A stretch of DNA of 64,000 bases from a virus, in the IMG/VR virus record IMGVR_UViG_3300023235_000008, positions 166,060 through 230,059 of that record; one strand, given 5' to 3'. A program made the position numbers and the translations under genes. The notes beneath the pieces were generated by a model that was not told where the DNA came from, did not search any database, and saw nothing but the letters and a program-made list of their open reading frames with translations. Shown piece after piece: positions 1-64,000 of this stretch; the stretch's first letter is position 1; each line of letters opens with the position of its first letter.

Positions 1-3000
1 TGTAAGGCGCAATACCGTAACGATCATCCCACCAAGTAGGCTTTTCGCTTTGCCCCAGCATTTCCCAAGGGTGACTATGTGGGCGGTCAGTATCGTAGAA
101 ATAACGATAAATTCCACGCCAGTGACCCGGTAACAAATCACCATCTATTTTATCTTGAAAATTAGACCAATTCCACGTAAACTTGTCAGCAACGTCAAAT
201 CCAATTTGTGCCGAGTAATCAACCTTATTGACAATCGCCCAATTTAAGAAACCAAGACTTAAAATACTATCAACTTCTTCACGAGTATAATCACTGTCAC
301 GGAATTTACCGGGAAGAAGTTCATTGACATCGAATACATCTGTGGTATAAGTTGTCTTAATATTGTTATAAATTCTTTTTTCAAATTCAAGTATAATGTC
401 GTCGCGACTATCGTTGAATGCCACAAAAATACTACCATCGTGTCCTTGGATAACTGTCTTCGGCGTGCGGTATGTATCGTCAGTGTAAATCTCTGGTCTA
501 AACTTCGGATATAACCCCATTTTTGTAGGCGTAGGCGGAATAAAACTTCCGTCCGTATTTGAATAATCAATAATCTCAATGATATCGTCTACTGCCAACA
601 CAAATCCATCATCAAAGGTAATATTTGCGCCAACGGTATCAAATACAAAATCCGTGCCAACATAAATCTGAACACCGTTATGATATACTAATACAGAGCG
701 ATTGCTGATATCATTGATATCAAAGAATAGTCCGTAGTCATATGTTCTAATATCTGGGTTCTCGATTGCATATATAGCAGTCGCGGCATCTTCACCATAT
801 CCAAGCATATCACTATAAAAGAACGGGAATGTTTCCGATTTGCCAATTTTTAGTTCATTGATAACTGCATCCAGTGCGGCGGGGATATCATCAAAATTTA
901 AATCCATCGTGCTAATAGCATCATATAATTTTTGTTTATACTTACTATATTCACGGCGGGAATAATCAATTGATCTGATTATACTCGAATCATGAACGTG
1001 GGTATTGTTATCCTTATTAATACTGCCGTTGTTTAGCAGAAATGCGCCTAAATGTGCGCCCGCACTATGCTGAAGAATATTACCAGCATAACTTTTTAAA
1101 TTAGTAACATCACGCAGATTACTATTACCCGGCGAATTACCAAAGAATGTAGTTGAGTTATTACTAGCGATGGTAATGTGATTGCGGATTTGTCCAAGTG
1201 TAAGCGTAGTAAACTCGGTGTTTGTTGCGTTATTTTCCAAGTTTGATGGAATTTCATAGTAACCGAAATCAGGCTGAACATCAGAATATGCACGAATAAC
1301 AATGTAATCATCCACGTCAGCCGGTGCAGCTAATACAACAAAAAAGTTCCCATCCTGCTCCAACGTAGTATATTCAGGTTCAATAAAGTTAGTGACATTT
1401 TGTGTAGTATCACGTTTCAGTAGTTTGCTATTTTTATATACGAATAGATTAACCACATCGTTCTCATTCTTAGGAATGGTGGGTGATTGAAATACCTGTG
1501 TCTCATCGGCAGTTACGAGGTATTCCTGAATAGAGAACTGGCGGGTATTTCTATTAACTTTCGTCCAGTCGTTCTTGATTTCATCCGTATCTCTGTCAAT
1601 AATTTTATGAACAAAGCCATCATTAATCTTGGTTGTTTCAATAATATTGCTTGGTGAATAAGTGAACGCATCACGAACGTAGTTGTTTTCAAAAATTATA
1701 TCGCCGACATTTTCGAAGTTTTTGTAGCTTAATCCAAATCCAAGAACAGGGTCTTCCACTGCGGCTGGCTGTTGCTGATAGCTAAACAATCTAGTTCCAG
1801 TGAAACCTGTTCCAAAATATACGCTTTCATCACCAAAACTATTTCCAGACGTATCGAAAATATCGAAATATGGGGTTTGATTAATATTGGTTTTTTGCTG
1901 GGATTCTAACCACACATCATCATTATAATAAAACACAATACCCTGTCTTGTGGCACCATTGGAAATAAGAATAACATCGTCGTTGGTGGCATCACCAACT
2001 TCTGTCAAATGAAGTTGAAATTCATCGTCTGAATCAGTATCAATAAAGGATACCTCATATATTTTACTACGCACCAATGGATCACGGTCAGCACCAAAGA
2101 TAACGGTTGTTCCACCTAATAACGGAATACCATCCACGAAGTAACCTGACTGACCTTCAACATTTGACAATGCATCAATCTGCGTTTCGTCAAATACATT
2201 AACAACTCGATTAAAAATCTTACCATAGTTGAATAGTTGTAAATCTGGTTCAAATTCAATGATAGGACGATTAGCTCGTTTGTCTTGATCGACAATAAAA
2301 TTAAAGTCATTATATGCAGCTGTTTTTTCAATCACATCAATGTGGAACCAACGGTTTGAACGTGACCAAGCATTGCGGTCAACGGATGAACGATTTATTG
2401 TGAAATAATCAACCTCTAGTGGCGCATTAGCAGAGCCAGCCCAACCAGCACTGTCAAACGTTTCTGTATCAAATCCTTCTTCTTCGGTGGTCGTAAACGG
2501 CTCTGGAACAACCAAATCATCCACTGATACTAATCGAATGCCTCCTGTTTGACCGACTCCTTCTACGTAATATTCGTTACCCGCATATGAAACTGGGGTG
2601 ACATCACTATTAAAATCAATCTTCATTCCATTCGTAAGTTCTACAGCATTTGGTGAAATATACTCGTTGCGTCCAATGATATCTTCGTCCACATTAATCG
2701 CAGGGACTTCATCCTGCTCAACCACATCAATAATACCGAAACGCAACGGGTCAATGCCATCAGCATAAAAGAAGCGGGTTAATGGCGCAGTGATTACGGG
2801 AACAAGTTCAAGTTGCTGAACTGCATTTTTCCAAAGTTCTTTATTGCCAAATTCGCTACCTTTAAGAATAAAAATCTTTTCATCCTGCGGTATATTCAGA
2901 ACACGAACAACAGTCATAATATCATTGGCATCAATGCTTATTCTGTAAACGTCGTGTCGGTCTTCTAGGGAAATCGTATTTGTAGGATCAAAGGTACTTC

Positions 3001-4000
3001 CGTTAGCATCAAAGCCAACACCCTGCGTATCAAATAGTCCGCCCGCTTCCCAAATCTCTTCGTTTTGGTTTTCGTCAACATTATAAAAAACGATAGTAGC
3101 ATTTTCAATTTCACGCTGATCAGTAATACCGTCAATACCATCAGGATTATTAGCAATGAACGTAGTGAATACTTGGTTATGTATTTCTGTATAAGAAAAG
3201 CGAGTTGCAAAATCAACGTCATCGGTTTTTGTCATTCCAATCCATTTATTTTGCGCATTTGCTGCTGGTACATTAAACGTTACTACGCCCACATCCTCGC
3301 CATTATTTTCAATACCTAGAATGTCACGGGTCGAAATGTTATCTTGGATGTCTTTAAGACCATCTAATCCCGGCTCAGTCTGAATATAAAATGGAAACCC
3401 AAGTTGATCTACTGTGAACGTATATGAACCACCACGTGCAATCTTAATAGTAGGGTTATTAACCGAGTTGCGATCATTTATAAAATACGAAGGTTCAATA
3501 TCCACACGAGTTATGTCAAAATTTTCTTCGGAATCAATAACGGAACTGAATACAGGAATAGAATCGGGTCCATTTGGTAACCAATAATATTGTGAAAAGT
3601 TAACAAACTTATCAAAATCAAAGAATGAAGACCAAGAATAATATTCATTTTCAAATAGACGGTCGTGATTATTAGTATCACCGCCTTCTGCCTCAATGGC
3701 GTTGACCATATCAACATAATTTGTCAAAAACTCAACACGATCACCACTCGTACCAGTTTCTGGAATTTCTTTAAATACTACACCCGGCTCAAGTTGATAA
3801 TTCTGACGAGTATCAGATACTTCATTTACGTATTGGTCACCCGCAGAGAAAGACGGTGCAAATTTTCTACCGACAAAGGCATTAATCTTTTCTTGAACAC
3901 TAGGTGTTACAAGTTGGTCAATGGTTGCATTAAGAAATTTCTCGTTTTTTTCAGTTCTGAAAATCTCAGGTAATAATCCGATGGTTTTACGCAAAGCCAT
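1..4000 (-). CDS. Large virion structural protein (gp7 position), 3' end outside window
   Basis: The reading frame opens at the ATG whose complement is at 3998-4000 and has no stop down to base 1, so at least 1,333 residues are present and the C-terminus lies outside the window. It starts MALRKTIGLLPEIFRTEKNEKF. It overlaps the gp6 stop by one base (TAATG), so translation is probably coupled. I recognise the start as that of very large structural proteins found after gp6 in marine and other T4-like phages. T4 has wedge protein gp7 in this position, but I cannot show homology to gp7. Several short reading frames on either strand inside this span are shadows. Role in the baseplate or tail fibre attachment is inferred from context. 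Confidence 0.8.
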   Translation of the reverse strand, partial: MALRKTIGLLPEIFRTEKNEKFLNATIDQLVTPSVQEKINAFVGRKFAPSFSAGDQYVNEVSDTRQNYQLEPGVVFKEIPETGTSGDRVEFLTNYVDMVNAIEAEGGDTNNHDRLFENEYYSWSSFFDFDKFVNFSQYYWLPNGPDSIPVFSSVIDSEENFDITRVDIEPSYFINDRNSVNNPTIKIARGGSYTFTVDQLGFPFYIQTEPGLDGLKDIQDNISTRDILGIENNGEDVGVVTFNVPAANAQNKWIGMTKTDDVDFATRFSYTEIHNQVFTTFIANNPDGIDGITDQREIENATIVFYNVDENQNEEIWEAGGLFDTQGVGFDANGSTFDPTNTISLEDRHDVYRISIDANDIMTVVRVLNIPQDEKIFILKGSEFGNKELWKNAVQQLELVPVITAPLTRFFYADGIDPLRFGIIDVVEQDEVPAINVDEDIIGRNEYISPNAVELTNGMKIDFNSDVTPVSYAGNEYYVEGVGQTGGIRLVSVDDLVVPEPFTTTEEEGFDTETFDSAGWAGSANAPLEVDYFTINRSSVDRNAWSRSNRWFHIDVIEKTAAYNDFNFIVDQDKRANRPIIEFEPDLQLFNYGKIFNRVVNVFDETQIDALSNVEGQSGYFVDGIPLLGGTTVIFGADRDPLVRSKIYEVSFIDTDSDDEFQLHLTEVGDATNDDVILISNGATRQGIVFYYNDDVWLESQQKTNINQTPYFDIFDTSGNSFGDESVYFGTGFTGTRLFSYQQQPAAVEDPVLGFGLSYKNFENVGDIIFENNYVRDAFTYSPSNIIETTKINDGFVHKIIDRDTDEIKNDWTKVNRNTRQFSIQEYLVTADETQVFQSPTIPKNENDVVNLFVYKNSKLLKRDTTQNVTNFIEPEYTTLEQDGNFFVVLAAPADVDDYIVIRAYSDVQPDFGYYEIPSNLENNATNTEFTTLTLGQIRNHITIASNNSTTFFGNSPGNSNLRDVTNLKSYAGNILQHSAGAHLGAFLLNNGSINKDNNTHVHDSSIIRSIDYSRREYSKYKQKLYDAISTMDLNFDDIPAALDAVINELKIGKSETFPFFYSDMLGYGEDAATAIYAIENPDIRTYDYGLFFDINDISNRSVLVYHNGVQIYVGTDFVFDTVGANITFDDGFVLAVDDIIEIIDYSNTDGSFIPPTPTKMGLYPKFRPEIYTDDTYRTPKTVIQGHDGSIFVAFNDSRDDIILEFEKRIYNNIKTTYTTDVFDVNELLPGKFRDSDYTREEVDSILSLGFLNWAIVNKVDYSAQIGFDVADKFTWNWSNFQDKIDGDLLPGHWRGIYRYFYDTDRPHSHPWEMLGQSEKPTWWDDRYGIAPY

Positions 4001-7000
4001 TAACTTGTACTCCCTACATTAGTATTTTCGATAGTGGTAGTAGTGGCGAATGAACTAGTGATTGTATCGTCGGTGGAAGAGGACGATACTACATTGCCGC
4101 TTGCTTTTAGTCTACTTGCCGTAATTCCGTCAATAATATCAACATCACTTACTGTTGCTGACGATATAAAGATTTCATCACGCTGGGCAGTGATTTGAAA
4201 TAACGATCCAAATACTTGGTCGCCGCTATTAGGAACAATCAATACCGTTTCGATATCAGGCACAAGCTCTTGGTGAATATATCCTGCAAGTTCACTGAAG
4301 AAGAATGTGTCACCAAAATCCCAGTTATCCACTGCAAAGAATTCATTAATTGCATTAATAACACGAACGTTTATTTCACTATCAGTTTTTAGTGTTGCTG
4401 AATTTTTGATAACCTTGAAGGTTGACTGCAATGATGGATCGGATTTTTCACCAAATAATGGTCTATATTTGACACTGTTGAAAATAATCGTATCGCTGAT
4501 TGCCTTAAATGCTTCCAGACCACCAAAACTATTACGTAATTCAAAACTGGTTGGCTTAGTCGGCTCAGTCAATGTGTTGGTAGTATCAGCAATATATGCA
4601 CGATAATCCTCATCGTATGCACGTGTTAACAAGAACATATCAACGAAGTTCGAAGGCGATGGGTCAATACGGCGGCCGTTCGGACTGTTGTGCGTGTACT
4701 GGAAGTTAAGTAGGTCACGTCCAATACGAACACGATATTCTGTAGATTCGGCGACAGTACGTGTTCCTGCCGAACTAATGCTCATCACAAAGAATTTTTC
4801 TTCGGTCGTGGCATAAAATATCTGACCATCATTATACAATGATAAATCTTGACTTATATCAATTTCTGCGGCATAATCAACATTAACAGTGGTGGATGAA
4901 ATAGGACGATATCTTTCAAAGTTATCAACATCCAATACTTTTTCAAAAAATACCAATTTAGTTGTTACATTTGTTTCAGGGGCAACCACAATATCAAAAA
5001 TCTCGGGGTTATCTGGAATACCGTCATCATCACGATCAGGATAGGTCACTTTAATTTTAGTGCTATCAACATATCCATCACTTTCCTGAACATTCGCATA
5101 CACAGAAAGATTATAGTTTGACGGGAAAGCCTCGTTTGCATCAGGCTGGGCATTGATTTTTAAAATATTGATATTATCTTTGATTGTTTGTCCTGTACGT
5201 GGATCAAATATTTTCTGACCCGGCTCAAAGTAGAAGCGAGTTTGCAATGTGCTTTCAAAGAAATAATCCAATGAACGATACTTCACGGTATATGTTTCGC
5301 CATCTGTCTCAAACATAATAAACCAACTATTGTCTATGCCAGTTGAAGACGTGTCGCCCGCATTGCCAAGATTGAACGTTTCTGATTTATCCAAATCAAC
5401 CCCATCGATAACAACCCATTCCTGCGTTTCTTGATCAAAGCGCAATCCAAACTCTTTAAATAGTTTAACACGTGAAATAATATCGCTTTCTACAACCGCA
5501 GGGAAATCATTCGTAAATGGAACAATAATCTCAGTGGGGATTGCGGCACTTGGAAGTATATCATTCAATGATACCGGACCCGTGCCATCAGTCAATGCAC
5601 CCGTTCCTTGATTCGAACCATCATCCACCACGTTAGTGACGGCGCTCCATATAAAATCACGGGTTCCCGGCGCACCACTTGTTCCTGCCTCAAGCGTTCC
5701 ATTTTCACGGAAAAAGAAACCATCGGGGGCAACAAACTTAACAAGCGAACTTGTTTTTAAAAACTTCAGGTTGGATGTTACAAAACTACCAATACTTAAT
5801 GGATCACCGGATGCGTTAGCAAAATATCCAGTTGTTAGGTTGGTTCCTGTTGTTAACTGAATCCACTGAACGTCATTAACAGTAATATCATATGGTGAAT
5901 AATTCTTAAAGTAGAAATGCAACGCTGGTTTATCAGCAATAATAGGTTCCAATGTATTAATAACAACGTTCAAAATGTCGTTATCATTGATAAACTCAAA
6001 GGTAAAGGTTTCAATGCTTTCAAACTCATACAATAATCCGTCATCGGCAAAGATATTGGTTGAACTATACTTACCAGTGGTATCACGAACATCCAAGTAT
6101 CGTGAAATACCAGAACTTGCTCGGTTCACACTCTTAACTTTCAAGATATCATTGTATTGCGTTAACGGAAATGCATTATAATCTTCACCATTTATCATTC
6201 TATTTTGCGAATAGTAACTCAATGGTGCATTTGCACGAACACTGTTTATGCTTTCACGAGAAGACGCATTTGAAACCGTTGCTTCAAGGCTCAACTCAAG
6301 TGATACTGTCTCCAACTGATTGTTACGACTTAGATACGGAATATCAACAACAATACCTTGCATATTATCTGGTGTTATTTTATAATCAAGCGCATTACCA
6401 GCACGGAAAATTACCCGAAAGTCGCCAACTGGAATATCTGAAAATACACCATCACCAAATGCAATATCAATCTGATCATTAGTACGACTATTCACCGAAT
6501 AAAGTGTACGGGTGCTTGCCGCAAGATCGTTGTAAATAATGTTTGTACCTGAAATCGCAGGAACTTTAGTCCACTCGCTTTCCACATTGCCATCTGCATC
6601 CAATTTGTAAAGCCATACATCAGTATTATCAACATTCGAAACATTAATAGATACAATGCGGTTTTCAATAGATTCATCAATAGTAAAATCAGCCTGTTGA
6701 ACCACGCCCTGCTTAAAGTACGTAAAGAAACCAGTGTTATTTGAACCGTTACCACGTCCATCATTGCGATAGATTAGATTAAACCCACTGCCCGGAACAG
6801 GTGGTTGCTCATATACATAACTTTGTCCAGAAAATGAACCATTCACCAATTCAAAGTTCATATCGATGCCGTTCACGTTATTACTGAAAGAATAGATAGG
6901 AACGGTGTTCGGCACCAAGTTCAATGTATATTCTTCAACCTTAATACCGTTTATGTCGCCCGCATACGCTGGCTTGCCAAATCGCTGCGAACGTTGTAAT

Positions 7001-7491
7001 GACGCATTCATAACAATAGTAAACTGTTCTAAGAAATCGCTGTTGGTATTGTCGTCCCAAATAATAGGGGTATCAGCAAGATTAAAACCGTTGCTGTCAA
7101 AAATGTTTTCAGTAGTAGAAATAGATTGAATCTTTAAAAAACCACGTGCAGTAGAACTACGCTTCGGATGATAGTTAAGCATACGTGCAAGTTGCAATAC
7201 GCTGTCACGGCGTTCTGCTGTTTCAAGAAAGTTTTCACGTGCATTCATATCGGTGCGGAACGCAAGGCTCTGTCCCATAAACGCAATCAAATCAATAAGT
7301 GCAATATATTCGGAGGATTCAATGAAATCGTTGAAATCTTCAGGATAATAAATCCGAAGATAATCAATCATCGTCTTTCTTAATGTCTCGTAATCATATG
7401 ACTGGAAGTCCGCTTCACGAAATGTTTCATAAACTTTCTTCCAATCCTCATTGATAAATAAATTAAACCCACGTGTTGATGTTGCTGTCAT
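4000..7491 (-). CDS. 6: Baseplate wedge protein gp6
   Basis: 1,163 residues, longer than T4 gp6 (660). gp6 dimers form the inner ring of the T4 baseplate wedge and drive its sheath-triggering rearrangement. The N-terminal 120 residues contain the family's typical block (FRTDMNARENFLETAERR and LARMLNYHPKR), and the middle has the Baseplate-J/gp6 type block around NRMINGEDYNAFPLTQYND. The upstream neighbour is gp25, the same order as in cyanophage-type T4 relatives. The start is ATG at 7491, with AGGA a few bases upstream and a late box (CATAAATA) 24 nt before it. The extra length lies mainly in the C-terminal half and may be a lineage-specific decoration. Confidence 0.9.
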   Translation of the reverse strand: MTATSTRGFNLFINEDWKKVYETFREADFQSYDYETLRKTMIDYLRIYYPEDFNDFIESSEYIALIDLIAFMGQSLAFRTDMNARENFLETAERRDSVLQLARMLNYHPKRSSTARGFLKIQSISTTENIFDSNGFNLADTPIIWDDNTNSDFLEQFTIVMNASLQRSQRFGKPAYAGDINGIKVEEYTLNLVPNTVPIYSFSNNVNGIDMNFELVNGSFSGQSYVYEQPPVPGSGFNLIYRNDGRGNGSNNTGFFTYFKQGVVQQADFTIDESIENRIVSINVSNVDNTDVWLYKLDADGNVESEWTKVPAISGTNIIYNDLAASTRTLYSVNSRTNDQIDIAFGDGVFSDIPVGDFRVIFRAGNALDYKITPDNMQGIVVDIPYLSRNNQLETVSLELSLEATVSNASSRESINSVRANAPLSYYSQNRMINGEDYNAFPLTQYNDILKVKSVNRASSGISRYLDVRDTTGKYSSTNIFADDGLLYEFESIETFTFEFINDNDILNVVINTLEPIIADKPALHFYFKNYSPYDITVNDVQWIQLTTGTNLTTGYFANASGDPLSIGSFVTSNLKFLKTSSLVKFVAPDGFFFRENGTLEAGTSGAPGTRDFIWSAVTNVVDDGSNQGTGALTDGTGPVSLNDILPSAAIPTEIIVPFTNDFPAVVESDIISRVKLFKEFGLRFDQETQEWVVIDGVDLDKSETFNLGNAGDTSSTGIDNSWFIMFETDGETYTVKYRSLDYFFESTLQTRFYFEPGQKIFDPRTGQTIKDNINILKINAQPDANEAFPSNYNLSVYANVQESDGYVDSTKIKVTYPDRDDDGIPDNPEIFDIVVAPETNVTTKLVFFEKVLDVDNFERYRPISSTTVNVDYAAEIDISQDLSLYNDGQIFYATTEEKFFVMSISSAGTRTVAESTEYRVRIGRDLLNFQYTHNSPNGRRIDPSPSNFVDMFLLTRAYDEDYRAYIADTTNTLTEPTKPTSFELRNSFGGLEAFKAISDTIIFNSVKYRPLFGEKSDPSLQSTFKVIKNSATLKTDSEINVRVINAINEFFAVDNWDFGDTFFFSELAGYIHQELVPDIETVLIVPNSGDQVFGSLFQITAQRDEIFISSATVSDVDIIDGITASRLKASGNVVSSSSTDDTITSSFATTTTIENTNVGSTS

Positions 7492-7515
7492 ACTATTTGA
7501 ATCCTACTGTTAATG

Positions 7516-7523
7516 TATTTATG
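7516..7523 (-). promoter_or_regulatory. Late promoter box for gp6 and the following virion gene
   Basis: On the minus strand this reads CATAAATA, one change from the T4 late consensus TATAAATA recognised by gp55. It lies 24 nt upstream of the gp6 ATG. Confidence 0.5.
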
Positions 7524-7544
7524 ATTTATAATAAAGTGTGCATA

Positions 7545-7928
7545 TTATAGTATTGACGTACTGATTTGCTGTGTTTCGCCGTTAAACTGCAATAATAACT
7601 CTTCAGAAAGGTCTAACTCACGATAAAATAACTCTACTTCTACTTGTAACCCAAGCTCATATTCCGTTAGGATTACATTCGATACTTGTGTTCGTGGGTC
7701 GCTGTTGACAATAGTGGTTACATCGTCTACTATAGATTGCTTGACATCTTCGGTCATGGGATCGTATATATGATCCCAAATGATTGTGCCGAAATCAGGA
7801 CGCATTAACTTCTCGCCTTTACGGATTTGAAAATGATTAAGTAAATCACGCTTGATTAACTCTTTATCTTCCAAACGGGTTGACCCAAAGACCGTATCGA
7901 CCGTGTTATAACCTCTATAAAAACTCAT
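7545..7928 (-). CDS. 25: Baseplate wedge protein gp25 (lysozyme-like GPW/gp25 family)
   Basis: 127 residues, matching the usual gp25 length (132 in T4). The family's core is visible: GEKLMRPDFGTIIWDHIYDPM followed by the conserved SDPRTQV stretch. gp25 clamps gp6 and the sheath initiator in the baseplate wedge core of T4, R-pyocins and type VI secretion systems. It precedes gp6 on the same strand. The start has AAGGAGA about 6 nt upstream, with a late-like TAAATAC box before it. Confidence 0.93.
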   Translation of the reverse strand: MSFYRGYNTVDTVFGSTRLEDKELIKRDLLNHFQIRKGEKLMRPDFGTIIWDHIYDPMTEDVKQSIVDDVTTIVNSDPRTQVSNVILTEYELGLQVEVELFYRELDLSEELLLQFNGETQQISTSIL

Positions 7929-7956
7929 ATTATTATCTCCTTGTGGTATTTAGTCG

Positions 7957-7985
7957 TTGACAATAGGCAATGCTTAATGTATATT
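7957..7985 (+). promoter_or_regulatory. Early sigma70 promoter of the 8-11.6 kb gene cluster
   Basis: TTGACA at 7957-7962, a 17-bp spacer, then TATATT at 7980-7985. It lies in the divergent space between gp25 and the first plus-strand gene, 25 nt upstream of that ATG. Confidence 0.8.
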
Positions 7986-8009
7986 GAACGAAATAGATGG
8001 AGAAATACG

Positions 8010-8171
8010 ATGGCTAAGAAAGTCTACAAGTTTGTAAATCACGACGAGATTCCAGCAATCACCGCCGAATATGTATTAAGCGTTGCTGATGCTGATAGCA
8101 TCTGGTCCATACCTATTGACGAAATCAATGAGTTCCTTAACGACTTGGAAGAATATGATGGATTATCGTAA
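8010..8171 (+). CDS. Small protein of unknown function (MAKK..DEIP family)
   Basis: 53 residues. ATG at 8010 follows GGAG by 7 nt. The N-terminus MAKKVYKFVNHDEIP resembles that of the small protein at 11639 (MAKKTIKYVSKDEIP), so the two probably share a domain or targeting peptide; the rest differs. The C-terminal half is acidic. It is the first gene of the early cluster, directly behind a strong promoter. Its end overlaps the next gene by 14 nt. Function not recognised. Confidence 0.7.
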   Translation: MAKKVYKFVNHDEIPAITAEYVLSVADADSIWSIPIDEINEFLNDLEEYDGLS

Positions 8172-8685
8172 AAGTGGGTCAACATGTACGCATTCCAATT
8201 GGGATGGTAAATGGTATAGTTCGTCACATACAGTAAGTATTGACAAACTGCGGAATCACCAAGGGGATACTCTACCAGATTGGGAACGCCTTATCATAAT
8301 GAAAGAAGTTCTATCACCAGAACAATATGAGTTCAATAAAAATTTCGACGGATTTGCCCATTTAACAGATACAGAAATGCGTAATATATCTATGCGTTCG
8401 TTCCCAACATTACGTTCTGAAGTATTTCAATGGTTGCGTGAAAATGTTGCGGATTCAACCGATATCAATCGCAAAGACCGACCAGAAGGATGGTGCATTG
8501 GTTCAGCCGAATATCGTGTAAGTGGCGCATCGGGTTACCTAACCATCTGGTTTTTACGGCGTCTTGATGCAATGAAGTTTATCAAAAAGTGGAGTGTTTA
8601 CAATCAGCCAGAAGAATACTCGAATGATGACGGTATGTGGAAACGTCTTATTGACGGCATACTTGTAGATGTAGAGCAAAACTGA
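8158..8685 (+). CDS. Unknown protein, paralogue of the next gene
   Basis: 175 residues from ATG 8158, inside the end of the preceding gene. Rich in Trp and charged residues with no membrane segment. It shares an almost identical internal block (FPTLRSEVFQWLRENVADST onward) and a weaker C-terminal block (WFLRR.DA.KFIK.WSV) with the gene at 8685, so the pair is a tandem duplication. The stop overlaps the start of the paralogue by one base (TGATG). No enzymatic motif is visible. Confidence 0.75.
   Translation: MDYRKSGSTCTHSNWDGKWYSSSHTVSIDKLRNHQGDTLPDWERLIIMKEVLSPEQYEFNKNFDGFAHLTDTEMRNISMRSFPTLRSEVFQWLRENVADSTDINRKDRPEGWCIGSAEYRVSGASGYLTIWFLRRLDAMKFIKKWSVYNQPEEYSNDDGMWKRLIDGILVDVEQN
8400..8498 (+). 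repeat. 99-bp identical segment, copy 1
   Basis: Identical base for base to 8924-9022 in the neighbouring paralogue, while the flanking coding sequence of the two genes has diverged strongly. This points to recent gene conversion or recombination restricted to this block. Confidence 0.9.
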
Positions 8686-9200
8686 TGAGATATTTAAAAG
8701 GTTGGTATTTTTGTAGCGATTCGAATTGGGGCACTTCATTTGACTCAGGACATAGGGTGTCAGTTGAAACGCATGAAGATTTTAAGCATGGTTCAGTTGA
8801 GTGCGATGATTGGAAACGTCTAATCATTATGAAAAGCGCCATTAATAAAGTAAGATATGATATGTATGCACGTTTGAACCCCGAATGGACCGATTCTGAG
8901 TTAATAAGGTTAGCAGTAGAAGAGTTCCCAACATTACGTTCTGAAGTATTTCAATGGTTGCGTGAAAATGTTGCGGATTCAACCGATATCAATCGCAAAG
9001 ACCGACCAGAAGGATGGTGCATCGGAGATACACAACGCCGCATGAAAGAAATGGTTGAGTTAAATATATGGTTTTTACGGCGGCGGGACGCACTGAAGTT
9101 TATCAAAACGTGGAGTGTTCACAAACAACCAACCGAAACCTTCAGCGACGACATAAAGAAGGTGTTGATTGATGGAAAACTTGTAGAAATAGAACGATAG
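8685..9200 (+). CDS. Unknown protein, paralogue of the preceding gene
   Basis: 171 residues from ATG 8685, overlapping the previous stop. It has the same layout as its neighbour: a Trp-rich N-terminus (GWYFCSDSNWG), the shared central block and C-terminal WFLRRRDALKFIKTWSV. The central block is identical to its paralogue at DNA level over 99 bp, but the N-termini are only loosely similar. Function not recognised. Confidence 0.75.
   Translation: MRYLKGWYFCSDSNWGTSFDSGHRVSVETHEDFKHGSVECDDWKRLIIMKSAINKVRYDMYARLNPEWTDSELIRLAVEEFPTLRSEVFQWLRENVADSTDINRKDRPEGWCIGDTQRRMKEMVELNIWFLRRRDALKFIKTWSVHKQPTETFSDDIKKVLIDGKLVEIER
8924..9022 (+). repeat. 99-bp identical segment, copy 2
   Basis: Second copy of the block at 8400-8498, in the same reading frame of the paralogous gene. 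Confidence 0.9.
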
Positions 9201-9210
9201 GAAAAAGTTC

Positions 9211-9480
9211 ATGAATGAAGAAAAAGAGTATTACAGTCACTATCCAGACCGTTACGTATGTAGTGTGATTGACGAAATGCGGAAGTGTCATGAAACCCGC
9301 AACTATGCCATTCTACCTAGTCTCATTGAAGAAATGCAGACGATGGTTAATCGTATGGAAGCCGGTCTTAGTGAACAAAAAAGTATGAATAAACTTAGCG
9401 AAGATTTCAAGAAACTGCGTGTAGAATATAACGAACTTGTTACCGAATACAACGACCTCAATGATAAAGGTAAGAAATAA
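9211..9480 (+). CDS. Small charged protein, probable coiled coil
   Basis: 89 residues, highly charged. The second half (from MVNRMEAGLSEQ through LRVEYNELVTEYNDLN) has heptad-like hydrophobic spacing, so a short coiled coil is likely. Start ATG at 9211 follows GGAAAAAG. The stop overlaps the next ATG (TAATG). Unknown function. Confidence 0.7.
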   Translation: MNEEKEYYSHYPDRYVCSVIDEMRKCHETRNYAILPSLIEEMQTMVNRMEAGLSEQKSMNKLSEDFKKLRVEYNELVTEYNDLNDKGKK

Positions 9481-9812
9481 TGTTCGGATTTAAGAAAGTT
9501 ATTGATGAAACTATTTCCCGTGAAGAGTTCTGGGAAACGTTATCAACCGACCACGGCATCAAGGCGGGCGATATTGTCCAGACACGAGATATCAGCCGTG
9601 GAAGCAAGTTAGTTTCTGGTGGATGGTCGTATGATTGTGCGGTTGTAATGTCAGTAAATCCTTTTATTATGGTTTCTGAAGAAACTGATATGAAATGGTC
9701 GTGTGCAAAAGCAGAAGATTTTGAACCAGTCGGTGTTCGGGCTTCGCAACGGTGGTTCAAACACTGTTGGAAAAAACGTATGGACGGTAAACCCCCAAAA
9801 TATAGGAGATAA
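9480..9812 (+). CDS. Unknown small protein
   Basis: 110 residues, start overlapping the previous stop. The segment GDIVQTRDISRGSKLVSGG followed by YDCAVVMSVNP suggests a small beta-barrel, but I recognise no family. The C-terminus is basic (WFKHCWKKRMDGKPPKYRR), so nucleic acid contact is possible. Confidence 0.7.
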   Translation: MFGFKKVIDETISREEFWETLSTDHGIKAGDIVQTRDISRGSKLVSGGWSYDCAVVMSVNPFIMVSEETDMKWSCAKAEDFEPVGVRASQRWFKHCWKKRMDGKPPKYRR

Positions 9813-9813
9813 T

Positions 9814-10560
9814 ATGAGAATTCACAGTAAGTTTCAAGACTATTACGACTCTGCACTCGGATTTGGTATTGACGAACAATGCCATTATTCCCGACAGACT
9901 GAATACATCAATGATAATCCGCTTAATGGATTGAAGCAGATCGGGTTCTATGAAGAACTGTTCGAAAGTATACCCCACGAACATGGTACTTGGACAACTA
10001 GCTTTGATGGTGTGAAAACTCATATCTTTTTGTTCTGTGGTAAGATGTATATTTGTATTCAATTCACAATTGAAGAAGAACAGCAATACAAAGATATATG
10101 GTGTTACTCGCCCGATGATATTGCTGAAGTGATTAACGAATACGGTTCCGATAATGATAAAAGTCGTTGGAATAGGAAAAAATACGACAAGGAAAAGCGG
10201 CGCATCGGTTTCCGTTATAGTATAACCAATAAGCGGCACATGGAAGAAATGTTCACAAAATATAGCGGCGTTGAGCGTGATGATATCGATGACTTCCATC
10301 ACGAGACTGGCATTCCTGTTATAGTTATTAAGCCCTCTAGAATGGCAAATGGCGATGTGTTGACTTACAATCCAGTCCTAAAGGATTATCAATTCTACAA
10401 AGTATTGGATGCCTTTACTGCCTTTCAAGAATTGAGCATGTATATTTCTGGTGTGCTTGGTGGTCATTCACCAAAGATGATAGAAGTAAGTAACGAAGTC
10501 AAAATCCACAAAGCTGGGTTTGACAAGTTTTCATTCAGAAAAGATAAGGAAGAGAAATAA
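9814..10560 (+). CDS. Unknown 248-residue protein
   Basis: Start chosen at ATG 9814 because AGGAGA lies 7 nt upstream. Soluble, rich in aromatic and charged residues, with no Walker, zinc or HxD-type motif that I can see. It ends with a basic tail (FDKFSFRKDKEEK). The stop overlaps the next ATG (TAATG), so it is part of the same operon. Confidence 0.75.
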   Translation: MRIHSKFQDYYDSALGFGIDEQCHYSRQTEYINDNPLNGLKQIGFYEELFESIPHEHGTWTTSFDGVKTHIFLFCGKMYICIQFTIEEEQQYKDIWCYSPDDIAEVINEYGSDNDKSRWNRKKYDKEKRRIGFRYSITNKRHMEEMFTKYSGVERDDIDDFHHETGIPVIVIKPSRMANGDVLTYNPVLKDYQFYKVLDAFTAFQELSMYISGVLGGHSPKMIEVSNEVKIHKAGFDKFSFRKDKEEK

Positions 10561-10745
10561 TGGATAAAATCACGTTGATAGAAAAAGACTATTGTTCAGA
10601 AGAACTATGCGACCTTGACCGTGACGTGTCGGAATGTTTAGACCCGTTATTCACGCCCGGTGCAAAACATATACCAGTCGATGAACATGGATTTCATCCC
10701 GGCGTATTCAAAGTGTCGATTACATGGGTGAATGATAATGGTTAA
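10560..10745 (+). CDS. Unknown small acidic protein
   Basis: 61 residues, Asp/Glu-rich N-terminus (KDYCSEELCDLDRDVSECLD), then a region with several His and Pro residues. The start overlaps the previous stop and the end overlaps the next gene by 8 nt. Four Cys are all in the first half, but not in a standard zinc-finger spacing. Confidence 0.65.
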   Translation: MDKITLIEKDYCSEELCDLDRDVSECLDPLFTPGAKHIPVDEHGFHPGVFKVSITWVNDNG

Positions 10746-10974
10746 AAAACCCACACCTAAAAAAGCTGTGCCTAAAAAAGCTGCACCAGTAAAGAAAGCA
10801 CCACCTAAAAAGGTCAAGAATACTGACCCATTCGAAATACCAAGGTTTTTGAATCGGTGGATTGGTAAGACTGAAATCGTAAAACTTATTAGCGATGACA
10901 AAGGCAATCTTATCAAAGTTGACAAAAAAGGTAATAAGTATGATGCTGCAACCGATAAAGTAATAAAAAAATGA
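10738..10974 (+). CDS. Histone H1-like basic protein
   Basis: 78 residues. The first 30 residues consist of Lys/Pro/Ala repeats (PTPKKAVPKKAAPVKK and similar) like the C-terminal tails of H1 and bacterial Hc1-type proteins. The rest is a short charged domain. Such tails bind DNA or RNA without sequence specificity. The start overlaps the preceding gene and the stop overlaps the next ATG. A nucleoid- or RNA-binding role is inferred. Confidence 0.7.
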   Translation: MVKKPTPKKAVPKKAAPVKKAPPKKVKNTDPFEIPRFLNRWIGKTEIVKLISDDKGNLIKVDKKGNKYDAATDKVIKK

Positions 10975-11597
10975 TGCCGGATTTTAAATATAATATAAGC
11001 CGTGTGTGGTCCACCGCCGAAGCAAAGGCGAAGCCGTGGTCAACCGCAGGGTATATTGCGGTAATTATTGTTAGTTTTTTTGCGTACGTATTATTTGTTA
11101 ATGTATGGTTATTTACACTCAGTGATATGATGTGGTACGGCGATGCATCTTTTGGTCCGCATCCTATGGACGAAAGGTTTCAGGTGTTCACTGCGATTTT
11201 GTCTACGGTGTCATTCGTGGTGTTCTGTGCAACATGGATGTTTACAACAGATAGAGCAAAATTCATCGTTAATCGATTTTCGGCATTTGCAGTCCATTAC
11301 GGAAAACGGGCAATGAAAGATATCAAAAAGGAATGCACGGTGGGTTATGCTAATAACACATTTACATCTCATCATAATCCCCTTTTAGAAAAAATGGCAG
11401 GTATTACAAACATCAACTGCCACCTATTACTTACTCATAATAATACATCACACATGACTATTTTTAAGAAAGATGCGGTTGACGATTATATGATATACGG
11501 ATTTCCAATCGATGGTAAGCTAGAGTTTTGTGTAGAAGGTGAAAAAAATATGTTCTTTTTACAACTTTCCAGTGATATTTTCATTGACAATGGCTAA
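10971..11597 (+). CDS. Membrane protein of unknown function
   Basis: 208 residues. Two transmembrane segments are visible at about residues 26-50 (GYIAVIIVSFFAYVLFVNVW) and 72-95 (FTAILSTVSFVVFCATWMF). They are followed by a basic stretch and a soluble C-terminal domain. Probably an inner-membrane protein expressed early. No family recognised. Confidence 0.75.
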   Translation: MMPDFKYNISRVWSTAEAKAKPWSTAGYIAVIIVSFFAYVLFVNVWLFTLSDMMWYGDASFGPHPMDERFQVFTAILSTVSFVVFCATWMFTTDRAKFIVNRFSAFAVHYGKRAMKDIKKECTVGYANNTFTSHHNPLLEKMAGITNINCHLLLTHNNTSHMTIFKKDAVDDYMIYGFPIDGKLEFCVEGEKNMFFLQLSSDIFIDNG

Positions 11598-11611
11598 TAT
11601 TATGATATTAT
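11584..11611 (+). promoter_or_regulatory. Early sigma70 promoter
   Basis: TTGACA at 11584-11589, a 16-bp spacer, TATTAT at 11606-11611. It overlaps the end of the membrane protein gene and drives the small genes that start at 11639. Confidence 0.75.
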
Positions 11612-11638
11612 ATAAATATCAAACATTGGAGAAGAACT

Positions 11639-11809
11639 ATGGCAAAGAAAACAATCAAGTATGTATCGAAAGACGAAATCCCTACACTACGTAGCGGAAT
11701 CAATCTTGGCTTGCCTATGTTCCGTAAACGTGTTGAAGCCAAAAAAACTGGCAAAGCAAGCTACACCCGCAATACTAAACATAAGGGTGATGGCAGAAAT
11801 GGCGTTTGA
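11639..11809 (+). CDS. Small basic protein (MAKK..DEIP family)
   Basis: 56 residues. GGAG lies 8 nt upstream of the ATG. The N-terminus MAKKTIKYVSKDEIP matches the gene at 8010; the C-terminal half is strongly basic (RKRVEAKKTGKASYTRNTKHK). This gene too follows directly behind an early promoter. Function unknown; nucleic acid binding is possible. Confidence 0.7.
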   Translation: MAKKTIKYVSKDEIPTLRSGINLGLPMFRKRVEAKKTGKASYTRNTKHKGDGRNGV

Positions 11810-11975
11810 AAAAGAAGACTTTTGGAAAGCGTTATGCCAACCCGAAAAACGAACGTGCTTTAACTGCATAAACAAAGAACAATATTCGGCACGTAGAGCG
11901 CCGTGTAATGGTTGTATGAAACAATACCCGAAAACCGTGTTGTGGGAATGGGATGGAAAAACCCATGACATTTAA
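11799..11975 (+). CDS. Small Cys-rich protein, CFNC family
   Basis: 58 residues with CFNC and CNGC pairs (probable zinc ribbon) and a C-terminal WEWDG motif. It is a paralogue of the protein at 27235, which shares the FW.AL..P....CFNC....WEWD layout. The start was set at 11799 by comparison with that paralogue; ATG 11790 in the same frame is an alternative. It overlaps both neighbours. Function unknown. Confidence 0.7.
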   Translation: MAFEKEDFWKALCQPEKRTCFNCINKEQYSARRAPCNGCMKQYPKTVLWEWDGKTHDI

Positions 11976-12300
11976 ACCATCAAAGGCAATAATCAAAAAA
12001 GAAGCAGCGTATATGAATACGGTGCTTTTTGCCGACGAAATACCCAAGTTCGATATTACAATAAAATACTTGACAGGCGCTTGGGCATATTGTATAAAGT
12101 ATACAGATAATACATTCGAGATAGAAATGAATAACAGTTTTCCTACGAAAGAGTTATTCGCAAATGTTCTCGGACATGAAATGGTGCACATATATCAAAT
12201 GACAAACGGCGATTCTGGTAATCACAATAGTTTGTTTTATTCGTTCCGTGATGCATTTTCTGAAAATGGATACCAACTGAAAAGAGTTTACAATGAGTAA
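11953..12300 (+). CDS. SprT-like zinc metalloprotease-type protein
   Basis: 115 residues. The sequence VLGHEMVHIYQ carries the HExxH zinc motif, and GDSGNHNSLFYSFRDAF downstream fits the third ligand region of small SprT-like or WLM-type metalloproteases. These act on DNA-bound or damaged proteins in cells, but several phage members are uncharacterised. ATG 11965 is an alternative start. The stop overlaps the next gene (ATGAGTAA). Confidence 0.65.
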   Translation: MEKPMTFKPSKAIIKKEAAYMNTVLFADEIPKFDITIKYLTGAWAYCIKYTDNTFEIEMNNSFPTKELFANVLGHEMVHIYQMTNGDSGNHNSLFYSFRDAFSENGYQLKRVYNE

Positions 12301-12691
12301 TACGTTTGGCGTCGATACAAAAGCTGTTATGTCCGGTATGCGCTTTGTTCGTGCATTGAATAGTGCATATGGTCCTGACCGTGGCATGGAAGTTTTTGAT
12401 AAAATCCGTGAAGTGATGGGCGAAGATGTTGCCCGTGCCATTTTCTTTGCACAACTTTCCTCAAATGTTGGCAACGATATTCGTATCACTAATCCCGGTC
12501 GAGAAAAAATCCAACTTATTAAAGAACTTCGCAACACACTCGGGTGTGGATTGAAAGATGCCAAAGATTATAGTGAAGGCACGAATCGTATCTTGGAATC
12601 ATATTACGAAAAATATGTGGATATGGACAAAGTTATCAATATTCTTGAAACAGCCGCCGACAGTTGGGGCGTCGAGTTCGAATACATATAA
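12293..12691 (+). CDS. Ribosomal protein L7/L12 C-terminal-like protein
   Basis: 132 residues. The segment REKIQLIKELRNTLGCGLKD continuing AKDYSEG is the signature of the L7/L12 C-terminal domain (KIxVIKxVRxxTGLGLKEAKDLVE), and the end (AADSWGVEFEYI) matches the last strand. In bacteria this domain recruits translation GTPases to the ribosome. The N-terminal 60 residues are unrelated and predicted helical. A role in steering the host ribosome or translation factors is plausible but inferred. A second, shorter candidate lies at 28049. Confidence 0.75.
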   Translation: MSNTFGVDTKAVMSGMRFVRALNSAYGPDRGMEVFDKIREVMGEDVARAIFFAQLSSNVGNDIRITNPGREKIQLIKELRNTLGCGLKDAKDYSEGTNRILESYYEKYVDMDKVINILETAADSWGVEFEYI

Positions 12692-12697
12692 TAAGCA

Positions 12698-12725
12698 TTG
12701 ACAAACAAAATGATTGGTGTATAAT
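12698..12725 (+). promoter_or_regulatory. Early promoter giving a leaderless mRNA
   Basis: TTGACA 12698-12703, 16-bp spacer, perfect TATAAT 12720-12725. The ATG starts 6 nt after the -10, so transcription should begin at or next to the start codon. Confidence 0.85.
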
Positions 12726-12731
12726 ACTCCT

Positions 12732-13445
12732 ATGATCAAGTTTACAGACATTCCAAATACAACGTTTAAAGGTTTCCGAGTATTCGGTGACGTGCATGGC
12801 GAGTTCGACGATATGGTTGAAATCGTTACAGGCGCACTTAACGAAGACTTGTTTCCGATTGGACTAGGCGACTTTACTGATCGTGGTCCAGAATCAGACA
12901 AAGTTATGGCTTATGTATTGATGATGGCACGTAACGGTTTGTTCGCCAGCATCATTGGTAACCACGACGACAAGTTGTGGCGGGCTTTGAACGGCAACAA
13001 TGTTAAAATCAACAACGGGTTGGAATTGACATTAGAGCAGTTGAACAACAACGATGACCGTGAAGGCATCGTTAATGAGTGGTTAACTGCAATGCCCAAT
13101 ATGCCATTGTTTGCTACATTTGACAAATATACTTTTGTTCACGGTTCATTTCATCCTGCGATGTTGACGGCTGACGAGTTGGCATACAAAGATAAAAAAG
13201 GATGGGGCAAAGTTGTTTCCCGTGCAATGTATGGTCAAGTTGATGGATTTCAAGAAAACGGTTACCCTAATCGTATCCACGATTGGGTTGATACTATTCC
13301 CGCTGGACATACAGTGTTCGTCGGTCACGAGGTTGTAGGCGATGTGCCAATAACCAAAACAGGTGCCTTGGGTGGCACGGCGCACTTCTTGGACACTGGT
13401 TCGGGCAAGGGCGGTTCAATCTCATTTATGGACGTGGAGTTTTAA
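12732..13445 (+). CDS. PPP-family metallophosphatase (calcineurin-like)
   Basis: 237 residues. All signature motifs of the PPP/calcineurin metallophosphatases are present: GDVHG (about residue 19), GDFTDRG, GNHD, then later His ligands in FVHGSF and VGHEV. The family includes lambda phosphatase, ApaH/PrpE and the phosphatase module of bacterial Pnkp, which removes 2',3'-cyclic phosphates during RNA repair. The sequence alone does not decide the substrate. Its place 0.8 kb upstream of RNA ligase 1 and 3.7 kb upstream of a kinase-like gene makes an RNA end-healing role attractive, as inference. The start follows a -10 box by 6 nt, with no Shine-Dalgarno sequence. Confidence 0.85.
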   Translation: MIKFTDIPNTTFKGFRVFGDVHGEFDDMVEIVTGALNEDLFPIGLGDFTDRGPESDKVMAYVLMMARNGLFASIIGNHDDKLWRALNGNNVKINNGLELTLEQLNNNDDREGIVNEWLTAMPNMPLFATFDKYTFVHGSFHPAMLTADELAYKDKKGWGKVVSRAMYGQVDGFQENGYPNRIHDWVDTIPAGHTVFVGHEVVGDVPITKTGALGGTAHFLDTGSGKGGSISFMDVEF

Positions 13446-13450
13446 AAACA

Positions 13451-13648
13451 ATGAAAGACAACTATAGCGGAGAACTTGCTTTCTTAGGATTGATTGCTTT
13501 CGCATTCGTAATCCTTGCAGTCGCTGGGTGGTTCACACACTTGTATGTGTGCTTTACCACGGCGGCTTGGGGCTTCCTTATCGCAGGGGCAATCTTCTTT
13601 CCAATCGGGGTATTCCACGGTTGGGGTAGTTGGTTCGGAATCTGGTAA
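13451..13648 (+). CDS. Small membrane protein
   Basis: 65 residues, with two hydrophobic segments separated by a short loop (LAFLGLIAFAFVILAVAGWF and GFLIAGAIFFPIGVF). Starts 5 nt after the phosphatase stop and overlaps the next ATG. Unknown function. Confidence 0.65.
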   Translation: MKDNYSGELAFLGLIAFAFVILAVAGWFTHLYVCFTTAAWGFLIAGAIFFPIGVFHGWGSWFGIW

Positions 13649-14052
13649 TGGCAATAATACATTTCTTTTTCGTATGGGGTATTCTATATGCCGCATCAAA
13701 CAACTACTACGACAATCCCGAGAACTACTATATGTATGTAGCAGTATTGGGTGCGTATGCTATCTCAATGATCGGCATATATATATGGCGTATCATTAAG
13801 CCGCAGGATATAACCGAAATCAAAGAAAAGTTGGTTACGATTACAATTGAGACAAATAATGATATGTTTATGCCCGAACTCTTTAAATGGATGACTACAT
13901 TTATTACTGTTCATCACGCTGCGGTTATAATGGCGACGGTGTATTTGTTGCCCGAACCAAACGTAATCCTTGCCATGTTGTTTATGGCGGCATATACACT
14001 TTGTGGTATTATTACCGACAAAACATTAGACCGTCTTTACCAAAAAGGATAA
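13648..14052 (+). CDS. Polytopic membrane protein
   Basis: 134 residues from ATG 13648 (TAATG overlap with the preceding gene). About four hydrophobic segments are visible, near residues 1-15, 28-48, 84-104 and 108-124. No recognised family. Probably co-expressed with its small membrane neighbour. Confidence 0.7.
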   Translation: MAIIHFFFVWGILYAASNNYYDNPENYYMYVAVLGAYAISMIGIYIWRIIKPQDITEIKEKLVTITIETNNDMFMPELFKWMTTFITVHHAAVIMATVYLLPEPNVILAMLFMAAYTLCGIITDKTLDRLYQKG

Positions 14053-14061
14053 CCAATATAT

Positions 14062-14247
14062 ATGTTAATATCATCAGATTCCGACCAAACCCAAGAAACA
14101 TCAGAAAAACTCGAAGGTTATATTCTCGGATATATACAGCTTGGGTTTGGCGAAGATGCAGCTGCGCAGTGGCGAGTCAGTCGCATAACATTCTGTACTA
14201 ACGACGAGTTTGAAAAATATATGTTTTGGCAACAACTTTCTGCTTGA
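14062..14247 (+). CDS. Unknown small acidic protein
   Basis: 61 residues with no recognised motif; several aromatic residues at the C-terminus (FEKYMFWQQL). Its end overlaps the -35 box of the ligase promoter. Confidence 0.55.
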   Translation: MLISSDSDQTQETSEKLEGYILGYIQLGFGEDAAAQWRVSRITFCTNDEFEKYMFWQQLSA

Positions 14248-14271
14248 CATTCATCTAACTTAGGGTATAAT
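14244..14271 (+). promoter_or_regulatory. Promoter of RNA ligase 1, leaderless type
   Basis: TTGACA 14244-14249, 16-bp spacer, TATAAT 14266-14271. The ATG follows after 7 nt. Confidence 0.85.
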
Positions 14272-14278
14272 ACTTATT

Positions 14279-15484
14279 ATGAAATATAACTTTCCACATA
14301 TCAATCACATCAATGATGTCCTTCCACATATCGAAGGTCGTAAAGAGTTCGTTGTGGCAGAACGAGATGGATTTACGGTTATCAACTATGTCGTAATGAC
14401 GCCTGACCTGTTCCCACCAGTTGTTACTGAAGCAGATGCAATACTGCGTGAATGTCGTGGCATCACTTTCTGCAATGAAACGGGCAAAGTCGTAGCTCGA
14501 AAGTTTCACAAGTTCTTTAACGTTGGCGAACGCATGGAAACCGAGTTCCGTAAACTGGATTTAAGTCAGCCACACGTTATTCTTGAAAAGCTTGATGGCT
14601 CAATGATTACGCCGTATCTGCGTGATGGTAAAGTTGAATGGCATACCAAAATGGGCAAGACTGATGTTGCCGATATGGTTATTCCTTTCGTTGAAGCAAA
14701 TCCACAGTATGCTGAACTGGCAGATTTCATATTGCGTAATAATAACGCTACGCCAATATTTGAGTTCTGTTCACGCAAGAATCGTGTTGTGATTGACCAT
14801 CCAGAAGACCGTATGGTATTACTGGCGGTGCGTGATAACGTAACTGGAAAGTATTGGGAATACGAGCTTGGTCTTGAAATCCCAGCTGTAGAATTTAATG
14901 TCGAGTTGGTCGGACAGCATAAAGCAACGTTTGACAAGGATTTCCTTGAATATGTTCGTGGCTTGGTCGGAACTGAAGGGTTCGTTGTGCGCTTTGATGA
15001 TGGGCATATGTTGAAAATCAAAGCAGAGGATTACTTACAGTTACATCGTGCCAAAGAAGGTATCTCTCATGAGAAGAATGTTTGGTCAATGGTCCTCAAT
15101 GAGTCAGTAGATGATTTGAAGTCATTCTTAGATGATGATGACCGTATGCGTGTTGAAGATTTTGAAGTGAAGTTATGGCGTGAAGTTGATTACGCTGTTC
15201 AGCACTTGGAAATGTTCTTCGGATTTGCAATGGATGATTTGAACAAGCGTGACCTATCAATGTTTGAAGATGCTGACCGTGAACGTAAGAAGATGTTTGC
15301 CATGGAATACGCTAATAACTACCGTAAAGAGTTCAAAGGTGTCTTGTTCAGCATGTTTGATGGTGGCGATGTGCGTGACTTGGTTATACAGTTCATTAAG
15401 AGCAACGTATCAACTGGAACTAAGTTGGATGGAATACGTCCGTTGTTTAACAACATTCAGTTTGATGAAAGGGAGTATGAATAA
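14279..15484 (+). CDS. rnlA: RNA ligase 1 (T4 Rnl1 family)
   Basis: 401 residues (T4 Rnl1: 374). ATP-dependent RNA ligase that seals 3'-OH and 5'-phosphate ends; in T4 it repairs tRNA-Lys cut in the anticodon loop by host PrrC. Motif I is EKLDGS, with nucleophile Lys104. The Rnl1-specific FHKFFNVGE precedes it (residues 76-84). Motif III is IFEFCSRKNRVV, motif IV EGFVVRF and motif V LKIKAEDY. The C-terminal 150 residues match the Rnl1-type helical tRNA-specificity domain in position. It has its own leaderless early promoter. The stop overlaps the next ATG. In this genome it lies near tRNA genes with interrupted anticodon loops, so it may act in splicing as well as repair (inference). Confidence 0.93.
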   Translation: MKYNFPHINHINDVLPHIEGRKEFVVAERDGFTVINYVVMTPDLFPPVVTEADAILRECRGITFCNETGKVVARKFHKFFNVGERMETEFRKLDLSQPHVILEKLDGSMITPYLRDGKVEWHTKMGKTDVADMVIPFVEANPQYAELADFILRNNNATPIFEFCSRKNRVVIDHPEDRMVLLAVRDNVTGKYWEYELGLEIPAVEFNVELVGQHKATFDKDFLEYVRGLVGTEGFVVRFDDGHMLKIKAEDYLQLHRAKEGISHEKNVWSMVLNESVDDLKSFLDDDDRMRVEDFEVKLWREVDYAVQHLEMFFGFAMDDLNKRDLSMFEDADRERKKMFAMEYANNYRKEFKGVLFSMFDGGDVRDLVIQFIKSNVSTGTKLDGIRPLFNNIQFDEREYE

Positions 15485-15690
15485 TGGCAATACTAATATG
15501 TAATGATTGTCGCTTTCATTTTGAAGATAAATGGTCCACAAATCATAAGTGTTGTATTGAACCACAAACGACAGACAGGTTTCCTAGTATGACAGCGTGT
15601 CATAGGTTTGAACCAGAGTTTTGTTCAGACCCAGAACTGAAAAAACAATACGACAAGTTTATGTTTGGCATACACTTGCAAAAGGAGTAG
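15484..15690 (+). CDS. Small Cys-rich protein
   Basis: 68 residues with CxxC (CNDC, residues 6-9) and further Cys/His residues (HKCC, CHRFEPEFC), suggesting a zinc-bound fold. Coupled to the ligase by overlap (TAATGG region). Function unknown. Confidence 0.65.
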   Translation: MAILICNDCRFHFEDKWSTNHKCCIEPQTTDRFPSMTACHRFEPEFCSDPELKKQYDKFMFGIHLQKE

Positions 15691-15696
15691 AGACAG

Positions 15697-15996
15697 ATGT
15701 TTAAAATAATAGAAAAAGCCGAATCATATGGAAAACGGCTAGATGAGAAGATAGAAGCAAATAAGTTAACTAGCGAAAGTCAATCCCATTTCTGTCTTTA
15801 CTATATCCTAAACCAGATTTCCTTTGAAATGTGTTTTAGCGTAGGAACGATGCTAGGATTCATATTCGCAGCGATTGTGCTAATCGGTTTGATTAGCTTC
15901 TTCCCATGGTTGCTTATCGTTATTGCGGTAGCACTAGGTTGGGCGATTAAACAACACTGTAATAAAAACTGGAAGAAACACAATGCCAAACAATGA
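15697..15996 (+). CDS. Small membrane protein
   Basis: 99 residues: a charged N-terminal helix, then a hydrophobic stretch of about 45 residues (MLGFIFAAIVLIGLISFFPW continuing LLIVIAVALGWAI) that likely forms two membrane helices, then a basic tail. Unknown function. Confidence 0.65.
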   Translation: MFKIIEKAESYGKRLDEKIEANKLTSESQSHFCLYYILNQISFEMCFSVGTMLGFIFAAIVLIGLISFFPWLLIVIAVALGWAIKQHCNKNWKKHNAKQ

Positions 15997-16171
15997 AGAT
16001 CGAGTTCCTACTACTGCACCCTATGGCGGGATAACTGACGGAAGTGTCTACTGTACTCGATGTGGCGAAGAGAGAACAGGGTGCAGTATGTGTGCTGGTG
16101 AACTCAGGAGTTTGAAAGCAGGGCGATCAACCGCCTACAGATTTTGTATAGGAGATGAAAATGCTAAATAA
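15983..16171 (+). CDS. Small zinc-ribbon-like protein
   Basis: 62 residues with two CxxC pairs (CTRC and CSMC) ten residues apart, as in zinc ribbons. It overlaps both neighbours by 10-14 nt. Unknown function. Confidence 0.6.
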   Translation: MPNNEDRVPTTAPYGGITDGSVYCTRCGEERTGCSMCAGELRSLKAGRSTAYRFCIGDENAK

Positions 16172-16595
16172 ATTGAAAGATGATGCGTTACAAGCGAGGA
16201 AAGATCGTGATCTTTTTGCTAGTTCACTCAACACGCTTTTGTCTGAAGTAAAGATGAGAGCAAAGAACGATGGCAACCGTGAGCCTAACGACGAAGATGT
16301 GTATAAGATAGCACAGACTACAATGGCTTCGTTGCTCGGTAATCGTGACCTATTGGACACTGCAGGACGTGACACGACTGAAGTAGAACAAGAGATGAAA
16401 GTGATTTCTGCTTACGTTCCTACTGTTATGCCGAAGGAAGAAGTCGAAGGTAAAGTTCAACTTGCTATGCATGAAATCAAACCAGAAGGCATGCAAGATA
16501 TGGGCAAAGTGATGTCATGGCTTAAAGAAAAGTATGGAGCTCGTATTGATATGAAACTGGCCTCTCAGCTTTTCCGGGAGCGATTGAATGGATAA
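16161..16595 (+). CDS. GatB/YqeY domain protein
   Basis: 144 residues. The start MLNKLKDDALQARKDRDLF, the TLLSEVKMRAKN block, and the second half (VISAYVPTVMPKEEVEGKV and LASQLFRERLNG) match the YqeY family, which is homologous to the tRNA-binding tail of amidotransferase subunit GatB. Free-standing YqeY has no firmly established activity. ATG 16161 was chosen over 16155 because AGGAG then lies 6 nt upstream. Presence in a phage with a full tRNA set suggests a tRNA-related role (inference). Confidence 0.75.
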   Translation: MLNKLKDDALQARKDRDLFASSLNTLLSEVKMRAKNDGNREPNDEDVYKIAQTTMASLLGNRDLLDTAGRDTTEVEQEMKVISAYVPTVMPKEEVEGKVQLAMHEIKPEGMQDMGKVMSWLKEKYGARIDMKLASQLFRERLNG

Positions 16596-16857
16596 CATTG
16601 CCCAATCAGAGGATGAACTGATCGAAGACTTTGCTGGAATCATCGGCAAAATCATTGTCGCCCGAAAAGCATGTGATGATTATCTGGAATCTGGAACAGC
16701 ATCAACCTTCCGCGGTGATGTTGTGGTTGAAACCGACGCAAAGATTGCGGCACTATCACGTGAAGCCGATGTCATTATTGCAATGATTGATGATATTGCA
16801 GAAAACAAAGGCTTTGTGAACCGTATGAAAAAAATGTATAAGGAGTTAATGGAATGA
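16588..16857 (+). CDS. Unknown small protein
   Basis: 89 residues, acidic, probably helical throughout. Overlaps the YqeY stop by 8 nt and the next start by 4 nt (ATGA). No motif recognised. Confidence 0.65.
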   Translation: MDNIAQSEDELIEDFAGIIGKIIVARKACDDYLESGTASTFRGDVVVETDAKIAALSREADVIIAMIDDIAENKGFVNRMKKMYKELME

Positions 16858-17108
16858 CGAATGAAACGTGGAAAGAAGCTATTACCGACACATTAGGCGA
16901 TCTTGGCGATACAATCGTGTTGGCTACATTGGTTGAAGCTTACGTTGCAAATGAGCGTGACATTTACAATCTCGAAAGCAACGAAGAACTCGAAGATTAT
17001 CAAACAGAGGATTTAGAATATAATAAGAAGCTTCGTGAATCTGTAAAGTTTGTAATCAAATATTATTCAACAGATTCTGAACGTGTAAGATTGGGATTGG
17101 ATTTTTAA
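16854..17108 (+). CDS. Unknown small acidic protein
   Basis: 84 residues, strongly acidic (LESNEELEDYQTEDLEYNKK). It abuts the kinase-like gene with no gap. No motif recognised. Confidence 0.65.
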   Translation: MTNETWKEAITDTLGDLGDTIVLATLVEAYVANERDIYNLESNEELEDYQTEDLEYNKKLRESVKFVIKYYSTDSERVRLGLDF

Positions 17109-17567
17109 ATGCCTATGTTATATATGCTAATCGGTGTTCCAGCAAGCGGCAAGTCAACTTGGCTTGAACAAAATGCTGATAGTGGTGTAGTTTTAAGCAC
17201 GGACGCACATATTGACAATGTTGCCGCACAACAGGGCAAGTCATATAACGATGTGTTTGGCGATGCGATTAAAAAAGCCACTGTGAAAATGAATAACGAT
17301 TTAAAGCAAGCGGTTAATCGTGGCGAAGATATCCATTGGGATCAAACCAATCTTACGGTTAAATCTCGTCGTGGCAAGCTACAGAAGGTGCCTGATACGT
17401 ATGAAAAGATTGCGGTAGTATTTCCAACACCCGATGCCGACGAACATCAGCGGCGACTGGATTCACGCCCCGGCAAAACTATTCCACCACATATTTTGAA
17501 GAATATGATGGCAACTTTCCAAATGCCTACCACCGATGAAGGATTTGATAGGATAGTAGTAATATGA
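17109..17567 (+). CDS. P-loop polynucleotide kinase-like protein
   Basis: 152 residues. Walker A is GVPASGKST (residues 9-17), followed by a D-containing strand (STDAHIDN) that corresponds to the catalytic Asp region of T4 PNK and bacterial Pnkp, DQTNL (equivalent of T4 PNK's DTNL), and the arginine-rich lid (QRRLDSRPGK). Only the kinase half is present; the HAD 3'-phosphatase half of T4 PNK is missing. A 5'-OH RNA/DNA kinase acting with the metallophosphatase at 12732 and RNA ligase 1 would complete an end-healing set, but other small P-loop kinases (AAA_33) have different substrates. Confidence 0.75.
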   Translation: MPMLYMLIGVPASGKSTWLEQNADSGVVLSTDAHIDNVAAQQGKSYNDVFGDAIKKATVKMNNDLKQAVNRGEDIHWDQTNLTVKSRRGKLQKVPDTYEKIAVVFPTPDADEHQRRLDSRPGKTIPPHILKNMMATFQMPTTDEGFDRIVVI

Positions 17568-17884
17568 AAACACCAGACAACTGGGTTGTAATCTTCTTTA
17601 ATAGTGATGATCCTCATTATCGTGTCTTGGCTGGTTGGTCCGGTGGATATACCACAGGCGATGGCTGGCAGATGAACAGTGGCATCACTCGCATCGAACA
17701 AGACGAAGATTATTATAACGTGCATGGTTCATCGGGCAGCGTTTATCGTTGTCACAAAGATTCATATTGCCTACGGATGAACAATGGGCATATATGGAAC
17801 CAGTTGAAAGAACTCCATGGCGATAAAGTCCAAATGATGGACGAAGACACAAACTGGTTAGAAATGGATTGGATAATTGAGTAG
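17564..17884 (+). CDS. Unknown small protein
   Basis: 106 residues, rich in Trp, Tyr, Gly and His. The pattern (YRVLAGWSGGYTTGDGWQMN with later YYNVHGSSGSVYRCHK) suggests a small beta-rich fold. Overlaps the kinase gene by ATGA. No family recognised. Confidence 0.65.
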   Translation: MKTPDNWVVIFFNSDDPHYRVLAGWSGGYTTGDGWQMNSGITRIEQDEDYYNVHGSSGSVYRCHKDSYCLRMNNGHIWNQLKELHGDKVQMMDEDTNWLEMDWIIE

Positions 17885-18251
17885 CAATATAGTTCAACTT
17901 GGGGCGGCGGCACGTTTAAAAACACCGATGTCTCAATCGGAATATGAAGATTTTTCCGAAGAAGCCGATGATATGGGTTTCAATATCGGTGCGGGTTATA
18001 TTAATGAAACCATTGATATGATTTTTATCAGGGAAGAAAGTTTTGATATTTTCGAACAGTTTCACGAACACGATATCACTGGTGTATTCGCATCAGCACG
18101 TGAAAGTCTAATCGAGATGGTTGAACATTTTAAACTTGATGCCGACCTTGACGATATCCGAGACTTTATGGATATGTATTATAATGGGGCAGACGATACC
18201 ATGTCGTATGCCAGTTGGGAAAACTTCGGAACAGGAAAGGGCGCATTATGA
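17877..18251 (+). CDS. Unknown acidic protein
   Basis: 124 residues if it starts at TTG 17877, 108 if at ATG 17928. The upstream extension (SNIVQLGAAARLKTP) keeps protein-like composition and overlaps the preceding stop as other genes here do, but neither start has a good ribosome binding site. Acidic and soluble, with no motif recognised. Confidence 0.6.
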   Translation: MSSNIVQLGAAARLKTPMSQSEYEDFSEEADDMGFNIGAGYINETIDMIFIREESFDIFEQFHEHDITGVFASARESLIEMVEHFKLDADLDDIRDFMDMYYNGADDTMSYASWENFGTGKGAL

Positions 18252-18559
18252 ATGATAAAGATTATGTTGTGGTTACGTGTGTTTCGTCTTATCGTATGCG
18301 GTATGTTATGCATAAAGATGACCTACAAAAACTCAACACAGAAAAACCAGTTAATCCGATTGAGTGGGCTAACGACATCGTAACATTGGACCAATGCGAA
18401 GAGTTTTCACAAGAGCATATGGGTGAATATATCCTAGACACGGTTGAAATGGCAGAAGATGATGTCATTGAACTATTCGATAAAGATAATGATTATCTTA
18501 GTTCATGGACGAAAGAGCAAAAGATTGAATCTATTAGAAAATCATTAGATGATGAATGA
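18248..18559 (+). CDS. Unknown acidic protein
   Basis: 103 residues from ATG 18248, overlapping the previous stop (ATGA) and preceded by AAAGGG. After the TGA stop the same frame stays open for another 39 codons (18560-18676) with protein-like sequence and no start codon. So this could be a readthrough product, or a longer gene shortened by a nonsense mutation. No motif recognised. Confidence 0.65.
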   Translation: MNDKDYVVVTCVSSYRMRYVMHKDDLQKLNTEKPVNPIEWANDIVTLDQCEEFSQEHMGEYILDTVEMAEDDVIELFDKDNDYLSSWTKEQKIESIRKSLDDE

Positions 18560-18695
18560 ACGTCTACAAAAGAGTATAATAAGGCTTATCAAATTTGCAT
18601 CAACGTAGATACAAATGGACCAACGGATGTATACCTAAACGATGCCGAGGTAAATGCAGTATTAAAAACTTTTTTATAAAAAATGCAAAAAAGGC

Positions 18696-18724
18696 TTGAC
18701 TTATTAATATATATGTGATAGAAT
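18696..18724 (+). promoter_or_regulatory. Strong sigma70 promoter
   Basis: TTGACT 18696-18701, 17-bp spacer, TAGAAT 18719-18724. It precedes the small gene at 18781 by a 57-nt leader. Confidence 0.8.
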
Positions 18725-18780
18725 GTATAAATAGAATAACAGCACAGAATACTTCAGTGCACAATATAGAAAGAGATACA

Positions 18781-18975
18781 ATGACTTCAACACTTTTAAC
18801 ACAACCAATAACACTCAGCTTATCAGATTATCGACCGATTATCCGTGCGTGTATTGCCGTGCTTAAAGGTTGGGGTAGTATTCAATCAGAACATACAGCG
18901 CTACCCGTATATACACGATTTAATATGGATAAAAGCGCAACGAGGGTTCAAGGAGATGGTGGAAGTTCATTCTAA
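18781..18975 (+). CDS. Unknown small protein, last gene before the tRNA array
   Basis: 64 residues with AGAGA upstream of the ATG, its own strong promoter and an intrinsic terminator 30 nt after the stop, so it is a single-gene transcription unit. The sequence SLSDYRPIIRACIAVLKGWG suggests one amphipathic helix. Unknown function. Confidence 0.7.
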   Translation: MTSTLLTQPITLSLSDYRPIIRACIAVLKGWGSIQSEHTALPVYTRFNMDKSATRVQGDGGSSF

Positions 18976-19006
18976 CACAAAATCTTAAAAACGAAAGTTT
19001 TACGAA

Positions 19007-19037
19007 CCCTCTAAACCGCAAGTTTAGGGGGTTTTTT
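19007..19037 (+). terminator. Intrinsic terminator
   Basis: Ten-base stem (CCCTCTAAAC pairing GTTTAGGGGG with one G-U pair), five-base loop CGCAA, followed by six T. Confidence 0.92.
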
Positions 19038-19056
19038 AATGAGCGTAAAAAAGATG

Positions 19057-19085
19057 TTGACAAAAAGATATAGGTAGAGTAATCT
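19057..19085 (+). promoter_or_regulatory. Promoter at the head of the tRNA array
   Basis: TTGACA 19057-19062, 17-bp spacer, TAATCT 19080-19085. The first product would be the hairpin repeats and tRNA-Pro. Confidence 0.7.
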
Positions 19086-19150
19086 ACTGAAGATAAGCAG
19101 TCAAGACCGGCGAACAACAAAGGTTGTTCAGATATATGGTAAGGCTGGCA

Positions 19151-19223
19151 CAGTAAAGAATAGCCCGTAAGGATACTAACTTTACTGCAGTAAAGAATAG
19201 CCCGTAAGGATACTAACTTTACT
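19151..19223 (+). repeat. Tandem pair of 36-nt hairpin repeats
   Basis: 19151-19186 and 19188-19223 are identical, one base apart. Each can fold as a hairpin closed by AGTAAAG/CTTTACT with a GTAA tetraloop in the inner part. They lie in the transcribed leader between the array promoter and tRNA-Pro. A processing site, protein-binding RNA or small RNA are possible roles. Confidence 0.85.
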
Positions 19224-19282
19224 AAGCAGAGGTTCGAAGCGTTTACGTGGATTGCCAATCTAAAATGTTATGTGTGTTTTGT

Positions 19283-19357
19283 CAGGGTGTAGCTCAGTCT
19301 GGCCAGAGTGTCGGTCTTGGAGTCCGAAAGTCGCAGGTTCGAGTCCTGCCACCCTGA
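19283..19357 (+). tRNA. tRNA-Pro(TGG)
   Basis: Acceptor CAGGGTG/CACCCTG, D stem GCTC/GAGT, anticodon loop CTTGGAG, T arm GCAGG-TTCGAGT-CCTGC. A T-T mismatch closes the anticodon loop. CCA is not encoded. Confidence 0.85.
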
Positions 19358-19397
19358 CAGAATACATATAGAGAGAATATGGGCGGGTACGCAACAC

Positions 19398-19415
19398 CGT
19401 AAGTCCCAGAGATTA
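19398..19415 (+). repeat. 18-nt repeat, copy 1
   Basis: CGTAAGTCCCAGAGATTA, repeated at 19628-19645. In this copy it can form a small hairpin CGTAA/TTACG with the following bases. No function known. Confidence 0.7.
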
Positions 19416-19474
19416 CGTGAGTTAACGGTCCACGCTGACAATCGGGTTCACAGCATGAAATAGGGCAATCGGAA

Positions 19475-19597
19475 TCAACCGTTATCGTCTTTATCTGTTA
19501 TATTATAATAAATGTGAAGACCAATGGAAATCGGTATCACAGATAATATTGCAATAAACTTAATAGTTTCCCAATCGAAGGTGACGATAATATCCAT
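19475..19597 (-). CDS. 40-residue membrane protein
   Basis: Minus-strand ATG at 19597, stop at 19475. MDIIVTFDWETIKFIAILSV continues into IPISIGLHIYYNITDKDDNG, a single membrane helix with a charged tail. A perfect late box TATAAATA ends 5 nt before the ATG. It is the only plausible minus-strand gene in the first half of the tRNA array. Confidence 0.6.
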   Translation of the reverse strand: MDIIVTFDWETIKFIAILSVIPISIGLHIYYNITDKDDNG

Positions 19598-19602
19598 ATA
19601 GA

Positions 19603-19610
19603 TATTTATA
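19603..19610 (-). promoter_or_regulatory. Late promoter box, leaderless spacing
   Basis: TATAAATA on the minus strand, 5 nt upstream of the ATG of the 40-residue membrane protein. Confidence 0.65.
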
Positions 19611-19627
19611 CTAGGGGCAGCTTAAAG

Positions 19628-19645
19628 CGTAAGTCCCAGAGATTA
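19628..19645 (+). repeat. 18-nt repeat, copy 2
   Basis: Second copy of the sequence at 19398-19415. It begins a 150-nt stretch before the next tRNA that has no gene but several hairpins, such as CTAGCG-TGGT-CGCTAG at about 19698-19713 and AAATAGT/ACTATTT at about 19735-19754. This may be an unassigned RNA. Confidence 0.6.
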
Positions 19646-19782
19646 GTTACCCCGGTGGTCCTACGGTACGTTGTTTAACCGCTTCGTTATCATGGTCTAG
19701 CGTGGTCGCTAGGGTGAAACAGGCTGGGTAGTAAAATAGTGTGGTAACTATTTGAACCCCGTCCCTAGTAGCCAAAAGTTTA

Positions 19783-19915
19783 GGATTGGTAGCTGAGAGG
19801 CACAGCGGCACCTTAATGGGTGTGTCGAAACATAAGCACGTAACAAACTCGCCGAGGACGCTCGAACGATAAGGTTACGCCTGTTACGTTGGTTCAAATC
19901 CAACCCAATCCACCA
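19783..19915 (+). tRNA. tRNA-like gene with about 55 extra nt, identity unresolved
   Basis: Acceptor GGATTGG pairs CCAATCC and is followed by ACCA. D arm GCTG-AGAGGCA-CAGC and T arm GTTGG-TTCAAAT-CCAAC are perfect. Between them lie 80 nt instead of about 23. GCACC/GGTGT could be the anticodon stem, with the six-base loop TTAATG, which would suggest Leu(TAA) or Ile. The remaining 55 nt, with a CGTAAC/GTTACG stem, would then be an insertion in the variable region. The exon boundaries cannot be fixed by reading. Confidence 0.6.
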
Positions 19916-19999
19916 TTTCGCCAAGCGTATCTCGATACTGTCCGAATGCAGTACATAAGCAACGAATGTCGTTGATATTGGGACCGCTACTTTTTTTAA

Positions 20000-20075
20000 T
20001 CCCTACGGGCGAGCAAGCGAACGCACTGGTCTGTTAAACCAGCATTGCCTCGGGCGGTACGAGGGTAGGGAGCCA
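20000..20075 (+). tRNA. tRNA-Asn(GTT), aberrant D and T loops
   Basis: Acceptor TCCCTAC/GTAGGGA, G discriminator and CCA. Anticodon arm CTGGT-CTGTTAA-ACCAG. All segment lengths are canonical. The T loop is GGCGGTA instead of TTCRANT, and the D loop has no GG pair, so the usual elbow contacts are missing. Confidence 0.7.
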
Positions 20076-20086
20076 ATATATATTAT

Positions 20087-20189
20087 CGTGGATGTCAGAA
20101 GCGTTTAAGCTTCGGGTATATTACAACTTTCGTCCCATGGGATGGGTGCCGAAGTGATATATCTGCTGGTGTAAGCCCAGTGCCCACGC
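20087..20189 (+). ncRNA. tRNA-like structured RNA, possibly a degenerate interrupted tRNA
   Basis: CGTGGAT can pair with GCCCACG (one mismatch) and GCTGG-TGTAAGC-CCAGT forms a T-arm-like hairpin directly before it. A GAAGC/GCTTC hairpin takes the D-arm place, and a long hairpin with a ten-pair base (GGTATATTAC/GTGATATATC) takes the anticodon-arm place. Could be a tRNA with an insertion in the anticodon arm, but the exons cannot be joined into a clean loop. Confidence 0.3.
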
Positions 20190-20456
20190 CTATTTAGTGA
20201 CCGTTACAGACAGGTTTTGGCAACCTCTCATAAGCAATACTAGTAAAAGCTTTGGATGGGGAAACACCAAACGGCACTAATCCAGTTTGCGATAGCTTAA
20301 TAACTCTTGGATAAGCGCACTAAGAGTAAAGCGTCTGGTATTTCGCCAGAAGATGGTAAACGAAAGGAATAATGCATTATTCCAAGTAGTTGCGGCACTG
20401 ACCACCTCGCAAAGCCAAACTTAGGGTAGAAGCAGCATTATGCTCCCCTCCTTTAT
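20190..20456 (+). other. Gene-free stretch with many hairpins
   Basis: No reading frame with coding character. Several perfect hairpins, for example AGGTT/AACCT at about 20212, TCTGG-TATTTCG-CCAGA at about 20334 and the palindrome GGAATAAT-GC-ATTATTCC at about 20366. Probably part of a long structured transcript; I recognise no RNA family. Confidence 0.4.
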
Positions 20457-20567
20457 TAGCGTGAAAAACGGAGGTATTGCAGTTCGATTCTGCTGATCTT
20501 GTTCGTAAGAAAAATAGTGGTCTGTTGTGGGTAGCACCCAGCCTATGGTTTCGAATCCTTCACGCTA
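20457..20567 (+). ncRNA. tRNA-like structured RNA
   Basis: The ends pair perfectly over nine bases (TAGCGTGAA/TTCACGCTA). A T-arm-like hairpin GCAG-TTCGATT-CTGC lies near the 5' end, and TTTCGAATCC lies just before the 3' arm, so two T-loop-like sequences are present. No anticodon arm is evident. A permuted or recombined tRNA is possible. Confidence 0.3.
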
Positions 20568-20582
20568 TAGTAAATACCCACA

Positions 20583-20670
20583 CCAGAAGTTGGGCAGGTG
20601 GTGAGCCTCGGGGATTGTAAATCCCTCGCGTATGTATGCTTTAGAAGTTCGATTCTTCTCTTCTGGACCA
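20583..20670 (+). tRNA. tRNA-Tyr(GTA)
   Basis: Acceptor CCAGAAG/CTTCTGG, ACCA encoded. Anticodon arm GGGGA-TTGTAAA-TCCCT, long variable arm as expected for Tyr, T arm AGAAG-TTCGATT-CTTCT. Confidence 0.92.
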
Positions 20671-20698
20671 ATTTTATTTAACAGACTAATTCAAATAA

Positions 20699-20776
20699 CT
20701 TCCCATCGTCTAGTCTGGTTTAGGACGCTGCCCTTTCAAGGCGGAAACACGAGTTCAAATCTCGTTGGGAAGACCA
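20699..20776 (+). tRNA. tRNA-Glu(TTC)
   Basis: Acceptor CTTCCCA/TGGGAAG, ACCA encoded, anticodon arm CTGCC-CTTTCAA-GGCGG, T arm ACGAG-TTCAAAT-CTCGT. Confidence 0.92.
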
Positions 20777-20781
20777 ATTAA

Positions 20782-20861
20782 GGGGGCAGTGGTCTAAGTC
20801 AGGTTCAAGACGCCGGTATTCCATCATCGGAAACAGTGGTTCAAATCCACTCACCCCGCCA
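20782..20861 (+). tRNA. tRNA-Gly(TCC)-like with eight-base anticodon loop
   Basis: D stem GTC/GAC, anticodon stem CCGGT/ATCGG fully paired (one G-U) around the eight-base loop ATTCCATC, T arm AGTGG-TTCAAAT-CCACT, 3' end GCCA. The acceptor pairs only partly (GGGG with CCCC, then mismatches). Reading from the 5' side gives anticodon TCC with A37. The extra base could mean a frameshift-suppressor tRNA or simply decay. Confidence 0.55.
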
Positions 20862-20922
20862 TATTTTGCGGAGCGTTTCCGTGTACCCGCTCCATTTTAT
20901 ATAGAGTTTCTTTGATTGTTTG

Positions 20923-20931
20923 TGATATAAT
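20923..20931 (+). promoter_or_regulatory. Extended -10 promoter, leaderless type
   Basis: TGATATAAT (TGn plus perfect TATAAT at 20926-20931), with the ATG six bases later. No good -35 is visible, as is usual for extended -10 promoters. Confidence 0.6.
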
Positions 20932-20937
20932 CAAAGT

Positions 20938-21554
20938 ATGAACACATGTAAAATATGCAATACACAGTTTATCAATAAACCTAAAACAACAGGTCTATAC
21001 TGTTCAATCTCCTGTGGAAATCGCAGTAGAGGAAATAAACTAAGAGAACAAAATAAGACAATCTATGTTCCGTCATCTTGCAAACGCTGCGGTGATGACA
21101 TTCCATATGAAAAAAGACGCAACACATTTTGCTCTAGTAAATGTGCTGCTACAGGAAATACAAACAGAAGGTATCTTCATACATCATATGCAAAGAATGC
21201 AACGAGGCATACAAACCAAGACATTCGGTTTCATACTTTTGTAGCAAGGCATGTGAGATTGAGAATAGGCGAGGGGCTACTGAAAAGAAAATTAAAAAAG
21301 GGGCAGTCAGAGGTCGCCCGACATTAAAAAGATATCTTCTACGAAAGAATGGACACTGCTGTGAAATGTGCAACGGGACGGAATGGATGGGCGAACCTAT
21401 TCCACTCGAACTTGACCATATTAATGGCGATGCGGGTAACAATATGCCCGACAACTTGCGATTATTATGCCCTAACTGCCATACTATAACACCATACTCA
21501 AATGGAAAAAATAGAGGCAATGGTAGAAAATCTCGTGGTGTCCCGCTAAACTAA
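20938..21554 (+). pseudogene. HNH endonuclease with zinc ribbons, broken by a frameshift
   Basis: The N-terminal frame (20938 to about 21168) holds paired Cys motifs (CKIC...CSISCG, CKRCGDDIP...FCSSKC). After about 21165-21175 the protein continues in the -1 frame with another Cys ribbon (CKECNEAYKP...YFCSKACE) and an HNH domain (CCEMCNGTEW, ELDHINGDAGNN, LRLLCPNCHT). The Cys-ribbon spacing shows that the two parts belong together. No standard slippery heptamer is seen at the junction, so an indel is likelier than programmed frameshifting. Such genes are free-standing homing endonucleases. It sits among tRNAs with a leaderless promoter. Confidence 0.75.
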
Positions 21555-21558
21555 TAAA

Positions 21559-21633
21559 GCCTCGGTAGCTCAATGGTAGAGCGATGGTGTGAAGTACCAT
21601 GCGTAGGGAGTTCGATTCTCTTTCGAGGCACCA
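21559..21633 (+). tRNA. tRNA-Phe(GAA)
   Basis: Acceptor GCCTCGG with TTCGAGGC, ACCA encoded, anticodon arm ATGGT-GTGAAGT-ACCAT, T loop TTCGATT. Begins 5 nt after the HNH stop. Confidence 0.92.
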
Positions 21634-21655
21634 TTTCAAAACTATGTTCTTAGGT

Positions 21656-21728
21656 GTGGTCGAAGGCAAACTGGTGAGCCGACAGATTGTGGTTCTGTTG
21701 TTATTGGATTCGAGTTCCAGCGGCCACC
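21656..21728 (+). tRNA. tRNA-His(GTG)
   Basis: Acceptor GTGGTCG/CGGCCAC, anticodon arm ACAGA-TTGTGGT-TCTGT, T loop TTCGAGT, discriminator C. The base before G1 is T, so the encoded G-1 needed by bacterial HisRS is absent. The 3' end reads CCCCT rather than CCCA. Confidence 0.85.
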
Positions 21729-21743
21729 CCTAATAACATATAT

Positions 21744-21820
21744 GCATAGGTGGCGGAAATAGGTACGCACAAGATTGCAAATCTTGACAGATGCTGGTGC
21801 AAGTCCAGTCCTATGCTCCA
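21744..21820 (+). tRNA. tRNA-Cys(GCA)
   Basis: Acceptor GCATAGG/CCTATGC, T discriminator and CCA, anticodon arm CAAGA-TTGCAAA-TCTTG, T loop TGCAAGT. Confidence 0.9.
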
Positions 21821-21869
21821 AAAATTTATCTTGTTGCCGGAACTGGTATACTTGGTATAATAATAATAA

Positions 21870-21944
21870 GGGTATGTAGCTCAAAGGAAGAGCGCCGCTC
21901 TGTCGAAGCGGAGGTTGGGATATCGTAATTCCTCATACTCGCCA
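21870..21944 (+). tRNA. tRNA-Asp(GTC)
   Basis: Acceptor GGGTATG/CATACTC with GCCA. Anticodon arm CCGCT-CTGTCGA-AGCGG. The T loop reads ATCGTAA instead of TTCRANT, like the ATCGTTA loop of tRNA-Ala(TGC) at 29528. A Leu-like D-arm remnant (TGCCGGAACTGGTATAC) lies just upstream at about 21834. Confidence 0.88.
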
Positions 21945-22113
21945 TTTAAAGAACGTGTCGTGTAGCAGCGACTAGTCGTGGACCCACCCACGATGATGAG
22001 AAGTGGTGTCGCAACCGCAAACAAAGGTCGTACCCGAAGGGTGGCTGTGAAGGCAGCAGTAGATAGATCGGTGGAGTCGCTTATGGCATTGATTCCGAGA
22101 TATTCCTTCTTAA
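21945..22113 (+). other. Structured intergenic stretch
   Basis: No coding frame. Strong pairings such as TCGTGG-ACCCA-CCACGA at about 21983-22002 and ACCC-GAA-GGGT at about 22034 suggest an RNA, but I recognise no family. Confidence 0.35.
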
Positions 22114-22190
22114 TGCGGTGTAGCTTAGTGGCTTAAAGCATTCGGCTCATATCTGAAAGATCGTTGGTTCGAATCCAACCACCGCCACCA
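22114..22190 (+). tRNA. tRNA-Met(CAT), elongator or Ile2 type
   Basis: Acceptor TGCGGTG/CACCGCC with a U-C mismatch at 1:72, ACCA encoded. Anticodon arm TTCGG-CTCATAT-CTGAA, T arm GTTGG-TTCGAAT-CCAAC. The 1:72 mismatch recalls an initiator, but the anticodon stem lacks the three G-C pairs, and a better initiator exists at 27930. Confidence 0.85.
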
Positions 22191-22220
22191 TTTTTTTATA
22201 TACATTTACAGGAAATCATT

Positions 22221-22577
22221 ATGGCTAAACTAGAAAAAGAGGTTATTAAGAACGAAACCGTTTGTGACGTAGATATGACTATCTTTAGCGGATCAACCGT
22301 TGGCGAAGTAGTCGATTATTTTGGGCAATACGAAAGAAGCTTTGAACTCGATGCGTTCTGGGGATACGATGGTATTGAACAGTTACTCATCAAGGATGTC
22401 GAACTCGAAAGCGACGATGATTTTGAAAAGCGTTGCGACGAAGAAGAAAATCGTCTGGAAGAACAACGAAAAATTCGTGAATCAAATAAACGCAAAAAAG
22501 AATTAAAAGAACGTAAGGCTGTAGAAGCCGAAGAAAAGAAACTCCTCAAAGAGTTAAAGAAAAAATACGAACAATAG
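22221..22577 (+). CDS. Charged coiled-coil protein
   Basis: 118 residues, with CAGGAAA before ATG 22221. The C-terminal 50 residues are almost all Glu, Lys, Arg and Leu ([20 protein letters not shown] onward), a long helix or coiled coil. The N-terminal half is acidic. Its stop codon overlaps the first two bases of tRNA-Gln(CTG). Unknown function. Confidence 0.7.
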
Positions 22578-22652
22578 GGGAATAGCACAGCCCGGTAGTG
22601 CGGCACGTTCTGAGCGTGATGGTCGTAGGTTCAAATCCTTCTTCCCCTGCCA
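22576..22652 (+). tRNA. tRNA-Gln(CTG)
   Basis: Acceptor AGGGGAA/TTCCCCT with GCCA, D stem GCAC/GTGC, anticodon loop TTCTGAG on a CACG/CGTG stem, T loop TTCAAAT. Starts inside the stop codon of the coiled-coil gene. Confidence 0.85.
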
Positions 22653-22661
22653 ACACATTAT

Positions 22662-22737
22662 AGGGCGGTAGCACAATTGGTAGTGCATTGGTTTTTGGTG
22701 CCGAAGGTTGTAGGTTCGAACCCTACCCGCCCTGCCA
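22662..22737 (+). tRNA. tRNA-Gln(TTG)
   Basis: Acceptor AGGGCGG/CCGCCCT with GCCA, anticodon arm TTGGT-TTTTGGT-GCCGA, T arm GTAGG-TTCGAAC-CCTAC. Confidence 0.9.
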
Positions 22738-22770
22738 AGATCACACAGTTGACCTTACATTATATGTTAA

Positions 22771-23091
22771 CACTTCGATCCAGCTAATGATACCAAAATA
22801 GTTTCAGGGGCAGCATTCAACTTCGGTGGCCAACGCGGTCGGGCAAGTTTTAAAATAAGCAAAGGAACGCCGAACTCATACGTGATAGTAACTGTTCCTT
22901 CATCATTCACTATTTCAAAAGGTGGCTCTACGTTAACAGTAGACCAACTAACTGTTAGTCCAACTGGTCCGATATTATTGGATAATAAAGGCAAGGGTTT
23001 ATTTTATGTTGGTGGAAGACTTACCATTCCGACCAATCAATCAGGTCAGGCAGGATTAACTGGCGACCTAACAATTTCAATAACAGAATAA
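22771..23091 (+). pseudogene. DUF4402-like protein fragment lacking its start
   Basis: Open from a TAA at 22768 to the stop at 23091, but with no start codon or signal peptide before the conserved sequence. VSGAAFNFGGQRGRASFKIS, then SYVIVTVPSSFTISKGGSTL, and a closing ...FYVGGRLTIPTNQSGQAG..LTGDLTISI, match the beta-sandwich DUF4402 proteins, which are secreted in many proteobacteria. Read from memory of the family, so a search is needed. Likely a 5'-truncated captured host gene; an in-frame GTG at 22882 would cut the domain. Confidence 0.6.
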
Positions 23092-23092
23092 T

Positions 23093-23172
23093 ACTTCCGT
23101 ATACCCTTCCGCTACGAACGGATTGAAAGGTTAGCTGGACACACGTGGGTTCAAATCCTACCGGGAGTGCCA
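23093..23172 (+). tRNA. tRNA-Arg(ACG)-like, D arm missing
   Basis: Acceptor ACTTCCG/CGGGAGT, GCCA encoded, T arm GTGGG-TTCAAAT-CCTAC. CCG-CTACGAA-CGG is a standard Arg(ACG) anticodon loop, but it begins only about 8 nt after the acceptor, leaving no room for a D arm. The 21 nt between the anticodon and T arms include a D-arm-like TTAGCTGGACA. Total length is normal, so the arms look rearranged. Confidence 0.6.
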
Positions 23173-23179
23173 AAACAAT

Positions 23180-23276
23180 GAGGGTGGGGTCTTTAGCTAA
23201 GACGCTGATCTGTTTAATCAGAGATAGTAGGTAAGCATCAATTCTAGAAATGATGCGAATCTTATCACCCTCGCCA
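23180..23276 (+). tRNA. tRNA-Asn(GTT) with a hairpin in the T loop
   Basis: Acceptor GAGGGTG/CACCCTC with GCCA, D stem GTCT/AGAC, anticodon arm CTGAT-CTGTTTA-ATCAG. T stem GTAAG/CTTAT encloses 25 nt instead of 7; most of this is a hairpin closed by CATCA/TGATG, followed by CGAAT, the 3' part of a normal T loop. The D loop lacks GG. Confidence 0.75.
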
Positions 23277-23296
23277 ATTATACAAAGGAAAATATA

Positions 23297-23383
23297 ATGG
23301 AAATAGCAATCGGATCGTTATTAATCGCAGCAGTCGTGGTAATCGGACTGGCAATGTTTCTTTTCTTTAAATCATCTTTTTAA
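23297..23383 (+). CDS. 28-residue membrane protein
   Basis: MEIAIGSLLIAAVVVIGLAM and a short FLFFKSSF tail form one membrane helix. AAAGGAA lies 7 nt upstream of the ATG. One of several tiny membrane proteins among the tRNAs. Confidence 0.6.
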   Translation: MEIAIGSLLIAAVVVIGLAMFLFFKSSF

Positions 23384-23468
23384 TATACGCCGGGAATATA
23401 ATATAATGTCAAAACTAAGCTAGCCATGGAAACTTGCGCATCCATGGTAGAATTAATCGCTTACTACT

Positions 23469-23546
23469 GGATACGAGCCAACTATTGGTTTGTTGGGGCG
23501 GCCTTTTAACCCGTGTCTATTCTCGGTTCGATTCCGAGCGTATCCT
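23469..23546 (+). tRNA. tRNA-Lys(TTT)
   Basis: Acceptor GGATACG/CGTATCC, D stem CCAAC/GTTGG, anticodon loop CTTTTAA on GCGGC/CCCGT (one C-C mismatch), T arm CTCGG-TTCGATT-CCGAG. CCA not encoded. Confidence 0.85.
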
Positions 23547-23562
23547 CGTCTGTCAATATATA

Positions 23563-23610
23563 GTTACCTCCACGCGGTGACGGATGGAAAAGTTCGATAT
23601 AATATCGAAC
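23563..23610 (+). ncRNA. Structured RNA element, copy 1
   Basis: GTTACC-TCCACGC-GGTGAC hairpin, GGATGGAAAA linker, then the perfect hairpin GTTCGATA-TAA-TATCGAAC. A second element at 29597 has the same order with ACC-TCCACGT-GGT, a GGAAA linker and a following hairpin. The conserved loop and linker with different stem sequences look like a small RNA motif. Confidence 0.5.
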
Positions 23611-23631
23611 CTTACTAAATACTATATGAAA

Positions 23632-23703
23632 TACACAGTAGCTCAGAGGCAGAGCAGCAGATTGTTAATCCGTAGGTCGTGAGTTCGAGTCCCGCCGCCC
23701 CGT
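23632..23703 (+). pseudogene. Degenerate tRNA-Asn(GTT)
   Basis: D arm GCTC-AGAGGCA-GAGC, anticodon loop TTGTTAA and T loop TTCGAGT are intact, but the acceptor strands (TACACAG and CGCCCCG) cannot pair and the T stem has mismatches. Confidence 0.6.
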
Positions 23704-23724
23704 TCTCCAGATTATGTTGTCGAG

Positions 23725-23745
23725 TGGGATTTTGATCCCATTTTT
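23725..23745 (+). terminator. Intrinsic terminator inside the tRNA array
   Basis: TGGGAT-TTTG-ATCCCA followed by TTTTT, just before tRNA-Trp. Confidence 0.75.
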
Positions 23746-23749
23746 ATAT

Positions 23750-23826
23750 AGGGATGTAGTTCAATCCGGTAGAATAGGTGGTTCCAACCCACCCGATGCG
23801 AGTTCAAATCTGCGCCGTCCCTGCCA
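23750..23826 (+). tRNA. tRNA-Trp(CCA)
   Basis: Acceptor AGGGATG/CGTCCCT with GCCA, anticodon arm GGTGG-TTCCAAC-CCACC, T loop TTCAAAT with a bulged G in the 3' T stem. Confidence 0.9.
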
Positions 23827-23901
23827 TTCTCCAATCAGGAAATAAATATTCGAATTTCTTGATTCTTTTGCAGGTAAACGTGTTTTTGAACCTGCCAAAA
23901 A

Positions 23902-24000
23902 TTAATGTGGCTGACACATAGTATTCCAAAGTTGCCTAAACTCTTCTTTATTTGTAAATGCGGTATCATATGGATGATATAGAAATTCGCAGAATCGCAT
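23902..24000 (-). pseudogene. Short minus-strand coding fragment
   Basis: 32 codons from ATG 24000 (MRFCEFLYHPYDTAFTNKEE...). The frame stays open for another 9 codons upstream without a start or a ribosome binding site. Protein-like composition, so probably a remnant of a larger gene. No family recognised. Confidence 0.35.
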
Positions 24001-24090
24001 CACATTGCTGTTGTATGGAATATCGAATTATATGGGTTCCGCATCTACTAGTGGTGCATAGTAATTTTTTTTGCATATTATATTTATTCA

Positions 24091-24168
24091 TCTGGGTTGG
24101 CTGATAGGAAAAGCGGCGTCTTGATAAGGCGTGTCATTACATTGGTTCGAATCCAATACCCAGAACCA
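24091..24168 (+). tRNA. tRNA-Ile(GAT)
   Basis: Acceptor TCTGGGT/ACCCAGA, ACCA encoded, anticodon arm GCGTC-TTGATAA-GGCGT, T arm ATTGG-TTCGAAT-CCAAT. Confidence 0.9.
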
Positions 24169-24218
24169 AAATTCGGTATCGCCAACCAATAAATATACAG
24201 TTGATAAGGATTAACATA

Positions 24219-24290
24219 ATGGCTACTTACATAGGGTTAGGTATTATTGGATTAGCTTTTATATGGTTGATTCATACGATACATAAATAA
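24219..24290 (+). CDS. 23-residue membrane protein
   Basis: MATYIGLGIIGLAFIWLIHT then IHK, one membrane helix. AAGGA lies 9 nt upstream and an AATAAATA late-like box further up. Confidence 0.55.
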   Translation: MATYIGLGIIGLAFIWLIHTIHK

Positions 24291-24297
24291 AGAATAC

Positions 24298-24382
24298 GGA
24301 GGATACCGAGGTTGGCTCCTCAAACGGTCTTGAAAACCGTGGCACCGCAAGGTTGATAGTTCGATGCTATTATCCTCCGCCA
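24298..24382 (+). tRNA. tRNA-Ser(TGA)
   Basis: Acceptor GGAGGAT/ATCCTCC with GCCA, anticodon arm ACGGT-CTTGAAA-ACCGT, long variable arm (CACCGCAAGGTTG), T loop TTCGATG. Confidence 0.92.
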
Positions 24383-24399
24383 TTAATGGAATTTGTAAA

Positions 24400-24588
24400 A
24401 TGATTTTTATACCCACTGATAATGTATACAATCGCATTGGCAATACATTCTTTACAACGATTGAAGAAGCGAAAGCGTGTGAACACAAATGCGTATGTGT
24501 ATCAAATGTAGAAGCGATTGATAGAACATTGCGATTTTACAAAAAGATGGGCAACGCAATTATTGCTTGTGATGTTAAAAAAGTTTAA
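24400..24588 (+). CDS. Unknown small protein
   Basis: 62 residues from ATG 24400, GGAA 8 nt upstream. Alternating beta/alpha-like sequence (MIFIPTDNVYNRIGNTFFTT ... AIIACDVKKV). No family recognised. Confidence 0.6.
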   Translation: MIFIPTDNVYNRIGNTFFTTIEEAKACEHKCVCVSNVEAIDRTLRFYKKMGNAIIACDVKKV

Positions 24589-24596
24589 AATACCTG

Positions 24597-24624
24597 TTGA
24601 CATATCCGTTGGATAGTGTATATT
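24597..24624 (+). promoter_or_regulatory. Early sigma70 promoter
   Basis: TTGACA 24597-24602, 16-bp spacer, TATATT 24619-24624. The leader of the gene at 24662 carries AGGAGA. Confidence 0.8.
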
Positions 24625-24661
24625 CACATTATCAGTTGAACGCAAACAGGAGATTTTGCAA

Positions 24662-25315
24662 ATGAATATGTTTCAAAAAGCACTTGACGAAGCAGTTGTC
24701 GCACCGAAAGCCGCCAAGTCAAAAAAGCCGAGCAAGCCAGAGATTAACGTTGAAGGTATTGCAGTATTCGCAACCGTTGATGCAGTTATCAAAGGGTTGA
24801 CGGGCATTAAGTCCTCACTTGATGGCGAAATCAAAGCAGAAATCGTTGAGAATGCAGTAGCAACCCGTTCCGCAGAAAGCATTACCGGCATCGGCAATGA
24901 CGAAGATGGTGAGGCTATCGCAAGCGCAAACTTACAGTTACGCAAGCGTGTAGCAACTTCCGCACTTAGCGAAACAGAAGTAGCAATGCTTGCCGCTAAC
25001 GGTGTCAGCACACAGGAAGTCGGCGTTGATAGTCAAATCATTATCAACCCAAAATACAAGAACAACGAAAAGTTGCTGACTAAAATTAGCAAAGCACTTG
25101 AAAAAGTGGCTGGTATGCCAGAAGACTTCATTGTTGCCACACCAGAGTCGAAGAAGACTGTTACTACCGAGAACAGCATCAAAGACGCATTGGCGGTTGA
25201 AGATAAAGAAGTGGTTGCACAGTTGTTGGCAATCGTTGCCACCCCGGCAATCAAAGCAACACTGAACGATCCCGATTTGGCAAAAGCACTTGATCGCCTA
25301 AAAGACCTAATCTAA
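24662..25315 (+). CDS. Unknown Ala-rich protein, single-gene unit
   Basis: 217 residues, start ATG 24662 with AGGAG 9 nt upstream. It has its own early promoter and a GC-rich terminator, so it is likely expressed strongly. Soluble and helical, rich in Ala, Glu, Lys and Val, with a basic N-terminus (KSKKPSKPEIN). No recognised family or catalytic motif. Confidence 0.75.
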   Translation: MNMFQKALDEAVVAPKAAKSKKPSKPEINVEGIAVFATVDAVIKGLTGIKSSLDGEIKAEIVENAVATRSAESITGIGNDEDGEAIASANLQLRKRVATSALSETEVAMLAANGVSTQEVGVDSQIIINPKYKNNEKLLTKISKALEKVAGMPEDFIVATPESKKTVTTENSIKDALAVEDKEVVAQLLAIVATPAIKATLNDPDLAKALDRLKDLI

Positions 25316-25321
25316 TCCAAG

Positions 25322-25340
25322 CGGGGGTGAAAGCCCCCGT
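25322..25340 (+). terminator. GC-rich hairpin terminator
   Basis: GGGGG and CCCCC arms around a short TGAAAG loop, followed by GTCATTT (weak T tract). Confidence 0.65.
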
Positions 25341-25350
25341 CATTTAGTTG

Positions 25351-25379
25351 TTGACATCGTATAACATATAGTCTACTAT
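25351..25379 (+). promoter_or_regulatory. Early sigma70 promoter
   Basis: TTGACA 25351-25356, 17-bp spacer, TACTAT 25374-25379. Confidence 0.75.
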
Positions 25380-25417
25380 CTATTTGTAAGTTGATGAACA
25401 CATTAGGAGAGATTCAG

Positions 25418-25600
25418 ATGTCTACCATTTATGACCAAGCTATTCGTGAAGAAATCAAAGCCAATGCACCTTGCTGCCGCAATGGCATCAAACGATTTGG
25501 TGAAGCTAACGCAACAGGTCGTTCCGATGACATTGTATATTGCAGTTGCCCTAAAGGCGTTACAGAAGCCAATAAAATGCCAGCGTGGATGAACAAATGA
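25418..25600 (+). CDS. Small Cys-containing protein
   Basis: 60 residues; start ATG 25418 chosen because AGGAGA lies 7 nt upstream. CC (residues 18-19) and CSC near residue 45 could bind a metal. Stop overlaps the next start (ATGA). Unknown function. Confidence 0.65.
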   Translation: MSTIYDQAIREEIKANAPCCRNGIKRFGEANATGRSDDIVYCSCPKGVTEANKMPAWMNK

Positions 25601-25827
25601 ACGTTAGTTTCGAAACAACGATTTTGGGCGGGTTGCCGGTTTATGTTCAAGGCAATGTAGCGCCACCAGAACCTGATGTTGGCATCTTTCATTATTATGT
25701 TTATGATTATGAAATCTTCTGGGCAAGTGGTAAAAAACTGCGGAACATTCCAAACTCAATGTATGAGCGTATGACGGAAGACGAGATTGATGATCTGAAA
25801 GAAGAGATTTTAACTTGGGAACCGTAA
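25597..25827 (+). CDS. Unknown small acidic protein
   Basis: 76 residues, translationally coupled to the preceding gene by ATGA. Acidic C-terminal helix (MTEDEIDDLKEEILTWEP). Unknown function. Confidence 0.65.
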   Translation: MNVSFETTILGGLPVYVQGNVAPPEPDVGIFHYYVYDYEIFWASGKKLRNIPNSMYERMTEDEIDDLKEEILTWEP

Positions 25828-25834
25828 ATAGGGT

Positions 25835-25862
25835 TTGACATAATCGCAAAATCTGCTATACT
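25835..25862 (+). promoter_or_regulatory. Early sigma70 promoter
   Basis: TTGACA 25835-25840, 16-bp spacer, TATACT 25857-25862. Confidence 0.8.
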
Positions 25863-25888
25863 TCAAATATCAGAAACAGGAGATTAAA

Positions 25889-26110
25889 ATGGCTGCAATG
25901 AAAAACAAGATGATGGAAGTTCAAGACGAAGCACGTGAAGCGTTTGACAATGATACCGGTCTTGAAGCTGGTGTTCAATACAAAGGCACCATGTTTGAAG
26001 AAGTTTTTATCGATGCTTTCATTGAACGCCAAAACGAATACATCGCATACCTTGAACAGACTGCCACCATGAATGCCGCAAACGCTGGTTACGAAAATGG
26101 CGGCTGGTAA
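25889..26110 (+). CDS. Unknown small protein
   Basis: 73 residues with AGGAGA 6 nt before the ATG. Helical and acidic. Overlaps the next gene by 14 nt. Confidence 0.7.
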   Translation: MAAMKNKMMEVQDEAREAFDNDTGLEAGVQYKGTMFEEVFIDAFIERQNEYIAYLEQTATMNAANAGYENGGW

Positions 26111-26324
26111 ATACGATATCACCTTCATCAAGGATGGCGTATCCGATGCGAACAATAACGGTGAACGATTTGATTTGTTCACCGTTCAGTTTAATGGCAA
26201 GCCCATTATGCAACGTGTTCCACATCATTTCGCTGTTTGGGCAGTTGCCGCAATGCGTGAGTTCGATCCACGGGATAATCACGATGCCTATCGCAAAGTG
26301 CAATCAGAGTGTCCATATGATTAG
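26097..26324 (+). CDS. Unknown small protein
   Basis: 75 residues from ATG 26097. Mixed beta/alpha sequence, with no motif. Overlaps both neighbours, as in a compact operon. Confidence 0.65.
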   Translation: MAAGKYDITFIKDGVSDANNNGERFDLFTVQFNGKPIMQRVPHHFAVWAVAAMREFDPRDNHDAYRKVQSECPYD

Positions 26325-26577
26325 AATGATTAAACGAACGATTAAAGGCTGTGGATATGTTCCCGGATATGGAACGCATCCCGGCACCCCCATTATTTGG
26401 TATTTGACGTTCCTTGGCTTTAGTATTAATCTTGTCAACGGGACATTAATGATGGCAATCGTTAGCGCATCCTTAATGCTTATTATTTTTGGCATTCCTT
26501 ATCTATGGAGTGCGCACGAAAGAGCAGTAGATGGCGAAAAAGATTTCATCAGGGGATTGACAAAAGAATACAAGTAA
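26317..26577 (+). CDS. Small membrane protein
   Basis: 86 residues from ATG 26317. Two membrane segments (IIWYLTFLGFSINLV and LMMAIVSASLMLIIFGIPYL) with a basic N-terminus (MIRMIKRTIKG). Its 3' end contains the -35 box of the next promoter. Unknown function. Confidence 0.65.
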   Translation: MIRMIKRTIKGCGYVPGYGTHPGTPIIWYLTFLGFSINLVNGTLMMAIVSASLMLIIFGIPYLWSAHERAVDGEKDFIRGLTKEYK

Positions 26578-26585
26578 GGTAGTAT
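26557..26585 (+). promoter_or_regulatory. Promoter of the minimal ligase, leaderless type
   Basis: TTGACA 26557-26562, 17-bp spacer, TAGTAT 26580-26585, then 6 nt to the ATG. Confidence 0.75.
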
Positions 26586-26591
26586 CTTATT

Positions 26592-27245
26592 ATGAAATAT
26601 GAAACATTCAATTACTGCTTTCCCGGTCGCCCACGTAAAGCGATTGCCCCAGCATTCCTAAACTTTCACGAAAAGCGTGGATGGGTAGGTCAATACAAAA
26701 AGAATGGAACGTGTAACGTTTTGTTTGTATCGCCTGATAAAGAAGTCACGGCTATGACACGACATAACGATACCCACAAACTTTGGACACCCACAGAAGC
26801 TTCTACTGGACTACTCCGCACAGTACCCGGCAATGGCTGGTGGGTGTTTAATGCCGAACTACTACACAGTAAATCACAGGCTGGACCGACCGATACCAAC
26901 TATCTATTCGATGTTCAAGTCGCCGATGGTGAAGTATTACTAGACAAAACATTTGCTGAACGTATTAAGATTATGGAAGACCTATTCTTGAAAGAGGATT
27001 CCGTCGAAGAATATAGCCATTACGTGGTAGGTGAGCGTGTATGGCTTGCTAAGACCATCACAGAGGGGTTTAAAGACAAATGGGACGAAGCAGATAGAGT
27101 TGCAAAAACACTCGATACTTCGCCTACCGATGAAGGATTGGTGTTGAAAAATCCAAAGGCAGTTTTGAAGCCACCGTTTTCAGCAGATTCAAATGCGGCA
27201 TGGCAAGTCAAATGTCGGGTGGCACACACAAACTATGCATTCTGA
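26592..27245 (+). CDS. Minimal nucleotidyltransferase (DNA or RNA ligase-like)
   Basis: 217 residues. The ordered motifs of ATP-dependent nucleic acid ligases can be traced: motif I in GQYKKNGT (Lys36 as nucleophile, with Asn where KxDG has Asp), motif III in WWVFNAELLHSK, IIIa in YLFDVQVADGEVLL, IV in DEGLVLKNP and V in WQVKCRVA. It is only an adenylation domain with no OB-fold or added C-terminal domain, like small Rnl-type ligases. Substrate unknown. Its place inside the tRNA array suggests RNA, but DNA nick sealing is possible. Leaderless promoter; the stop overlaps the next gene. Confidence 0.72.
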   Translation: MKYETFNYCFPGRPRKAIAPAFLNFHEKRGWVGQYKKNGTCNVLFVSPDKEVTAMTRHNDTHKLWTPTEASTGLLRTVPGNGWWVFNAELLHSKSQAGPTDTNYLFDVQVADGEVLLDKTFAERIKIMEDLFLKEDSVEEYSHYVVGERVWLAKTITEGFKDKWDEADRVAKTLDTSPTDEGLVLKNPKAVLKPPFSADSNAAWQVKCRVAHTNYAF

Positions 27246-27459
27246 TAAAAAAGAGTTTTGGGACGCATTAAAGTATCCATCTGAAAAAGGATGCTTTAAC
27301 TGTAAACATAGGGTAGGAACGTCAGTTGAAAATACGTGTTGGCGCTGGTTGTCAGCGGCACCCGAAGCACGGTGCAGTATTACTGAAAAGCGGGGTGGCA
27401 CATCTCGGCTGTATCCATTTTGGGAATGGGATGAAGGATTGAAATGTGACATATTTTAG
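27235..27459 (+). CDS. Small Cys-rich protein, CFNC family
   Basis: 74 residues from ATG 27235, inside the end of the ligase-like gene. FWDALKYPSEKGCFNCKHR and a C-terminal PFWEWDEG match the protein at 11799. CFNC with later Cys residues suggests zinc binding. Function unknown. Confidence 0.7.
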   Translation: MHSDKKEFWDALKYPSEKGCFNCKHRVGTSVENTCWRWLSAAPEARCSITEKRGGTSRLYPFWEWDEGLKCDIF

Positions 27460-27488
27460 TTGACATCCGCATTCCGCCATGGTATAAT
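27460..27488 (+). promoter_or_regulatory. Strong early promoter
   Basis: TTGACA 27460-27465, 17-bp spacer, TATAAT 27483-27488. The ATG follows after 10 nt, so at most a few leader bases are transcribed. Confidence 0.85.
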
Positions 27489-27498
27489 AAATACTGTA

Positions 27499-27756
27499 AT
27501 GAAAGATATAAAAGAAGCACGGATTTGCCGTGAACAAGAGTTTTATGCTAAGTGTGGCGAACTCTTAGGATTGGAACATAAATATGTTGTTCCGTATAAA
27601 AGAAAAACACGTTGGAACCAACGCAATCCCGGTAACGGTAGATACAAAGGTTTCGGCGTAATAAGATATTTTAACGAAGCGAATATACACGTTATGTGTC
27701 GAAAGGGTTCAAAAACCTTTACCAATGTCGATGCAGTATATGAATGGCTTCAGTGA
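27499..27756 (+). CDS. Small basic protein of unknown function
   Basis: 85 residues, basic (YKRKTRWNQRNPGNGRYKGFG) with an aromatic C-terminus. Its stop codon is followed with no gap by tRNA-Leu(TAG), so both lie on one transcript. RNA binding is possible from composition only. Confidence 0.65.
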   Translation: MKDIKEARICREQEFYAKCGELLGLEHKYVVPYKRKTRWNQRNPGNGRYKGFGVIRYFNEANIHVMCRKGSKTFTNVDAVYEWLQ

Positions 27757-27923
27757 GCGAGTGTGGTGAAATTGGTAAACACGCCAGATTTATGAGAGTC
27801 TCCGTTATAGGCTCCAATCTACAAGTTAGATTGTTTGGGGAACCGAGAAGGCTAAACCTTCAAAGTTCAAATCAGGTTCTGGTGCCGAAAGGTTTGGAGG
27901 TTCAAGTCCTCTCACTCGTACCA
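27757..27923 (+). tRNA. tRNA-Leu(TAG) with an 82-nt insertion in the anticodon loop
   Basis: Acceptor GCGAGTG/CACTCGT, ACCA encoded, D arm GTG...CAC, anticodon stem CCAGA/TCTGG, class II variable arm TGCCGAAAGGTTT, T arm GGAGG-TTCAAGT-CCTCT. The anticodon loop is 89 nt long. Removing 82 nt (27793-27874) leaves TTTAGGT, a normal Leu(TAG) loop. Total 167 nt. Confidence 0.9.
27793..27874 (+). other. Putative 82-nt tRNA intron
   Basis: Interrupts the anticodon of tRNA-Leu(TAG) after position 34 or 35 (one base ambiguous, because A occurs at both borders). Three hairpins in order: GAGTC/GGCTC, AATCTA/TAGATT and GAAGG/CCTTC, then AAAGTT. The intron in tRNA-Val(TAC) has the same three hairpins with different paired bases and the same TATAG and CTTCAAAGTT blocks. 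Confidence 0.8.
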
Positions 27924-27929
27924 AAATAA

Positions 27930-28005
27930 CGTAGGGTGGAGCAGTGGTCAGCTCGTGAGTCTCATAAACTCAAGGTCGGGGGTTCGAATCCCCCCCCTGC
28001 AACCA
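27930..28005 (+). tRNA. tRNA-fMet(CAT), initiator
   Basis: Acceptor CGTAGGG/CCCTGCA with the C-A mismatch at 1:72 that marks bacterial initiators. D region TGGAGCAG...GCTCG close to E. coli tRNA-fMet, anticodon arm TGAGT-CTCATAA-ACTCA, ACCA encoded. The three G-C pairs of the initiator anticodon stem are not present. Confidence 0.85.
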
Positions 28006-28048
28006 AAATATACAACGATAAATACTATTATCAAAAAGGAGAAAAGCA

Positions 28049-28240
28049 ATGATGATCGTAGGTTATCGTTCAAACGTAAACGCCGCAGAGGGCGTAAGAG
28101 CAGTAGTTAAACACACAGGTAAGCCAGTCGGCGAGGCACGTAAACTAATCGATTCTGCAATCGGTGGACAATCAGTTTTATTCGATTCAGATTGGGTATT
28201 ACGTGAAGACCTCGAAGACAATGGATTTATCATAGACTAA
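28049..28240 (+). CDS. Small protein, possibly L7/L12 C-terminal-like
   Basis: 63 residues, AAAGGAGA 7 nt upstream of the ATG. GVRAVVKHTGKPVGEARKLI with a closing LREDLEDNGFIID resembles the helix-loop-helix and last strand of the L7/L12 C-terminal domain (compare the gene at 12293). The match is weaker than for that gene. Confidence 0.6.
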   Translation: MMIVGYRSNVNAAEGVRAVVKHTGKPVGEARKLIDSAIGGQSVLFDSDWVLREDLEDNGFIID

Positions 28241-28245
28241 AAAAT

Positions 28246-28320
28246 GCGGATATAGCTCAGAGGCAGAGCAGAAGGTTTCCAACCTTCGTGTCGGGATTTC
28301 GAAATTCCCTATCCGCTCCA
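28246..28320 (+). tRNA. tRNA-Gly(TCC)
   Basis: Acceptor GCGGATA/TATCCGC, T discriminator and CCA, anticodon arm GAAGG-TTTCCAA-CCTTC, T loop TTCGAAA. Confidence 0.92.
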
Positions 28321-28426
28321 ACAAAGCAAAAGCGCTTCACGTTCAATAGTGATGCTCCTTATTTTGATTAAGTTCAAGCCTTCGGGTCATAGGGGTTATA
28401 TACTGGCTAAAGTTGAACATAGTTTC

Positions 28427-28502
28427 GGGGTATTAGCTCATCGGGGAGAGCACGACGTTAGCACGGTCGAGGTGGTAGGTTCGAGTCCTTGTTGGCCCAC
28501 CA
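28427..28502 (+). tRNA. tRNA-Ala(AGC)-like
   Basis: D arm GCTC/GAGA-like, anticodon loop TTAGCAC (the usual Ala loop shape with A34), T loop TTCGAGT, ACCA encoded. The acceptor has two mismatches (GGGGTAT against TTGGCCC) and the anticodon stem one, so function is uncertain. The 100 nt upstream hold a GTTCAA/TTGAAC-closed hairpin but no gene. Confidence 0.6.
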
Positions 28503-28508
28503 ATATAT

Positions 28509-28585
28509 AGTTGCGTAGCATAACTGGCGAATGCCGACTCCTCATAAGAGTTTTTATTCTGGTTCGAATCCAGACGTGACTACCA
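28509..28585 (+). tRNA. tRNA-Met(CAT), elongator or Ile2 type
   Basis: Acceptor AGTTGCG/CGTGACT (two G-U pairs), ACCA encoded, D stem GCAT/ATGC, anticodon arm GACTC-CTCATAA-GAGTT, T arm TCTGG-TTCGAAT-CCAGA. Confidence 0.9.
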
Positions 28586-28610
28586 AAATAAAAGGCGCAG
28601 GAACACGTTC

Positions 28611-28618
28611 CATAAATA
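28611..28618 (+). promoter_or_regulatory. Late promoter box, leaderless spacing
   Basis: CATAAATA ending 5 nt before the ATG at 28624. Confidence 0.5.
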
Positions 28619-28623
28619 TATGT

Positions 28624-29321
28624 ATGAAAAGTATGTTTGAAGAAAACCCCGTTTATCGGGATGGATGGGAATATGATGATAATATCAAAGCCAATAAAGT
28701 AGTATATGCTATTGGATGCAGTTGGATACATTATAGTTGGTTCACTCGGGTACACGCTCTAAAATATCCAGACACCCTTCTTATCAATAGGTCATTCGGC
28801 GGTCATGGAAATAGTATGATTATAGACACGGTAAAACGTGAATATGATCTAATGCAAAAGTTTGATGATATATATTTTATAGTTTGTTTCTCCGAAGTAG
28901 GTAGAAATATCAAAGACTTTTCATATCAAAATCCAAAAAATTACAACGGTGTTCAAGAATATGAAAAAGCAATACTATACAATCAGATGGAATGCATTGA
29001 TCAGTTTCTCGGCAATGAACAAAGGTTTATAACAACCAGTTTCGTCAGTAATCCATATAATAATAATAAGCGTATTATTGACTTCTGTGAAAAGACATAT
29101 GATCAACCATGCGAAAGTTATACAGCTGCACCGGTGCATTCGAATACCTCAAAGATAGAAATAAGGTGTTCGATTTTGATTTGAATACATTAAGCAACGA
29201 CTTAGAGGATTGTATTAAATATATCGATTGGATGAATAGCCACAAACACATAGAAAATAATCACGCATTTGGATTCACGCCATATGAAAGTTTTATAGAT
29301 TATTTTTATCATGATAAATAA
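28624..29321 (+). pseudogene. SGNH-like protein with a frameshift
   Basis: From ATG 28624 the frame reads VVYAIGCSWIHYSW, then INRSFGGHGNSM, like the GxS and GxxN blocks of SGNH hydrolases and like the intact gene at 47878. From about 29105-29140 the protein continues better in the -1 frame (TGAFEYLKDRNKVFDFDLNT to 29321), while the first frame stops at 29184. Programmed frameshift, mutation and sequencing error are all possible. Catalytic activity is not established for either copy. Confidence 0.6.
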
Positions 29322-29413
29322 TAATACACCTTGAACGGACCCGTAATGTTGGATGGGCCGCGCCCCTTGAGGTTTTCTAAGGCTCAATCGCCAACACGAA
29401 AGAGTTACAAAAT

Positions 29414-29513
29414 GCCCCTATAGCTGAGTGGTTTAGCAAGGGTTTTGTCAAGTACATCCGAGGGTGTATTTGAAAAACCCTAGACCGGAGTTCGATTCTT
29501 CGTGGGGGCACCA
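29414..29513 (+). tRNA. tRNA-Thr(TGT) with a 26-nt insertion in the anticodon loop
   Basis: Acceptor GCCCCTA/TGGGGGC, ACCA encoded, D stem GCT/AGC, anticodon stem AGGGT/ACCCT, T arm CGGAG-TTCGATT-CTTCG. The anticodon loop holds 33 nt. Removing 26 nt leaves TTTGTAA, a Thr(TGT) loop. Other placements would give TGA or TAA anticodons, which do not fit a class I tRNA; Thr is otherwise absent from the array. Confidence 0.75.
29449..29474 (+). other. Putative 26-nt hairpin intron
   Basis: Consists of a ten-pair hairpin (CAAGTACATC with GGTGTATTTG, loop CGAG) plus two bases. Borders are ambiguous by a few bases. Confidence 0.6.
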
Positions 29514-29527
29514 TTCCTAAAATATTA

Positions 29528-29596
29528 GGGGCTGCTGTATGGGACAGACTCTGCACTTGCACTGCGGATGGTGGGGATCGTTACCCCATAGCTCCA
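29528..29596 (+). tRNA. tRNA-Ala(TGC)
   Basis: Acceptor GGGGCTG/TAGCTCC with the G3-U70 pair that specifies alanine. Anticodon arm CTGCA-CTTGCAC-TGCGG, T stem TGGGG/CCCCA with the unusual loop ATCGTTA. The D arm is short (CTGT/ACAG). CCA not encoded. Only 69 nt, so standard scanners may miss it. Confidence 0.75.
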
Positions 29597-29652
29597 GATT
29601 GATAATATTGACTACCTCCACGTGGTATCAATCGGAAACTACAGAAATGTAG
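29597..29652 (+). ncRNA. Structured RNA element, copy 2
   Basis: Outer stem GATTGATA/TATCAATC containing ACC-TCCACGT-GGT, then the GGAAA linker and CTACA-GAAA-TGTAG with a GNRA loop. Compare 23563-23610. It lies between tRNA-Ala and tRNA-Val. Confidence 0.5.
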
Positions 29653-29674
29653 GCTAAATGTCAAAAAGAATAAA

Positions 29675-29830
29675 GGGTCTTTAGCTCAGTTGGTAGAGCA
29701 TCTCGCTTATGTGAGACTTCCTATAGTCTCCGGTCTATTGTTAGACCGTCATTGGTATACTGCGAAGGGAAATCTTCAAAGTTAATGAACATCGAGAATG
29801 TCGGCGGTTCAAACCCGTCAAGACCCACCA
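29675..29830 (+). tRNA. tRNA-Val(TAC) with an 80-nt insertion in the anticodon loop
   Basis: Acceptor GGGTCTT/AAGACCC, ACCA encoded, D arm GCTC/GAGC, anticodon stem TCTCG/CGAGA, T arm GGCGG-TTCAAAC-CCGTC. The anticodon loop is 87 nt. Removing 80 nt (29710-29789) leaves CTTACAT, and the result closely resembles bacterial tRNA-Val(TAC). Confidence 0.9.
29710..29789 (+). other. Putative 80-nt tRNA intron
   Basis: Same site and same architecture as 27793-27874. Hairpins GAGAC/GTCTC (loop with TATA), GGTCTA/TAGACC and GAAGG/TCTTC, then AAAGTT. Covariation of the second hairpin between the two introns (GGTCTA versus AATCTA) supports real pairing. Confidence 0.8.
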
Positions 29831-29896
29831 TTTTAGAGGTATATGGTTAAAGTCCATATTTAAAGCGACGGTCAGTTCTCGCCTCTACTATAATAT
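29831..29896 (+). other. Gene-free spacer with a two-armed fold
   Basis: TAGAGG/CCTCTA can enclose ATATGG-TTAAAGT-CCATAT (six pairs, seven-base loop) and GCGA/TCGC. It resembles a cloverleaf with one arm missing; no identity can be given. Confidence 0.25.
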
Positions 29897-29985
29897 GGAT
29901 AGTTGGCTGAGTTGGCCGAAAGCGCTCGATTGCTAATTGAGTGAACCGCAAGGTTCCGTGGGTTCGAATCCCACACTATCCGCCA
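29897..29985 (+). tRNA. tRNA-Ser(GCT)
   Basis: Acceptor GGATAGT/ACTATCC with GCCA, anticodon arm CTCGA-TTGCTAA-TTGAG, long variable arm (AACCGCAAGGTT), T loop TTCGAAT. Confidence 0.92.
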
Positions 29986-29991
29986 ATTGTA

Positions 29992-30020
29992 TTGACATTC
30001 GTTGTCAATTTTGATATACT
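29992..30020 (+). promoter_or_regulatory. Early sigma70 promoter
   Basis: TTGACA 29992-29997, 17-bp spacer, TATACT 30015-30020, upstream of the PP-loop gene. Confidence 0.8.
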
Positions 30021-30044
30021 TAATTAAACATGGATATTTAATAA

Positions 30045-31175
30045 ATGATCATAGACGATGTGCCACGTGGATATACTGTCAACAATAAACTATTTTTCAA
30101 CCGCCATTTAGCTCACATTGAGCAAATGACGAATGGAGGGCTACTTGAGTTTAATATGTTTGATGACGCTTTCAGCAAATATAATTGGAAAATAGACCCT
30201 ACATTATCATTTGAGGAATTGATAGATATCCGAGCACACCAAATCAGAGAAACCAATGATGTGGTTGTGTTATGGTTTAGTGGTGGTACAGATAGTCTCA
30301 CGATGTATAATGCATTTATTCGCAACAATTTACACATTGATGAAATCATTGTTAGGTATTGGCCGATAGCTGGTCATTTTGGTATCGACAAATCAATTAT
30401 CGACTGGCTTTATGAACATCATCCTGACAAAAAAACTACTATAACGACGATTGACCAAACAGATAAGACTGTTCTATCATCCAATTTATACACAGATGAA
30501 TGGACATTATTGAATATGGGATTTGCTAAACATTTGAACGCTGCTGTAGTTTGGGGAACAGACGCCCTTAGTAAAAAATATGAAAACAGGAAATGGGTAC
30601 AAGTACATGGTTTCGAAAAACCACACTTGGTATACCGTAATGAAAAATTCTCTGCTTGGCATTTGGACCTTCCTTATCAATCAACTTTAGGTCACGAAAA
30701 TATGGAATACTTTTTCATAAGTCCTGAATTACCAGAACTACATATAAAGCAGTGCCATCTGCTAAAGAATCATTTAGTAGATAACCTATCGCATACATTA
30801 CATGAGGATTTTAGGTCAGAAAAACTATTTGAAACTACTGACCAGTCATCGTATATGAACTTATCAGTTCATGGGTGTGGCAGACACGGTGAAATACATC
30901 ATAAAATATGTGTTAGTGAGAAATCACTAATAAGGTCTAAAAAAGTTATATTTTCAAAGACAGAAAATTACAATGATTTGAAATTCACTGGATACCAATC
31001 TATACTTCACGCCAGCGCCAATAATATTGATAATATGAAGCATTGGTACAATGGCAGACTTGAGCTTATCAAATCCCCTGTGATGAAATATATGCTGGAT
31101 AGAAACCTAGTGACAAATAAAGACGACCCATTCAGTTTCGTCGGGATGTATTCCAAACAGTACGATCTAGAATGA
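30045..31175 (+). CDS. PP-loop ATPase (adenylating, SGGxDS family)
   Basis: 376 residues. VVVLWFSGGTDSLTMYNAF (residues 73-91) is the pyrophosphate-binding loop of N-type ATP pyrophosphatases. The family includes tRNA modification enzymes (TilS, TtcA, MnmA), QueC and asparagine synthetase. No Cys pair of TtcA type and no recognised tRNA-binding domain is evident, and the C-terminal 200 residues are unfamiliar. The location between tRNA-Ser and tRNA-Arg and two CAT-anticodon elongator tRNAs make a tRNA-modification role (for example lysidine formation) worth testing, but this is inference. Confidence 0.75.
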   Translation: MIIDDVPRGYTVNNKLFFNRHLAHIEQMTNGGLLEFNMFDDAFSKYNWKIDPTLSFEELIDIRAHQIRETNDVVVLWFSGGTDSLTMYNAFIRNNLHIDEIIVRYWPIAGHFGIDKSIIDWLYEHHPDKKTTITTIDQTDKTVLSSNLYTDEWTLLNMGFAKHLNAAVVWGTDALSKKYENRKWVQVHGFEKPHLVYRNEKFSAWHLDLPYQSTLGHENMEYFFISPELPELHIKQCHLLKNHLVDNLSHTLHEDFRSEKLFETTDQSSYMNLSVHGCGRHGEIHHKICVSEKSLIRSKKVIFSKTENYNDLKFTGYQSILHASANNIDNMKHWYNGRLELIKSPVMKYMLDRNLVTNKDDPFSFVGMYSKQYDLE

Positions 31176-31270
31176 TATTATCATTATTGGCTATTATAAG
31201 TGGATTGGTTTCTGGTATTTTTATCGGATATTTGAATGGATGGGCATCTTGTCCATCCATTCATAAATAA
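31172..31270 (+). CDS. 32-residue membrane protein
   Basis: MILSLLAIISGLVSGIFIGY then LNGWASCPSIHK; one membrane helix. Coupled to the PP-loop gene by ATGA overlap. Confidence 0.6.
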   Translation: MILSLLAIISGLVSGIFIGYLNGWASCPSIHK

Positions 31271-31492
31271 ATGATGGACGCAATTTATAACTTTCTTGCC
31301 ACGGCTATCATTGTTGTATTGACACCGCTTATCGTATACTCTATAATAAGCATTACATTTTACATTTCTTCCCGTGGTGAAACTGGATATCACACTAGTC
31401 TTCTAAACTTGTATTTCGAGTTCGAGTCTCGACGGGAAGACCATAATACGGGTGCGTGGTGGAATTGGTATACACGCCAGACTTTTCAGTAA
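31271..31492 (+). CDS. Small membrane protein frame running into tRNA-Arg
   Basis: ATG at 31271 directly after the previous stop. The first 40 residues contain a clear membrane helix (LATAIIVVLTPLIVYSIISI), but the rest of the frame is tRNA-Arg and part of tRNA-Leu. Either a short protein whose tail happens to overlap the tRNAs, or non-coding. No ribosome binding site is evident. Confidence 0.35.
   Translation: MMDAIYNFLATAIIVVLTPLIVYSIISITFYISSRGETGYHTSLLNLYFEFESRREDHNTGAWWNWYTRQTFQ
31319..31347 (+). promoter_or_regulatory. Consensus promoter of the last tRNA pair
   Basis: TTGACA 31319-31324, 17-bp spacer, TATAAT 31342-31347, about 20 nt before tRNA-Arg(TCT). Confidence 0.85.
31368..31443 (+). 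tRNA. tRNA-Arg(TCT)
   Basis: Acceptor CTTCCCG/CGGGAAG, ACCA encoded, D stem GTG/CAC, anticodon arm CTAGT-CTTCTAA-ACTTG (one T-T mismatch), T arm TCGAG-TTCGAGT-CTCGA. Confidence 0.9.
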
Positions 31493-31568
31493 GGCTTTCG
31501 GAAACGAGAGTTTTACAAAAAATCTGGTGCCTTATGGATTGCGGGTTCGAGTCCCGCCGCACCCACCA
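31450..31568 (+). tRNA. tRNA-Leu(TAA) with a 34-nt insertion in the anticodon loop
   Basis: Acceptor GGGTGCG/CGCACCC, ACCA encoded, D arm GTG...CAC as in the other Leu gene, anticodon stem CCAGA/TCTGG, class II variable arm, T arm GCGGG-TTCGAGT-CCCGC. The loop is 41 nt; removing 34 nt leaves CTTAAAA, a Leu(TAA) loop. Confidence 0.85.
31485..31518 (+). other. Putative 34-nt hairpin intron
   Basis: Contains a 12-pair hairpin (GTAAGGCTTTCG with CGAGAGTTTTAC, loop GAAA). It interrupts between positions 34 and 35, the site known from cyanobacterial and plastid tRNA-Leu(UAA) group I introns, but is far too short to be one. Confidence 0.7.
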
Positions 31569-31598
31569 ATCACATTGATTAAAAGAACCTACTACTGT

Positions 31599-31757
31599 AT
31601 GTGTGACAAGTGTGGCACCGTACTTAAAGATAACTTCGAACAATATGCATACCAAACTGAACTTAAAACGATGGTTTCGTTTGTCACTAAATCTGGATGG
31701 ACTGTTGTAGAACAGGATGATGGGTCATTTAAAGACTTTTGTGAAGTATGTTCTTAA
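31599..31757 (+). CDS. Small zinc-ribbon-like protein
   Basis: 52 residues with CDKC at the start and CEVC at the end, a typical two-knuckle zinc arrangement around a beta-rich middle (MVSFVTKSGWTVVEQDD). A terminator follows 18 nt after the stop. Unknown function. Confidence 0.65.
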   Translation: MCDKCGTVLKDNFEQYAYQTELKTMVSFVTKSGWTVVEQDDGSFKDFCEVCS

Positions 31758-31774
31758 ACCGTCTTATTTAAAAC

Positions 31775-31830
31775 AAGCTGATATTGATACACGGGCTTCG
31801 CCGCCTTGGTATATGATATCAGCTTTTTTT
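31775..31830 (+). terminator. Intrinsic terminator
   Basis: AAGCTGATAT pairs ATATCAGCTT across a 31-nt structured loop, followed by TTTTT. Probably ends the tRNA array transcript. Confidence 0.75.
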
Positions 31831-32041
31831 GTGGCTTTGGATTGACTGTTTTCATACACAGATGATAGCCATTATTATTTAATAATATATTAGGGAATAT
31901 GGTTACCAAAAAATAAATTAAATAATGGGGAAGACAGAGGGTCGAGGATTTTTACCGAAGAGAACCGGGGTAGAAATTAAGCAGTGAAGCGACCACAGAA
32001 AAAGCCCGGTAGACTTTGCTATCTTTTACAGGAAACAAATA
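31831..32041 (+). other. Gene-free stretch
   Basis: No coding frame. A purine-rich part at about 31930-32020 has short complementary blocks (ACCGGGG, GCCCGGT). AGGAAACA before the next ATG is the ribosome binding site of the gene at 32042. Confidence 0.4.
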
Positions 32042-32167
32042 ATGAACAAGTTAATATTCATCGGAGTAGCGTTGTTTGCAGGGTTGCTAGTTGAGGGGAT
32101 TTGGTGGGATGTTCCCGTCACCTATATGTCAAGTATGTCATTCGCCCTATTTGAAGTATTCCAATAA
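32042..32167 (+). CDS. 41-residue membrane protein
   Basis: MNKLIFIGVALFAGLLVEGI followed by a soluble tail; AGGAAA 8 nt upstream. The last 21 bases overlap the opposed gene fragment at 32147. Confidence 0.55.
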   Translation: MNKLIFIGVALFAGLLVEGIWWDVPVTYMSSMSFALFEVFQ

Positions 32168-32434
32168 CTCCCTATGCGTAATCGTATAGGGATATTCTCG
32201 TTTATTCTGTGATTGTTTCCATAAATCAATATCACGCTCAAAGAATGGCTTGATGTAATGTTGATAGGCTTCACGAACACGGGGATGGGTTGTAATTAAC
32301 TCTCCTACCTTTGATTGGGCGGCGGATTTAGCACGGCCTGATTTATTGCGGCTCTTTAACGTTAGTAGGTATGGATAATGTATGCCAAACTGTTCTAAGA
32401 AATCATATGTGCGGTCGTTGAAGAAGACGACGAA
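32147..32434 (-). pseudogene. C-terminal fragment of an unidentified gene
   Basis: 95 codons on the minus strand ending at a TAG, bounded upstream by another TAG with no start codon. NDRTYDFLEQFGIHYPYLLT and HYIKPFFERDIDLWKQSQ are clearly protein-like, and the last part resembles C-termini of sulfotransferase-type proteins (weak). A 5'-truncated remnant. Confidence 0.55.
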
Positions 32435-32509
32435 CTACTTATTGGCGAATCTAATAAAAGAACATCACGTGAAGATGAAGATTTAGAGTTGCTTGGATTG
32501 TTAGATTAA
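32399..32509 (+). pseudogene. Acidic C-terminal gene remnant
   Basis: Plus-strand frame open from a TAA to the stop at 32509, with no start. EEDDELLIGESNKRTSREDE then DLELLGLLD looks like the end of a real protein. It meets the opposed fragment near 32434, so this is a deletion or recombination junction. The stop overlaps that of the gp5-like gene. Confidence 0.5.
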
Positions 32510-34635
32510 GCGATAGCCGAACGACCAATATTATAGTAGGTATCTATTGATACACCATTACCATCCGTGAATGTTCCACCATTATTAGCCCATTTTTTAA
32601 CATCGCCCGGACCTTTAAGATGCGAAGCCATAATCAAACCAGCTTGTTCTTGCGTTGTGGTAGATGCTTTAATAACACCAATACGTTTCAGTGTTGCTAC
32701 ATTACGGTCGGTAAATGTTTCCATAGCTGCTTCTTGACCTTCTTTTGAAGCTAGAAAATCAGGGCGACTTCCTACGCCTTCTTTACCAGTCCACACATTA
32801 GGGTCTTGTAGAACATCATTAATATTTCTAAATGAATAACCTGCCTGCTGTGCCGAAGCAAACGTTCCCGGTTTAACGTATCCCGCATCCTCAAGTGCTG
32901 CCAATCCCATTTGATATTTACCAAGATATCCAAACTGGTTAACAGCCTGATAATTATTGGAACTTTCACGTTGTCCGATTGCTGCAAGTAAACGCTTTGT
33001 TTCTTCCGCAGAAAGATCACCTACCGCACCATTTGGTTCAGGTTGTTTAATTACTGCGCCTCGTGTAACACGATCTGCTTTATCTAAATATTTTGTTCTG
33101 GCTTGCGTTGGTCCCGGTTTAGTAGGGGTATCATCCAATTCAGCAGTAGTAGCTGCCTGTGCTGCCTGTCGATTAGCAAGATCAATCTGTTCCTGTTTAT
33201 CTTCGCCTCGTGATTTAAATGGTTCGTGTGTAGGCACACGGGATACAATGGTATTAATCGTACCGTCACTAACCATCCAAAATCCATTACCCGTGCGTAT
33301 TGTGTCATCCACGGGAACTTTGGCTAACGCAACAGGTGTTCCCGAAACGCCGCCAGCACCATTTCCCAGTTCAACGCAACTTCCATCAATTTTAACATCG
33401 CCGCCCGCATTAAGATTAATAGTACCGGATGCGTCGAGATTAACCGCCGATCCTTTTATATCAACCGCACGGGATGAATCTAACTTTATACCCGTAGTAG
33501 TAGATTTTAAATCTATATTACCAGCATCAACTTGGAATTTTCCTTCAGCAAGGATACTGATATTTTTCTTAGCGTGCATATTAATATTACTATCAGCGTA
33601 TAAATTCATATTATTTGAACGTACATTAACACTAGATTGCGAATATATATCAAGCGTTCCACTATTATCCATTTCAATCCATACTGTTCCTTTGGCATTT
33701 CCGATATACACAACGCCCTCGGTATCATGTAACAAAATTTGATGACCTGATGCCGAACGCATTCGGACAAGATTGTTTTTTCCTTCAATGTCGCCATCGT
33801 CGAGAACTACGCTATGTCCTTGCTTGCGTGTTGCGAATTTAAATGCATCTAACTCTTTGCCAGTCAAATCACTGATGCGATTCCCGGAAAGTTTTTCAAT
33901 AATAGATGCATTATCTTTAGCATCATACACAGGGCGTCCCTTTGTGCTAATACCAAAAACGTTACTCGGTGTTTCTCGTTGGGCTGAACTTGTAGTATGC
34001 CCACGAATTAAATCACCATTCAATCCCTGTTCTTTATATACACTATTCAAGTATTTATTAATCGGCTTTTCTTTAACCATTGGGTTAGGCACATTTTCAT
34101 GGTGTGACATCGTGCCCGTTTTGATGGGATCGTAAAATTCACCGACTGCCTGTGCTGTATCATATTTTCCAGTAGATGGGTCTAAAAACTCCTTTTCTGG
34201 GTCCGTGTCTGCGTCCCAAAATATAGAACTAGCAAACCCCGGCAACGAATGGTTGTTATAACGGTCCTGCACACATGCAATCCAAAAACCTTGGTTTGTA
34301 TCGCCATTCGCAAAAATAACTAATACTTCCGATCCAATATCCGGCTGCTGTAACCACATGCCTGAAGTTTGTGTTGACGATGCATAGTCACCATTTTTAC
34401 CATCGGCTCGGGTGTGACTTATAAATGGACTTGCAAACCTAACATCAAGTCGTTCGCTGTAATCCGATGCCAAGTTTGGAATGTATACAGAAATAGTACC
34501 AGTGCGTTTGTTATCAACATTATTCATAACAACTGCTATATATGGACCTGAATCAAGGTATGCGCCCGGTTCCCGATCTGGTCTGTTGGTTTTATCACCG
34601 CCTCGTGTGGATTGACCTCGTGTATTTAATGCCAT
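32506..34635 (-). CDS. 5: gp5-like baseplate hub needle with C-terminal lysozyme domain
   Basis: 709 residues. Residues about 25-150 form the gp5/VgrG OB-fold type domain (VMNNVDNKRTGTISVYIPNL; ANGDTNQGFWIACVQD). About 270-430 is a beta-helix needle of short repeats (NVRSNNMNLYADSNINMHAK and so on). The last 170 residues carry a lytic transglycosylase-like domain (AAIGQRESSNNYQAVNQFGY; KYQMG) with Glu as catalytic candidate. The protein would pierce the outer membrane and cut peptidoglycan. In T4 the lysozyme lies between OB fold and needle; here it is at the C-terminus. Last gene of the minus-strand tail cluster. Confidence 0.85.
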   Translation of the reverse strand: MALNTRGQSTRGGDKTNRPDREPGAYLDSGPYIAVVMNNVDNKRTGTISVYIPNLASDYSERLDVRFASPFISHTRADGKNGDYASSTQTSGMWLQQPDIGSEVLVIFANGDTNQGFWIACVQDRYNNHSLPGFASSIFWDADTDPEKEFLDPSTGKYDTAQAVGEFYDPIKTGTMSHHENVPNPMVKEKPINKYLNSVYKEQGLNGDLIRGHTTSSAQRETPSNVFGISTKGRPVYDAKDNASIIEKLSGNRISDLTGKELDAFKFATRKQGHSVVLDDGDIEGKNNLVRMRSASGHQILLHDTEGVVYIGNAKGTVWIEMDNSGTLDIYSQSSVNVRSNNMNLYADSNINMHAKKNISILAEGKFQVDAGNIDLKSTTTGIKLDSSRAVDIKGSAVNLDASGTINLNAGGDVKIDGSCVELGNGAGGVSGTPVALAKVPVDDTIRTGNGFWMVSDGTINTIVSRVPTHEPFKSRGEDKQEQIDLANRQAAQAATTAELDDTPTKPGPTQARTKYLDKADRVTRGAVIKQPEPNGAVGDLSAEETKRLLAAIGQRESSNNYQAVNQFGYLGKYQMGLAALEDAGYVKPGTFASAQQAGYSFRNINDVLQDPNVWTGKEGVGSRPDFLASKEGQEAAMETFTDRNVATLKRIGVIKASTTTQEQAGLIMASHLKGPGDVKKWANNGGTFTDGNGVSIDTYYNIGRSAIA

Positions 34636-34651
34636 ATATCAATTTATCCTA

Positions 34652-37651
34652 TTAATTGTATTTGAATTTTTTCTGTAAGGCGGCAGTAGCTTGCTGGAAA
34701 GACTCGTCTGACAATCCAGCCGCTCTTGATTCATTCAACTTATTACGAAGTCTTACGTACTCATTAAATCTAGCTCTTTCCGTTCTTGACATATTTGTGG
34801 TATCCCGAACCACATCATCGAATGGATTTTGATTAACCGTTGCCTTGCCTACATCGTTCTTAGTGTTAAGTTCGTCAGTGCCACCAAGATTTTTACTTAA
34901 TGCGGCTTGACGTAAGGCGAGTTGTCGATTGTCTTGTAAAAGTTGCCCTCTTGATTGATAATCAGCAAGTGCTATTGAATCTTCGCCGCCATCATCTGAC
35001 CCATTAGTTACATCATCTGACCCATTAGTTACACTAACGGTAGAAATATATTGGGTATTCAGTTTGTTTTTTTCAATGCACTTTTGTCTTTCTTCCTGCG
35101 CTTCTTTACGTTCTTTATTGATTTTATCAACATCCACCTTTTCTTTAGTTTTTAGAAGTCTTACGCCTCGTAAAGTCTGATTGAACTGCCCGCCCGTAAA
35201 TGTATGATCGACGTGCGTTACTCGATATATGCCACTAAACTGGTCACTTGATCTATATTTATTAGACGAGTTTTCAGCGAGTTGCATAAGACCATCGCTG
35301 CCGTAATCTGATGGAAACTTAAAGTTCATATTTATAAGCAGATCGCCGTAATCATAGTTAATGGTTCCGTCATCTAAGAATGCTGTCATTGGTAGATTAT
35401 TCAGTGGATCAATATGATCCTGACTATAAATCTCTGATTGCATAATGAACGCAGGGTCACCGATGATATTTAACTTCAAACCAATCATTTCTGGTCCCTC
35501 GGTCAAAACGGTCTTTGCCAAATCTCTTGCGGATAAAGCTAACGAACCCTGACCTTTATCTGGAAGTCCAGAACTTACCGCTTTAGGCTTTGCCGAATAA
35601 TGCACTGGTGTATTTACATCACCTGATTCATTTTCTGGATCATCCGCTTCCTGTGCTTCGTCACCAATACCAAGGGTAGATTGTCTGTAATATGCAATAT
35701 TATATTTGATGTCAAAATCAAGAACATCTGTGTTTTGTCCAGTATAAATGTAATCATATTGCTTATGATATCCATTACCTTTAGGATTTCCACGAGGTGC
35801 TTTCGGGTAGTTAATATTAAATACCATATAAGGCGATATAGTATACCTGATCTTGTATGCGAAGCGACCTATTTTACTATCCCACTCACCTAACAAAACA
35901 CGAGGTGTTATTTTAAACCATTTAAGCGGTTTGTTTTTATCATTGTCGGTTGATTTAAGCTGATCCTGAATGTAAGAACTATGCAGCATAATAACTTCAA
36001 TAACCTTAATAATACTTGTTCCTGCATTTAATCGCAAGGTGGTTTTATCAACCAACTTATATGATGACGGGCTGATACTTGACACGAAATGCTGCAAGAA
36101 AGCGTTGTTTTCATAGGTAGAGGTGTTAGGTATATTTTCAAGCTGAAGTGAATCATATTCGATAGCACTCTTGCCTATATCTTCATAAAACACAAACTCA
36201 ACAGTATCAGGATAATCCCGTCTACGTATGGATTCGCCCGGACAACCAGCAGATGTTGAAAGTTTCTTTCTCATTTCTGCTGGCAAAAAGCGACTTTGTG
36301 CTGCCAGATTATTACTGGTCAATGAGATATAATATTTATTAAGCAAGTCTTCTAAGCTTTCAAAACTATAGGTTGATACATCTCTTGTCGTAGGAGCTAC
36401 GTCACTATTATTCGCACGAGCCGATTGTGAGGCTTTATCATTCCTAATTTTGTCTTTGTCTCTATCCACTTTATCGAATACAGTGACACTGTTATTCAAA
36501 AAATCTTCAACTGTCTTTCCTGCAATCTGAATCATCTTGGGCAAAACAATACTTGTGGTTGACATTGCTTCCTGATTATATGGCACGGCATTTATTGCAT
36601 ACGTGGCACCACCTTCATTCGCATCAAATGTCAACGAAGTTAGTTTTACTGGAATATATCGGGTGGCGTTGTCAATCTTTTTAGGAACGCCATCTTTGTC
36701 ATATCCGACAAACGTAATCTTGATAAGATATGGGAGCTGCGAATACATCTTCGGACGTAGACCGGGCTTGAATGTATCACGAACCATATTTTCAATACGT
36801 TCAAGTAACGTCACACCATATGGCTCAATGATTTTAAAGCTGACATTAGTGACGTTCGTATTTTTACTTTTACCAGTAGTTGGCGTTACCGTTTTCATTT
36901 CAAGGTCATCAATATAGAAAGTATCATCAAACTCACTATTACGCATTCCTACTGGATATCGCTTGTCTCCTGAACTAATAATAAGACGATTGCGTACAGC
37001 AGCAATAGATGTTGGGTTCAATACCATCGTATTATATGTATCATCGTCTAATAAATACAAATCAATATTATATGTATAGTTCGAATATGCATCCAAAATA
37101 TTATCCTGTTTATCGATATTCAGTTTTATTTCTTGTCTATTTACAGCGACAGATTGTGATTCACCACTAATAGATTTTTCAGGTGTCGATTTACGGGCAA
37201 AAGAATGATCGTCATCGTTGCCACTTGTTTTTGGTGGATTTATTTTGCGATAATCTTCATCATATACGTCAATCCCATCCCTGCCTTGTGATGGTTTCTT
37301 TTTTAATTCATCGATATGCTGCTTGTTTGCTACTCGTGCAGATACCGCATCCCGTTCATTTTTCAATGCTCGACTTTGCTCGATGGTAATAGTATCACGG
37401 GTTTCAAAAGCATCTTGCGCTGCATCATCAACTATACTTTGCGTAGAAGTTGCTGTGGCTCGCTGTTGATTAATATTGTTCGATAAATCCGAAACACTTA
37501 CATCAATCCCTGATGCTTCTGGTTCCTCAACAACATCACTCCAAAACGACGATGGAAATGGTGGTTGCGGGGTTTCTATTTTTTTTGGGTCGGTAAAATC
37601 GCCACCGTAATCGCCTTCACCTACGCCGCCATTAACGTCTACTTCAGCCAT
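34652..37651 (-). CDS. Baseplate hub protein, gp27-like
   Basis: 999 residues. The N-terminal 180 residues are polar and low complexity. The body contains the hub-type blocks LNIIGDPAFIMQSEIYSQDH and SGIYRVTHVDHTFTGGQFNQ (residues about 720-860), which I associate with gp27/tail protein D hubs that seat the gp5 needle. The C-terminal 130 residues are polar again, with a duplicated NGSDDVTNGSDD. It lies between gp53 and gp5. Assignment to the hub is from these motifs and position; the exact T4 equivalent is not proven. Confidence 0.7.
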   Translation of the reverse strand: MAEVDVNGGVGEGDYGGDFTDPKKIETPQPPFPSSFWSDVVEEPEASGIDVSVSDLSNNINQQRATATSTQSIVDDAAQDAFETRDTITIEQSRALKNERDAVSARVANKQHIDELKKKPSQGRDGIDVYDEDYRKINPPKTSGNDDDHSFARKSTPEKSISGESQSVAVNRQEIKLNIDKQDNILDAYSNYTYNIDLYLLDDDTYNTMVLNPTSIAAVRNRLIISSGDKRYPVGMRNSEFDDTFYIDDLEMKTVTPTTGKSKNTNVTNVSFKIIEPYGVTLLERIENMVRDTFKPGLRPKMYSQLPYLIKITFVGYDKDGVPKKIDNATRYIPVKLTSLTFDANEGGATYAINAVPYNQEAMSTTSIVLPKMIQIAGKTVEDFLNNSVTVFDKVDRDKDKIRNDKASQSARANNSDVAPTTRDVSTYSFESLEDLLNKYYISLTSNNLAAQSRFLPAEMRKKLSTSAGCPGESIRRRDYPDTVEFVFYEDIGKSAIEYDSLQLENIPNTSTYENNAFLQHFVSSISPSSYKLVDKTTLRLNAGTSIIKVIEVIMLHSSYIQDQLKSTDNDKNKPLKWFKITPRVLLGEWDSKIGRFAYKIRYTISPYMVFNINYPKAPRGNPKGNGYHKQYDYIYTGQNTDVLDFDIKYNIAYYRQSTLGIGDEAQEADDPENESGDVNTPVHYSAKPKAVSSGLPDKGQGSLALSARDLAKTVLTEGPEMIGLKLNIIGDPAFIMQSEIYSQDHIDPLNNLPMTAFLDDGTINYDYGDLLINMNFKFPSDYGSDGLMQLAENSSNKYRSSDQFSGIYRVTHVDHTFTGGQFNQTLRGVRLLKTKEKVDVDKINKERKEAQEERQKCIEKNKLNTQYISTVSVTNGSDDVTNGSDDGGEDSIALADYQSRGQLLQDNRQLALRQAALSKNLGGTDELNTKNDVGKATVNQNPFDDVVRDTTNMSRTERARFNEYVRLRNKLNESRAAGLSDESFQQATAALQKKFKYN

Positions 37652-37652
37652 T

Positions 37653-37955
37653 TTATAATCCTAATGATTCAATAAGTGTTGCCTGTTTAGGTAGGTATAA
37701 AGATACCCCTGCACTAAAATCCCAAATAGGGTCTTCAAAAGTGTTTGGATTACGAGCAGCAAATACCCACCATAATCCAGCATCGCCATAAAGGTCATAT
37801 GCCAACATATCTGGGCGGTATTGATACACTTGTTGAATCTCATATACAACATCGTCTGGCGCACGGGGTATCGGACGTTTGGTCATAACGTCCAGATAGT
37901 TTCCAAATCTACCAGTATCAAGATAGGGTGAGGTCGAAGTATACGAAACAGCCAT
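37653..37955 (-). CDS. 53: Baseplate wedge protein gp53
   Basis: 100 residues. RPDMLAYDLYGDAGLWWVFA and ARNPNTFEDPIWDF form the highly conserved gp53 signature (LysM-like fold). gp53 joins neighbouring wedges around the hub. It starts one base inside the stop of the gp48-like gene (TAATG). Confidence 0.9.
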   Translation of the reverse strand: MAVSYTSTSPYLDTGRFGNYLDVMTKRPIPRAPDDVVYEIQQVYQYRPDMLAYDLYGDAGLWWVFAARNPNTFEDPIWDFSAGVSLYLPKQATLIESLGL

Positions 37956-38863
37956 TAAATAAATCCGCCTTTATCAATAAGTCGTCCTGCCGCAAAGTCA
38001 CTAAGTCCAAACTGCTTCATTTGATCACGACTATATAGCGGCTGAAGTCCAACTGTAATATTAGTTCTTGTTGGCACACGTGTAGGCCGCTGCAATAGAT
38101 TCTCGATGCGGCGTTCGGCACCACTGCCATCTGCACGTGTATTTCCAGTATTAATACTATCGATGGTATTAACAAACGCATTAATATAATCAACGTCGCC
38201 GCTAAAATCTGAGTTAAAAGTAGTCACTACCACTGGAACATCTTTAAAAATATGATCGCCATATCCATTCAATCGTAGAACAGGCGGCGGGGTTCCTGCA
38301 TTTTGATCATTGCCAAAAAACATTTTAGTTACACTACGTAAAAAAGTAATAGTTGCTACAATATATGCAGCTTCTAATGCATTTTGTGCCGTGAATTCAC
38401 CAGTTACTTGGATTTGATCAACCGCCGAAGAACCATAAAAGAACTGCGGATAGTTACTATGTGTAGGTTGCGATGATGCATATGATGCACTATGCGAAAG
38501 CATTACTTGTGGTGTATATGGCCATATAAGACCAGCCGTTGCTGCTAATGGACGCATTACTGCATTCGCCGTATCATTGTAAAAATACGGGTTCTTTGGT
38601 GGTAAACTAAGTCTAACACGCCAATCCTGCTCATTAAACTTAGCAGTAGTCGGTGTTCTATCTGATGCTTGTGCACCAGCTGATAATCCTGCATTTCCCA
38701 AACGTCGGTCTTTTGGATTAACAATATTCCCAACCACATCCTTCGCTTGTCTAAGAACCGAGTTCAAGCCACGTGAAATATCAACACCAAACAAACTATT
38801 AGTTTGATTTTGACTTGAAGGTAGACGATTATTACTTGGTGCTACTGGTGGCATTTTATTCAC
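37955..38863 (-). CDS. 48: Tail-tube cap / baseplate protein, gp48 (or gp54)-like
   Basis: 302 residues. Conserved blocks GLIWPYTPQVMLSHSASYAS, VDQIQVTGEFTAQNALEAAY and TFLRSVTKMFFGND are typical of gp48/gp54-type proteins, which form the platform from which the tail tube polymerises. First gene of the minus-strand cluster gp48-gp53-hub-gp5. The N-terminal 65 residues are polar and variable. Confidence 0.8.
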   Translation of the reverse strand: MNKMPPVAPSNNRLPSSQNQTNSLFGVDISRGLNSVLRQAKDVVGNIVNPKDRRLGNAGLSAGAQASDRTPTTAKFNEQDWRVRLSLPPKNPYFYNDTANAVMRPLAATAGLIWPYTPQVMLSHSASYASSQPTHSNYPQFFYGSSAVDQIQVTGEFTAQNALEAAYIVATITFLRSVTKMFFGNDQNAGTPPPVLRLNGYGDHIFKDVPVVVTTFNSDFSGDVDYINAFVNTIDSINTGNTRADGSGAERRIENLLQRPTRVPTRTNITVGLQPLYSRDQMKQFGLSDFAAGRLIDKGGFI

Positions 38864-38961
38864 TTTTTCCTTGCATTTACTATAGTATTTATGCTATTAT
38901 TAATGTACGTATATAATACAGTAATAAATAGTATTATACTTTTTTAACCCCAAGGACAGGA

Positions 38962-40788
38962 ATGGCTAGACAAAAATATTTAAACAACAGAGACTTATTA
39001 CGTCAAATACACCTAAGTAAGAACACATATTGTTCATTCGTAGACGATTATTTCAAAGATTATGATATCATCCTACCATCAATTGACAGGATCAACATCC
39101 GAACAATCGCCGAAGCAAAAAGAAATCGTGCGGATCGTCTTCAGAAAAATCAGTTTCATATAGCAAAGAAAGCTGGTGAAACCGTCAAGTTAAGTGATTT
39201 TGAACTATTAAACTGGAAAAAGATTCCAAAACAAGATGTGGTATTTCGTGTCCATACCTTTGACCATATTCCCGAAGAACCGGGTCGTAAGAAAAATCCT
39301 AAATCAGTAGCAGACCGGCACGTGCGATTATATTTCCCGCCGTTTGCACATTATTCATTTAATGATGATAATGAACTTATTATGGTAGGAAAATCGCATT
39401 GGGAAGGCGGAATGGATAATGGATATTTCAAGGAAGATCGTGGACGAATGACCGATGAACTTGGTCGTATGTTTATGAAACTGTGCGAACGCTATGGTTC
39501 AAGATATAACTGGCGCGGATATTGTGTCGATGAAAAAACGGAAGCGTTGACACAACGAGGGTGGTTGGGAATAAACGAAATCACCGATCACGATACCATT
39601 CTATCGTATACCGACAACAAGCTAACGTGGTCATCCATTAAATCAATATTCAGAGATGATTTTGATGGAAAAATGTTCAAGATGACAGTTCGCGGGATGG
39701 ATGCATTAGTAACTCCTCGCCATAAATTTATTACCGACTCTGGGTTAAAAGAAGTTGAATACATTTTGGAAAAAGATAAAATTATTTTAACTGGTGAGCC
39801 AGTAGAAGATGGCGAAAGCATTCACAGCGATGCATTCGTTGAACTCATCGGTTGGATTGTTACTGAGGGAAATTTCTATAACGATAAATCACGAAATTAT
39901 ACCAGAATATCTGTGTATCAAAACGAAGGCACTCACGCTGATAGAATTCGTGAATGTCTACATTCACTAAATGCTGGTTTTTCAGAAAGTATACTCGATA
40001 AATTGATTTCTTTCACATTAAACAAAGACATATGCAATAAAGTAAATGATGTGATAACAGATAAAGTCCTGCCAATGGATTTTATTTTATCATTAACACA
40101 AAAACAGAGATCACTTCTCATCGATACCATGATTGATGGGGATGGATGGATTAGAAGTGGCAACATGAAAAGCTATTGTCAGAAGGATAAGAAACACGTC
40201 GATAGTTTCTTAGCGCTATGTACTATTGCTGGCATCAGAACAACTCATAAGTTGAATGAAATCACATCATTTGGAAAACCAACGACTATATTCAATGTGA
40301 ATTTATTATCAGAAAAGAAAAATGTAACTCGCATGGAGAATGTAAACTTATATGAGGGTAAACGAAGTGGTAGCGGAAGAAGCAAAGTGCATCATCCAAA
40401 TGAACCAACTGTAGATTATCATGGGAAAGTATGGTGCCCGGAAACTGAGTACGGGTCGTTCATGGCACGTAGGAATGGCACAATTTATCTAACAGGAAAC
40501 ACATATAACGATGAAATGCAACAACAAGCGTTAATGCAGCTTTCACAGGTTGGACTTCAGTTCGACGAAAGTAAATCACAAAATCCATTTGCGTATTATA
40601 CCGCAATAATTAACGCTTCATTTACGAGAGTTTTAAATATCGAAAAACGTGGTCAAAATATACGGGATGATATTCTTGAAATGAACGGATTGACCCCAAG
40701 TTACACCCGACAAGCGTTGGCACAGCCAGATCAATGGCAAGCAGCAACTGATATAACCAAGGCGGGAAATAAGCCAAAGAAGAAATAA
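38962..40788 (+). CDS. 55: Late transcription sigma factor gp55, interrupted by an intein
   Basis: 608 residues in total. The exteins (residues 1-187 and 514-608) match gp55: KYLNNRDLLRQIHLSK at the start, RYGSRYNWRGY and then TYNDEMQQQALMQLSQVGLQ, DESKSQNPFAYYTAIINASF at the junction and after it. In T4, gp55 directs host RNA polymerase to TATAAATA with gp33 and the clamp gp45. The spliced protein would have 282 residues (T4: 185), with the extra part mostly N-terminal. The ATG follows AGGACAGGA. The intein splits the most conserved region. Confidence 0.9.
   Translation: MARQKYLNNRDLLRQIHLSKNTYCSFVDDYFKDYDIILPSIDRINIRTIAEAKRNRADRLQKNQFHIAKKAGETVKLSDFELLNWKKIPKQDVVFRVHTFDHIPEEPGRKKNPKSVADRHVRLYFPPFAHYSFNDDNELIMVGKSHWEGGMDNGYFKEDRGRMTDELGRMFMKLCERYGSRYNWRGYCVDEKTEALTQRGWLGINEITDHDTILSYTDNKLTWSSIKSIFRDDFDGKMFKMTVRGMDALVTPRHKFITDSGLKEVEYILEKDKIILTGEPVEDGESIHSDAFVELIGWIVTEGNFYNDKSRNYTRISVYQNEGTHADRIRECLHSLNAGFSESILDKLISFTLNKDICNKVNDVITDKVLPMDFILSLTQKQRSLLIDTMIDGDGWIRSGNMKSYCQKDKKHVDSFLALCTIAGIRTTHKLNEITSFGKPTTIFNVNLLSEKKNVTRMENVNLYEGKRSGSGRSKVHHPNEPTVDYHGKVWCPETEYGSFMARRNGTIYLTGNTYNDEMQQQALMQLSQVGLQFDESKSQNPFAYYTAIINASFTRVLNIEKRGQNIRDDILEMNGLTPSYTRQALAQPDQWQAATDITKAGNKPKKK
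39523..40500 (+). mobile_element. Intein with LAGLIDADG endonuclease in gp55
   Basis: 326 residues (188-513 of the precursor). Cys1 with block A (CVDEKTEALTQRGWLGINEI), block B TPRHKF, two LAGLIDADG motifs (LIGWIVTEGNFYN and LIDTMIDGDGWIR), and a C-terminal GTIYLTGN ending in Asn before extein Thr. The usual penultimate His is replaced by Gly, which also occurs in some active inteins. Confidence 0.88.
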
Positions 40789-42444
40789 TTATTTTTCCCA
40801 TATCCACACATTATTACCGCAATCCCAGAACCGATTGAATTTCAAGAACTTCATTATTTCCCACTCAGACCCCAAATAATGAAGTTCTTGTGGTAATTTA
40901 TGCTTTTGATATTTTATTCTACTTTCTACATTAAGTCCTTTGAAATACCAATAGTTAGGTTTAGAAGAATGGCTTTTCACGAATCCTAGATTAGAATAAA
41001 AATCCCCTTCTCCCCAAGACAAGTTCGCGTAACTAACTACTGATTTAAAATCATATGTGTTACACGCGAATTTGAATAATTTCGACCCCGCGCCTTGAAC
41101 ATTGTATCCATTCTTAGATGCAAATCTAAGCATCTCGTATTCATATTTTTTAGAATAACGAGTTCGCACAAATGTCATAACCGATACCAACTCATTATTA
41201 TGCATCAACCCTAATGAATATTTTGCATTAGCACTGCCTTGTAAGTGATTATTATTTAAGAACTCAGATGCTATTTTATTATCAATTATACTAATCGTGG
41301 TCTTTCGTGCGCCTATGCTGATTTGTGATTTTGATAATGCCGATCCAATCCTTGAAAATACAATATCAGATTTATGCTCCAATTCGTGTTCAAATACGTG
41401 CAATAACGTAATTCCAAGTTGCATACACTTTTTATGTTTAGATAAATGATACGATCTATCTTGATTGACTACTTCCGAATGCCAGTATAATCCGTTATAT
41501 TCAATAGCTACTTTTTGGTCTGGGCAATAAAAATCTAACTCACTTGGTCCAATAATTGTGCGATCTTGGTGGATGTATTTTATCTTTTGTTTATTCAAAT
41601 ATTGTCTGATTTTATATTCACCTACAGACTCGGTTTTAGGATGGCATATATAACATCGTGCGTTTAGTCCCGGTAGTATAGGTTGAGAAAATATATGATC
41701 GCATTGTTTACATTGCCAGTTAAATGACGCATCTGCTTGGGCGGTAGCATATTCGTTCATATCAAATAACGGAGTAGCGTTATCACGTATTTGAATGACA
41801 TCATTATATATACTGGACTTCAGCGTGATAGTTGTTTTTTTTGAAATCTCTGAATTTTGCGCAGGACGCGGGCTACCATATCTATCCTCAAATACATCAC
41901 ATGTCTTATCATAGATATTCTTGTTTTGCTGCGGGAACGAAACGCCATGATTTTCATAACAGGTATGTTGGGATTTGTGTTGGATGTCTACATTCATCAT
42001 AGGCGATACACTACCGTATCTATCAATACACGTTTTGGCAGCTTTGCGCTTTGTGGTGGATGTTTGACTAGCGAAGTCGCATCCATATACAATGTTATTT
42101 GTTGCTTTTCGTTTTTTAATTATATTAAGTTTCTCATCGTGCGATTTAGATTTTCGTTTAGTATCGGCATTCAACTTATTACATACGCATGTAGATTGAT
42201 TACCGCAATAATTCATGAAGCCCTTAGAAAGAGATAAAAAACGCTTAGGAACACCTTCGCCGCAGTTTACTGATTTTTCATTAATATCATTCAAGTACAT
42301 ATAGAATTTACCCATCATTGGTATAGATAAATCGCAATACAAGTTCAGTTCAGTTTGTAAGGTAGTATTTGTAGATAGCATTCTGCTTAATTTGATGGTT
42401 GATATATTTCCATCTCGGTATAGTTTAAGTATTTCTTGTAGCAT
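40789..42444 (-). CDS. Free-standing homing endonuclease, Vsr-like (EDxHD type)
   Basis: 551 residues. The N-terminal half has repeated KTCxxRYGSxxP-type motifs (TCIDRYGSVSP, VFEDRYGSPRP) with target-recognition character and a CxxC zinc knuckle region (CKQCDHIF, CYICHP). The middle has a Vsr/EDxHD-type nuclease core (ESVGEYKIRQYL; ELDFYCPDQKVAIEYNGLYW; then HSE). The C-terminal 180 residues resemble a GNAT-like or unknown domain found with such nucleases. It ends one base after gp55, in the opposite direction, so gp55 probably is or was its target region. Confidence 0.78.
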   Translation of the reverse strand: MLQEILKLYRDGNISTIKLSRMLSTNTTLQTELNLYCDLSIPMMGKFYMYLNDINEKSVNCGEGVPKRFLSLSKGFMNYCGNQSTCVCNKLNADTKRKSKSHDEKLNIIKKRKATNNIVYGCDFASQTSTTKRKAAKTCIDRYGSVSPMMNVDIQHKSQHTCYENHGVSFPQQNKNIYDKTCDVFEDRYGSPRPAQNSEISKKTTITLKSSIYNDVIQIRDNATPLFDMNEYATAQADASFNWQCKQCDHIFSQPILPGLNARCYICHPKTESVGEYKIRQYLNKQKIKYIHQDRTIIGPSELDFYCPDQKVAIEYNGLYWHSEVVNQDRSYHLSKHKKCMQLGITLLHVFEHELEHKSDIVFSRIGSALSKSQISIGARKTTISIIDNKIASEFLNNNHLQGSANAKYSLGLMHNNELVSVMTFVRTRYSKKYEYEMLRFASKNGYNVQGAGSKLFKFACNTYDFKSVVSYANLSWGEGDFYSNLGFVKSHSSKPNYWYFKGLNVESRIKYQKHKLPQELHYLGSEWEIMKFLKFNRFWDCGNNVWIWEK

Positions 42445-42571
42445 TAAATTCTCCTTATATACTATTTATATGCGAACGGGTTGCGTAATGCAATATATAT
42501 TTAATATATTATATATATAGACATTACTCTTGCATATACGATATAATAGTATATAATAAAAAGGGCAACTA
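42445..42571 (+). other. Divergent intergenic region
   Basis: 127 bp between the endonuclease and gp47, very AT-rich. Plus strand: TATATAATAAAAAGGGCAACTAATG upstream of gp47 gives AAGGG as ribosome binding site and a probable -10. Minus strand: AAGGAGA before the endonuclease ATG, and a CATATAAATAG late box. Confidence 0.5.
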
Positions 42572-43585
42572 ATGAGTAATCTATTTAAAAAAGCTATTAT
42601 GTTTACTGATATTCATTTTGGCAACAAAAGTAATTCAAAACTACATAATCAAGATTGTGCCGATTTCGTTGATTGGATAATCACTGAAGGAAAGAAGAAC
42701 GATTGTGAAACTTGTTTCTTCTTAGGTGATTGGCATCACGCTCGTGCGAGCATCAATATTTTGACGCTAAACTACAGTCTACAAGCTTTAGAAAAACTAT
42801 CAAATGCTTTTAGTCAAGTATTCTTTATTCCCGGCAATCATGATTTATATTATCGTGATCGTCGGGATATTCAGAGTGCAGAATGGGCTAGAAACATTAA
42901 AGGCATTACCATCGTTAATGATTTCTTTAACGAAGGCGATGTGGCTATTGCACCATGGCTAGTAGGTGACGATCACAAGAAGGTAAAAAAGATGGAAGCA
43001 AAATATCTTCTTGGTCACTTTGAGTTGCCCCACTTCTACATGAACGCAATGGTGCGTATGCCTGATCACGGTGATATTACCGTGCATGATTTTAAGGGTG
43101 TCGAACAAGTCTATAGTGGTCACTTCCACCACAGACAGGTTCAGGGTAATGTGAAATACATTGGTAATGCATTTCCGCATAATTACTCCGATGCTTGGGA
43201 CGATGAGCGAGGCGCAACAATTATCCAATGGGGAGGTGAGCCAAATCACATCGCTTGGCCTGACGCACCCAAGTATCGCACCCTTAAACTCTCTACACTT
43301 CTAGAAAAACCAGATGAAATCCTATTACCAAAAACATTTGCACGGGTATCACTCGATATTGATATATCATATGAAGAAGCAAACTTTATTAAAGAAGAAT
43401 TTATGGACAAATATGACCTACGTGAATTAAATCTCATACCTACTAAAAACACCGAATATAAAGATGATTTTACAGGCGACGTTAACTTCAAAAGTGTGGA
43501 TACTATCGTATCATCACAACTAGAACAAGTTGAAAGTGACTTTTATGACCCAAAGATATTATTGGGATTATATAGGAACCTATAA
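42572..43585 (+). CDS. 47: Recombination endonuclease subunit gp47 (Mre11/SbcD-like)
   Basis: 337 residues (T4: 339). Metallophosphoesterase motifs DIHFG (residues 13-17), GDWHHA, GNHDLYY and YSGHFHHRQ are all present. With gp46 it forms the nuclease that resects DNA ends for recombination-dependent replication. Its stop overlaps the next ATG (TAATG). In T4 gp46 follows almost directly; here an oxygenase-like gene separates them. Confidence 0.93.
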   Translation: MSNLFKKAIMFTDIHFGNKSNSKLHNQDCADFVDWIITEGKKNDCETCFFLGDWHHARASINILTLNYSLQALEKLSNAFSQVFFIPGNHDLYYRDRRDIQSAEWARNIKGITIVNDFFNEGDVAIAPWLVGDDHKKVKKMEAKYLLGHFELPHFYMNAMVRMPDHGDITVHDFKGVEQVYSGHFHHRQVQGNVKYIGNAFPHNYSDAWDDERGATIIQWGGEPNHIAWPDAPKYRTLKLSTLLEKPDEILLPKTFARVSLDIDISYEEANFIKEEFMDKYDLRELNLIPTKNTEYKDDFTGDVNFKSVDTIVSSQLEQVESDFYDPKILLGLYRNL

Positions 43586-44937
43586 TGTTAGTATGTGTCG
43601 ATTACCCAAGTGGCGGTTTTGGTCATTTTATAGCAGCCTTATTATCAAGAAGTTTTGACAGCGTATTCGACCGCGGTGGCGAATTCTTACTGGATAGTAA
43701 AGGAACTAGCCATCAGTATCCGTTGCACTATAGTAAATGGCGGCACCGTGACCCATCATTTGAATTGCAACCAAAATTTGACTTCGGCGACAAACATAGT
43801 GTTTTACTTGTTGATTCAGGTTTTGATAATTCATCAGATGTTATATTTTCAAAGATAGAAGCCCCGTTTATTATACGGTTATGCATCGACGACAGAGCAA
43901 AGAGTATAGTACATCAAACATGTAAAATTAAAGCTGAAAATAGTTTGTTTAATTTAAACGGGAATGACTGGGAAGAACGAGAGTTGTTTACACTCACGTA
44001 CCATCACATAGATAATAATCACGACTATTACTTAAACACATTTAGCCCCGGTTCTGATTTTTTTGAAATAAACATCAGTGACCTATTCTTTAATTTCGAA
44101 TCAGTGAAACATCGCCTTGCCGAAGTATTTGGCCAACCGAATAATAATATTGATTTAATGCATCAACAAATGGTACAATCAAACATAGATTTTATCAAAG
44201 CTGAAAAATTAGTTAATAGTTTCGAACAATCTAAGCCAATTAATTGGAATGAATATTCTATTCATGACCAAGGATTTTTTAATTACTGGATTGAAAAAAC
44301 ACACAATATAGAATTGACTATAAAGACTGGTTTTCATCATACGAGGATGTACATGAGCTACTTACCAAATATAATACACTATGATCCGAATTTTGTTTCA
44401 TCCGAGCATTCTCGTATGTTTCAGAGGTTATTGATAAACAGGCAGTGGGTGTTTTTTAAAGATAGCAATGATGACATTAGTGGGTGGTCATTTGATTTAT
44501 ATAATCATTATAAATGGGATGGAAACTGGGATGCCACAGAATGGCTCGATTCAACACCGCCTGAATGGGAAGATTTATATTTACGGATAAGCGATCTTAT
44601 TCCGCCACATTTCTTACATTGGGTTGATGTTAAAGTAACTCCACCGTTATGTGAAGGATCGCCGCCGCATCGTGACAAAGACCCTTGGACCAAAGGTGGC
44701 GATTCTGAAAGGTTTTCACGAACTATTTCTATCGTGTGTAACCTAAACCACGAATGGAAAGAAGAATGGGGTGGGGCATTTAATTTATGGAATGAAGATG
44801 GTACTTTATATAAAAAAGTTCCATTAGAAGCTGGTGCATTGACTATTATGGATAATTGTACACACAGCATAGAACCTATTACCGAACCTAATAAAAATAG
44901 AATATCACTTATCATACACGTACTGGAATATAAATGA
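43585..44937 (+). CDS. Protein with C-terminal 2OG-Fe(II) oxygenase-like domain
   Basis: 450 residues. The C-terminal 130 residues show the pattern of prolyl/aspartyl hydroxylase-type oxygenases: PHRDKDPW (HxD), a beta core with WGGAFNLWN, and a distal His in NCTHSIEPI followed by NRISLIIHV, where Arg would bind 2-oxoglutarate. The N-terminal 300 residues start with VDYPSGGFGHFIAALLSRSF and are unfamiliar. Overlaps both gp47 and gp46 by a few bases, so co-translated with the recombination genes. Substrate unknown. Confidence 0.65.
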   Translation: MLVCVDYPSGGFGHFIAALLSRSFDSVFDRGGEFLLDSKGTSHQYPLHYSKWRHRDPSFELQPKFDFGDKHSVLLVDSGFDNSSDVIFSKIEAPFIIRLCIDDRAKSIVHQTCKIKAENSLFNLNGNDWEERELFTLTYHHIDNNHDYYLNTFSPGSDFFEINISDLFFNFESVKHRLAEVFGQPNNNIDLMHQQMVQSNIDFIKAEKLVNSFEQSKPINWNEYSIHDQGFFNYWIEKTHNIELTIKTGFHHTRMYMSYLPNIIHYDPNFVSSEHSRMFQRLLINRQWVFFKDSNDDISGWSFDLYNHYKWDGNWDATEWLDSTPPEWEDLYLRISDLIPPHFLHWVDVKVTPPLCEGSPPHRDKDPWTKGGDSERFSRTISIVCNLNHEWKEEWGGAFNLWNEDGTLYKKVPLEAGALTIMDNCTHSIEPITEPNKNRISLIIHVLEYK

Positions 44938-46712
44938 GTTTTAAAATCAATACACTGACCGTTAAAAATTTTATGAGCGTGGGAAATCAAACCCAAGCGA
45001 TTGATTTTGATCGTGACGATCTTACCCTTGTTCTTGGTGAAAATCTTGACCAAGGCGGTGATGATGCGGGCGCACGTAATGGAACTGGTAAAACCACAAT
45101 CATTAACGCATTATCATATGCACTTTACGGTCAGGCTTTAACTAAGATCAAAGTAAATAATCTTATCAATAAGACAAACGGAAAAGGCATGGTCGTATCT
45201 GTCGATTTTGATAAAGACGGCACTAGTTATCGAATAGAACGTGGTCGTAAATCAAACTTCCTTCGTTTTTATATCGAAGGTCTTGAACAAGAACTTGCCG
45301 ACGATGAATCACAGGGCGATAGCCGTGAAACACAAGCAGATATCGAAAAACTCCTGAATATGTCGCATGATATGTTCAAGCATATTTTAGCATTGAACAC
45401 ATACTCGGAACCGTTCCTTAGTATGCGGGCGAATGATCAGCGGCAGATTATTGAACAACTGCTCGGCATTACGCTATTAAGCGAAAAAGCCAATGTTCTT
45501 AAAACCGATTTAAAATCTTCAAAGGATTCAATTAAAACCGAAGAAGTAAGGATCGCTACATTACAAGAATCAAATAAAAAAATCGAAGAAACTATCGAAA
45601 GTCTACAACGCCGACAACGCCTATGGCATAAAAGCATTGAAGAAAAGATTGCCAATCTCAATAAACAACTTGATGATTTATCACACGTTGATATTGAAGC
45701 TGAACTAAAAGCACATGAAGATTTAGGTGTGTGGAAATTAAAAGTGGGTGAAATTGAAGACTTGGCTAAAAAATTAAACACAGCCGACAAAACTTTATAC
45801 AAAGCCACAAATGCGTTTATCAAGGCTGAACGAAATCTTAAAGTTACAACAGAAGATATGAAATGTCCTACATGTGCCCGAGATTTACACGATGAAAAAC
45901 ACCAACACCTTATAAATGATGCTAAAGAAGAGTATGATGCGTGTTCACGGGAATGTAGTAAATACCAAAGCGAAGTTGATACTATTGCTAATATTATCGA
46001 TAACTGCGTTGATCCCGGCGATAAGCCAAATACTTTTTACAATGGGTTACATGAAGCACATAATCACAATTCAAGCTTAACGCATCTCACATCACAGATT
46101 AAGGATGCCAAAGCCGAATCCGATCCATATGATGAACAAATTGACGATTTACAAAACGAAGCATTAAGTGTGATTTCTTATGATCACATGAACGAACTAG
46201 CTAATTTACGTGATCATCAAGATTTCTTATTGAAGCTTCTGACCAACAAAGACAGTTATATTCGTAAGAAAATTATCGACCAAAACTTATCATTCTTAAA
46301 TGCACGGCTGTGTTATTATCTTGACAAAATCGGATTACCACACACTGTAGAATTTCAGAACGATCTTTCGGTTGAAATTATGGAATTTGGCCGTGACTTA
46401 GACTTTGATAATCTATCAAGGGGCGAACGTAACCGACTAATCCTAAGTCTATCTTGGGCATTTCGTGACGTTTGGGAAAACCTATACCAACCTGTAAACC
46501 TATTGTTTATTGATGAATTGATTGATTCAGGAATGGATGCTAGTGGTGTCGATAGTAGCCTGAGTATTCTAAAGAAGATTTCACGTGAACGTAAAAAATC
46601 GGTATGGCTTGTTAGTCATAAAGACGATCTTGCATTACGTGTTAATAACGTATTGACAGTAACCAAAGAAAACGGGTATACTACGTATTCCCCTGATGTT
46701 ACAATAGCATAA
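44934..46712 (+). CDS. 46: Recombination ATPase subunit gp46 (Rad50/SbcC-like)
   Basis: 592 residues (T4: 560). Walker A GARNGTGKTT at about residue 46, Q-loop region LNTYSEPFLS, long coiled coils with a zinc-hook CPTC at about residue 316, ABC signature LSRGERNRL and Walker B LLFIDELID near the C-terminus. Partner of gp47. Starts four bases inside the preceding gene (ATGA). Confidence 0.93.
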   Translation: MSFKINTLTVKNFMSVGNQTQAIDFDRDDLTLVLGENLDQGGDDAGARNGTGKTTIINALSYALYGQALTKIKVNNLINKTNGKGMVVSVDFDKDGTSYRIERGRKSNFLRFYIEGLEQELADDESQGDSRETQADIEKLLNMSHDMFKHILALNTYSEPFLSMRANDQRQIIEQLLGITLLSEKANVLKTDLKSSKDSIKTEEVRIATLQESNKKIEETIESLQRRQRLWHKSIEEKIANLNKQLDDLSHVDIEAELKAHEDLGVWKLKVGEIEDLAKKLNTADKTLYKATNAFIKAERNLKVTTEDMKCPTCARDLHDEKHQHLINDAKEEYDACSRECSKYQSEVDTIANIIDNCVDPGDKPNTFYNGLHEAHNHNSSLTHLTSQIKDAKAESDPYDEQIDDLQNEALSVISYDHMNELANLRDHQDFLLKLLTNKDSYIRKKIIDQNLSFLNARLCYYLDKIGLPHTVEFQNDLSVEIMEFGRDLDFDNLSRGERNRLILSLSWAFRDVWENLYQPVNLLFIDELIDSGMDASGVDSSLSILKKISRERKKSVWLVSHKDDLALRVNNVLTVTKENGYTTYSPDVTIA

Positions 46713-47689
46713 TGTTAGCAAAATGGCACTATCATATTGAAATTAGCTCTAAGTGTACATTGGCGTGTCCTCGTTGTGCAAGAACAGAAGTACCCGAGAG
46801 TCTAATAAATACACAACTTGACTTGGAGTTTTTTACCAAGAACTTTACCAAAGATATTTTAGATGATGTCGAAAAGGTAACATTTTGCGGCGACGATGGT
46901 GACCCGATATACGCACGTGATCTTATATCAGTAATCACATACCTAAAAACTTACGAGGTTGATATTACTATTGTGACAAATGGATCATACAAATCAGCAG
47001 ATTGGTGGTCTAAGCTTGCAATGGTGTTAGGCGAACGAGATGTTATTCATTTCAGCATGGATGGATGGGATAATAGAAGTAATAATTTATACCGTGTGAA
47101 TTCGGACTGGGATTCCATCATGGTGGGGTTTATGATTATGTGTAGAAGCAAGGCAATCGTTGTTCGGGATGTTATTGCATTCAAGTTCAATGAAGATCAC
47201 ATTGACGATATGATTTCCCAAACCAAACAACATGGTGCGGATATATTTCAGTTGACCAAGAGTACAAAATTCGGCAGTGTATATCCGTCATATGGCGACA
47301 ACGATCCATTGGAGCCGAGTAGCATGTACGTATCTTCTACTGACAGATTTGAAAGAGAATATACTATACTAAAAAGAAGTATCCCACAGAAGGATATAAA
47401 AGATTTATACGATAACGCATCCCACGATGAGGTAACGCCGTTATGTTACGTAGGATCAAAGGGATTGTTTATCAATAGCCGTGGCGAGTTCTATCCGTGT
47501 TGTTGGGTAGCTAATCGTTACAAACATAATGAAGATTGGCAAGGCAAGTTCGATCTTCATAAAAGTACCCTTTCACAAATATTTAATGATGAATTTTGGG
47601 AAGGTGATTTTAAGACATTCAAGTGGTATGAATGCCAGACGAAATGCTCGTCAAAACAATCATCCCTTGAAAAAGCAAGTGAATGGTAA
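46712..47689 (+). CDS. Radical SAM/SPASM-like enzyme
   Basis: 325 residues. CTLACPRC (residues 15-22) is the CxxxCxxC cluster motif, followed by VTFCGDDGDPIYARDL (GGEP-like). The C-terminal part GLFINSRGEFYPCCW with CQTKCSSK fits a SPASM-type auxiliary cluster. Such enzymes modify peptides, proteins, RNA or sugars by radical chemistry. Overlaps the gp46 stop (TAATG). Substrate unknown; no precursor peptide is evident, though the following 58-residue gene could be considered. Confidence 0.8.
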   Translation: MLAKWHYHIEISSKCTLACPRCARTEVPESLINTQLDLEFFTKNFTKDILDDVEKVTFCGDDGDPIYARDLISVITYLKTYEVDITIVTNGSYKSADWWSKLAMVLGERDVIHFSMDGWDNRSNNLYRVNSDWDSIMVGFMIMCRSKAIVVRDVIAFKFNEDHIDDMISQTKQHGADIFQLTKSTKFGSVYPSYGDNDPLEPSSMYVSSTDRFEREYTILKRSIPQKDIKDLYDNASHDEVTPLCYVGSKGLFINSRGEFYPCCWVANRYKHNEDWQGKFDLHKSTLSQIFNDEFWEGDFKTFKWYECQTKCSSKQSSLEKASEW

Positions 47690-47700
47690 AGGAGTTTATA

Positions 47701-47877
47701 ATGACCACACACGAACAAATTGTATCACAATACGAAGCATATCTAGCAGAACACGAGACTTTCGAAAGCAAGGGCGTTAAAGCCGCCGCCGCACGTGCAC
47801 GGAAAGCACTAGGTGAGATGGGTAAACTATCCAAAACACGCCGTGGTGAAATTCAAGACAAAAAGAACGCCATGTAA
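47701..47877 (+). CDS. Small basic conserved phage protein
   Basis: 58 residues with AAGGAG 6 nt before the ATG. The C-terminal part (KAAAARARKALGEMGKLSKT) is basic and Ala-rich. I recall similar short proteins in other T4-like phages near recombination genes, without known function; nucleic acid binding is likely from composition. Abuts the next gene. Confidence 0.7.
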   Translation: MTTHEQIVSQYEAYLAEHETFESKGVKAAAARARKALGEMGKLSKTRRGEIQDKKNAM

Positions 47878-48648
47878 ATGAACAAGGTTATTTTCACTGG
47901 GTGTTCCTTTACATTCGGCAACGGCATGGAAAGGAACATGGATTTATTTTGGGTTAATCTTTTACGCAATGACATTTTTAAAAAGCATGATGTCATTAAC
48001 TTAGGAAAAGGTGGCGCGTCCAATCAGGATATATTTTATCAAGCATCATCGGCTATTGCGAAATATGATGATATTGATTATATAATATGCCAGTGGACTT
48101 CGTATCCAAGATACACGTTTGAAGTAGGATTAGAAACATATGATACCAGCGCCTCAATGAAAATGAGACGAGATTATGACTTAAATGATCGCAGTTTAAA
48201 GTTGTCATACACTCGCCCTATTTGTGATCGCTTTATATCGTTGATTTATGATTATGGCGAACTAGTGAAAATAACCGAATTCATTAATACATTAAACGCG
48301 TTTGGAGACAAGCATAACATCGAAATCATACACATCAACGGGCTGTGTGTATGGGACGAAGGCTTTTTTGATAAAAAAGAATCATTTCTTTCCGGTGACC
48401 TATCACCATATACGCAAGAACTTCTTAATACCGCAAATAGAGATGATGACGAAATATTCTTAATATATGACAAGTTGTTTGGCGAGATTAGTGACGTGTC
48501 GCCATCGCGATGGGTAAATCTTTACGATTCATTTAGATCATCTCGGGTTGATTATGGCGAGGATAATAGGCATCCCGGCATTGCTTCCAATGAACATCAG
48601 GCCATGCTGGTAAAAAAATATGTAGATAATCAATGCCCCGTTTTGTAA
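47878..48648 (+). CDS. SGNH/GDSL hydrolase-like protein
   Basis: 256 residues. GCSFTFGNG (residues 8-16) corresponds to block I with Ser, INLGKGGASNQDIFYQ to the Gly and Asn blocks, and a late HPG (NRHPGIASNEH) to the catalytic His of SGNH esterases. Phage members are common but their substrates are unknown. The gene at 28624 is a related copy with a frameshift. Starts directly after the preceding stop. Confidence 0.7.
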   Translation: MNKVIFTGCSFTFGNGMERNMDLFWVNLLRNDIFKKHDVINLGKGGASNQDIFYQASSAIAKYDDIDYIICQWTSYPRYTFEVGLETYDTSASMKMRRDYDLNDRSLKLSYTRPICDRFISLIYDYGELVKITEFINTLNAFGDKHNIEIIHINGLCVWDEGFFDKKESFLSGDLSPYTQELLNTANRDDDEIFLIYDKLFGEISDVSPSRWVNLYDSFRSSRVDYGEDNRHPGIASNEHQAMLVKKYVDNQCPVL

Positions 48649-48884
48649 TCAGGCATCCCGATCTAGAAGAGTGGCATATCTCCGTAAATGACAAGGAGAA
48701 AGCCGATGGCTATGGACAGGTTGAAATCTTTTTTAAGCCATGGGGAATACGCCCCGATATCTATTATGATAAAATGGATTTTCTAGGAATCGAAGAGTCC
48801 GATGAACGATTTGATTTTTATATTGGGCTGTCAGCACATGAGGATATAGTTAAGAAAATCAATGAAAAAATTAATCCTAGTTAA
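48633..48884 (+). CDS. Unknown small protein
   Basis: 83 residues, start inside the end of the SGNH gene. Beta-rich N-terminus, acidic. No motif recognised. Confidence 0.6.
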   Translation: MPRFVIRHPDLEEWHISVNDKEKADGYGQVEIFFKPWGIRPDIYYDKMDFLGIEESDERFDFYIGLSAHEDIVKKINEKINPS

Positions 48885-48963
48885 CCTACCTAAACACGAT
48901 AGTATAGCCCCCCCCTGCGGGAAGAACTACAGTCGTTGTTAAAATTAGTTTCATAAAACCACT

Positions 48964-48971
48964 TATAAATA
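48964..48971 (+). promoter_or_regulatory. Late promoter box, leaderless spacing
   Basis: Perfect TATAAATA, ending 4 nt before the ATG at 48976. Confidence 0.7.
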
Positions 48972-48975
48972 GGGT

Positions 48976-49428
48976 ATGGACACAGGACACTGGGAATACC
49001 CTAACGACTTCGACCCCTCTGAATGGTTTGGATTTATATATCGTATTATCGAAAAAGATACACAAAAAATGTATATCGGTAAAAAACAATTCCAATCTAT
49101 TCGGAGGGTCAAAGTTAAAAATCGCAAGAACCGTAAAATAGTTCGTAAAGAAAGTGACTGGAAAACTTATACAAGTTCGTCTACCCACTTAAATGCAGCA
49201 ATAGAAGAAAACGGCATTGATAACTACCAGTTCATTATTGAGTCATTACATGAAACAAAAGGATCAATGTATTACCGTGAAGTAGAACTTCAAATAAAAG
49301 AAGATGTTTTACTTAAAGAACTTGACAATGGTACACCAATGTACTATAATAAGCAGGTAGGATCGGTTAGATTTATTCCGCCAAAACCTACACTTAAAGA
49401 ACAAAAATTTTATAACACAAAAATTTAG
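48976..49428 (+). CDS. GIY-YIG endonuclease (Seg-like)
   Basis: 150 residues. GFIYRIIEKDTQKMYIGKKQ contains the GIY and YIG strands, and a basic stretch (RRVKVKNRKNRK) and NYQFIIESLHE with a later Glu (EVELQIKEDV) complete the module. Comparable to T4 Seg homing endonucleases, although some T4-like phages have GIY-YIG repair nucleases of this size. No DNA-binding domain follows. Confidence 0.8.
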   Translation: MDTGHWEYPNDFDPSEWFGFIYRIIEKDTQKMYIGKKQFQSIRRVKVKNRKNRKIVRKESDWKTYTSSSTHLNAAIEENGIDNYQFIIESLHETKGSMYYREVELQIKEDVLLKELDNGTPMYYNKQVGSVRFIPPKPTLKEQKFYNTKI

Positions 49429-49490
49429 TGCTAAGTATAAGCACGAGGCATCATCGAGGGTATAAATCCCCAAGGCATATCAGGCATCAA

Positions 49491-49715
49491 ATGAAATATC
49501 ATTTTCTAGACGAGGCAACACGCCTCAGTTTATTACAAAGAGTACGACATAGAACAACCGATAAAGAATATCGGAAGTTCACACCAGTTGATCTAGATTT
49601 CATAGAATCTATGAAATACAAACTAAGTTCAACAAGTCTATCATCAGTTAAACTGTCAACAAAACAGTTTGAATGGTTATTGAGTATTCTAGAACGTAAA
49701 GAAAAAGAAAAATAG
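49491..49715 (+). CDS. Unknown small basic protein
   Basis: 74 residues from ATG 49491; a GTG at 49428 in the same frame would add 21 residues of low-complexity sequence. Helical, with a KEKEK end. Just upstream and downstream the short word AGGCAT recurs several times. Confidence 0.55.
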   Translation: MKYHFLDEATRLSLLQRVRHRTTDKEYRKFTPVDLDFIESMKYKLSSTSLSSVKLSTKQFEWLLSILERKEKEK

Positions 49716-49734
49716 ATATCGGGCATAAGGCATA

Positions 49735-50080
49735 TTTTAGGCATAAGGCATAAATGTTGCTACCTTAAAAGGTTAAGTTTGTGGAGCGCCGAAACTAAGT
49801 AGGTGAGCCTGTTGATTGGGCGGTCTGATTCGCTCTTCCTAACACACAAGCAATGCACACAATATTTTAGGAATCAATGATAGTGGCTCTGTGAAAAAGA
49901 TAACAACCACTGCCCAAAACTCACGTTGGCTAGTTACGGCGTGTGAGGGTCCGTTGTAGGAAGCTAGGGTAACGTTTCGAAGGTACAGAGCAACCGCCTT
50001 CGTCGCATGTTTTGCGAATCCCTTTTAATTAGTATGTTGTAGAACTCACAGAGAGAGCGAAAGCTTCTCGTGTTTTTTTT
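49735..50080 (+). ncRNA. Probable structured noncoding RNA
   Basis: About 340 nt with no coding frame and many paired blocks: ACCTT/AAGGT at 49760, TTCCTA with TAGGAA at 49836 and 49957, AGTGG/CCACT around 49880-49907, CTCACG/CGTGTGAG at 49921-49949. It ends in an intrinsic terminator. GC content is higher than the surroundings. The 5' end is uncertain. No known RNA family recognised. Confidence 0.6.
50053..50080 (+). terminator. Intrinsic terminator of the noncoding RNA
   Basis: GAGAGC-GAAA-GC(T)TCTC stem with one bulged T, then GTG and eight T. Confidence 0.8.
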
Positions 50081-50108
50081 ATACTTCTCTCCGCAAGGGG
50101 AGAAGTAT
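50081..50108 (+). other. Second perfect hairpin
   Basis: Twelve-pair stem (ATACTTCTCTCC with GGGGAGAAGTAT, one G-U) and GNRA loop GCAA, directly after the terminator T tract. Possibly a transcript-protecting or regulatory hairpin; there is no T tract on its 3' side. Confidence 0.6.
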
Positions 50109-50271
50109 GTCCAAATCTACAGAGAGTATGTGTAAAGAAAATATATTAAGCGTAAATCTTAAATCAGTATGCGAATGAAAATGAATAAGCGAAGTGAAAC
50201 GAAGCGCATTCATTGATTGAGCCGATGCCCTGTGCATCGCATTAGTATTATAATAGTTACAATATTTTATA

Positions 50272-51096
50272 TTATATGTTTGGATATTTTACGTCTTTTG
50301 CATCAGCTGCGTGGAATAATGGCCACATATCTTTACTTGATGGACCAGTTTGCCATTTTCCATCCTTTGTCTTTTTAGACCACATCTGACCTTCCCACTT
50401 GAAGATATTACCATTATGAGATAATAAAGTTCCTTTAGGGATTTCACGTGGTCTAGAAGGTTTAGGTGTTTCTTCTGGTTGTGCGTTAGGTGTTTCTTCT
50501 GATTGTGCATTATATTTTGCGTTGAGATATTCTTCAGCTTTCTTTGCAATATAAGCCTTCATGCCATCAATATTCTCAACTTCATTATCAAAGTCTCCGA
50601 TGCCTACGCCTTTAACTCCACCAATAATGCCATTCATAAAGTTCTTGAAAATTTCAAGTGTTTTAGAATCCTCTACTGCTTCATCTTTCGTGGCATTGAC
50701 ATAGTAATCTTCCCATTTCTTAGCAAATAATCTTGCAAGTTTAGGCGCATCTTTCTTGATGTTCTTCTTGCGTGTTCTGAATTCATCCGCAGAAAGATTA
50801 TTATTGGTACTTTGTTGTGGGGTGGTATCAGTTTGTTGTTGCGGAAAGAAACGTCTGAATTCGCTACTTGTTCCATCCATTCGCTGCAATAAATCGGTAT
50901 ATTCATTACCAGCTGCGGTCATTAACTTGACTAATATAGCTGTGTCGGATGATCCAAGGTTACCAAAAGCAGATTGTTTAAGTAGTGCATATGCTTTTTT
51001 AGAGCCTTTACCACCATTGCCAAGCTTATTGATAAGCTTTTCATCATCGGGTTTCGGTCCAGTTCCTGCTTCGAATATTAATTCACGATATTTCAT
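50272..51096 (-). CDS. Unknown protein in the tail cluster
   Basis: 274 residues. MKYRELIFEAG, a start common in T4-like phage proteins of this type, then a Gly/Lys-rich part, a polar linker (QQQTDTTPQQSTNNN), a helical domain and a duplicated SEETPNAQPEETP linker before a Trp-rich C-terminal module (LLSHNGNIFKWEGQMWSKKT). Could be a minor virion or assembly protein; I do not recognise it. Confidence 0.65.
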   Translation of the reverse strand: MKYRELIFEAGTGPKPDDEKLINKLGNGGKGSKKAYALLKQSAFGNLGSSDTAILVKLMTAAGNEYTDLLQRMDGTSSEFRRFFPQQQTDTTPQQSTNNNLSADEFRTRKKNIKKDAPKLARLFAKKWEDYYVNATKDEAVEDSKTLEIFKNFMNGIIGGVKGVGIGDFDNEVENIDGMKAYIAKKAEEYLNAKYNAQSEETPNAQPEETPKPSRPREIPKGTLLSHNGNIFKWEGQMWSKKTKDGKWQTGPSSKDMWPLFHAADAKDVKYPNI

Positions 51097-51107
51097 ATAC
51101 GTATTTA

Positions 51108-51347
51108 TTAAATAAACGGCATTTGTGTTTCTTTGGTTGCTTCCATATTCGATTGAATGATTTCAGAAATTAATGCACGATCCTTCGGCGGCATAATATA
51201 TACCTCATTAAGCGTGACACCGCCACGCATCCACCAGCATATTGTCAGGAGTTCTTTTCGTAAGGCTTCCACATTTTTATCGTAACTGTCTAGTAACTTT
51301 ACGATATCCTGATTATTGAGCGATAGAAGCCTTACCCGAAAAAATTT
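51108..51347 (-). CDS. Frame -1 extension of the gp26-like gene (tail assembly chaperone-type)
   Basis: This frame has no usable start before residue 40, but its coding sequence (RLLSLNNQDIVKLLDSYDKN, ELLTICWWMRGGVTLNEVY) begins exactly where the gp26-like gene ends. The slippery heptamer A AAT TTT occupies 51347-51341 in the right frame. A -1 shift there would make a 357-residue fusion (280 + 77). This mirrors the G/GT frameshift of tail assembly chaperones, which are encoded beside the tape measure gene, as here. Confidence 0.75.
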   Translation of the reverse strand, partial: KFFRVRLLSLNNQDIVKLLDSYDKNVEALRKELLTICWWMRGGVTLNEVYIMPPKDRALISEIIQSNMEATKETQMPFI

Positions 51348-52180
51348 GATGCCTCGAATTCAAGCGGTGCAGTATATTCGTGCTTACAATCCATACAAGT
51401 TAGATTTAATGGGTTTAACTCCATTTGTTTGCGGAACACCGTAAGAATATTTTCAATCATTTCATATGAACGCTTATCCGTATTAGTTACGAATTCAAAT
51501 ATATGTTTACGATCAATAACTTCAGTTCCATCAGGCATTACAATCTTATCAATGAAATTGCTCGTGATATCCATGGATAAGTTACTAATATTACTAAGAT
51601 AATCAGCATAAAGTTTATTTTTACGCTCATCATCCATTGTATTATCTGGATTATCGAGCAATGTCAATAAACGCTGTTCTTCGAACGTCTGCATACTGAC
51701 TTTATTAAGCTGACTAAACATCTGCGGTTTGAAATATATTTTCAAATCTTTGACCATATGCGGTTCTGAGAAATCGATGTGTCTTTTTTGATCAAGCATG
51801 ATGCGTAAATCGATTGCAAACTTATTTTCTTCTTTGCAGCTAGGGCAAATACTAGTGAAATCCATTTCTTCGCCATACGTGGCAATACGGATAGCAATAA
51901 GGATAGAATCGATGTCGGTAGTAGGCACACCCGCAGCATCTTTGATTTGCGGAATGCAACTTTGAATAACTTGTCTTGTTGCTGATCCATTCATAAGTGA
52001 ATCGGGCGTGTTTAGCGCAATTTCATCCCGTGCTGTCATAGGCATAACCGCGACTTCGGTTGAACCTTCCTCCAATTCAAGTGCACCGGGCGAATAATGC
52101 TCGCCTTTCGACGGCAAGTCTAAAAAAAGTGCTGGTGTTCGAAAATGTCCAGAAAGTGGGTTAGTATTAGGGGTTTCCAT
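51332..52180 (-). CDS. gp26-like baseplate/tail assembly protein (T4_baseplate family)
   Basis: 282 residues. AVMPMTARDEIALNTPDSLM, NGSATRQVIQSCI and two CxxC knuckles (CPSCKEENKF; CMDCKHEY) match the family of T4 gp26-type baseplate hub assembly proteins as I know it. Starts with ATG 52180 preceded by GGAGAAA. Divergent from the tape measure gene. Its last codons carry the slippery heptamer for the extension at 51108. Confidence 0.75.
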   Translation of the reverse strand: METPNTNPLSGHFRTPALFLDLPSKGEHYSPGALELEEGSTEVAVMPMTARDEIALNTPDSLMNGSATRQVIQSCIPQIKDAAGVPTTDIDSILIAIRIATYGEEMDFTSICPSCKEENKFAIDLRIMLDQKRHIDFSEPHMVKDLKIYFKPQMFSQLNKVSMQTFEEQRLLTLLDNPDNTMDDERKNKLYADYLSNISNLSMDITSNFIDKIVMPDGTEVIDRKHIFEFVTNTDKRSYEMIENILTVFRKQMELNPLNLTCMDCKHEYTAPLEFEASNFFG

Positions 52181-52191
52181 TAATTTCTCCG

Positions 52192-52199
52192 TATAAATA
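52192..52199 (+). promoter_or_regulatory. Late promoter of the tape measure gene
   Basis: Perfect TATAAATA, 51 nt before the chosen ATG at 52251. Confidence 0.7.
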
Positions 52200-52250
52200 C
52201 AATATAGTAGTGTGTTATTTATTGCACTAATTAACTTGGTATATAATTAT

Positions 52251-54542
52251 ATGAATGATCAGCAAGTACAAACCTTATTAAATACATTGAATGGTCTACC
52301 TGACCGCATTGTTAATGCAATGCAATCTGGTGGCACTCCCGGTGGCGGAAGCGGTGCGCCCGGAACACGTGATGGCGATAATGGTGCTGGTAATGCAGCC
52401 GCTGATTTAGAAAAAGCGATGCGTGATGCACAAAAAGGAACCAAGGGGTTACTCGGCGCATTCCATCAAGGCACGAAAGATTTATCACAGGACTTCGACC
52501 AGCTTGGGTCTAGCATGGATAGCGCATCATCGGCGATGGCTGACGGTTCCGGTGCGATCACCGCATCGTATAAAGCCATAACATCAACGGGTGGTGCGGT
52601 TGCATCATCGCTTTCGACAATGAAAGACGGTTTTATTGAAAATACCGAAATGGGTAGAAGGTTTGGTGAAAGACTAAAGGACAGCGATGGTAAATTAACT
52701 GGTTTTGGTAAGAGTTTAAAAGTCGCATCGATTGGTCTAACGCTTCTTTCTGGTATAGTCGGTTTTGTTGTTAGTCAACTTGGTGGAACATATGATGCAT
52801 TCAGAGATATGTCGTCGGCAGGTGCTACTTTCGGATCGTCGCTTTTGGGATTACGAGAAAGCGCAACCGCTAGTGGTCTTGGACTTAAAGAATTCACCAA
52901 ATATGTAACAACTAACGTTAAAGTATTGACACAACTAGGCGGAAGTGCATCGGGCGGCGCAAAGGCACTGGCAGAAGTTGGTAAAGAGATAAGAGATCAG
53001 GGTCTTACTCAATCATTTCGGGCAATGGGTATTAGTGCTAAAGAACAGTTAGAGGTATCGCAGGATTATATGCGTGTTGTTCAGATGACGGGATATTCAC
53101 AATCCCATTCTACTGCCGATGTTGCTAAGAAAAGTTTAGATTATGCCAAATCTTTGAAAATGCTAGGTGAACTAACGGGGGAGTCTGTCGAGGAACAGCG
53201 TAAAAACCAAGAAGCCCTTGCTATGGATACCGCATTCCGTGCTAAAATGCGGGGGATGAGTGCAGATGAAATCGCCAACTTTAAAGCGATGGAAGCGACC
53301 ATGAAAGCACAATTCGGCGACGTGGGTTCGCAAATGGCGAAGGAAATCATCGTTACAGGTAACGTTGCGAGTGAGGCAACTGCAACATTAGCAGCATTTT
53401 CGCCAGCTGCGACCCAACTTATGGATACGATGATGGCATCGCAAGGAAAAACTGCTAAAGAGTTTGCAGCGGCAATGCCGGGAATATTAAAAGGCATCGA
53501 AGGACAACTAAAAGAAGACCTTGATAATATGGCTGAGACTGCGATGCTAACAATTTACGGAAAAGAAGGTCCGATGGGAACACTTGATAAAATCTTTGTT
53601 CCTATGTCGGATGCTGCCGAAAGATTATCTAAAATGTCAGTTGAACAACTGGCAGAATCTAATGCTAATCTTGGAAAAGGCGGAGCGGCAATGGATGCAG
53701 CCGTAAAGGCGGCTGAAGCATTTGAAAAATTAATGGTTAAATTGCGTGAAGTTGGAACGGAGCTTTTTGAAAAAATATTCACCGCCGATAATGTTAGTGG
53801 TATGATTAGCTTCATTGATGGTATAAAGAATTTTGAACTAGGGTCTTGGGCTAAACTAATAACCGCTGTTGGAGTTCTTGGTGCTGCCTTTGTTGGATTG
53901 CCGATGATAATTTCAGGCATGGCGGCTAAAGCTATGATGGGCGGAATGGGCGGCGGAATGGGCGGCAGAATGGGCGGTCGTGGTAAATTTGGTAAACTTA
54001 AAAGTTTAGCAAAGGGTGCTTTTGGTCTTGGTCGTGCTGTCCTTGGAGGAACTGCTGCCGCTGGTGCTGCCGGTGCTGCTGGTGCTGCGGGGGCGGGTGC
54101 CGCTGGTGCCGGTGCTGGTGCCGGTGCTGGTGCTGCTGGTGCTGCGGCTAAAATAATAGGTGGCAAAATGCTTGCCAAAATCATACCGGGCGCCGCCGCT
54201 GCTTTTGCCATAAAAGACTTCATGGAAGGTGACTACACCGGGGCATTGCTAAACACTGCTGCCGCTGGTGCTAGTTTCATTCCCGGTGTAGGTACTGCGG
54301 CTGCACTCGGATTATCTGGTATTGATGCTATTCGAGAATCATTTTTCAATGACGATGAGGGTGCAGCAATCGCCGAGCAAAAGAAGGTGGCTGAAAACCA
54401 ATTGATAAGTCAATCTGCCCAAGAAAACTCACAGATGGATGTGCCTACCTTGATGGCCAAGTTGGTGACAATCCAAGAGGCAACTCTGCGACTACAACGT
54501 GAAGCCACCGACCACTTAGAAAATATCAAAAACGAGGTCTAA
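52251..54542 (+). CDS. Tail tape measure protein
   Basis: 763 residues from ATG 52251 (a GTG at 52212 would add 13 residues). A long helical protein with Gly/Ala-rich hydrophobic segments, including an uninterrupted Ala-Gly run at about residues 600-632 between basic segments and a membrane-like stretch (LGAAFVGLPMIISGMAAKAM). The length and repeat-poor helical sequence fit a tape measure, and the neighbours (chaperone-like gene with frameshift, portal) agree. T4's gp29 has 590 residues. It should set tail length and be ejected on infection. Confidence 0.75.
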   Translation: MNDQQVQTLLNTLNGLPDRIVNAMQSGGTPGGGSGAPGTRDGDNGAGNAAADLEKAMRDAQKGTKGLLGAFHQGTKDLSQDFDQLGSSMDSASSAMADGSGAITASYKAITSTGGAVASSLSTMKDGFIENTEMGRRFGERLKDSDGKLTGFGKSLKVASIGLTLLSGIVGFVVSQLGGTYDAFRDMSSAGATFGSSLLGLRESATASGLGLKEFTKYVTTNVKVLTQLGGSASGGAKALAEVGKEIRDQGLTQSFRAMGISAKEQLEVSQDYMRVVQMTGYSQSHSTADVAKKSLDYAKSLKMLGELTGESVEEQRKNQEALAMDTAFRAKMRGMSADEIANFKAMEATMKAQFGDVGSQMAKEIIVTGNVASEATATLAAFSPAATQLMDTMMASQGKTAKEFAAAMPGILKGIEGQLKEDLDNMAETAMLTIYGKEGPMGTLDKIFVPMSDAAERLSKMSVEQLAESNANLGKGGAAMDAAVKAAEAFEKLMVKLREVGTELFEKIFTADNVSGMISFIDGIKNFELGSWAKLITAVGVLGAAFVGLPMIISGMAAKAMMGGMGGGMGGRMGGRGKFGKLKSLAKGAFGLGRAVLGGTAAAGAAGAAGAAGAGAAGAGAGAGAGAAGAAAKIIGGKMLAKIIPGAAAAFAIKDFMEGDYTGALLNTAAAGASFIPGVGTAAALGLSGIDAIRESFFNDDEGAAIAEQKKVAENQLISQSAQENSQMDVPTLMAKLVTIQEATLRLQREATDHLENIKNEV

Positions 54543-54545
54543 ACA

Positions 54546-54553
54546 TATAAATA
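54546..54553 (+). promoter_or_regulatory. Late promoter of the portal/head gene cluster
   Basis: Perfect TATAAATA, 21 nt upstream of the gp20 ATG, with TAGGAAA as ribosome binding site between. Confidence 0.8.
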
Positions 54554-54574
54554 ACCCTATAGATAGGAAACAAT

Positions 54575-57517
54575 ATGAGTTGGCGTAAACACTTTAGAAC
54601 AGCAAATGCAAGCCCCCTTACTAATAATAGTCGGGGCAATGATTCATTTTCGCATAACAACTGGGCTTCCCAGTTACCAGAGGTTTATATTGGTCACCCA
54701 AATAGGGTCGAGCGATATGCCCAATATGAGAATATGGATAACGACAGTGAAGTAAACGCCGCACTGGATATTATCGCCGAGTTTTGTACACAAAAGAATG
54801 GTGATAACGGAACAGGGTTCGATATTCATTTTTATGAAGAAGCAACAGATTCTGAAATCAAGATTCTAAAAGAAGCCCTTATTAACTGGTGGAAAATTAA
54901 TAAATTCGAAACACGTTTGTTTAAAGCATTCCGTAATACTATTAAATATGGCGATCAAGTCTTTATCCGTGACCCCGATACACTAGAATGGTTCTGGGTT
55001 AATATGGAAGATGTCATTAAAGTAATCGTTAATGAAGGCGAAGGCAAAGCACCCGAGCAATACGTGGTTAGAAACATCAATCCAAACTTCGAAAGCTTAA
55101 CAGCAACGCAACGAACACACCAAGATCAAGTAGCTGGACAGACATCAAGCGGAACATCCGTTAATCAAAGCTACCAACAATCAAGTGCAGCAAATGGTAG
55201 CAGTGGTGGATCACGATTTGAAAATCAAATCAATGAATTCGCAGTCGATGCTGAACATATTGTTCATTGTTCACTAACCGAAGGCATGGATGTATCTTGG
55301 CCATTTGGTAATAGTATTTTGGAACGTATTTTCAAGGTATATAAACAAAAAGAACTACTAGAAGACGCACTTCTTATCTATCGTATCCAACGTGCACCTG
55401 AACGCCGAGTATTCAAAGTAGATGTTGGTAATATGCCATCACATATGGCTATGGCGTTTGTTGAGCGTGTGAAAAACGAAATTCACCAGAAGCGTCTGCC
55501 GTCACAAAGCGGTGGAAACAATATGATGGATGCTACATATAATCCACTATGTTTAGATTTGAGTACCAGAATTCCGTTATTGGATGGTAGGACGCTATCA
55601 CTTAATCATATTATTGATGAATTTAATGAAGGTAAGGAAAATTGGGTTTATTCTACTAATCCAGAAAATGGCGAAATAGTTCCCGGTCCAGTATCATGGG
55701 CTGGTATTACCAGAGAGAATGCGGAAGTAGTTAAATTAACTTTTGATAACGGCGAGACATTGACATGTACCCCCGATCATAAAATTCCAGTATTAGGAAA
55801 AGGATTTGTTAGTGCATCCGAACTAACTGCCGATGATAGTTTAATTTCACATAATACACAACAAACACCCATTACGACTGGAAAAAAACATAAAGATAAA
55901 ACATATACACAGGTGTTTGATCATAACAAGAAAAACTGGATTTATGTTCATAGAATGGTTGCTAATTTTATGAAGAATAAAACTCTTCATGAAGAGTTTA
56001 CATACTTGGACGAAAATATAAATTTATCTAAAAATACCATTCATCATAAGGATTATACAAGAAATAACAATAATCCAAGTAACTTATGCTTTATGAATAA
56101 AGAAGATCATATTAAGTTTCATAGTGAAAATAATTTCTGGAATGTTGTGTCAGATGCCGAGGCAGCACGTATCAAAAATAAGATATCTATTAAAACCAAA
56201 CGTAACTGGGATAATATGAATTCTATTGATAAAGCTGTGGCAGTTAATGATATGCGAACTATTCAACAGAAAGCAGTATGGATGCGCAAAAATGATCCTG
56301 AAACTAAGGCATCTTATGCCAAAAATATGTCTGCATCTCAAAAAATACGCATGAAAGAAAATCCAAAGGCATTAGCGCAATTACTCAAAAATGCTGAAAA
56401 TAGAGTTCCGTTTAATAATCAAGAGATGGTTTTAACACAGCAAATGTTAGGCAGAGTTGTTAGTATTATAGTAAAAAATAATACCACCACAAAAACTGAA
56501 GTTTTAAAGTTATGCGATGCTGATTCCATATTAATGAATATGTTTAGAGATGCTAATCCCAAAACAAAAAGATTATGTAAAATTGATTTTGACAAATGGG
56601 GATATAGTAAAATGGACAAACTTATAACCCAAGAAGGTTATAGTAATTGGAAAGATTTTACTAAAAAAGTTAGTCAATATAACCATAAAGTAGTGTCAAT
56701 TGAGTATTTGGAAGAGACAATGGATGTTGGCACGATTACAGTTGATGGACTAGAAGAATATCATAACTATCATACTTTTGCTATTGATGCCGGAATATAT
56801 GTTAAGAATTCAACAAATGAAGATTATTTCTTCCCCGTAACATCGGATGGTCGTGGTTCATCGGTTGATGTTCTACCGGGTGGACAAAATCTCGGTGAAA
56901 TTAATGATTTGCTTTACTTTAATAATAAATTATTGCGTGGATTACGTATACCGTCATCATATCTACCTACGGGACCAGACGAAGGTTCGCAAACATACAA
57001 TGATGGTCGTATGGGAACCGCATTGATTCAAGAAAAGACGTTCAATGACTACTGTATTCGTCTTCAAAATATGCTTGCACCATCATTTGACCAAGAGTTT
57101 AAGGTATTTTTACAAGAACGTGGATACAATATTGATAACTCAATCTTTGATTTACGTTTCAATGAACCACAAAACTTCTCAGCGTATCGTGAAGTAGAAG
57201 TAGATAGCAACCGTATCGGAACATTTACACAGCTTCTTGAAGTGCAGGGAATGTCATTGCGTTTCTTACAAAAGCGTTATCTTGGTCTTTCAGAAGAAGA
57301 AATGCAAGAAAATGACCGTATGTGGCGTGAAGAAAACGTCGAGTCTGAAGCAACACCTGTAACTGGCGACAGTATGCGTGGGCTTGGTATGAGTCCGGGT
57401 GGATTTAATGCTGATATGGACATTGCAGACCCTGATCAACCAGACTTTGGCGGTGATGAAATGGGCGAGATGGGTGGACCAGAAGGCGACGACATGGATG
57501 CTGACCTAGAATTGTAA
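54575..57517 (+). CDS. 20: Portal vertex protein gp20, interrupted by an intein
   Basis: 980 residues in total; spliced 560 (T4: 524). The exteins show portal blocks: NWASQLPEVYIGHPNRVERY, DNDSEVNAALDIIAEFCTQK, IYRIQRAPERRVFKVDVGNM, and after the intein EDYFFPVTSDGRGSSVDVLP and GGQNLGEINDL. The C-terminal 60 residues are acidic. gp20 is the dodecameric DNA gate that nucleates head assembly. Intein at residues 326-745, inserted in the most conserved stretch. Confidence 0.93.
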   Translation: MSWRKHFRTANASPLTNNSRGNDSFSHNNWASQLPEVYIGHPNRVERYAQYENMDNDSEVNAALDIIAEFCTQKNGDNGTGFDIHFYEEATDSEIKILKEALINWWKINKFETRLFKAFRNTIKYGDQVFIRDPDTLEWFWVNMEDVIKVIVNEGEGKAPEQYVVRNINPNFESLTATQRTHQDQVAGQTSSGTSVNQSYQQSSAANGSSGGSRFENQINEFAVDAEHIVHCSLTEGMDVSWPFGNSILERIFKVYKQKELLEDALLIYRIQRAPERRVFKVDVGNMPSHMAMAFVERVKNEIHQKRLPSQSGGNNMMDATYNPLCLDLSTRIPLLDGRTLSLNHIIDEFNEGKENWVYSTNPENGEIVPGPVSWAGITRENAEVVKLTFDNGETLTCTPDHKIPVLGKGFVSASELTADDSLISHNTQQTPITTGKKHKDKTYTQVFDHNKKNWIYVHRMVANFMKNKTLHEEFTYLDENINLSKNTIHHKDYTRNNNNPSNLCFMNKEDHIKFHSENNFWNVVSDAEAARIKNKISIKTKRNWDNMNSIDKAVAVNDMRTIQQKAVWMRKNDPETKASYAKNMSASQKIRMKENPKALAQLLKNAENRVPFNNQEMVLTQQMLGRVVSIIVKNNTTTKTEVLKLCDADSILMNMFRDANPKTKRLCKIDFDKWGYSKMDKLITQEGYSNWKDFTKKVSQYNHKVVSIEYLEETMDVGTITVDGLEEYHNYHTFAIDAGIYVKNSTNEDYFFPVTSDGRGSSVDVLPGGQNLGEINDLLYFNNKLLRGLRIPSSYLPTGPDEGSQTYNDGRMGTALIQEKTFNDYCIRLQNMLAPSFDQEFKVFLQERGYNIDNSIFDLRFNEPQNFSAYREVEVDSNRIGTFTQLLEVQGMSLRFLQKRYLGLSEEEMQENDRMWREENVESEATPVTGDSMRGLGMSPGGFNADMDIADPDQPDFGGDEMGEMGGPEGDDMDADLEL
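55550..56809 (+). mobile_element. Intein with HNH endonuclease in gp20
   Basis: 420 residues. Cys1 with block A (CLDLSTRIPLLDGRTLSLNH), block B TCTPDHKIP, an HNH-type insert (TIHHKDYTRNNNNPSNLCFM then NKEDHIKFH), block F (TVDGLEEYHNYHTFAIDAGI) and a terminal YVKN before extein Ser. A long basic segment after the HNH core probably binds DNA. Independent of the gp55 intein in endonuclease type. Confidence 0.9.
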
Positions 57518-57548
57518 TCTTTGATAAATAAAAGAAAGGGGATTACCG

Positions 57549-57779
57549 ATGCAGTTGCACGAAGTTTTTTCAAGAACAGATGATAATGAAGATTACCGTG
57601 ACGATGCGGAGGACGGATCACGTCGAAAGAAAAGTGATACCCGTAAGACTCGTTTAACCCTTTCACATATTAATAAACTTCGCATTATGAATGATACGCG
57701 AACACTCGAACAAGAAGAAAAAATAAAACAAGTCCAACAACAATATAAGAAACCAGTCGAAGACTCCGCTGGATTGTAA
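57549..57779 (+). CDS. Small head-cluster protein (gp67 position)
   Basis: 76 residues. The charged core DTRKTRLTLSHINKLRIMND is conserved, as I recall, in small proteins between gp20 and the prohead genes of T4-like phages. AAGGGG lies upstream and a GATAAATA late box precedes it. T4 has the prohead core protein gp67 here; direct homology is not demonstrated. Confidence 0.7.
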   Translation: MQLHEVFSRTDDNEDYRDDAEDGSRRKKSDTRKTRLTLSHINKLRIMNDTRTLEQEEKIKQVQQQYKKPVEDSAGL

Positions 57780-57783
57780 ATTT

Positions 57784-57813
57784 ACTCCAAAATCACGTTT
57801 TTTGGGGCTTTTG
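57784..57813 (+). terminator. Possible terminator hairpin
   Basis: TCCAAAA and TTTTGGG arms around TCACGTT, followed by GCTTTTG; weak. Confidence 0.4.
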
Positions 57814-57893
57814 ATAAATAAATATACGGTTAATAGTAAATACCTGTATAGAAGAAGCCCTATTATAAAAACCTTAAAGGAGTTTAAATTATT

Positions 57894-58784
57894 ATGAGCA
57901 AGTTTGAAAAATTAATTGAATACGTTGTGAACGAAGACATGGAAAAAGCCCGTGCGCTTTTCCACGATCTATGCGTAGAAAAATCCCGTGACATTTATGA
58001 GAATCTTCTCGATGAAGAAGACCTTGATGAAGCTGAAGAAGCTGACGAAGAAGTTACTGAATCAGATGATGAAGACGAAGATGATAAAGAAGAAGTAGAA
58101 GAATCTTTTATGGACGAAGATTCTGACAATCTTCCTGTTGACCAATTCATTGATGATATCGAAGCTGATGAAGCTGGTATGTCAATGGAAGGCGAAGACG
58201 ATTTCGGCGATGACGAAGCAACATTCGGCGATGACGAAATGGGCGGCGAAGATGATATTGAAGATCGTATCGTAGACGTTGAAGACGCACTTGACGAACT
58301 AGAAGCAAAATTTAACGAGATTGTTGATGGTGGCGAATATGGCGACGACGAAGGCGACGATATGGGAATGGAATTCGGCGACGATGAAGACGGTATGGGC
58401 GACGAAGATTTCGGTGACGAAGAAAGTGGCGAAATGGATTTTGATTCTGAAGAAGATGATGATGAAATGGAAGAAACATTTGTTCGTGAATACACAGAAA
58501 AAGTTGACACACCTTCTAATAGTGCTCGTGAAGTTGGTACAGGCAAAGGCATCACTGTTAATAACAAAGATGTTGTAGCTAAAAAGCGTGAAAAAGGTTC
58601 AATCGACATTGGACGTGGTAGCAAGACGGAAGGTTCTAAGCCATCAGTAGGTAAATATGCTGACGGAATGGACCCACGTGCTGTTGGCAAGAAAAATGGC
58701 GACGGTCCAAAAACCGCTGCACCAGCAACAAAAAGCGAAGACCCCGGCAAAGGCAAGGGTCCAGTAGCTAAGAGTCACAAGTAA
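57894..58784 (+). CDS. Acidic prohead core protein (gp68 position)
   Basis: 296 residues, about a third Asp/Glu in the middle part, with a Lys/Pro/Gly-rich C-terminus. The N-terminus (MSKFEKLIEYVVNEDMEKAR then ALFHDLCVEKSRDIYENLL) is the conserved part, as in gp68-like core proteins of cyanophage-type T4 relatives. Probably part of the internal scaffold and cleaved by gp21. AAAGGAG 12 nt upstream; GATAAATA late box 70 nt upstream. Confidence 0.75.
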   Translation: MSKFEKLIEYVVNEDMEKARALFHDLCVEKSRDIYENLLDEEDLDEAEEADEEVTESDDEDEDDKEEVEESFMDEDSDNLPVDQFIDDIEADEAGMSMEGEDDFGDDEATFGDDEMGGEDDIEDRIVDVEDALDELEAKFNEIVDGGEYGDDEGDDMGMEFGDDEDGMGDEDFGDEESGEMDFDSEEDDDEMEETFVREYTEKVDTPSNSAREVGTGKGITVNNKDVVAKKREKGSIDIGRGSKTEGSKPSVGKYADGMDPRAVGKKNGDGPKTAAPATKSEDPGKGKGPVAKSHK

Positions 58785-58814
58785 AAGACTCCTAACGGAG
58801 AGGAAAAATATAGA

Positions 58815-59450
58815 ATGGCTTCTTATTTGAGAGAAAACCTTACCTTCAAACAAGCGCAGATCGTCGTTGAAACTGCGAATGAAGGTAAGGAACTCTTTAT
58901 GAAAGGTATATGTATTCAAGGCGATCAACTGAACGCTAATAAACGTGTATACCCGACTAACGAGATTTCCGGTGCTGTAGTACAGATCACCGAAAGATTA
59001 AAGCAAGGTGAATCAGTTCTTGGCGAAGTAGACCATCCTGATGACCTGCAAGTTAACCTAGACCGAGTGTCCCACATGATTGAATCAATGTGGATGGAAG
59101 GCAACGATGGTTACGGTAAACTAAAAATTATTCCTACTCCAATGGGCAAGCTTGTCCAAACAATGTTGGAGTCAGGGGTTAAATTGGGCGTTTCATCCAG
59201 AGGTTCTGGAAACGTTAACGAAAGCGACGGAAAAGTTTCTGACTTCGAAATCGTAACCGTTGATGTTGTTGCCCAACCAAGCGCACCAGATGCATATCCA
59301 ACAGCTATCTACGAAGGGCTAATGAATATGCGAGGTGGACACAGAGTTCTGGAAATCGCCAAAGCTACCGGCGAAGATCAAAAAGTCCAGAAATATCTAA
59401 AAGAAGGCGTTCTGCGCCTTATCAAAGACCTAAAACTAGGAGACAAATAA
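58815..59450 (+). CDS. 21: Prohead core protease gp21
   Basis: 211 residues (T4: 212). Serine protease of the herpes-type fold: GEVDHPDDLQV holds the catalytic His and GVKLGVSSRGSG the Ser. It cleaves scaffold and capsid proteins during head maturation. Preceded by GGAGAGG; two bases separate it from gp22. Confidence 0.93.
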   Translation: MASYLRENLTFKQAQIVVETANEGKELFMKGICIQGDQLNANKRVYPTNEISGAVVQITERLKQGESVLGEVDHPDDLQVNLDRVSHMIESMWMEGNDGYGKLKIIPTPMGKLVQTMLESGVKLGVSSRGSGNVNESDGKVSDFEIVTVDVVAQPSAPDAYPTAIYEGLMNMRGGHRVLEIAKATGEDQKVQKYLKEGVLRLIKDLKLGDK

Positions 59451-60545
59451 ATGTTTGAGGCTCTAAAACCATTACTAGAAAGTGATATCGTCAATGAAGA
59501 AACTCGCCAAGCAATTCAAGAAGCTTGGGAACAAAAGGTTGGTGAAATTACTGAGCAAAATAAAGCGGAACTCCGTGAAGAATTTGCTCAAAAGTATCAG
59601 CACGATAAGTCTGTAATGGTTGAAGCTCTTGACACAATGGTAACTGAAAGTCTTAACGATGAATTAAAACAAATCGTTAAAGAAAAGAAGGCTCTATCCG
59701 AAGACCGTGTACGTTTCGCCAGTAAAATGACGGAATCTGCAAAGCGTTTTGACCAGTTCATGGTTTCTAAACTAGCTGAAGAAATTAAAGAACTACGTTC
59801 AGACCGAAAGGTTCAAGTGGAAGCACTCGCTAAATTCGAAGACTTTATGGTTCAAGCACTAGCTGAAGAAATTGAAGAATTCCAAGTTGATAAAAAAGAC
59901 CTAGCTGAAACAAAAGTTAAACTAGTTTCAGAAGCTAAGTCAAAAATGAAATCAATGCAAAAAGAATTCATCAAGCGTTCAGCGAAATTGGTTGAAACCG
60001 CAGTTTCCAAAAATCTTACACGTGAATTATCACAGTTGAAAGAAGATATCCAAGCTTCACGCAAGAACGATTTCGGTCGCCGCTTGTTCGAAGCCTTTGC
60101 TACCGAATTCGGTGCATCGCATCTTAATACAAATGTGGAAATGAAAAAGCTCGAAAAGAAACTAGCAGAAAAAGAAGCAATGATCAGTGAATCAACTGAA
60201 AAAGCTTCAAAAACTGCTCGCCTACTAGAAAGCAAAGATCGTGAACTACGTTTAACACAAGATCGTATCGAACGTAGTAAGGTTTTGTCAGAACTTTTAC
60301 AACCATTAAATCGAGACAAAGCAAATGCTATGAAAAGCCTACTTGAGTCAGTTGACACAGGTAAACTTAGAACAGCATTCGATAAATATCTACCAGCCCT
60401 ACTTAACGAAACACGTAAACCTAAAGCTAAAACGCTTAACGAAAGTTCACAAGTTCGAGAAGTAACCGGGGATAAAAAACAAAAAGCGCCAGAAGCAGAC
60501 GTTGTTGAATTAGACAGCATCCGTAAACTGGCAGGCATTAACTAA
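59451..60545 (+). CDS. 22: Prohead scaffold protein gp22
   Basis: 364 residues (T4: 269), almost entirely charged alpha-helix/coiled coil. Starts MFEALKPLLESDIVNEETRQ, the usual gp22 beginning. It lies between protease and capsid as in T4. It forms the prohead core with the preceding proteins and is degraded by gp21. Contains an internal duplication-like pair (KRFDQFMVSKLAEEIKELRS and AKFEDFMVQALAEEIEEFQV). Confidence 0.9.
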   Translation: MFEALKPLLESDIVNEETRQAIQEAWEQKVGEITEQNKAELREEFAQKYQHDKSVMVEALDTMVTESLNDELKQIVKEKKALSEDRVRFASKMTESAKRFDQFMVSKLAEEIKELRSDRKVQVEALAKFEDFMVQALAEEIEEFQVDKKDLAETKVKLVSEAKSKMKSMQKEFIKRSAKLVETAVSKNLTRELSQLKEDIQASRKNDFGRRLFEAFATEFGASHLNTNVEMKKLEKKLAEKEAMISESTEKASKTARLLESKDRELRLTQDRIERSKVLSELLQPLNRDKANAMKSLLESVDTGKLRTAFDKYLPALLNETRKPKAKTLNESSQVREVTGDKKQKAPEADVVELDSIRKLAGIN

Positions 60546-60558
60546 CAGGAGACAAAAA

Positions 60559-61752
60559 ATGTCACAGCCACTATTAGAAAGCCGTTGGAACGAGACAAAA
60601 GGCACGTTGCTTGAAGGTCTTGACGGAACAGCACGCAAGAATATGTCAATGATTCTTGAAAATACAAAAAAGCAGCTTCTTAACGAAACTGCAACAGTGG
60701 GCGGAACAGCCCATGGTAACATCGCAACACTAAACCGTGTGATCCTTCCGGTCATTCGTCGTGTGATGCCAACCGTTATCGCTAACGAACTTGTAGGCGT
60801 TCAGCCAATGCAAGGTCCAGTAGCACAAATTCACACGCTACGTGTACGTTATGCTGACACAGTTACTTCAACTGGTTCAACAGGCGCAACAGCTGGTGAA
60901 GAAGCACTATCACCATTCAAAATTGCAACCGCTTATTCTGGTGCAGATACGACTACAGATGCGAACAACGCTGGACGTGCAGCTAATACTGCTACTCTAG
61001 AAGGTGATCCGGGTCAGCGTATGTCTATCCAAATCATGAAGCAGCCTGTTGAAGCTAAAACTCGTAAGCTTGCAGCACGTTGGACTTTTGAAGCAGCTCA
61101 AGACGCAGATGCAATGCATGGTATCGATATCGAAGCAGAAGTAATGGCAGCACTTGCTCAAGAAATTACTTCAGAAATCGATCAAGAAATCATTTCTTCG
61201 CTTCGTGCACTAGCAGCAACAGAATACACATATAACCAAGCGGCAGTGTCCGGTACAGCAACTTATGTTGGTGACGAACACGCAGCTCTTGCAGTTCTTA
61301 TTAACCGTATGGCTAACAAGATCGGTCAGCGCACACGTCGTGGTCTAGGTAACTGGGCAGTCGTTTCCCCAGAAATGCTTACAGTTCTTCAAAGCGCAAG
61401 CACATCAGCTTTCGCTCGTACAACTGAAGGTACTTTCGAAGGTCCAACTAACCAGAAATTCGTTGGTACGCTTAACAGCACAATGAAAATCTACGTAGAC
61501 ACATATGCAGCAGATACTACACCAGTTCTTGTTGGATATAAAGGTTCTTCTGAAGCAGATGCAGCAGCATTCTATTGCCCGTATATTCCTCTTATGAGTT
61601 CTGGTACAGTTCTAGACCCAAGCACATTCGAACCAGTAGTTAGCTTTATGACAAGATACGGATATGTGGAATTAACGAACTCTTCCAGTAGCTTTGGTAA
61701 TGCTGGCGATTATTTGGGCGAAATTGCCGTAAGTAATATTTCGTTTAGCTAA
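60559..61752 (+). CDS. 23: Major capsid protein gp23
   Basis: 397 residues, shorter than T4 gp23 (521), as in marine T4-like phages. Conserved blocks: RVILPVIRRVMPTVIANELV, GVQPMQGPVAQIHTLRVRY, VEAKTRKLAARWTFEAAQDA and NKIGQRTRRGLGNWAVVSPE. Strong ribosome binding site (AGGAGA). HK97-fold. The N-terminal 55 residues should be removed by gp21. A terminator follows 54 nt downstream. Confidence 0.96.
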   Translation: MSQPLLESRWNETKGTLLEGLDGTARKNMSMILENTKKQLLNETATVGGTAHGNIATLNRVILPVIRRVMPTVIANELVGVQPMQGPVAQIHTLRVRYADTVTSTGSTGATAGEEALSPFKIATAYSGADTTTDANNAGRAANTATLEGDPGQRMSIQIMKQPVEAKTRKLAARWTFEAAQDADAMHGIDIEAEVMAALAQEITSEIDQEIISSLRALAATEYTYNQAAVSGTATYVGDEHAALAVLINRMANKIGQRTRRGLGNWAVVSPEMLTVLQSASTSAFARTTEGTFEGPTNQKFVGTLNSTMKIYVDTYAADTTPVLVGYKGSSEADAAAFYCPYIPLMSSGTVLDPSTFEPVVSFMTRYGYVELTNSSSSFGNAGDYLGEIAVSNISFS

Positions 61753-61805
61753 GGCTATACGCAATAAAGTTACGCAGTTTTACTTAGATAAGACACAAAA
61801 GATTA

Positions 61806-61834
61806 GGGAGAGCCTTCGGGTTCTCCCTTTTTTT
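61806..61834 (+). terminator. Strong intrinsic terminator after gp23
   Basis: GGGAGAGCC-TTCG-GGTTCTCCC followed by seven T. Confidence 0.95.
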
Positions 61835-61895
61835 ATATAGATTTTTATATCCACCTGCGTTATAATGATAAATAAGTATATAACAAAGGAATATA

Positions 61896-62687
61896 ATGAA
61901 ACATTTTATCTATAAGACAACACATACAAACGGCAAATACTACATTGGTAGACATTCAACAAACAATATAGAAGACGGCTACTTAGGATCAGGTAAATGG
62001 GTCAGGGGCATCATTGATAAGTCTTCTTTATCCCGTGAAGTAATTCAGGAATACGATACCTTTGAAGACCTCATAGACGCAGAAGAGCAGTTTCTTATAG
62101 AACACATCCATAATCCCCAATGTATGAATATGACTGCACAATCTATCGGTTTCGTCACTGGTGGCAACAACCCTATGAAGGACCCTGATATAGCATCTAA
62201 AATATCAGGAGATAATCATTATTCAAGAACTAATCCCGAAAAAGTATCTCGTGGCGACAAACACTGGATGAATACCAATCCAGAAGCACGAGATACTTTC
62301 GTTGATAATCACCCTATGAAAACAGATGATAACAGGCAAAGGCAATCTGTGCGTAGAACGCAACGAAACTATGATAATAATCCTTCTGTGAAAAGTGCCA
62401 AAGAAGGTAAACATCATTGGCAGAATGGTAAGTCCCCGAATGCTGGTGGTAAGTTGAATAAAAAGTTGATTGAAGAAGGTCGGCATAACTTCCAAGGACC
62501 TGAGCATAATCGCCGCATGATTGAAGAAGGTAAAAATCCATGGGTGGGTGCTACACAAAATGAAAAGATGTTATCTACTGGAACTCATCCATCACAAACA
62601 AGATTAGTGTGTGAGCATTGTGGTTTAGAAACTGCTAAGGGTATGTACGCACGTTGGCACGGCGATAACTGTAAGACAAAAACATAA
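61896..62687 (+). CDS. GIY-YIG homing endonuclease with NUMOD3 repeats
   Basis: 263 residues. FIYKTTHTNGKYYIGRHSTN is the GIY-YIG core, followed by a catalytic Glu region (DAEEQFLIEH). From residue about 85 onward come NUMOD3-like DNA-binding repeats (GGNNPMKDPDIASKISGDNH and similar), and a C-terminal zinc-finger-like CEHCGLETAKGMYARWHGDNC. Sits directly behind the gp23 terminator with its own GATAAATA box, a typical place for homing into a conserved capsid locus. Confidence 0.88.
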   Translation: MKHFIYKTTHTNGKYYIGRHSTNNIEDGYLGSGKWVRGIIDKSSLSREVIQEYDTFEDLIDAEEQFLIEHIHNPQCMNMTAQSIGFVTGGNNPMKDPDIASKISGDNHYSRTNPEKVSRGDKHWMNTNPEARDTFVDNHPMKTDDNRQRQSVRRTQRNYDNNPSVKSAKEGKHHWQNGKSPNAGGKLNKKLIEEGRHNFQGPEHNRRMIEEGKNPWVGATQNEKMLSTGTHPSQTRLVCEHCGLETAKGMYARWHGDNCKTKT

Positions 62688-62691
62688 ACGA

Positions 62692-62720
62692 TTGACAATC
62701 CTTAACCTATAGTGTATGTT
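62692..62720 (+). promoter_or_regulatory. Promoter of the repeat-protein operon, leaderless type
   Basis: TTGACA 62692-62697, 17-bp spacer, TATGTT 62715-62720, then 6 nt to the ATG. Confidence 0.8.
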
Positions 62721-62726
62721 ATTTAA

Positions 62727-63008
62727 ATGATACAGAACATTTATCCAGATGGAATGCATACCGATGCTGCAAATGGCAACAAACAATGGTTCTCTAATGG
62801 CAAACGACATAGAGAAGATGGCCCTGCCCTTGAATATGCAAATGGCAACAAATATTGGTACTTTAATGGCAAACTACATAGAGAAGATGGCCCTGCTATT
62901 GAATTTACAAATGGCACCAAAGTTTGGTACTTAAATGGCAACCTAGTAAACATGGGAGATGTTATCACTGATCCAAAAGATCAATTCTGGTGGAATATGA
63001 AATCATGA
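62727..63008 (+). CDS. WYLNG-repeat protein 1
   Basis: 93 residues: short head ending DGMHT, then three copies of a 23-residue unit of the type NGxKxWYxNGKLHREDGPAI, then a shared tail (NLVNMGDVITDPKDQFWW). These MORN-like repeats occur in many phage and bacterial proteins of unknown function. First gene of a tandem family; stop overlaps the next start (ATGA). Confidence 0.8.
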   Translation: MIQNIYPDGMHTDAANGNKQWFSNGKRHREDGPALEYANGNKYWYFNGKLHREDGPAIEFTNGTKVWYLNGNLVNMGDVITDPKDQFWWNMKS

Positions 63009-63409
63009 GAAAAGATGGAATGCATACCAATGAATTTGGTAACAAAGAATGGTATTTGAATGGCGAACGTCATAGAGAAGATGGTCCTGCTATTGAATAT
63101 GCATATGGCGAGAATTTTTGGTACTTGAATGGCAACCTTCATAGAACTGATGGCCCTGCCATTGAAAATTCAAATGGCGACAAATTATGGTACTTGAATG
63201 GTGAACGACATAGAACTGATGGTCCTGCCGTTGAATTTGCAGATGGCGACAAATTTTGGTACTTGAATGGTGATCTTCACCGAGAAGACGGACCAGCTAT
63301 TGAAAGCGCAAATGGCGACAAATTTTGGTACTTTAATGGCAAAGAAGTAAGAATGCAAGATGTTATCACCGATCCAAAAGAACAATTTTGGTGGAATATG
63401 AAATCATGA
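63005..63409 (+). CDS. WYLNG-repeat protein 2
   Basis: 134 residues with five repeat units and the same head and tail. The larger repeat number shows expansion by unequal recombination. Coupled to both neighbours by ATGA. Confidence 0.8.
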   Translation: MRKDGMHTNEFGNKEWYLNGERHREDGPAIEYAYGENFWYLNGNLHRTDGPAIENSNGDKLWYLNGERHRTDGPAVEFADGDKFWYLNGDLHREDGPAIESANGDKFWYFNGKEVRMQDVITDPKEQFWWNMKS

Positions 63410-63600
63410 GAAATGGAATGCATACCGATGCATATGGCACCAAACAATGGTACTTTAATGGTGAACGACATAGAGAAGATGGTCCTGCGAGTGAATGGGA
63501 TGATGGCACCAAACAATGGTACTTTAATGGCAACCTAGTAAACATGGAAGATGTTATCACCGATCCAAAAGAACAGTTCTGGTGGAAGTTAAAATCATGA
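63406..63600 (+). CDS. WYLNG-repeat protein 3
   Basis: 64 residues with two repeat units, the shortest member; same head (NGMHTDAYGTKQW) and tail. Confidence 0.78.
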   Translation: MRNGMHTDAYGTKQWYFNGERHREDGPASEWDDGTKQWYFNGNLVNMEDVITDPKEQFWWKLKS

Positions 63601-63932
63601 AAACAGATGGAATGCATACCAATGCATATGGCACCAAACATTGGTTCTTTAATGGCAAAATACATAGAGAAGATGGCCCTGCTATTGAATGGGATGATGG
63701 TAGCAAATTTTGGTACTTGAATGACAAACGACATCGAGAAGATGGCCCTGCTGTTGAATTTGCAAATGGCACCAAACATTGGTTCTTGAATGATAAACTT
63801 CATAGAACTGATGGCCCTGCTATTGAAGATGCAAATGGCACCAAAGTTTGGTACTTAAATGGCAACCTAGTAAACATGGGAGATGTTATCACTGATCCAA
63901 AAGATCAATTCTGGTGGAAGTTAATATCATGA
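63597..63932 (+). CDS. WYLNG-repeat protein 4
   Basis: 111 residues with four repeat units, head DGMHTNAYGTKHWFFNGK, same tail. Coupled by ATGA on both sides. Confidence 0.8.
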   Translation: MKTDGMHTNAYGTKHWFFNGKIHREDGPAIEWDDGSKFWYLNDKRHREDGPAVEFANGTKHWFLNDKLHRTDGPAIEDANGTKVWYLNGNLVNMGDVITDPKDQFWWKLIS

Positions 63933-64000
63933 ATGTAGATGGAATGCATACCAATGGAAATGGCACCACCCGTTGGTTCTTGAATGGCGAACGACATAGA
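63929..64000 (+). CDS. WYLNG-repeat protein 5, cut by the window end
   Basis: First 24 codons (MNVDGMHTNGNGTTRWFLNG...). The array continues beyond the window. Confidence 0.7.
   Translation, partial: MNVDGMHTNGNGTTRWFLNGERHR

Follow-up and report, generated by a model that had tools for sequence, protein, structure and literature searches.

Very short introns in phage tRNA genes and their possible removal by proteins

Interrupted genes in the tRNA array

The window, the whole 64-kb stretch of DNA analysed here, is the final part of a 230-kb viral contig. Its head proteins point to a T4-like large phage, with a major capsid protein 78% identical to those of the nearest contigs and about 65% identical to those of large isolates, and no close relatives were recovered with gp5 as the query. 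A tRNA array spans 19.2 to 31.6 kb of the window on the plus strand; ARAGORN detected 17 tRNAs in the window and Rfam 21, and HDV-like ribozymes lie directly 3' of two tRNAs of the array. An intron-tolerant cloverleaf scan revealed four genes with long anticodon loops, namely tRNA-Leu(TAG) (89 nt), tRNA-Val(TAC) (87 nt), tRNA-Thr(TGT) (33 nt; identity based on the best match of the tRNA body) and tRNA-Leu(TAA) (41 nt), and joining of the exons yielded ordinary tRNAs in all four cases (Table 1). The initial annotation had found the first two and overlooked the others. The tRNA gene at 19783 is a fifth with an enlarged loop, of 54 nt. According to anticodons of which several were read by eye, the uninterrupted tRNAs of the window serve 17 amino acids, and it is precisely the other three, Leu, Val and Thr, that the interrupted genes specify; the array covers 20 amino acids only when these genes are counted.

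Table 1. Interrupted tRNA genes, their introns and candidate enzyme genes (window positions)
Feature	Position	Strand	Details
Pre-tRNA-Leu(TAG)	27757-27923	+	Exons 27757-27791 and 27874-27923
82-nt intron, 34^35 of tRNA-Leu(TAG)	27792-27873	+	Helices P1 27796-27801/27809-27814, P2 27815-27821/27827-27833, P3 27834-27837/27868-27871, P4 27847-27851/27857-27861
Pre-tRNA-Val(TAC)	29675-29830	+	Exons 29675-29708 and 29789-29830
80-nt intron, 34^35 of tRNA-Val(TAC)	29709-29788	+	Helices P1 29713-29718/29725-29730, P2 29731-29737/29742-29748, P3 29749-29753/29784-29788, P4 29764-29767/29774-29777
26-nt hairpin intron, 36^37 of tRNA-Thr(TGT) (29414-29513)	29449-29474	+	CAUC/GGUG motif
34-nt hairpin intron, 34^35 of tRNA-Leu(TAA) (31450-31568)	31485-31518	+	Motif form CUUU/AGAG
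Rnl1-type RNA ligase, candidate for sealing	14279-15484	+	Pfam RNA_lig_T4_1, 4.5e-29; PHROG 562 and 8238
Kinase-like protein, candidate for 5'-end healing	17109-17567	+	AAA_33; PHROG 505 polynucleotide kinase, 1.2e-10; N-terminal segment of PHROG 8238
Metallophosphatase, candidate for 3'-end healing	12714-13445	+	PF00149; middle segment of PHROG 8238, 3.8e-9
Weak relative of ATP-dependent ligases	26592-27245	+	PF01068, E 7.7e-4, below cut-off; no PHROG

tRNA-Leu(TAG) and tRNA-Val(TAC) both went undetected by ARAGORN, and the Rfam tRNA model matched the latter over 153 nt with 55.2 bits. As the initial annotation had stated, removal of 82 and 80 nt, respectively, leaves ordinary tRNAs with these anticodons. 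The junction is 34^35 in both genes, and 35^36 is equivalent because of a repeated A, in agreement with the earlier placement after base 34 or 35. Alignment of the two inserts scored far above that of shuffled sequences (0/2000), and one fold is common to both: the two partners differ at 6 of its 21 pairs, and no pair is lost. The earlier observation is confirmed, with the refinement that the three hairpins described at the time resolve into two (P1 and P2) and a third stem, P3, which closes at the 3' border and encloses the hairpin P4 together with the word CTTCAAAGTT. This word and TATAG.CTCC occur in both inserts, and both begin with ATG. The Val insert is more stable than its own shuffles (z -3.6, 0/200), and the Leu insert weakly so (z -1.8, 8/200). 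Judged by sequence and predicted fold, the 80- and 82-nt inserts are one family within this genome. Exact words from the pair gave 26 matches in IMG/VR and the Leu pattern 28 in the genome contigs, none of either set in a tRNA, and BLAST of the whole pre-tRNAs against isolates returned ordinary tRNAs only. A 'split' BLAST match in Streptomyces Genie2 proved to be tandem tRNA genes.

The introns of tRNA-Thr(TGT) and tRNA-Leu(TAA) are each a stem-loop adjoining the anticodon stem, and this arrangement, with the sites 36^37 and 34^35, is what we propose as the definition of a short-hairpin class. Compared with shuffled sequences, their folds gave z scores of -5.1 and -6.4, respectively.

Similar introns in cultured Aeromonas phages and other viral genomes

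An insert of the form CTTCT-(26-28 nt)-AA interrupts tRNA-Arg(UCU) of the Aeromonas phages PX29, AsFcp_1, AsFcp_2, AsFcp_4, Ah1, avDM12-TAAL, Aeh1 and phiWae14. The tRNA-Arg of phiAS5 reads CTTCTAA without an insert and is a natural empty site. The inserted arm covaries: both partners differ in 8 of its 19 pairs, and 91.6% of cells are paired, compared with 39-58% when the arm is slid. The tRNA bodies are divergent, yet every listed stem pair is kept, and the genes are therefore under selection as tRNAs. In the GenBank record of PX29 the interrupted tRNA is already joined from two pieces and labelled tRNA-Lys, and the record of Aeh1 lists the interrupted gene as a 105-nt tRNA-Glu; we found no discussion of the insert in the papers on T4-like genomes that were searched.

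IMG/VR was searched with tRNA patterns that demanded an insert and with a covariance model; tRNA identities on contigs were taken from the tRNA bodies and from reading by eye, and uncertain low-scoring matches (L246, L256, L270, L274, L300, L388 and L413) were omitted. Introns of 32-41 nt at 34^35 of tRNA-Leu(TAA) were found in at least five contigs, and introns of 32-51 nt in tRNA-Asn(GTT) in at least three. Contig L441 has a 30-nt intron in tRNA-Asn(GTT), best read as 33^34, and in L440 tRNA-Leu(TAA) is interrupted at 36^37 by 28 nt. In G018, the Leu intron has a counterpart of the same fold but different letters in a gene resembling tRNA-Ile2(CAT). G020 carries an 82-nt intron in tRNA-Val(TAC), at 34^35 as in the window, and a 78-nt intron in tRNA-Arg, and the folds of these two differ in detail from those of the window's 80/82-nt pair. 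Within a non-random sample of phages, in which viral contigs are often fragments, the insert-bearing tRNAs are Leu, Val, Ile2, Asn, Thr and Arg, and the phages are unrelated. The site is nearly always after base 34 or 36, junctions in some genes being uncertain by one or two positions. Insert sizes range from 26 to about 120 nt, and the family is therefore broader than the 80-82 nt first given for it. No tRNA introns were found in the regions examined of seven isolates (Phosso, Vibrio 2.275.O, MIJ3, GAP32, B23, DSS3P8 and Caulobacter C1) or of the relatives G003 and G006.

Introns in phage tRNAs are already known as such, since 'enigmatic' tRNA introns were described in Prevotella Lak megaphages (Devoto et al. 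2019, PMC6784885). In view of that publication, and of the PX29 record that joins one of the interrupted tRNAs, the earlier statement that nothing this short was known in phages needs some qualification. The Lak introns resemble the present ones in being short, in lying in the anticodon loop of phage tRNAs, some of them tRNA-Thr(TGT), and in belonging to no Rfam class. Two were recovered in Lak genomes, in tRNA-Tyr (about 93 nt) and tRNA-Thr (about 114 nt), and both hold a tRNA-like fold; the G020 Thr intron shares the Lak plan of a hairpin, an A-rich linker and the tRNA-like fold. This nested fold, present in the Lak Tyr and Thr introns and in the G020 Thr intron, is absent from all four window introns, which measure 26-82 nt, compared with 93-114 nt in Lak. 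As far as can be judged from sequence, the natural empty site, the covariation and the recurrence in unrelated phages support the original reading of the inserts as introns inside tRNA anticodons.

A shared hairpin motif and candidate enzymes

Most short introns are more stable than their shuffles (z -3.3 to -6.4), the weak folds being those of L127 (z -0.0), L216 (z -0.4) and phiWae14 (z -1.8). A four-pair motif, CWUY/RGWG (C-G, W-W, U.G, Y-R), is present in 10 of 13 short hairpins, and L440, found later, is the eleventh. It lies 10-13 nt (5' side) and 10-12 nt (3' side) from the anticodon stem, that is, about one helical turn. The register was constant in the five 36^37 introns tested, with the motif's C at position 7 of the intron and the G that pairs with it 8 nt before the 3' border; L440 fits this register exactly, and that of the window Thr intron is identical to the register of the Aeromonas tRNA-Arg introns. 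Both short introns of the window contain the motif, and it is absent from the 80/82-nt pair, from the G018 pair and, by eye, from the later-found introns of L438/L439 and L441. Because the motif was defined post hoc, was contained in the search model and has a pair-shuffling null of 1-5% per hairpin, we regard it as a strong lead and not as proof.

The ligase, kinase and phosphatase genes of the window lie within 5 kb, immediately upstream of the tRNA array, and their products match separate segments, one each, of the 737-residue PHROG 8238 'RNA ligase'. The PF01068-like gene is 0.5 kb upstream of tRNA-Leu(TAG). Rnl1 is encoded by G000, G002 and the Aeromonas phages. It was not found in Lak, G020 or G023, which have Rnl2-type ligases instead, as does G019, and for this reason a link of the introns to Rnl1 alone was dropped; the G020 copy lies inside the tRNA array. 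Every intron-bearing record of at least 150 kb that was tested for both types encodes one or the other. Since ligases also occur in phages where no introns are visible, this distribution is compatible with a role in splicing and does not prove one. RtcB was not found in the phages tested, and the tRNA-intron endonuclease model PF01974 matched 0 of 9 records and four archaeal controls, although an enzyme of the host may still act.

Possible routes of intron removal

Introns in the tRNAs of bacteria and phages are generally regarded as self-splicing ribozymes, and the initial annotation had offered a very small ribozyme or a recognition structure for a nuclease as alternatives. That the introns, at least those of about 80 nt, are minute ribozymes or shrunken group I introns would accord with the bacterial type of the tRNAs, with the conserved complex fold of the 80/82-nt pair, and with G023, where a true group I intron lies at 34^35 of a tRNA beside short introns; 34^35 is also the group I site in cyanobacterial tRNA-Leu(UAA). 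Even with E values up to 5 allowed, however, the group I core model RF00028 matched nothing in 27700-29900, while as positive control it found the G023 intron (L416, 58.3 bits). The window introns end in C, A, A and A, where group I introns have a terminal G, and at 26-82 nt they are far smaller than the group I size of about 200 nt or more and lack the catalytic core. The two sites also hold introns of 26-35 nt, each one hairpin and to our knowledge smaller than any self-splicing RNA. Because most members are single hairpins and the group I model matches the G023 intron and not the window pair, self-splicing or self-cleavage is disfavoured and in our estimate very improbable; recognition by a nuclease fits these small hairpins, and of the two suggested alternatives it is the one we retain.

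Protein-spliced introns of archaea and eukaryotes (PMC4090602) are likewise short, lie in the anticodon loop, are recognised by structure and need a nuclease and a ligase. They differ in site, which is canonically 37^38 and in the phages 34^35 and 36^37, and a bulge-helix-bulge (3-nt bulges around a 4-bp helix) was not found at the phage intron borders, where a 1-nt bulge or internal loops occur instead. In the repair of PrrC-cut tRNA-Lys by T4 Pnk and Rnl1 (PMC3014915), healing and sealing enzymes of this class act at anticodon breaks in T4-like phages, but there a host defence nuclease makes a single break, whereas the phage introns would require two cuts and removal of the intron.

We consider it probable (roughly 0.6), from the sequence comparisons above, that the inserts are true tRNA introns of very small size and that proteins remove them. 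In this model the pre-tRNA would retain its cloverleaf, with an extra hairpin or small multi-stem domain extending from the anticodon loop. An endonuclease would recognise the tRNA body and the hairpin, which would offer it a handle roughly a helical turn away from the anticodon stem, and would cut both exon-intron borders, at 34^35 or 36^37; a phage RNA-repair ligase would then seal the two tRNA halves. The window phage probably uses its split set of kinase, metallophosphatase and Rnl1 ligase for healing and sealing. Against protein splicing stand the failure to find a tRNA-intron endonuclease or RtcB, the fact that Rnl1 is not common to all intron-bearing phages and also occurs where there are no introns, and the introns with a weak fold or no motif. 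More tentatively, large phages may possess a tRNA splicing system of their own, unrelated to the bulge-helix-bulge and self-splicing systems, in which the nuclease reads the U.G-marked hairpin before cutting and a phage ligase joins the ends.

Splicing might also not occur at all: the interrupted tRNAs might have another function, such as misleading host anticodon nucleases as decoys, or insertion might recently have inactivated the genes. Host anticodon nucleases are known to shape phage tRNAs (PMC10264068), and a perfect empty site is expected from any clean insertion. This explanation does not account for the conserved fold of the insert itself or its constant sites, nor for stems and anticodons kept, with compensatory changes, over long divergence; because the tRNA bodies are kept and Leu, Val and Thr are supplied to the window set only by interrupted genes, we hold it to be unlikely. 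It is similarly doubtful that ordinary host RNA processing enzymes (RNase III-like, or those of tRNA end-processing) excise the introns without a dedicated nuclease, a phage or host ligase sealing the ends. The helix of 36^37 introns is continuous, and their two borders are staggered by 2 bp in the manner of an RNase III cut; the Lak and G020 Thr introns stop where the nested tRNA-like fold ends, which would be the cut point of tRNA 3' processing. However, 34^35 introns have another geometry, the helices are short, and no single host enzyme explains both sites; RNase III-like geometry was rejected as a general explanation, as it fits the 36^37 introns only.

The Lak paper (PMC6784885) describes no motif, covariation, cross-lineage empty site in cultured phages, or enzymes for its introns. 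As far as the openly accessible literature shows, what is new comprises the short-hairpin class and the two sites it occupies, the register of the motif, and cultured phages that include one with an empty site. Because Aeromonas phages are in culture, among them the one with the empty site, phage tRNA splicing is directly testable. The short introns would explain an undercounting of phage tRNAs by tRNA finders. If protein removal is true, widespread introns of 26-120 nt without a catalytic core would mean protein-based tRNA splicing outside archaea and eukaryotes. In that case T4-type RNA ligases would normally take part in tRNA splicing as well as in repair, and the kinase-ligase 'repair' sets of phages would have a constructive task.

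Introns in tRNA genes of other phage contigs

The features with model scores or mapped insertion sites are collected in the table below. In the phage contig G020, the intron of tRNA-Thr(TGT) resembles those of the Prevotella Lak megaphages, and its layout consists of a hairpin followed by an A-rich linker and then a tRNA-like fold. A group I intron was found at a single locus read in two stretches (L445 and L416). It interrupts a phage tRNA, whose loop is CTT/AAAA, at 34^35, and short introns and this group I intron are present together in one tRNA array. A ROOL RNA was also observed at the same locus.

Coordinates and matches of RNA features
Feature	Source	Position	Strand	Match or site
tRNA-like gene	window	19783-19915	+	54-nt loop; 40.8 bits
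HDV-like ribozyme	window	29598-29665	+	Rfam HDV-F-prausnitzii, 41.5 bits, E 1e-5 (slightly below gathering score, 44)
HDV-like candidate (second)	window	23547-23626	+	drz-agam-1, 28.9 bits, E 0.0097 (below gathering)
tRNA-Thr(TGT), Lak-like intron	G020, L442	4665-4819	+	36^37
Group I intron	L445 (= L416 1845-2117)	4760-5032	+	RF00028, 58.3 bits

Other features of the window

A long, structured-looking segment including a T-arm-like part lies within the tRNA array (20100-20570, +) and is perhaps a two-piece tmRNA; the tRNA array of the relative G002 contains a permuted tmRNA. Outside the RNA genes, inspection of the translations by eye suggests inteins in two phage proteins, one of them portal-like (54575-57517 and 38962-40788, +).

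HDV-like ribozymes downstream of tRNAs

HDV-like ribozymes cleave at their own 5′ end, and the 5′ end of the one at 29598-29665 adjoins the 3′ end of tRNA-Ala(TGC), located immediately upstream (29525-29599). The second candidate is placed in the same manner after tRNA-Lys (23469-23547), and ACCTCCACG.GGT is common to both elements. The ribozyme after tRNA-Ala fits the description of the 'theta ribozymes', reported so far from gut phages, for which a role in tRNA 3′-trailer processing is proposed (PMC10879173). Cleavage at the tRNA-Ala 3′ end would leave a cyclic phosphate, the removal of which would require the phosphatase of the phage.
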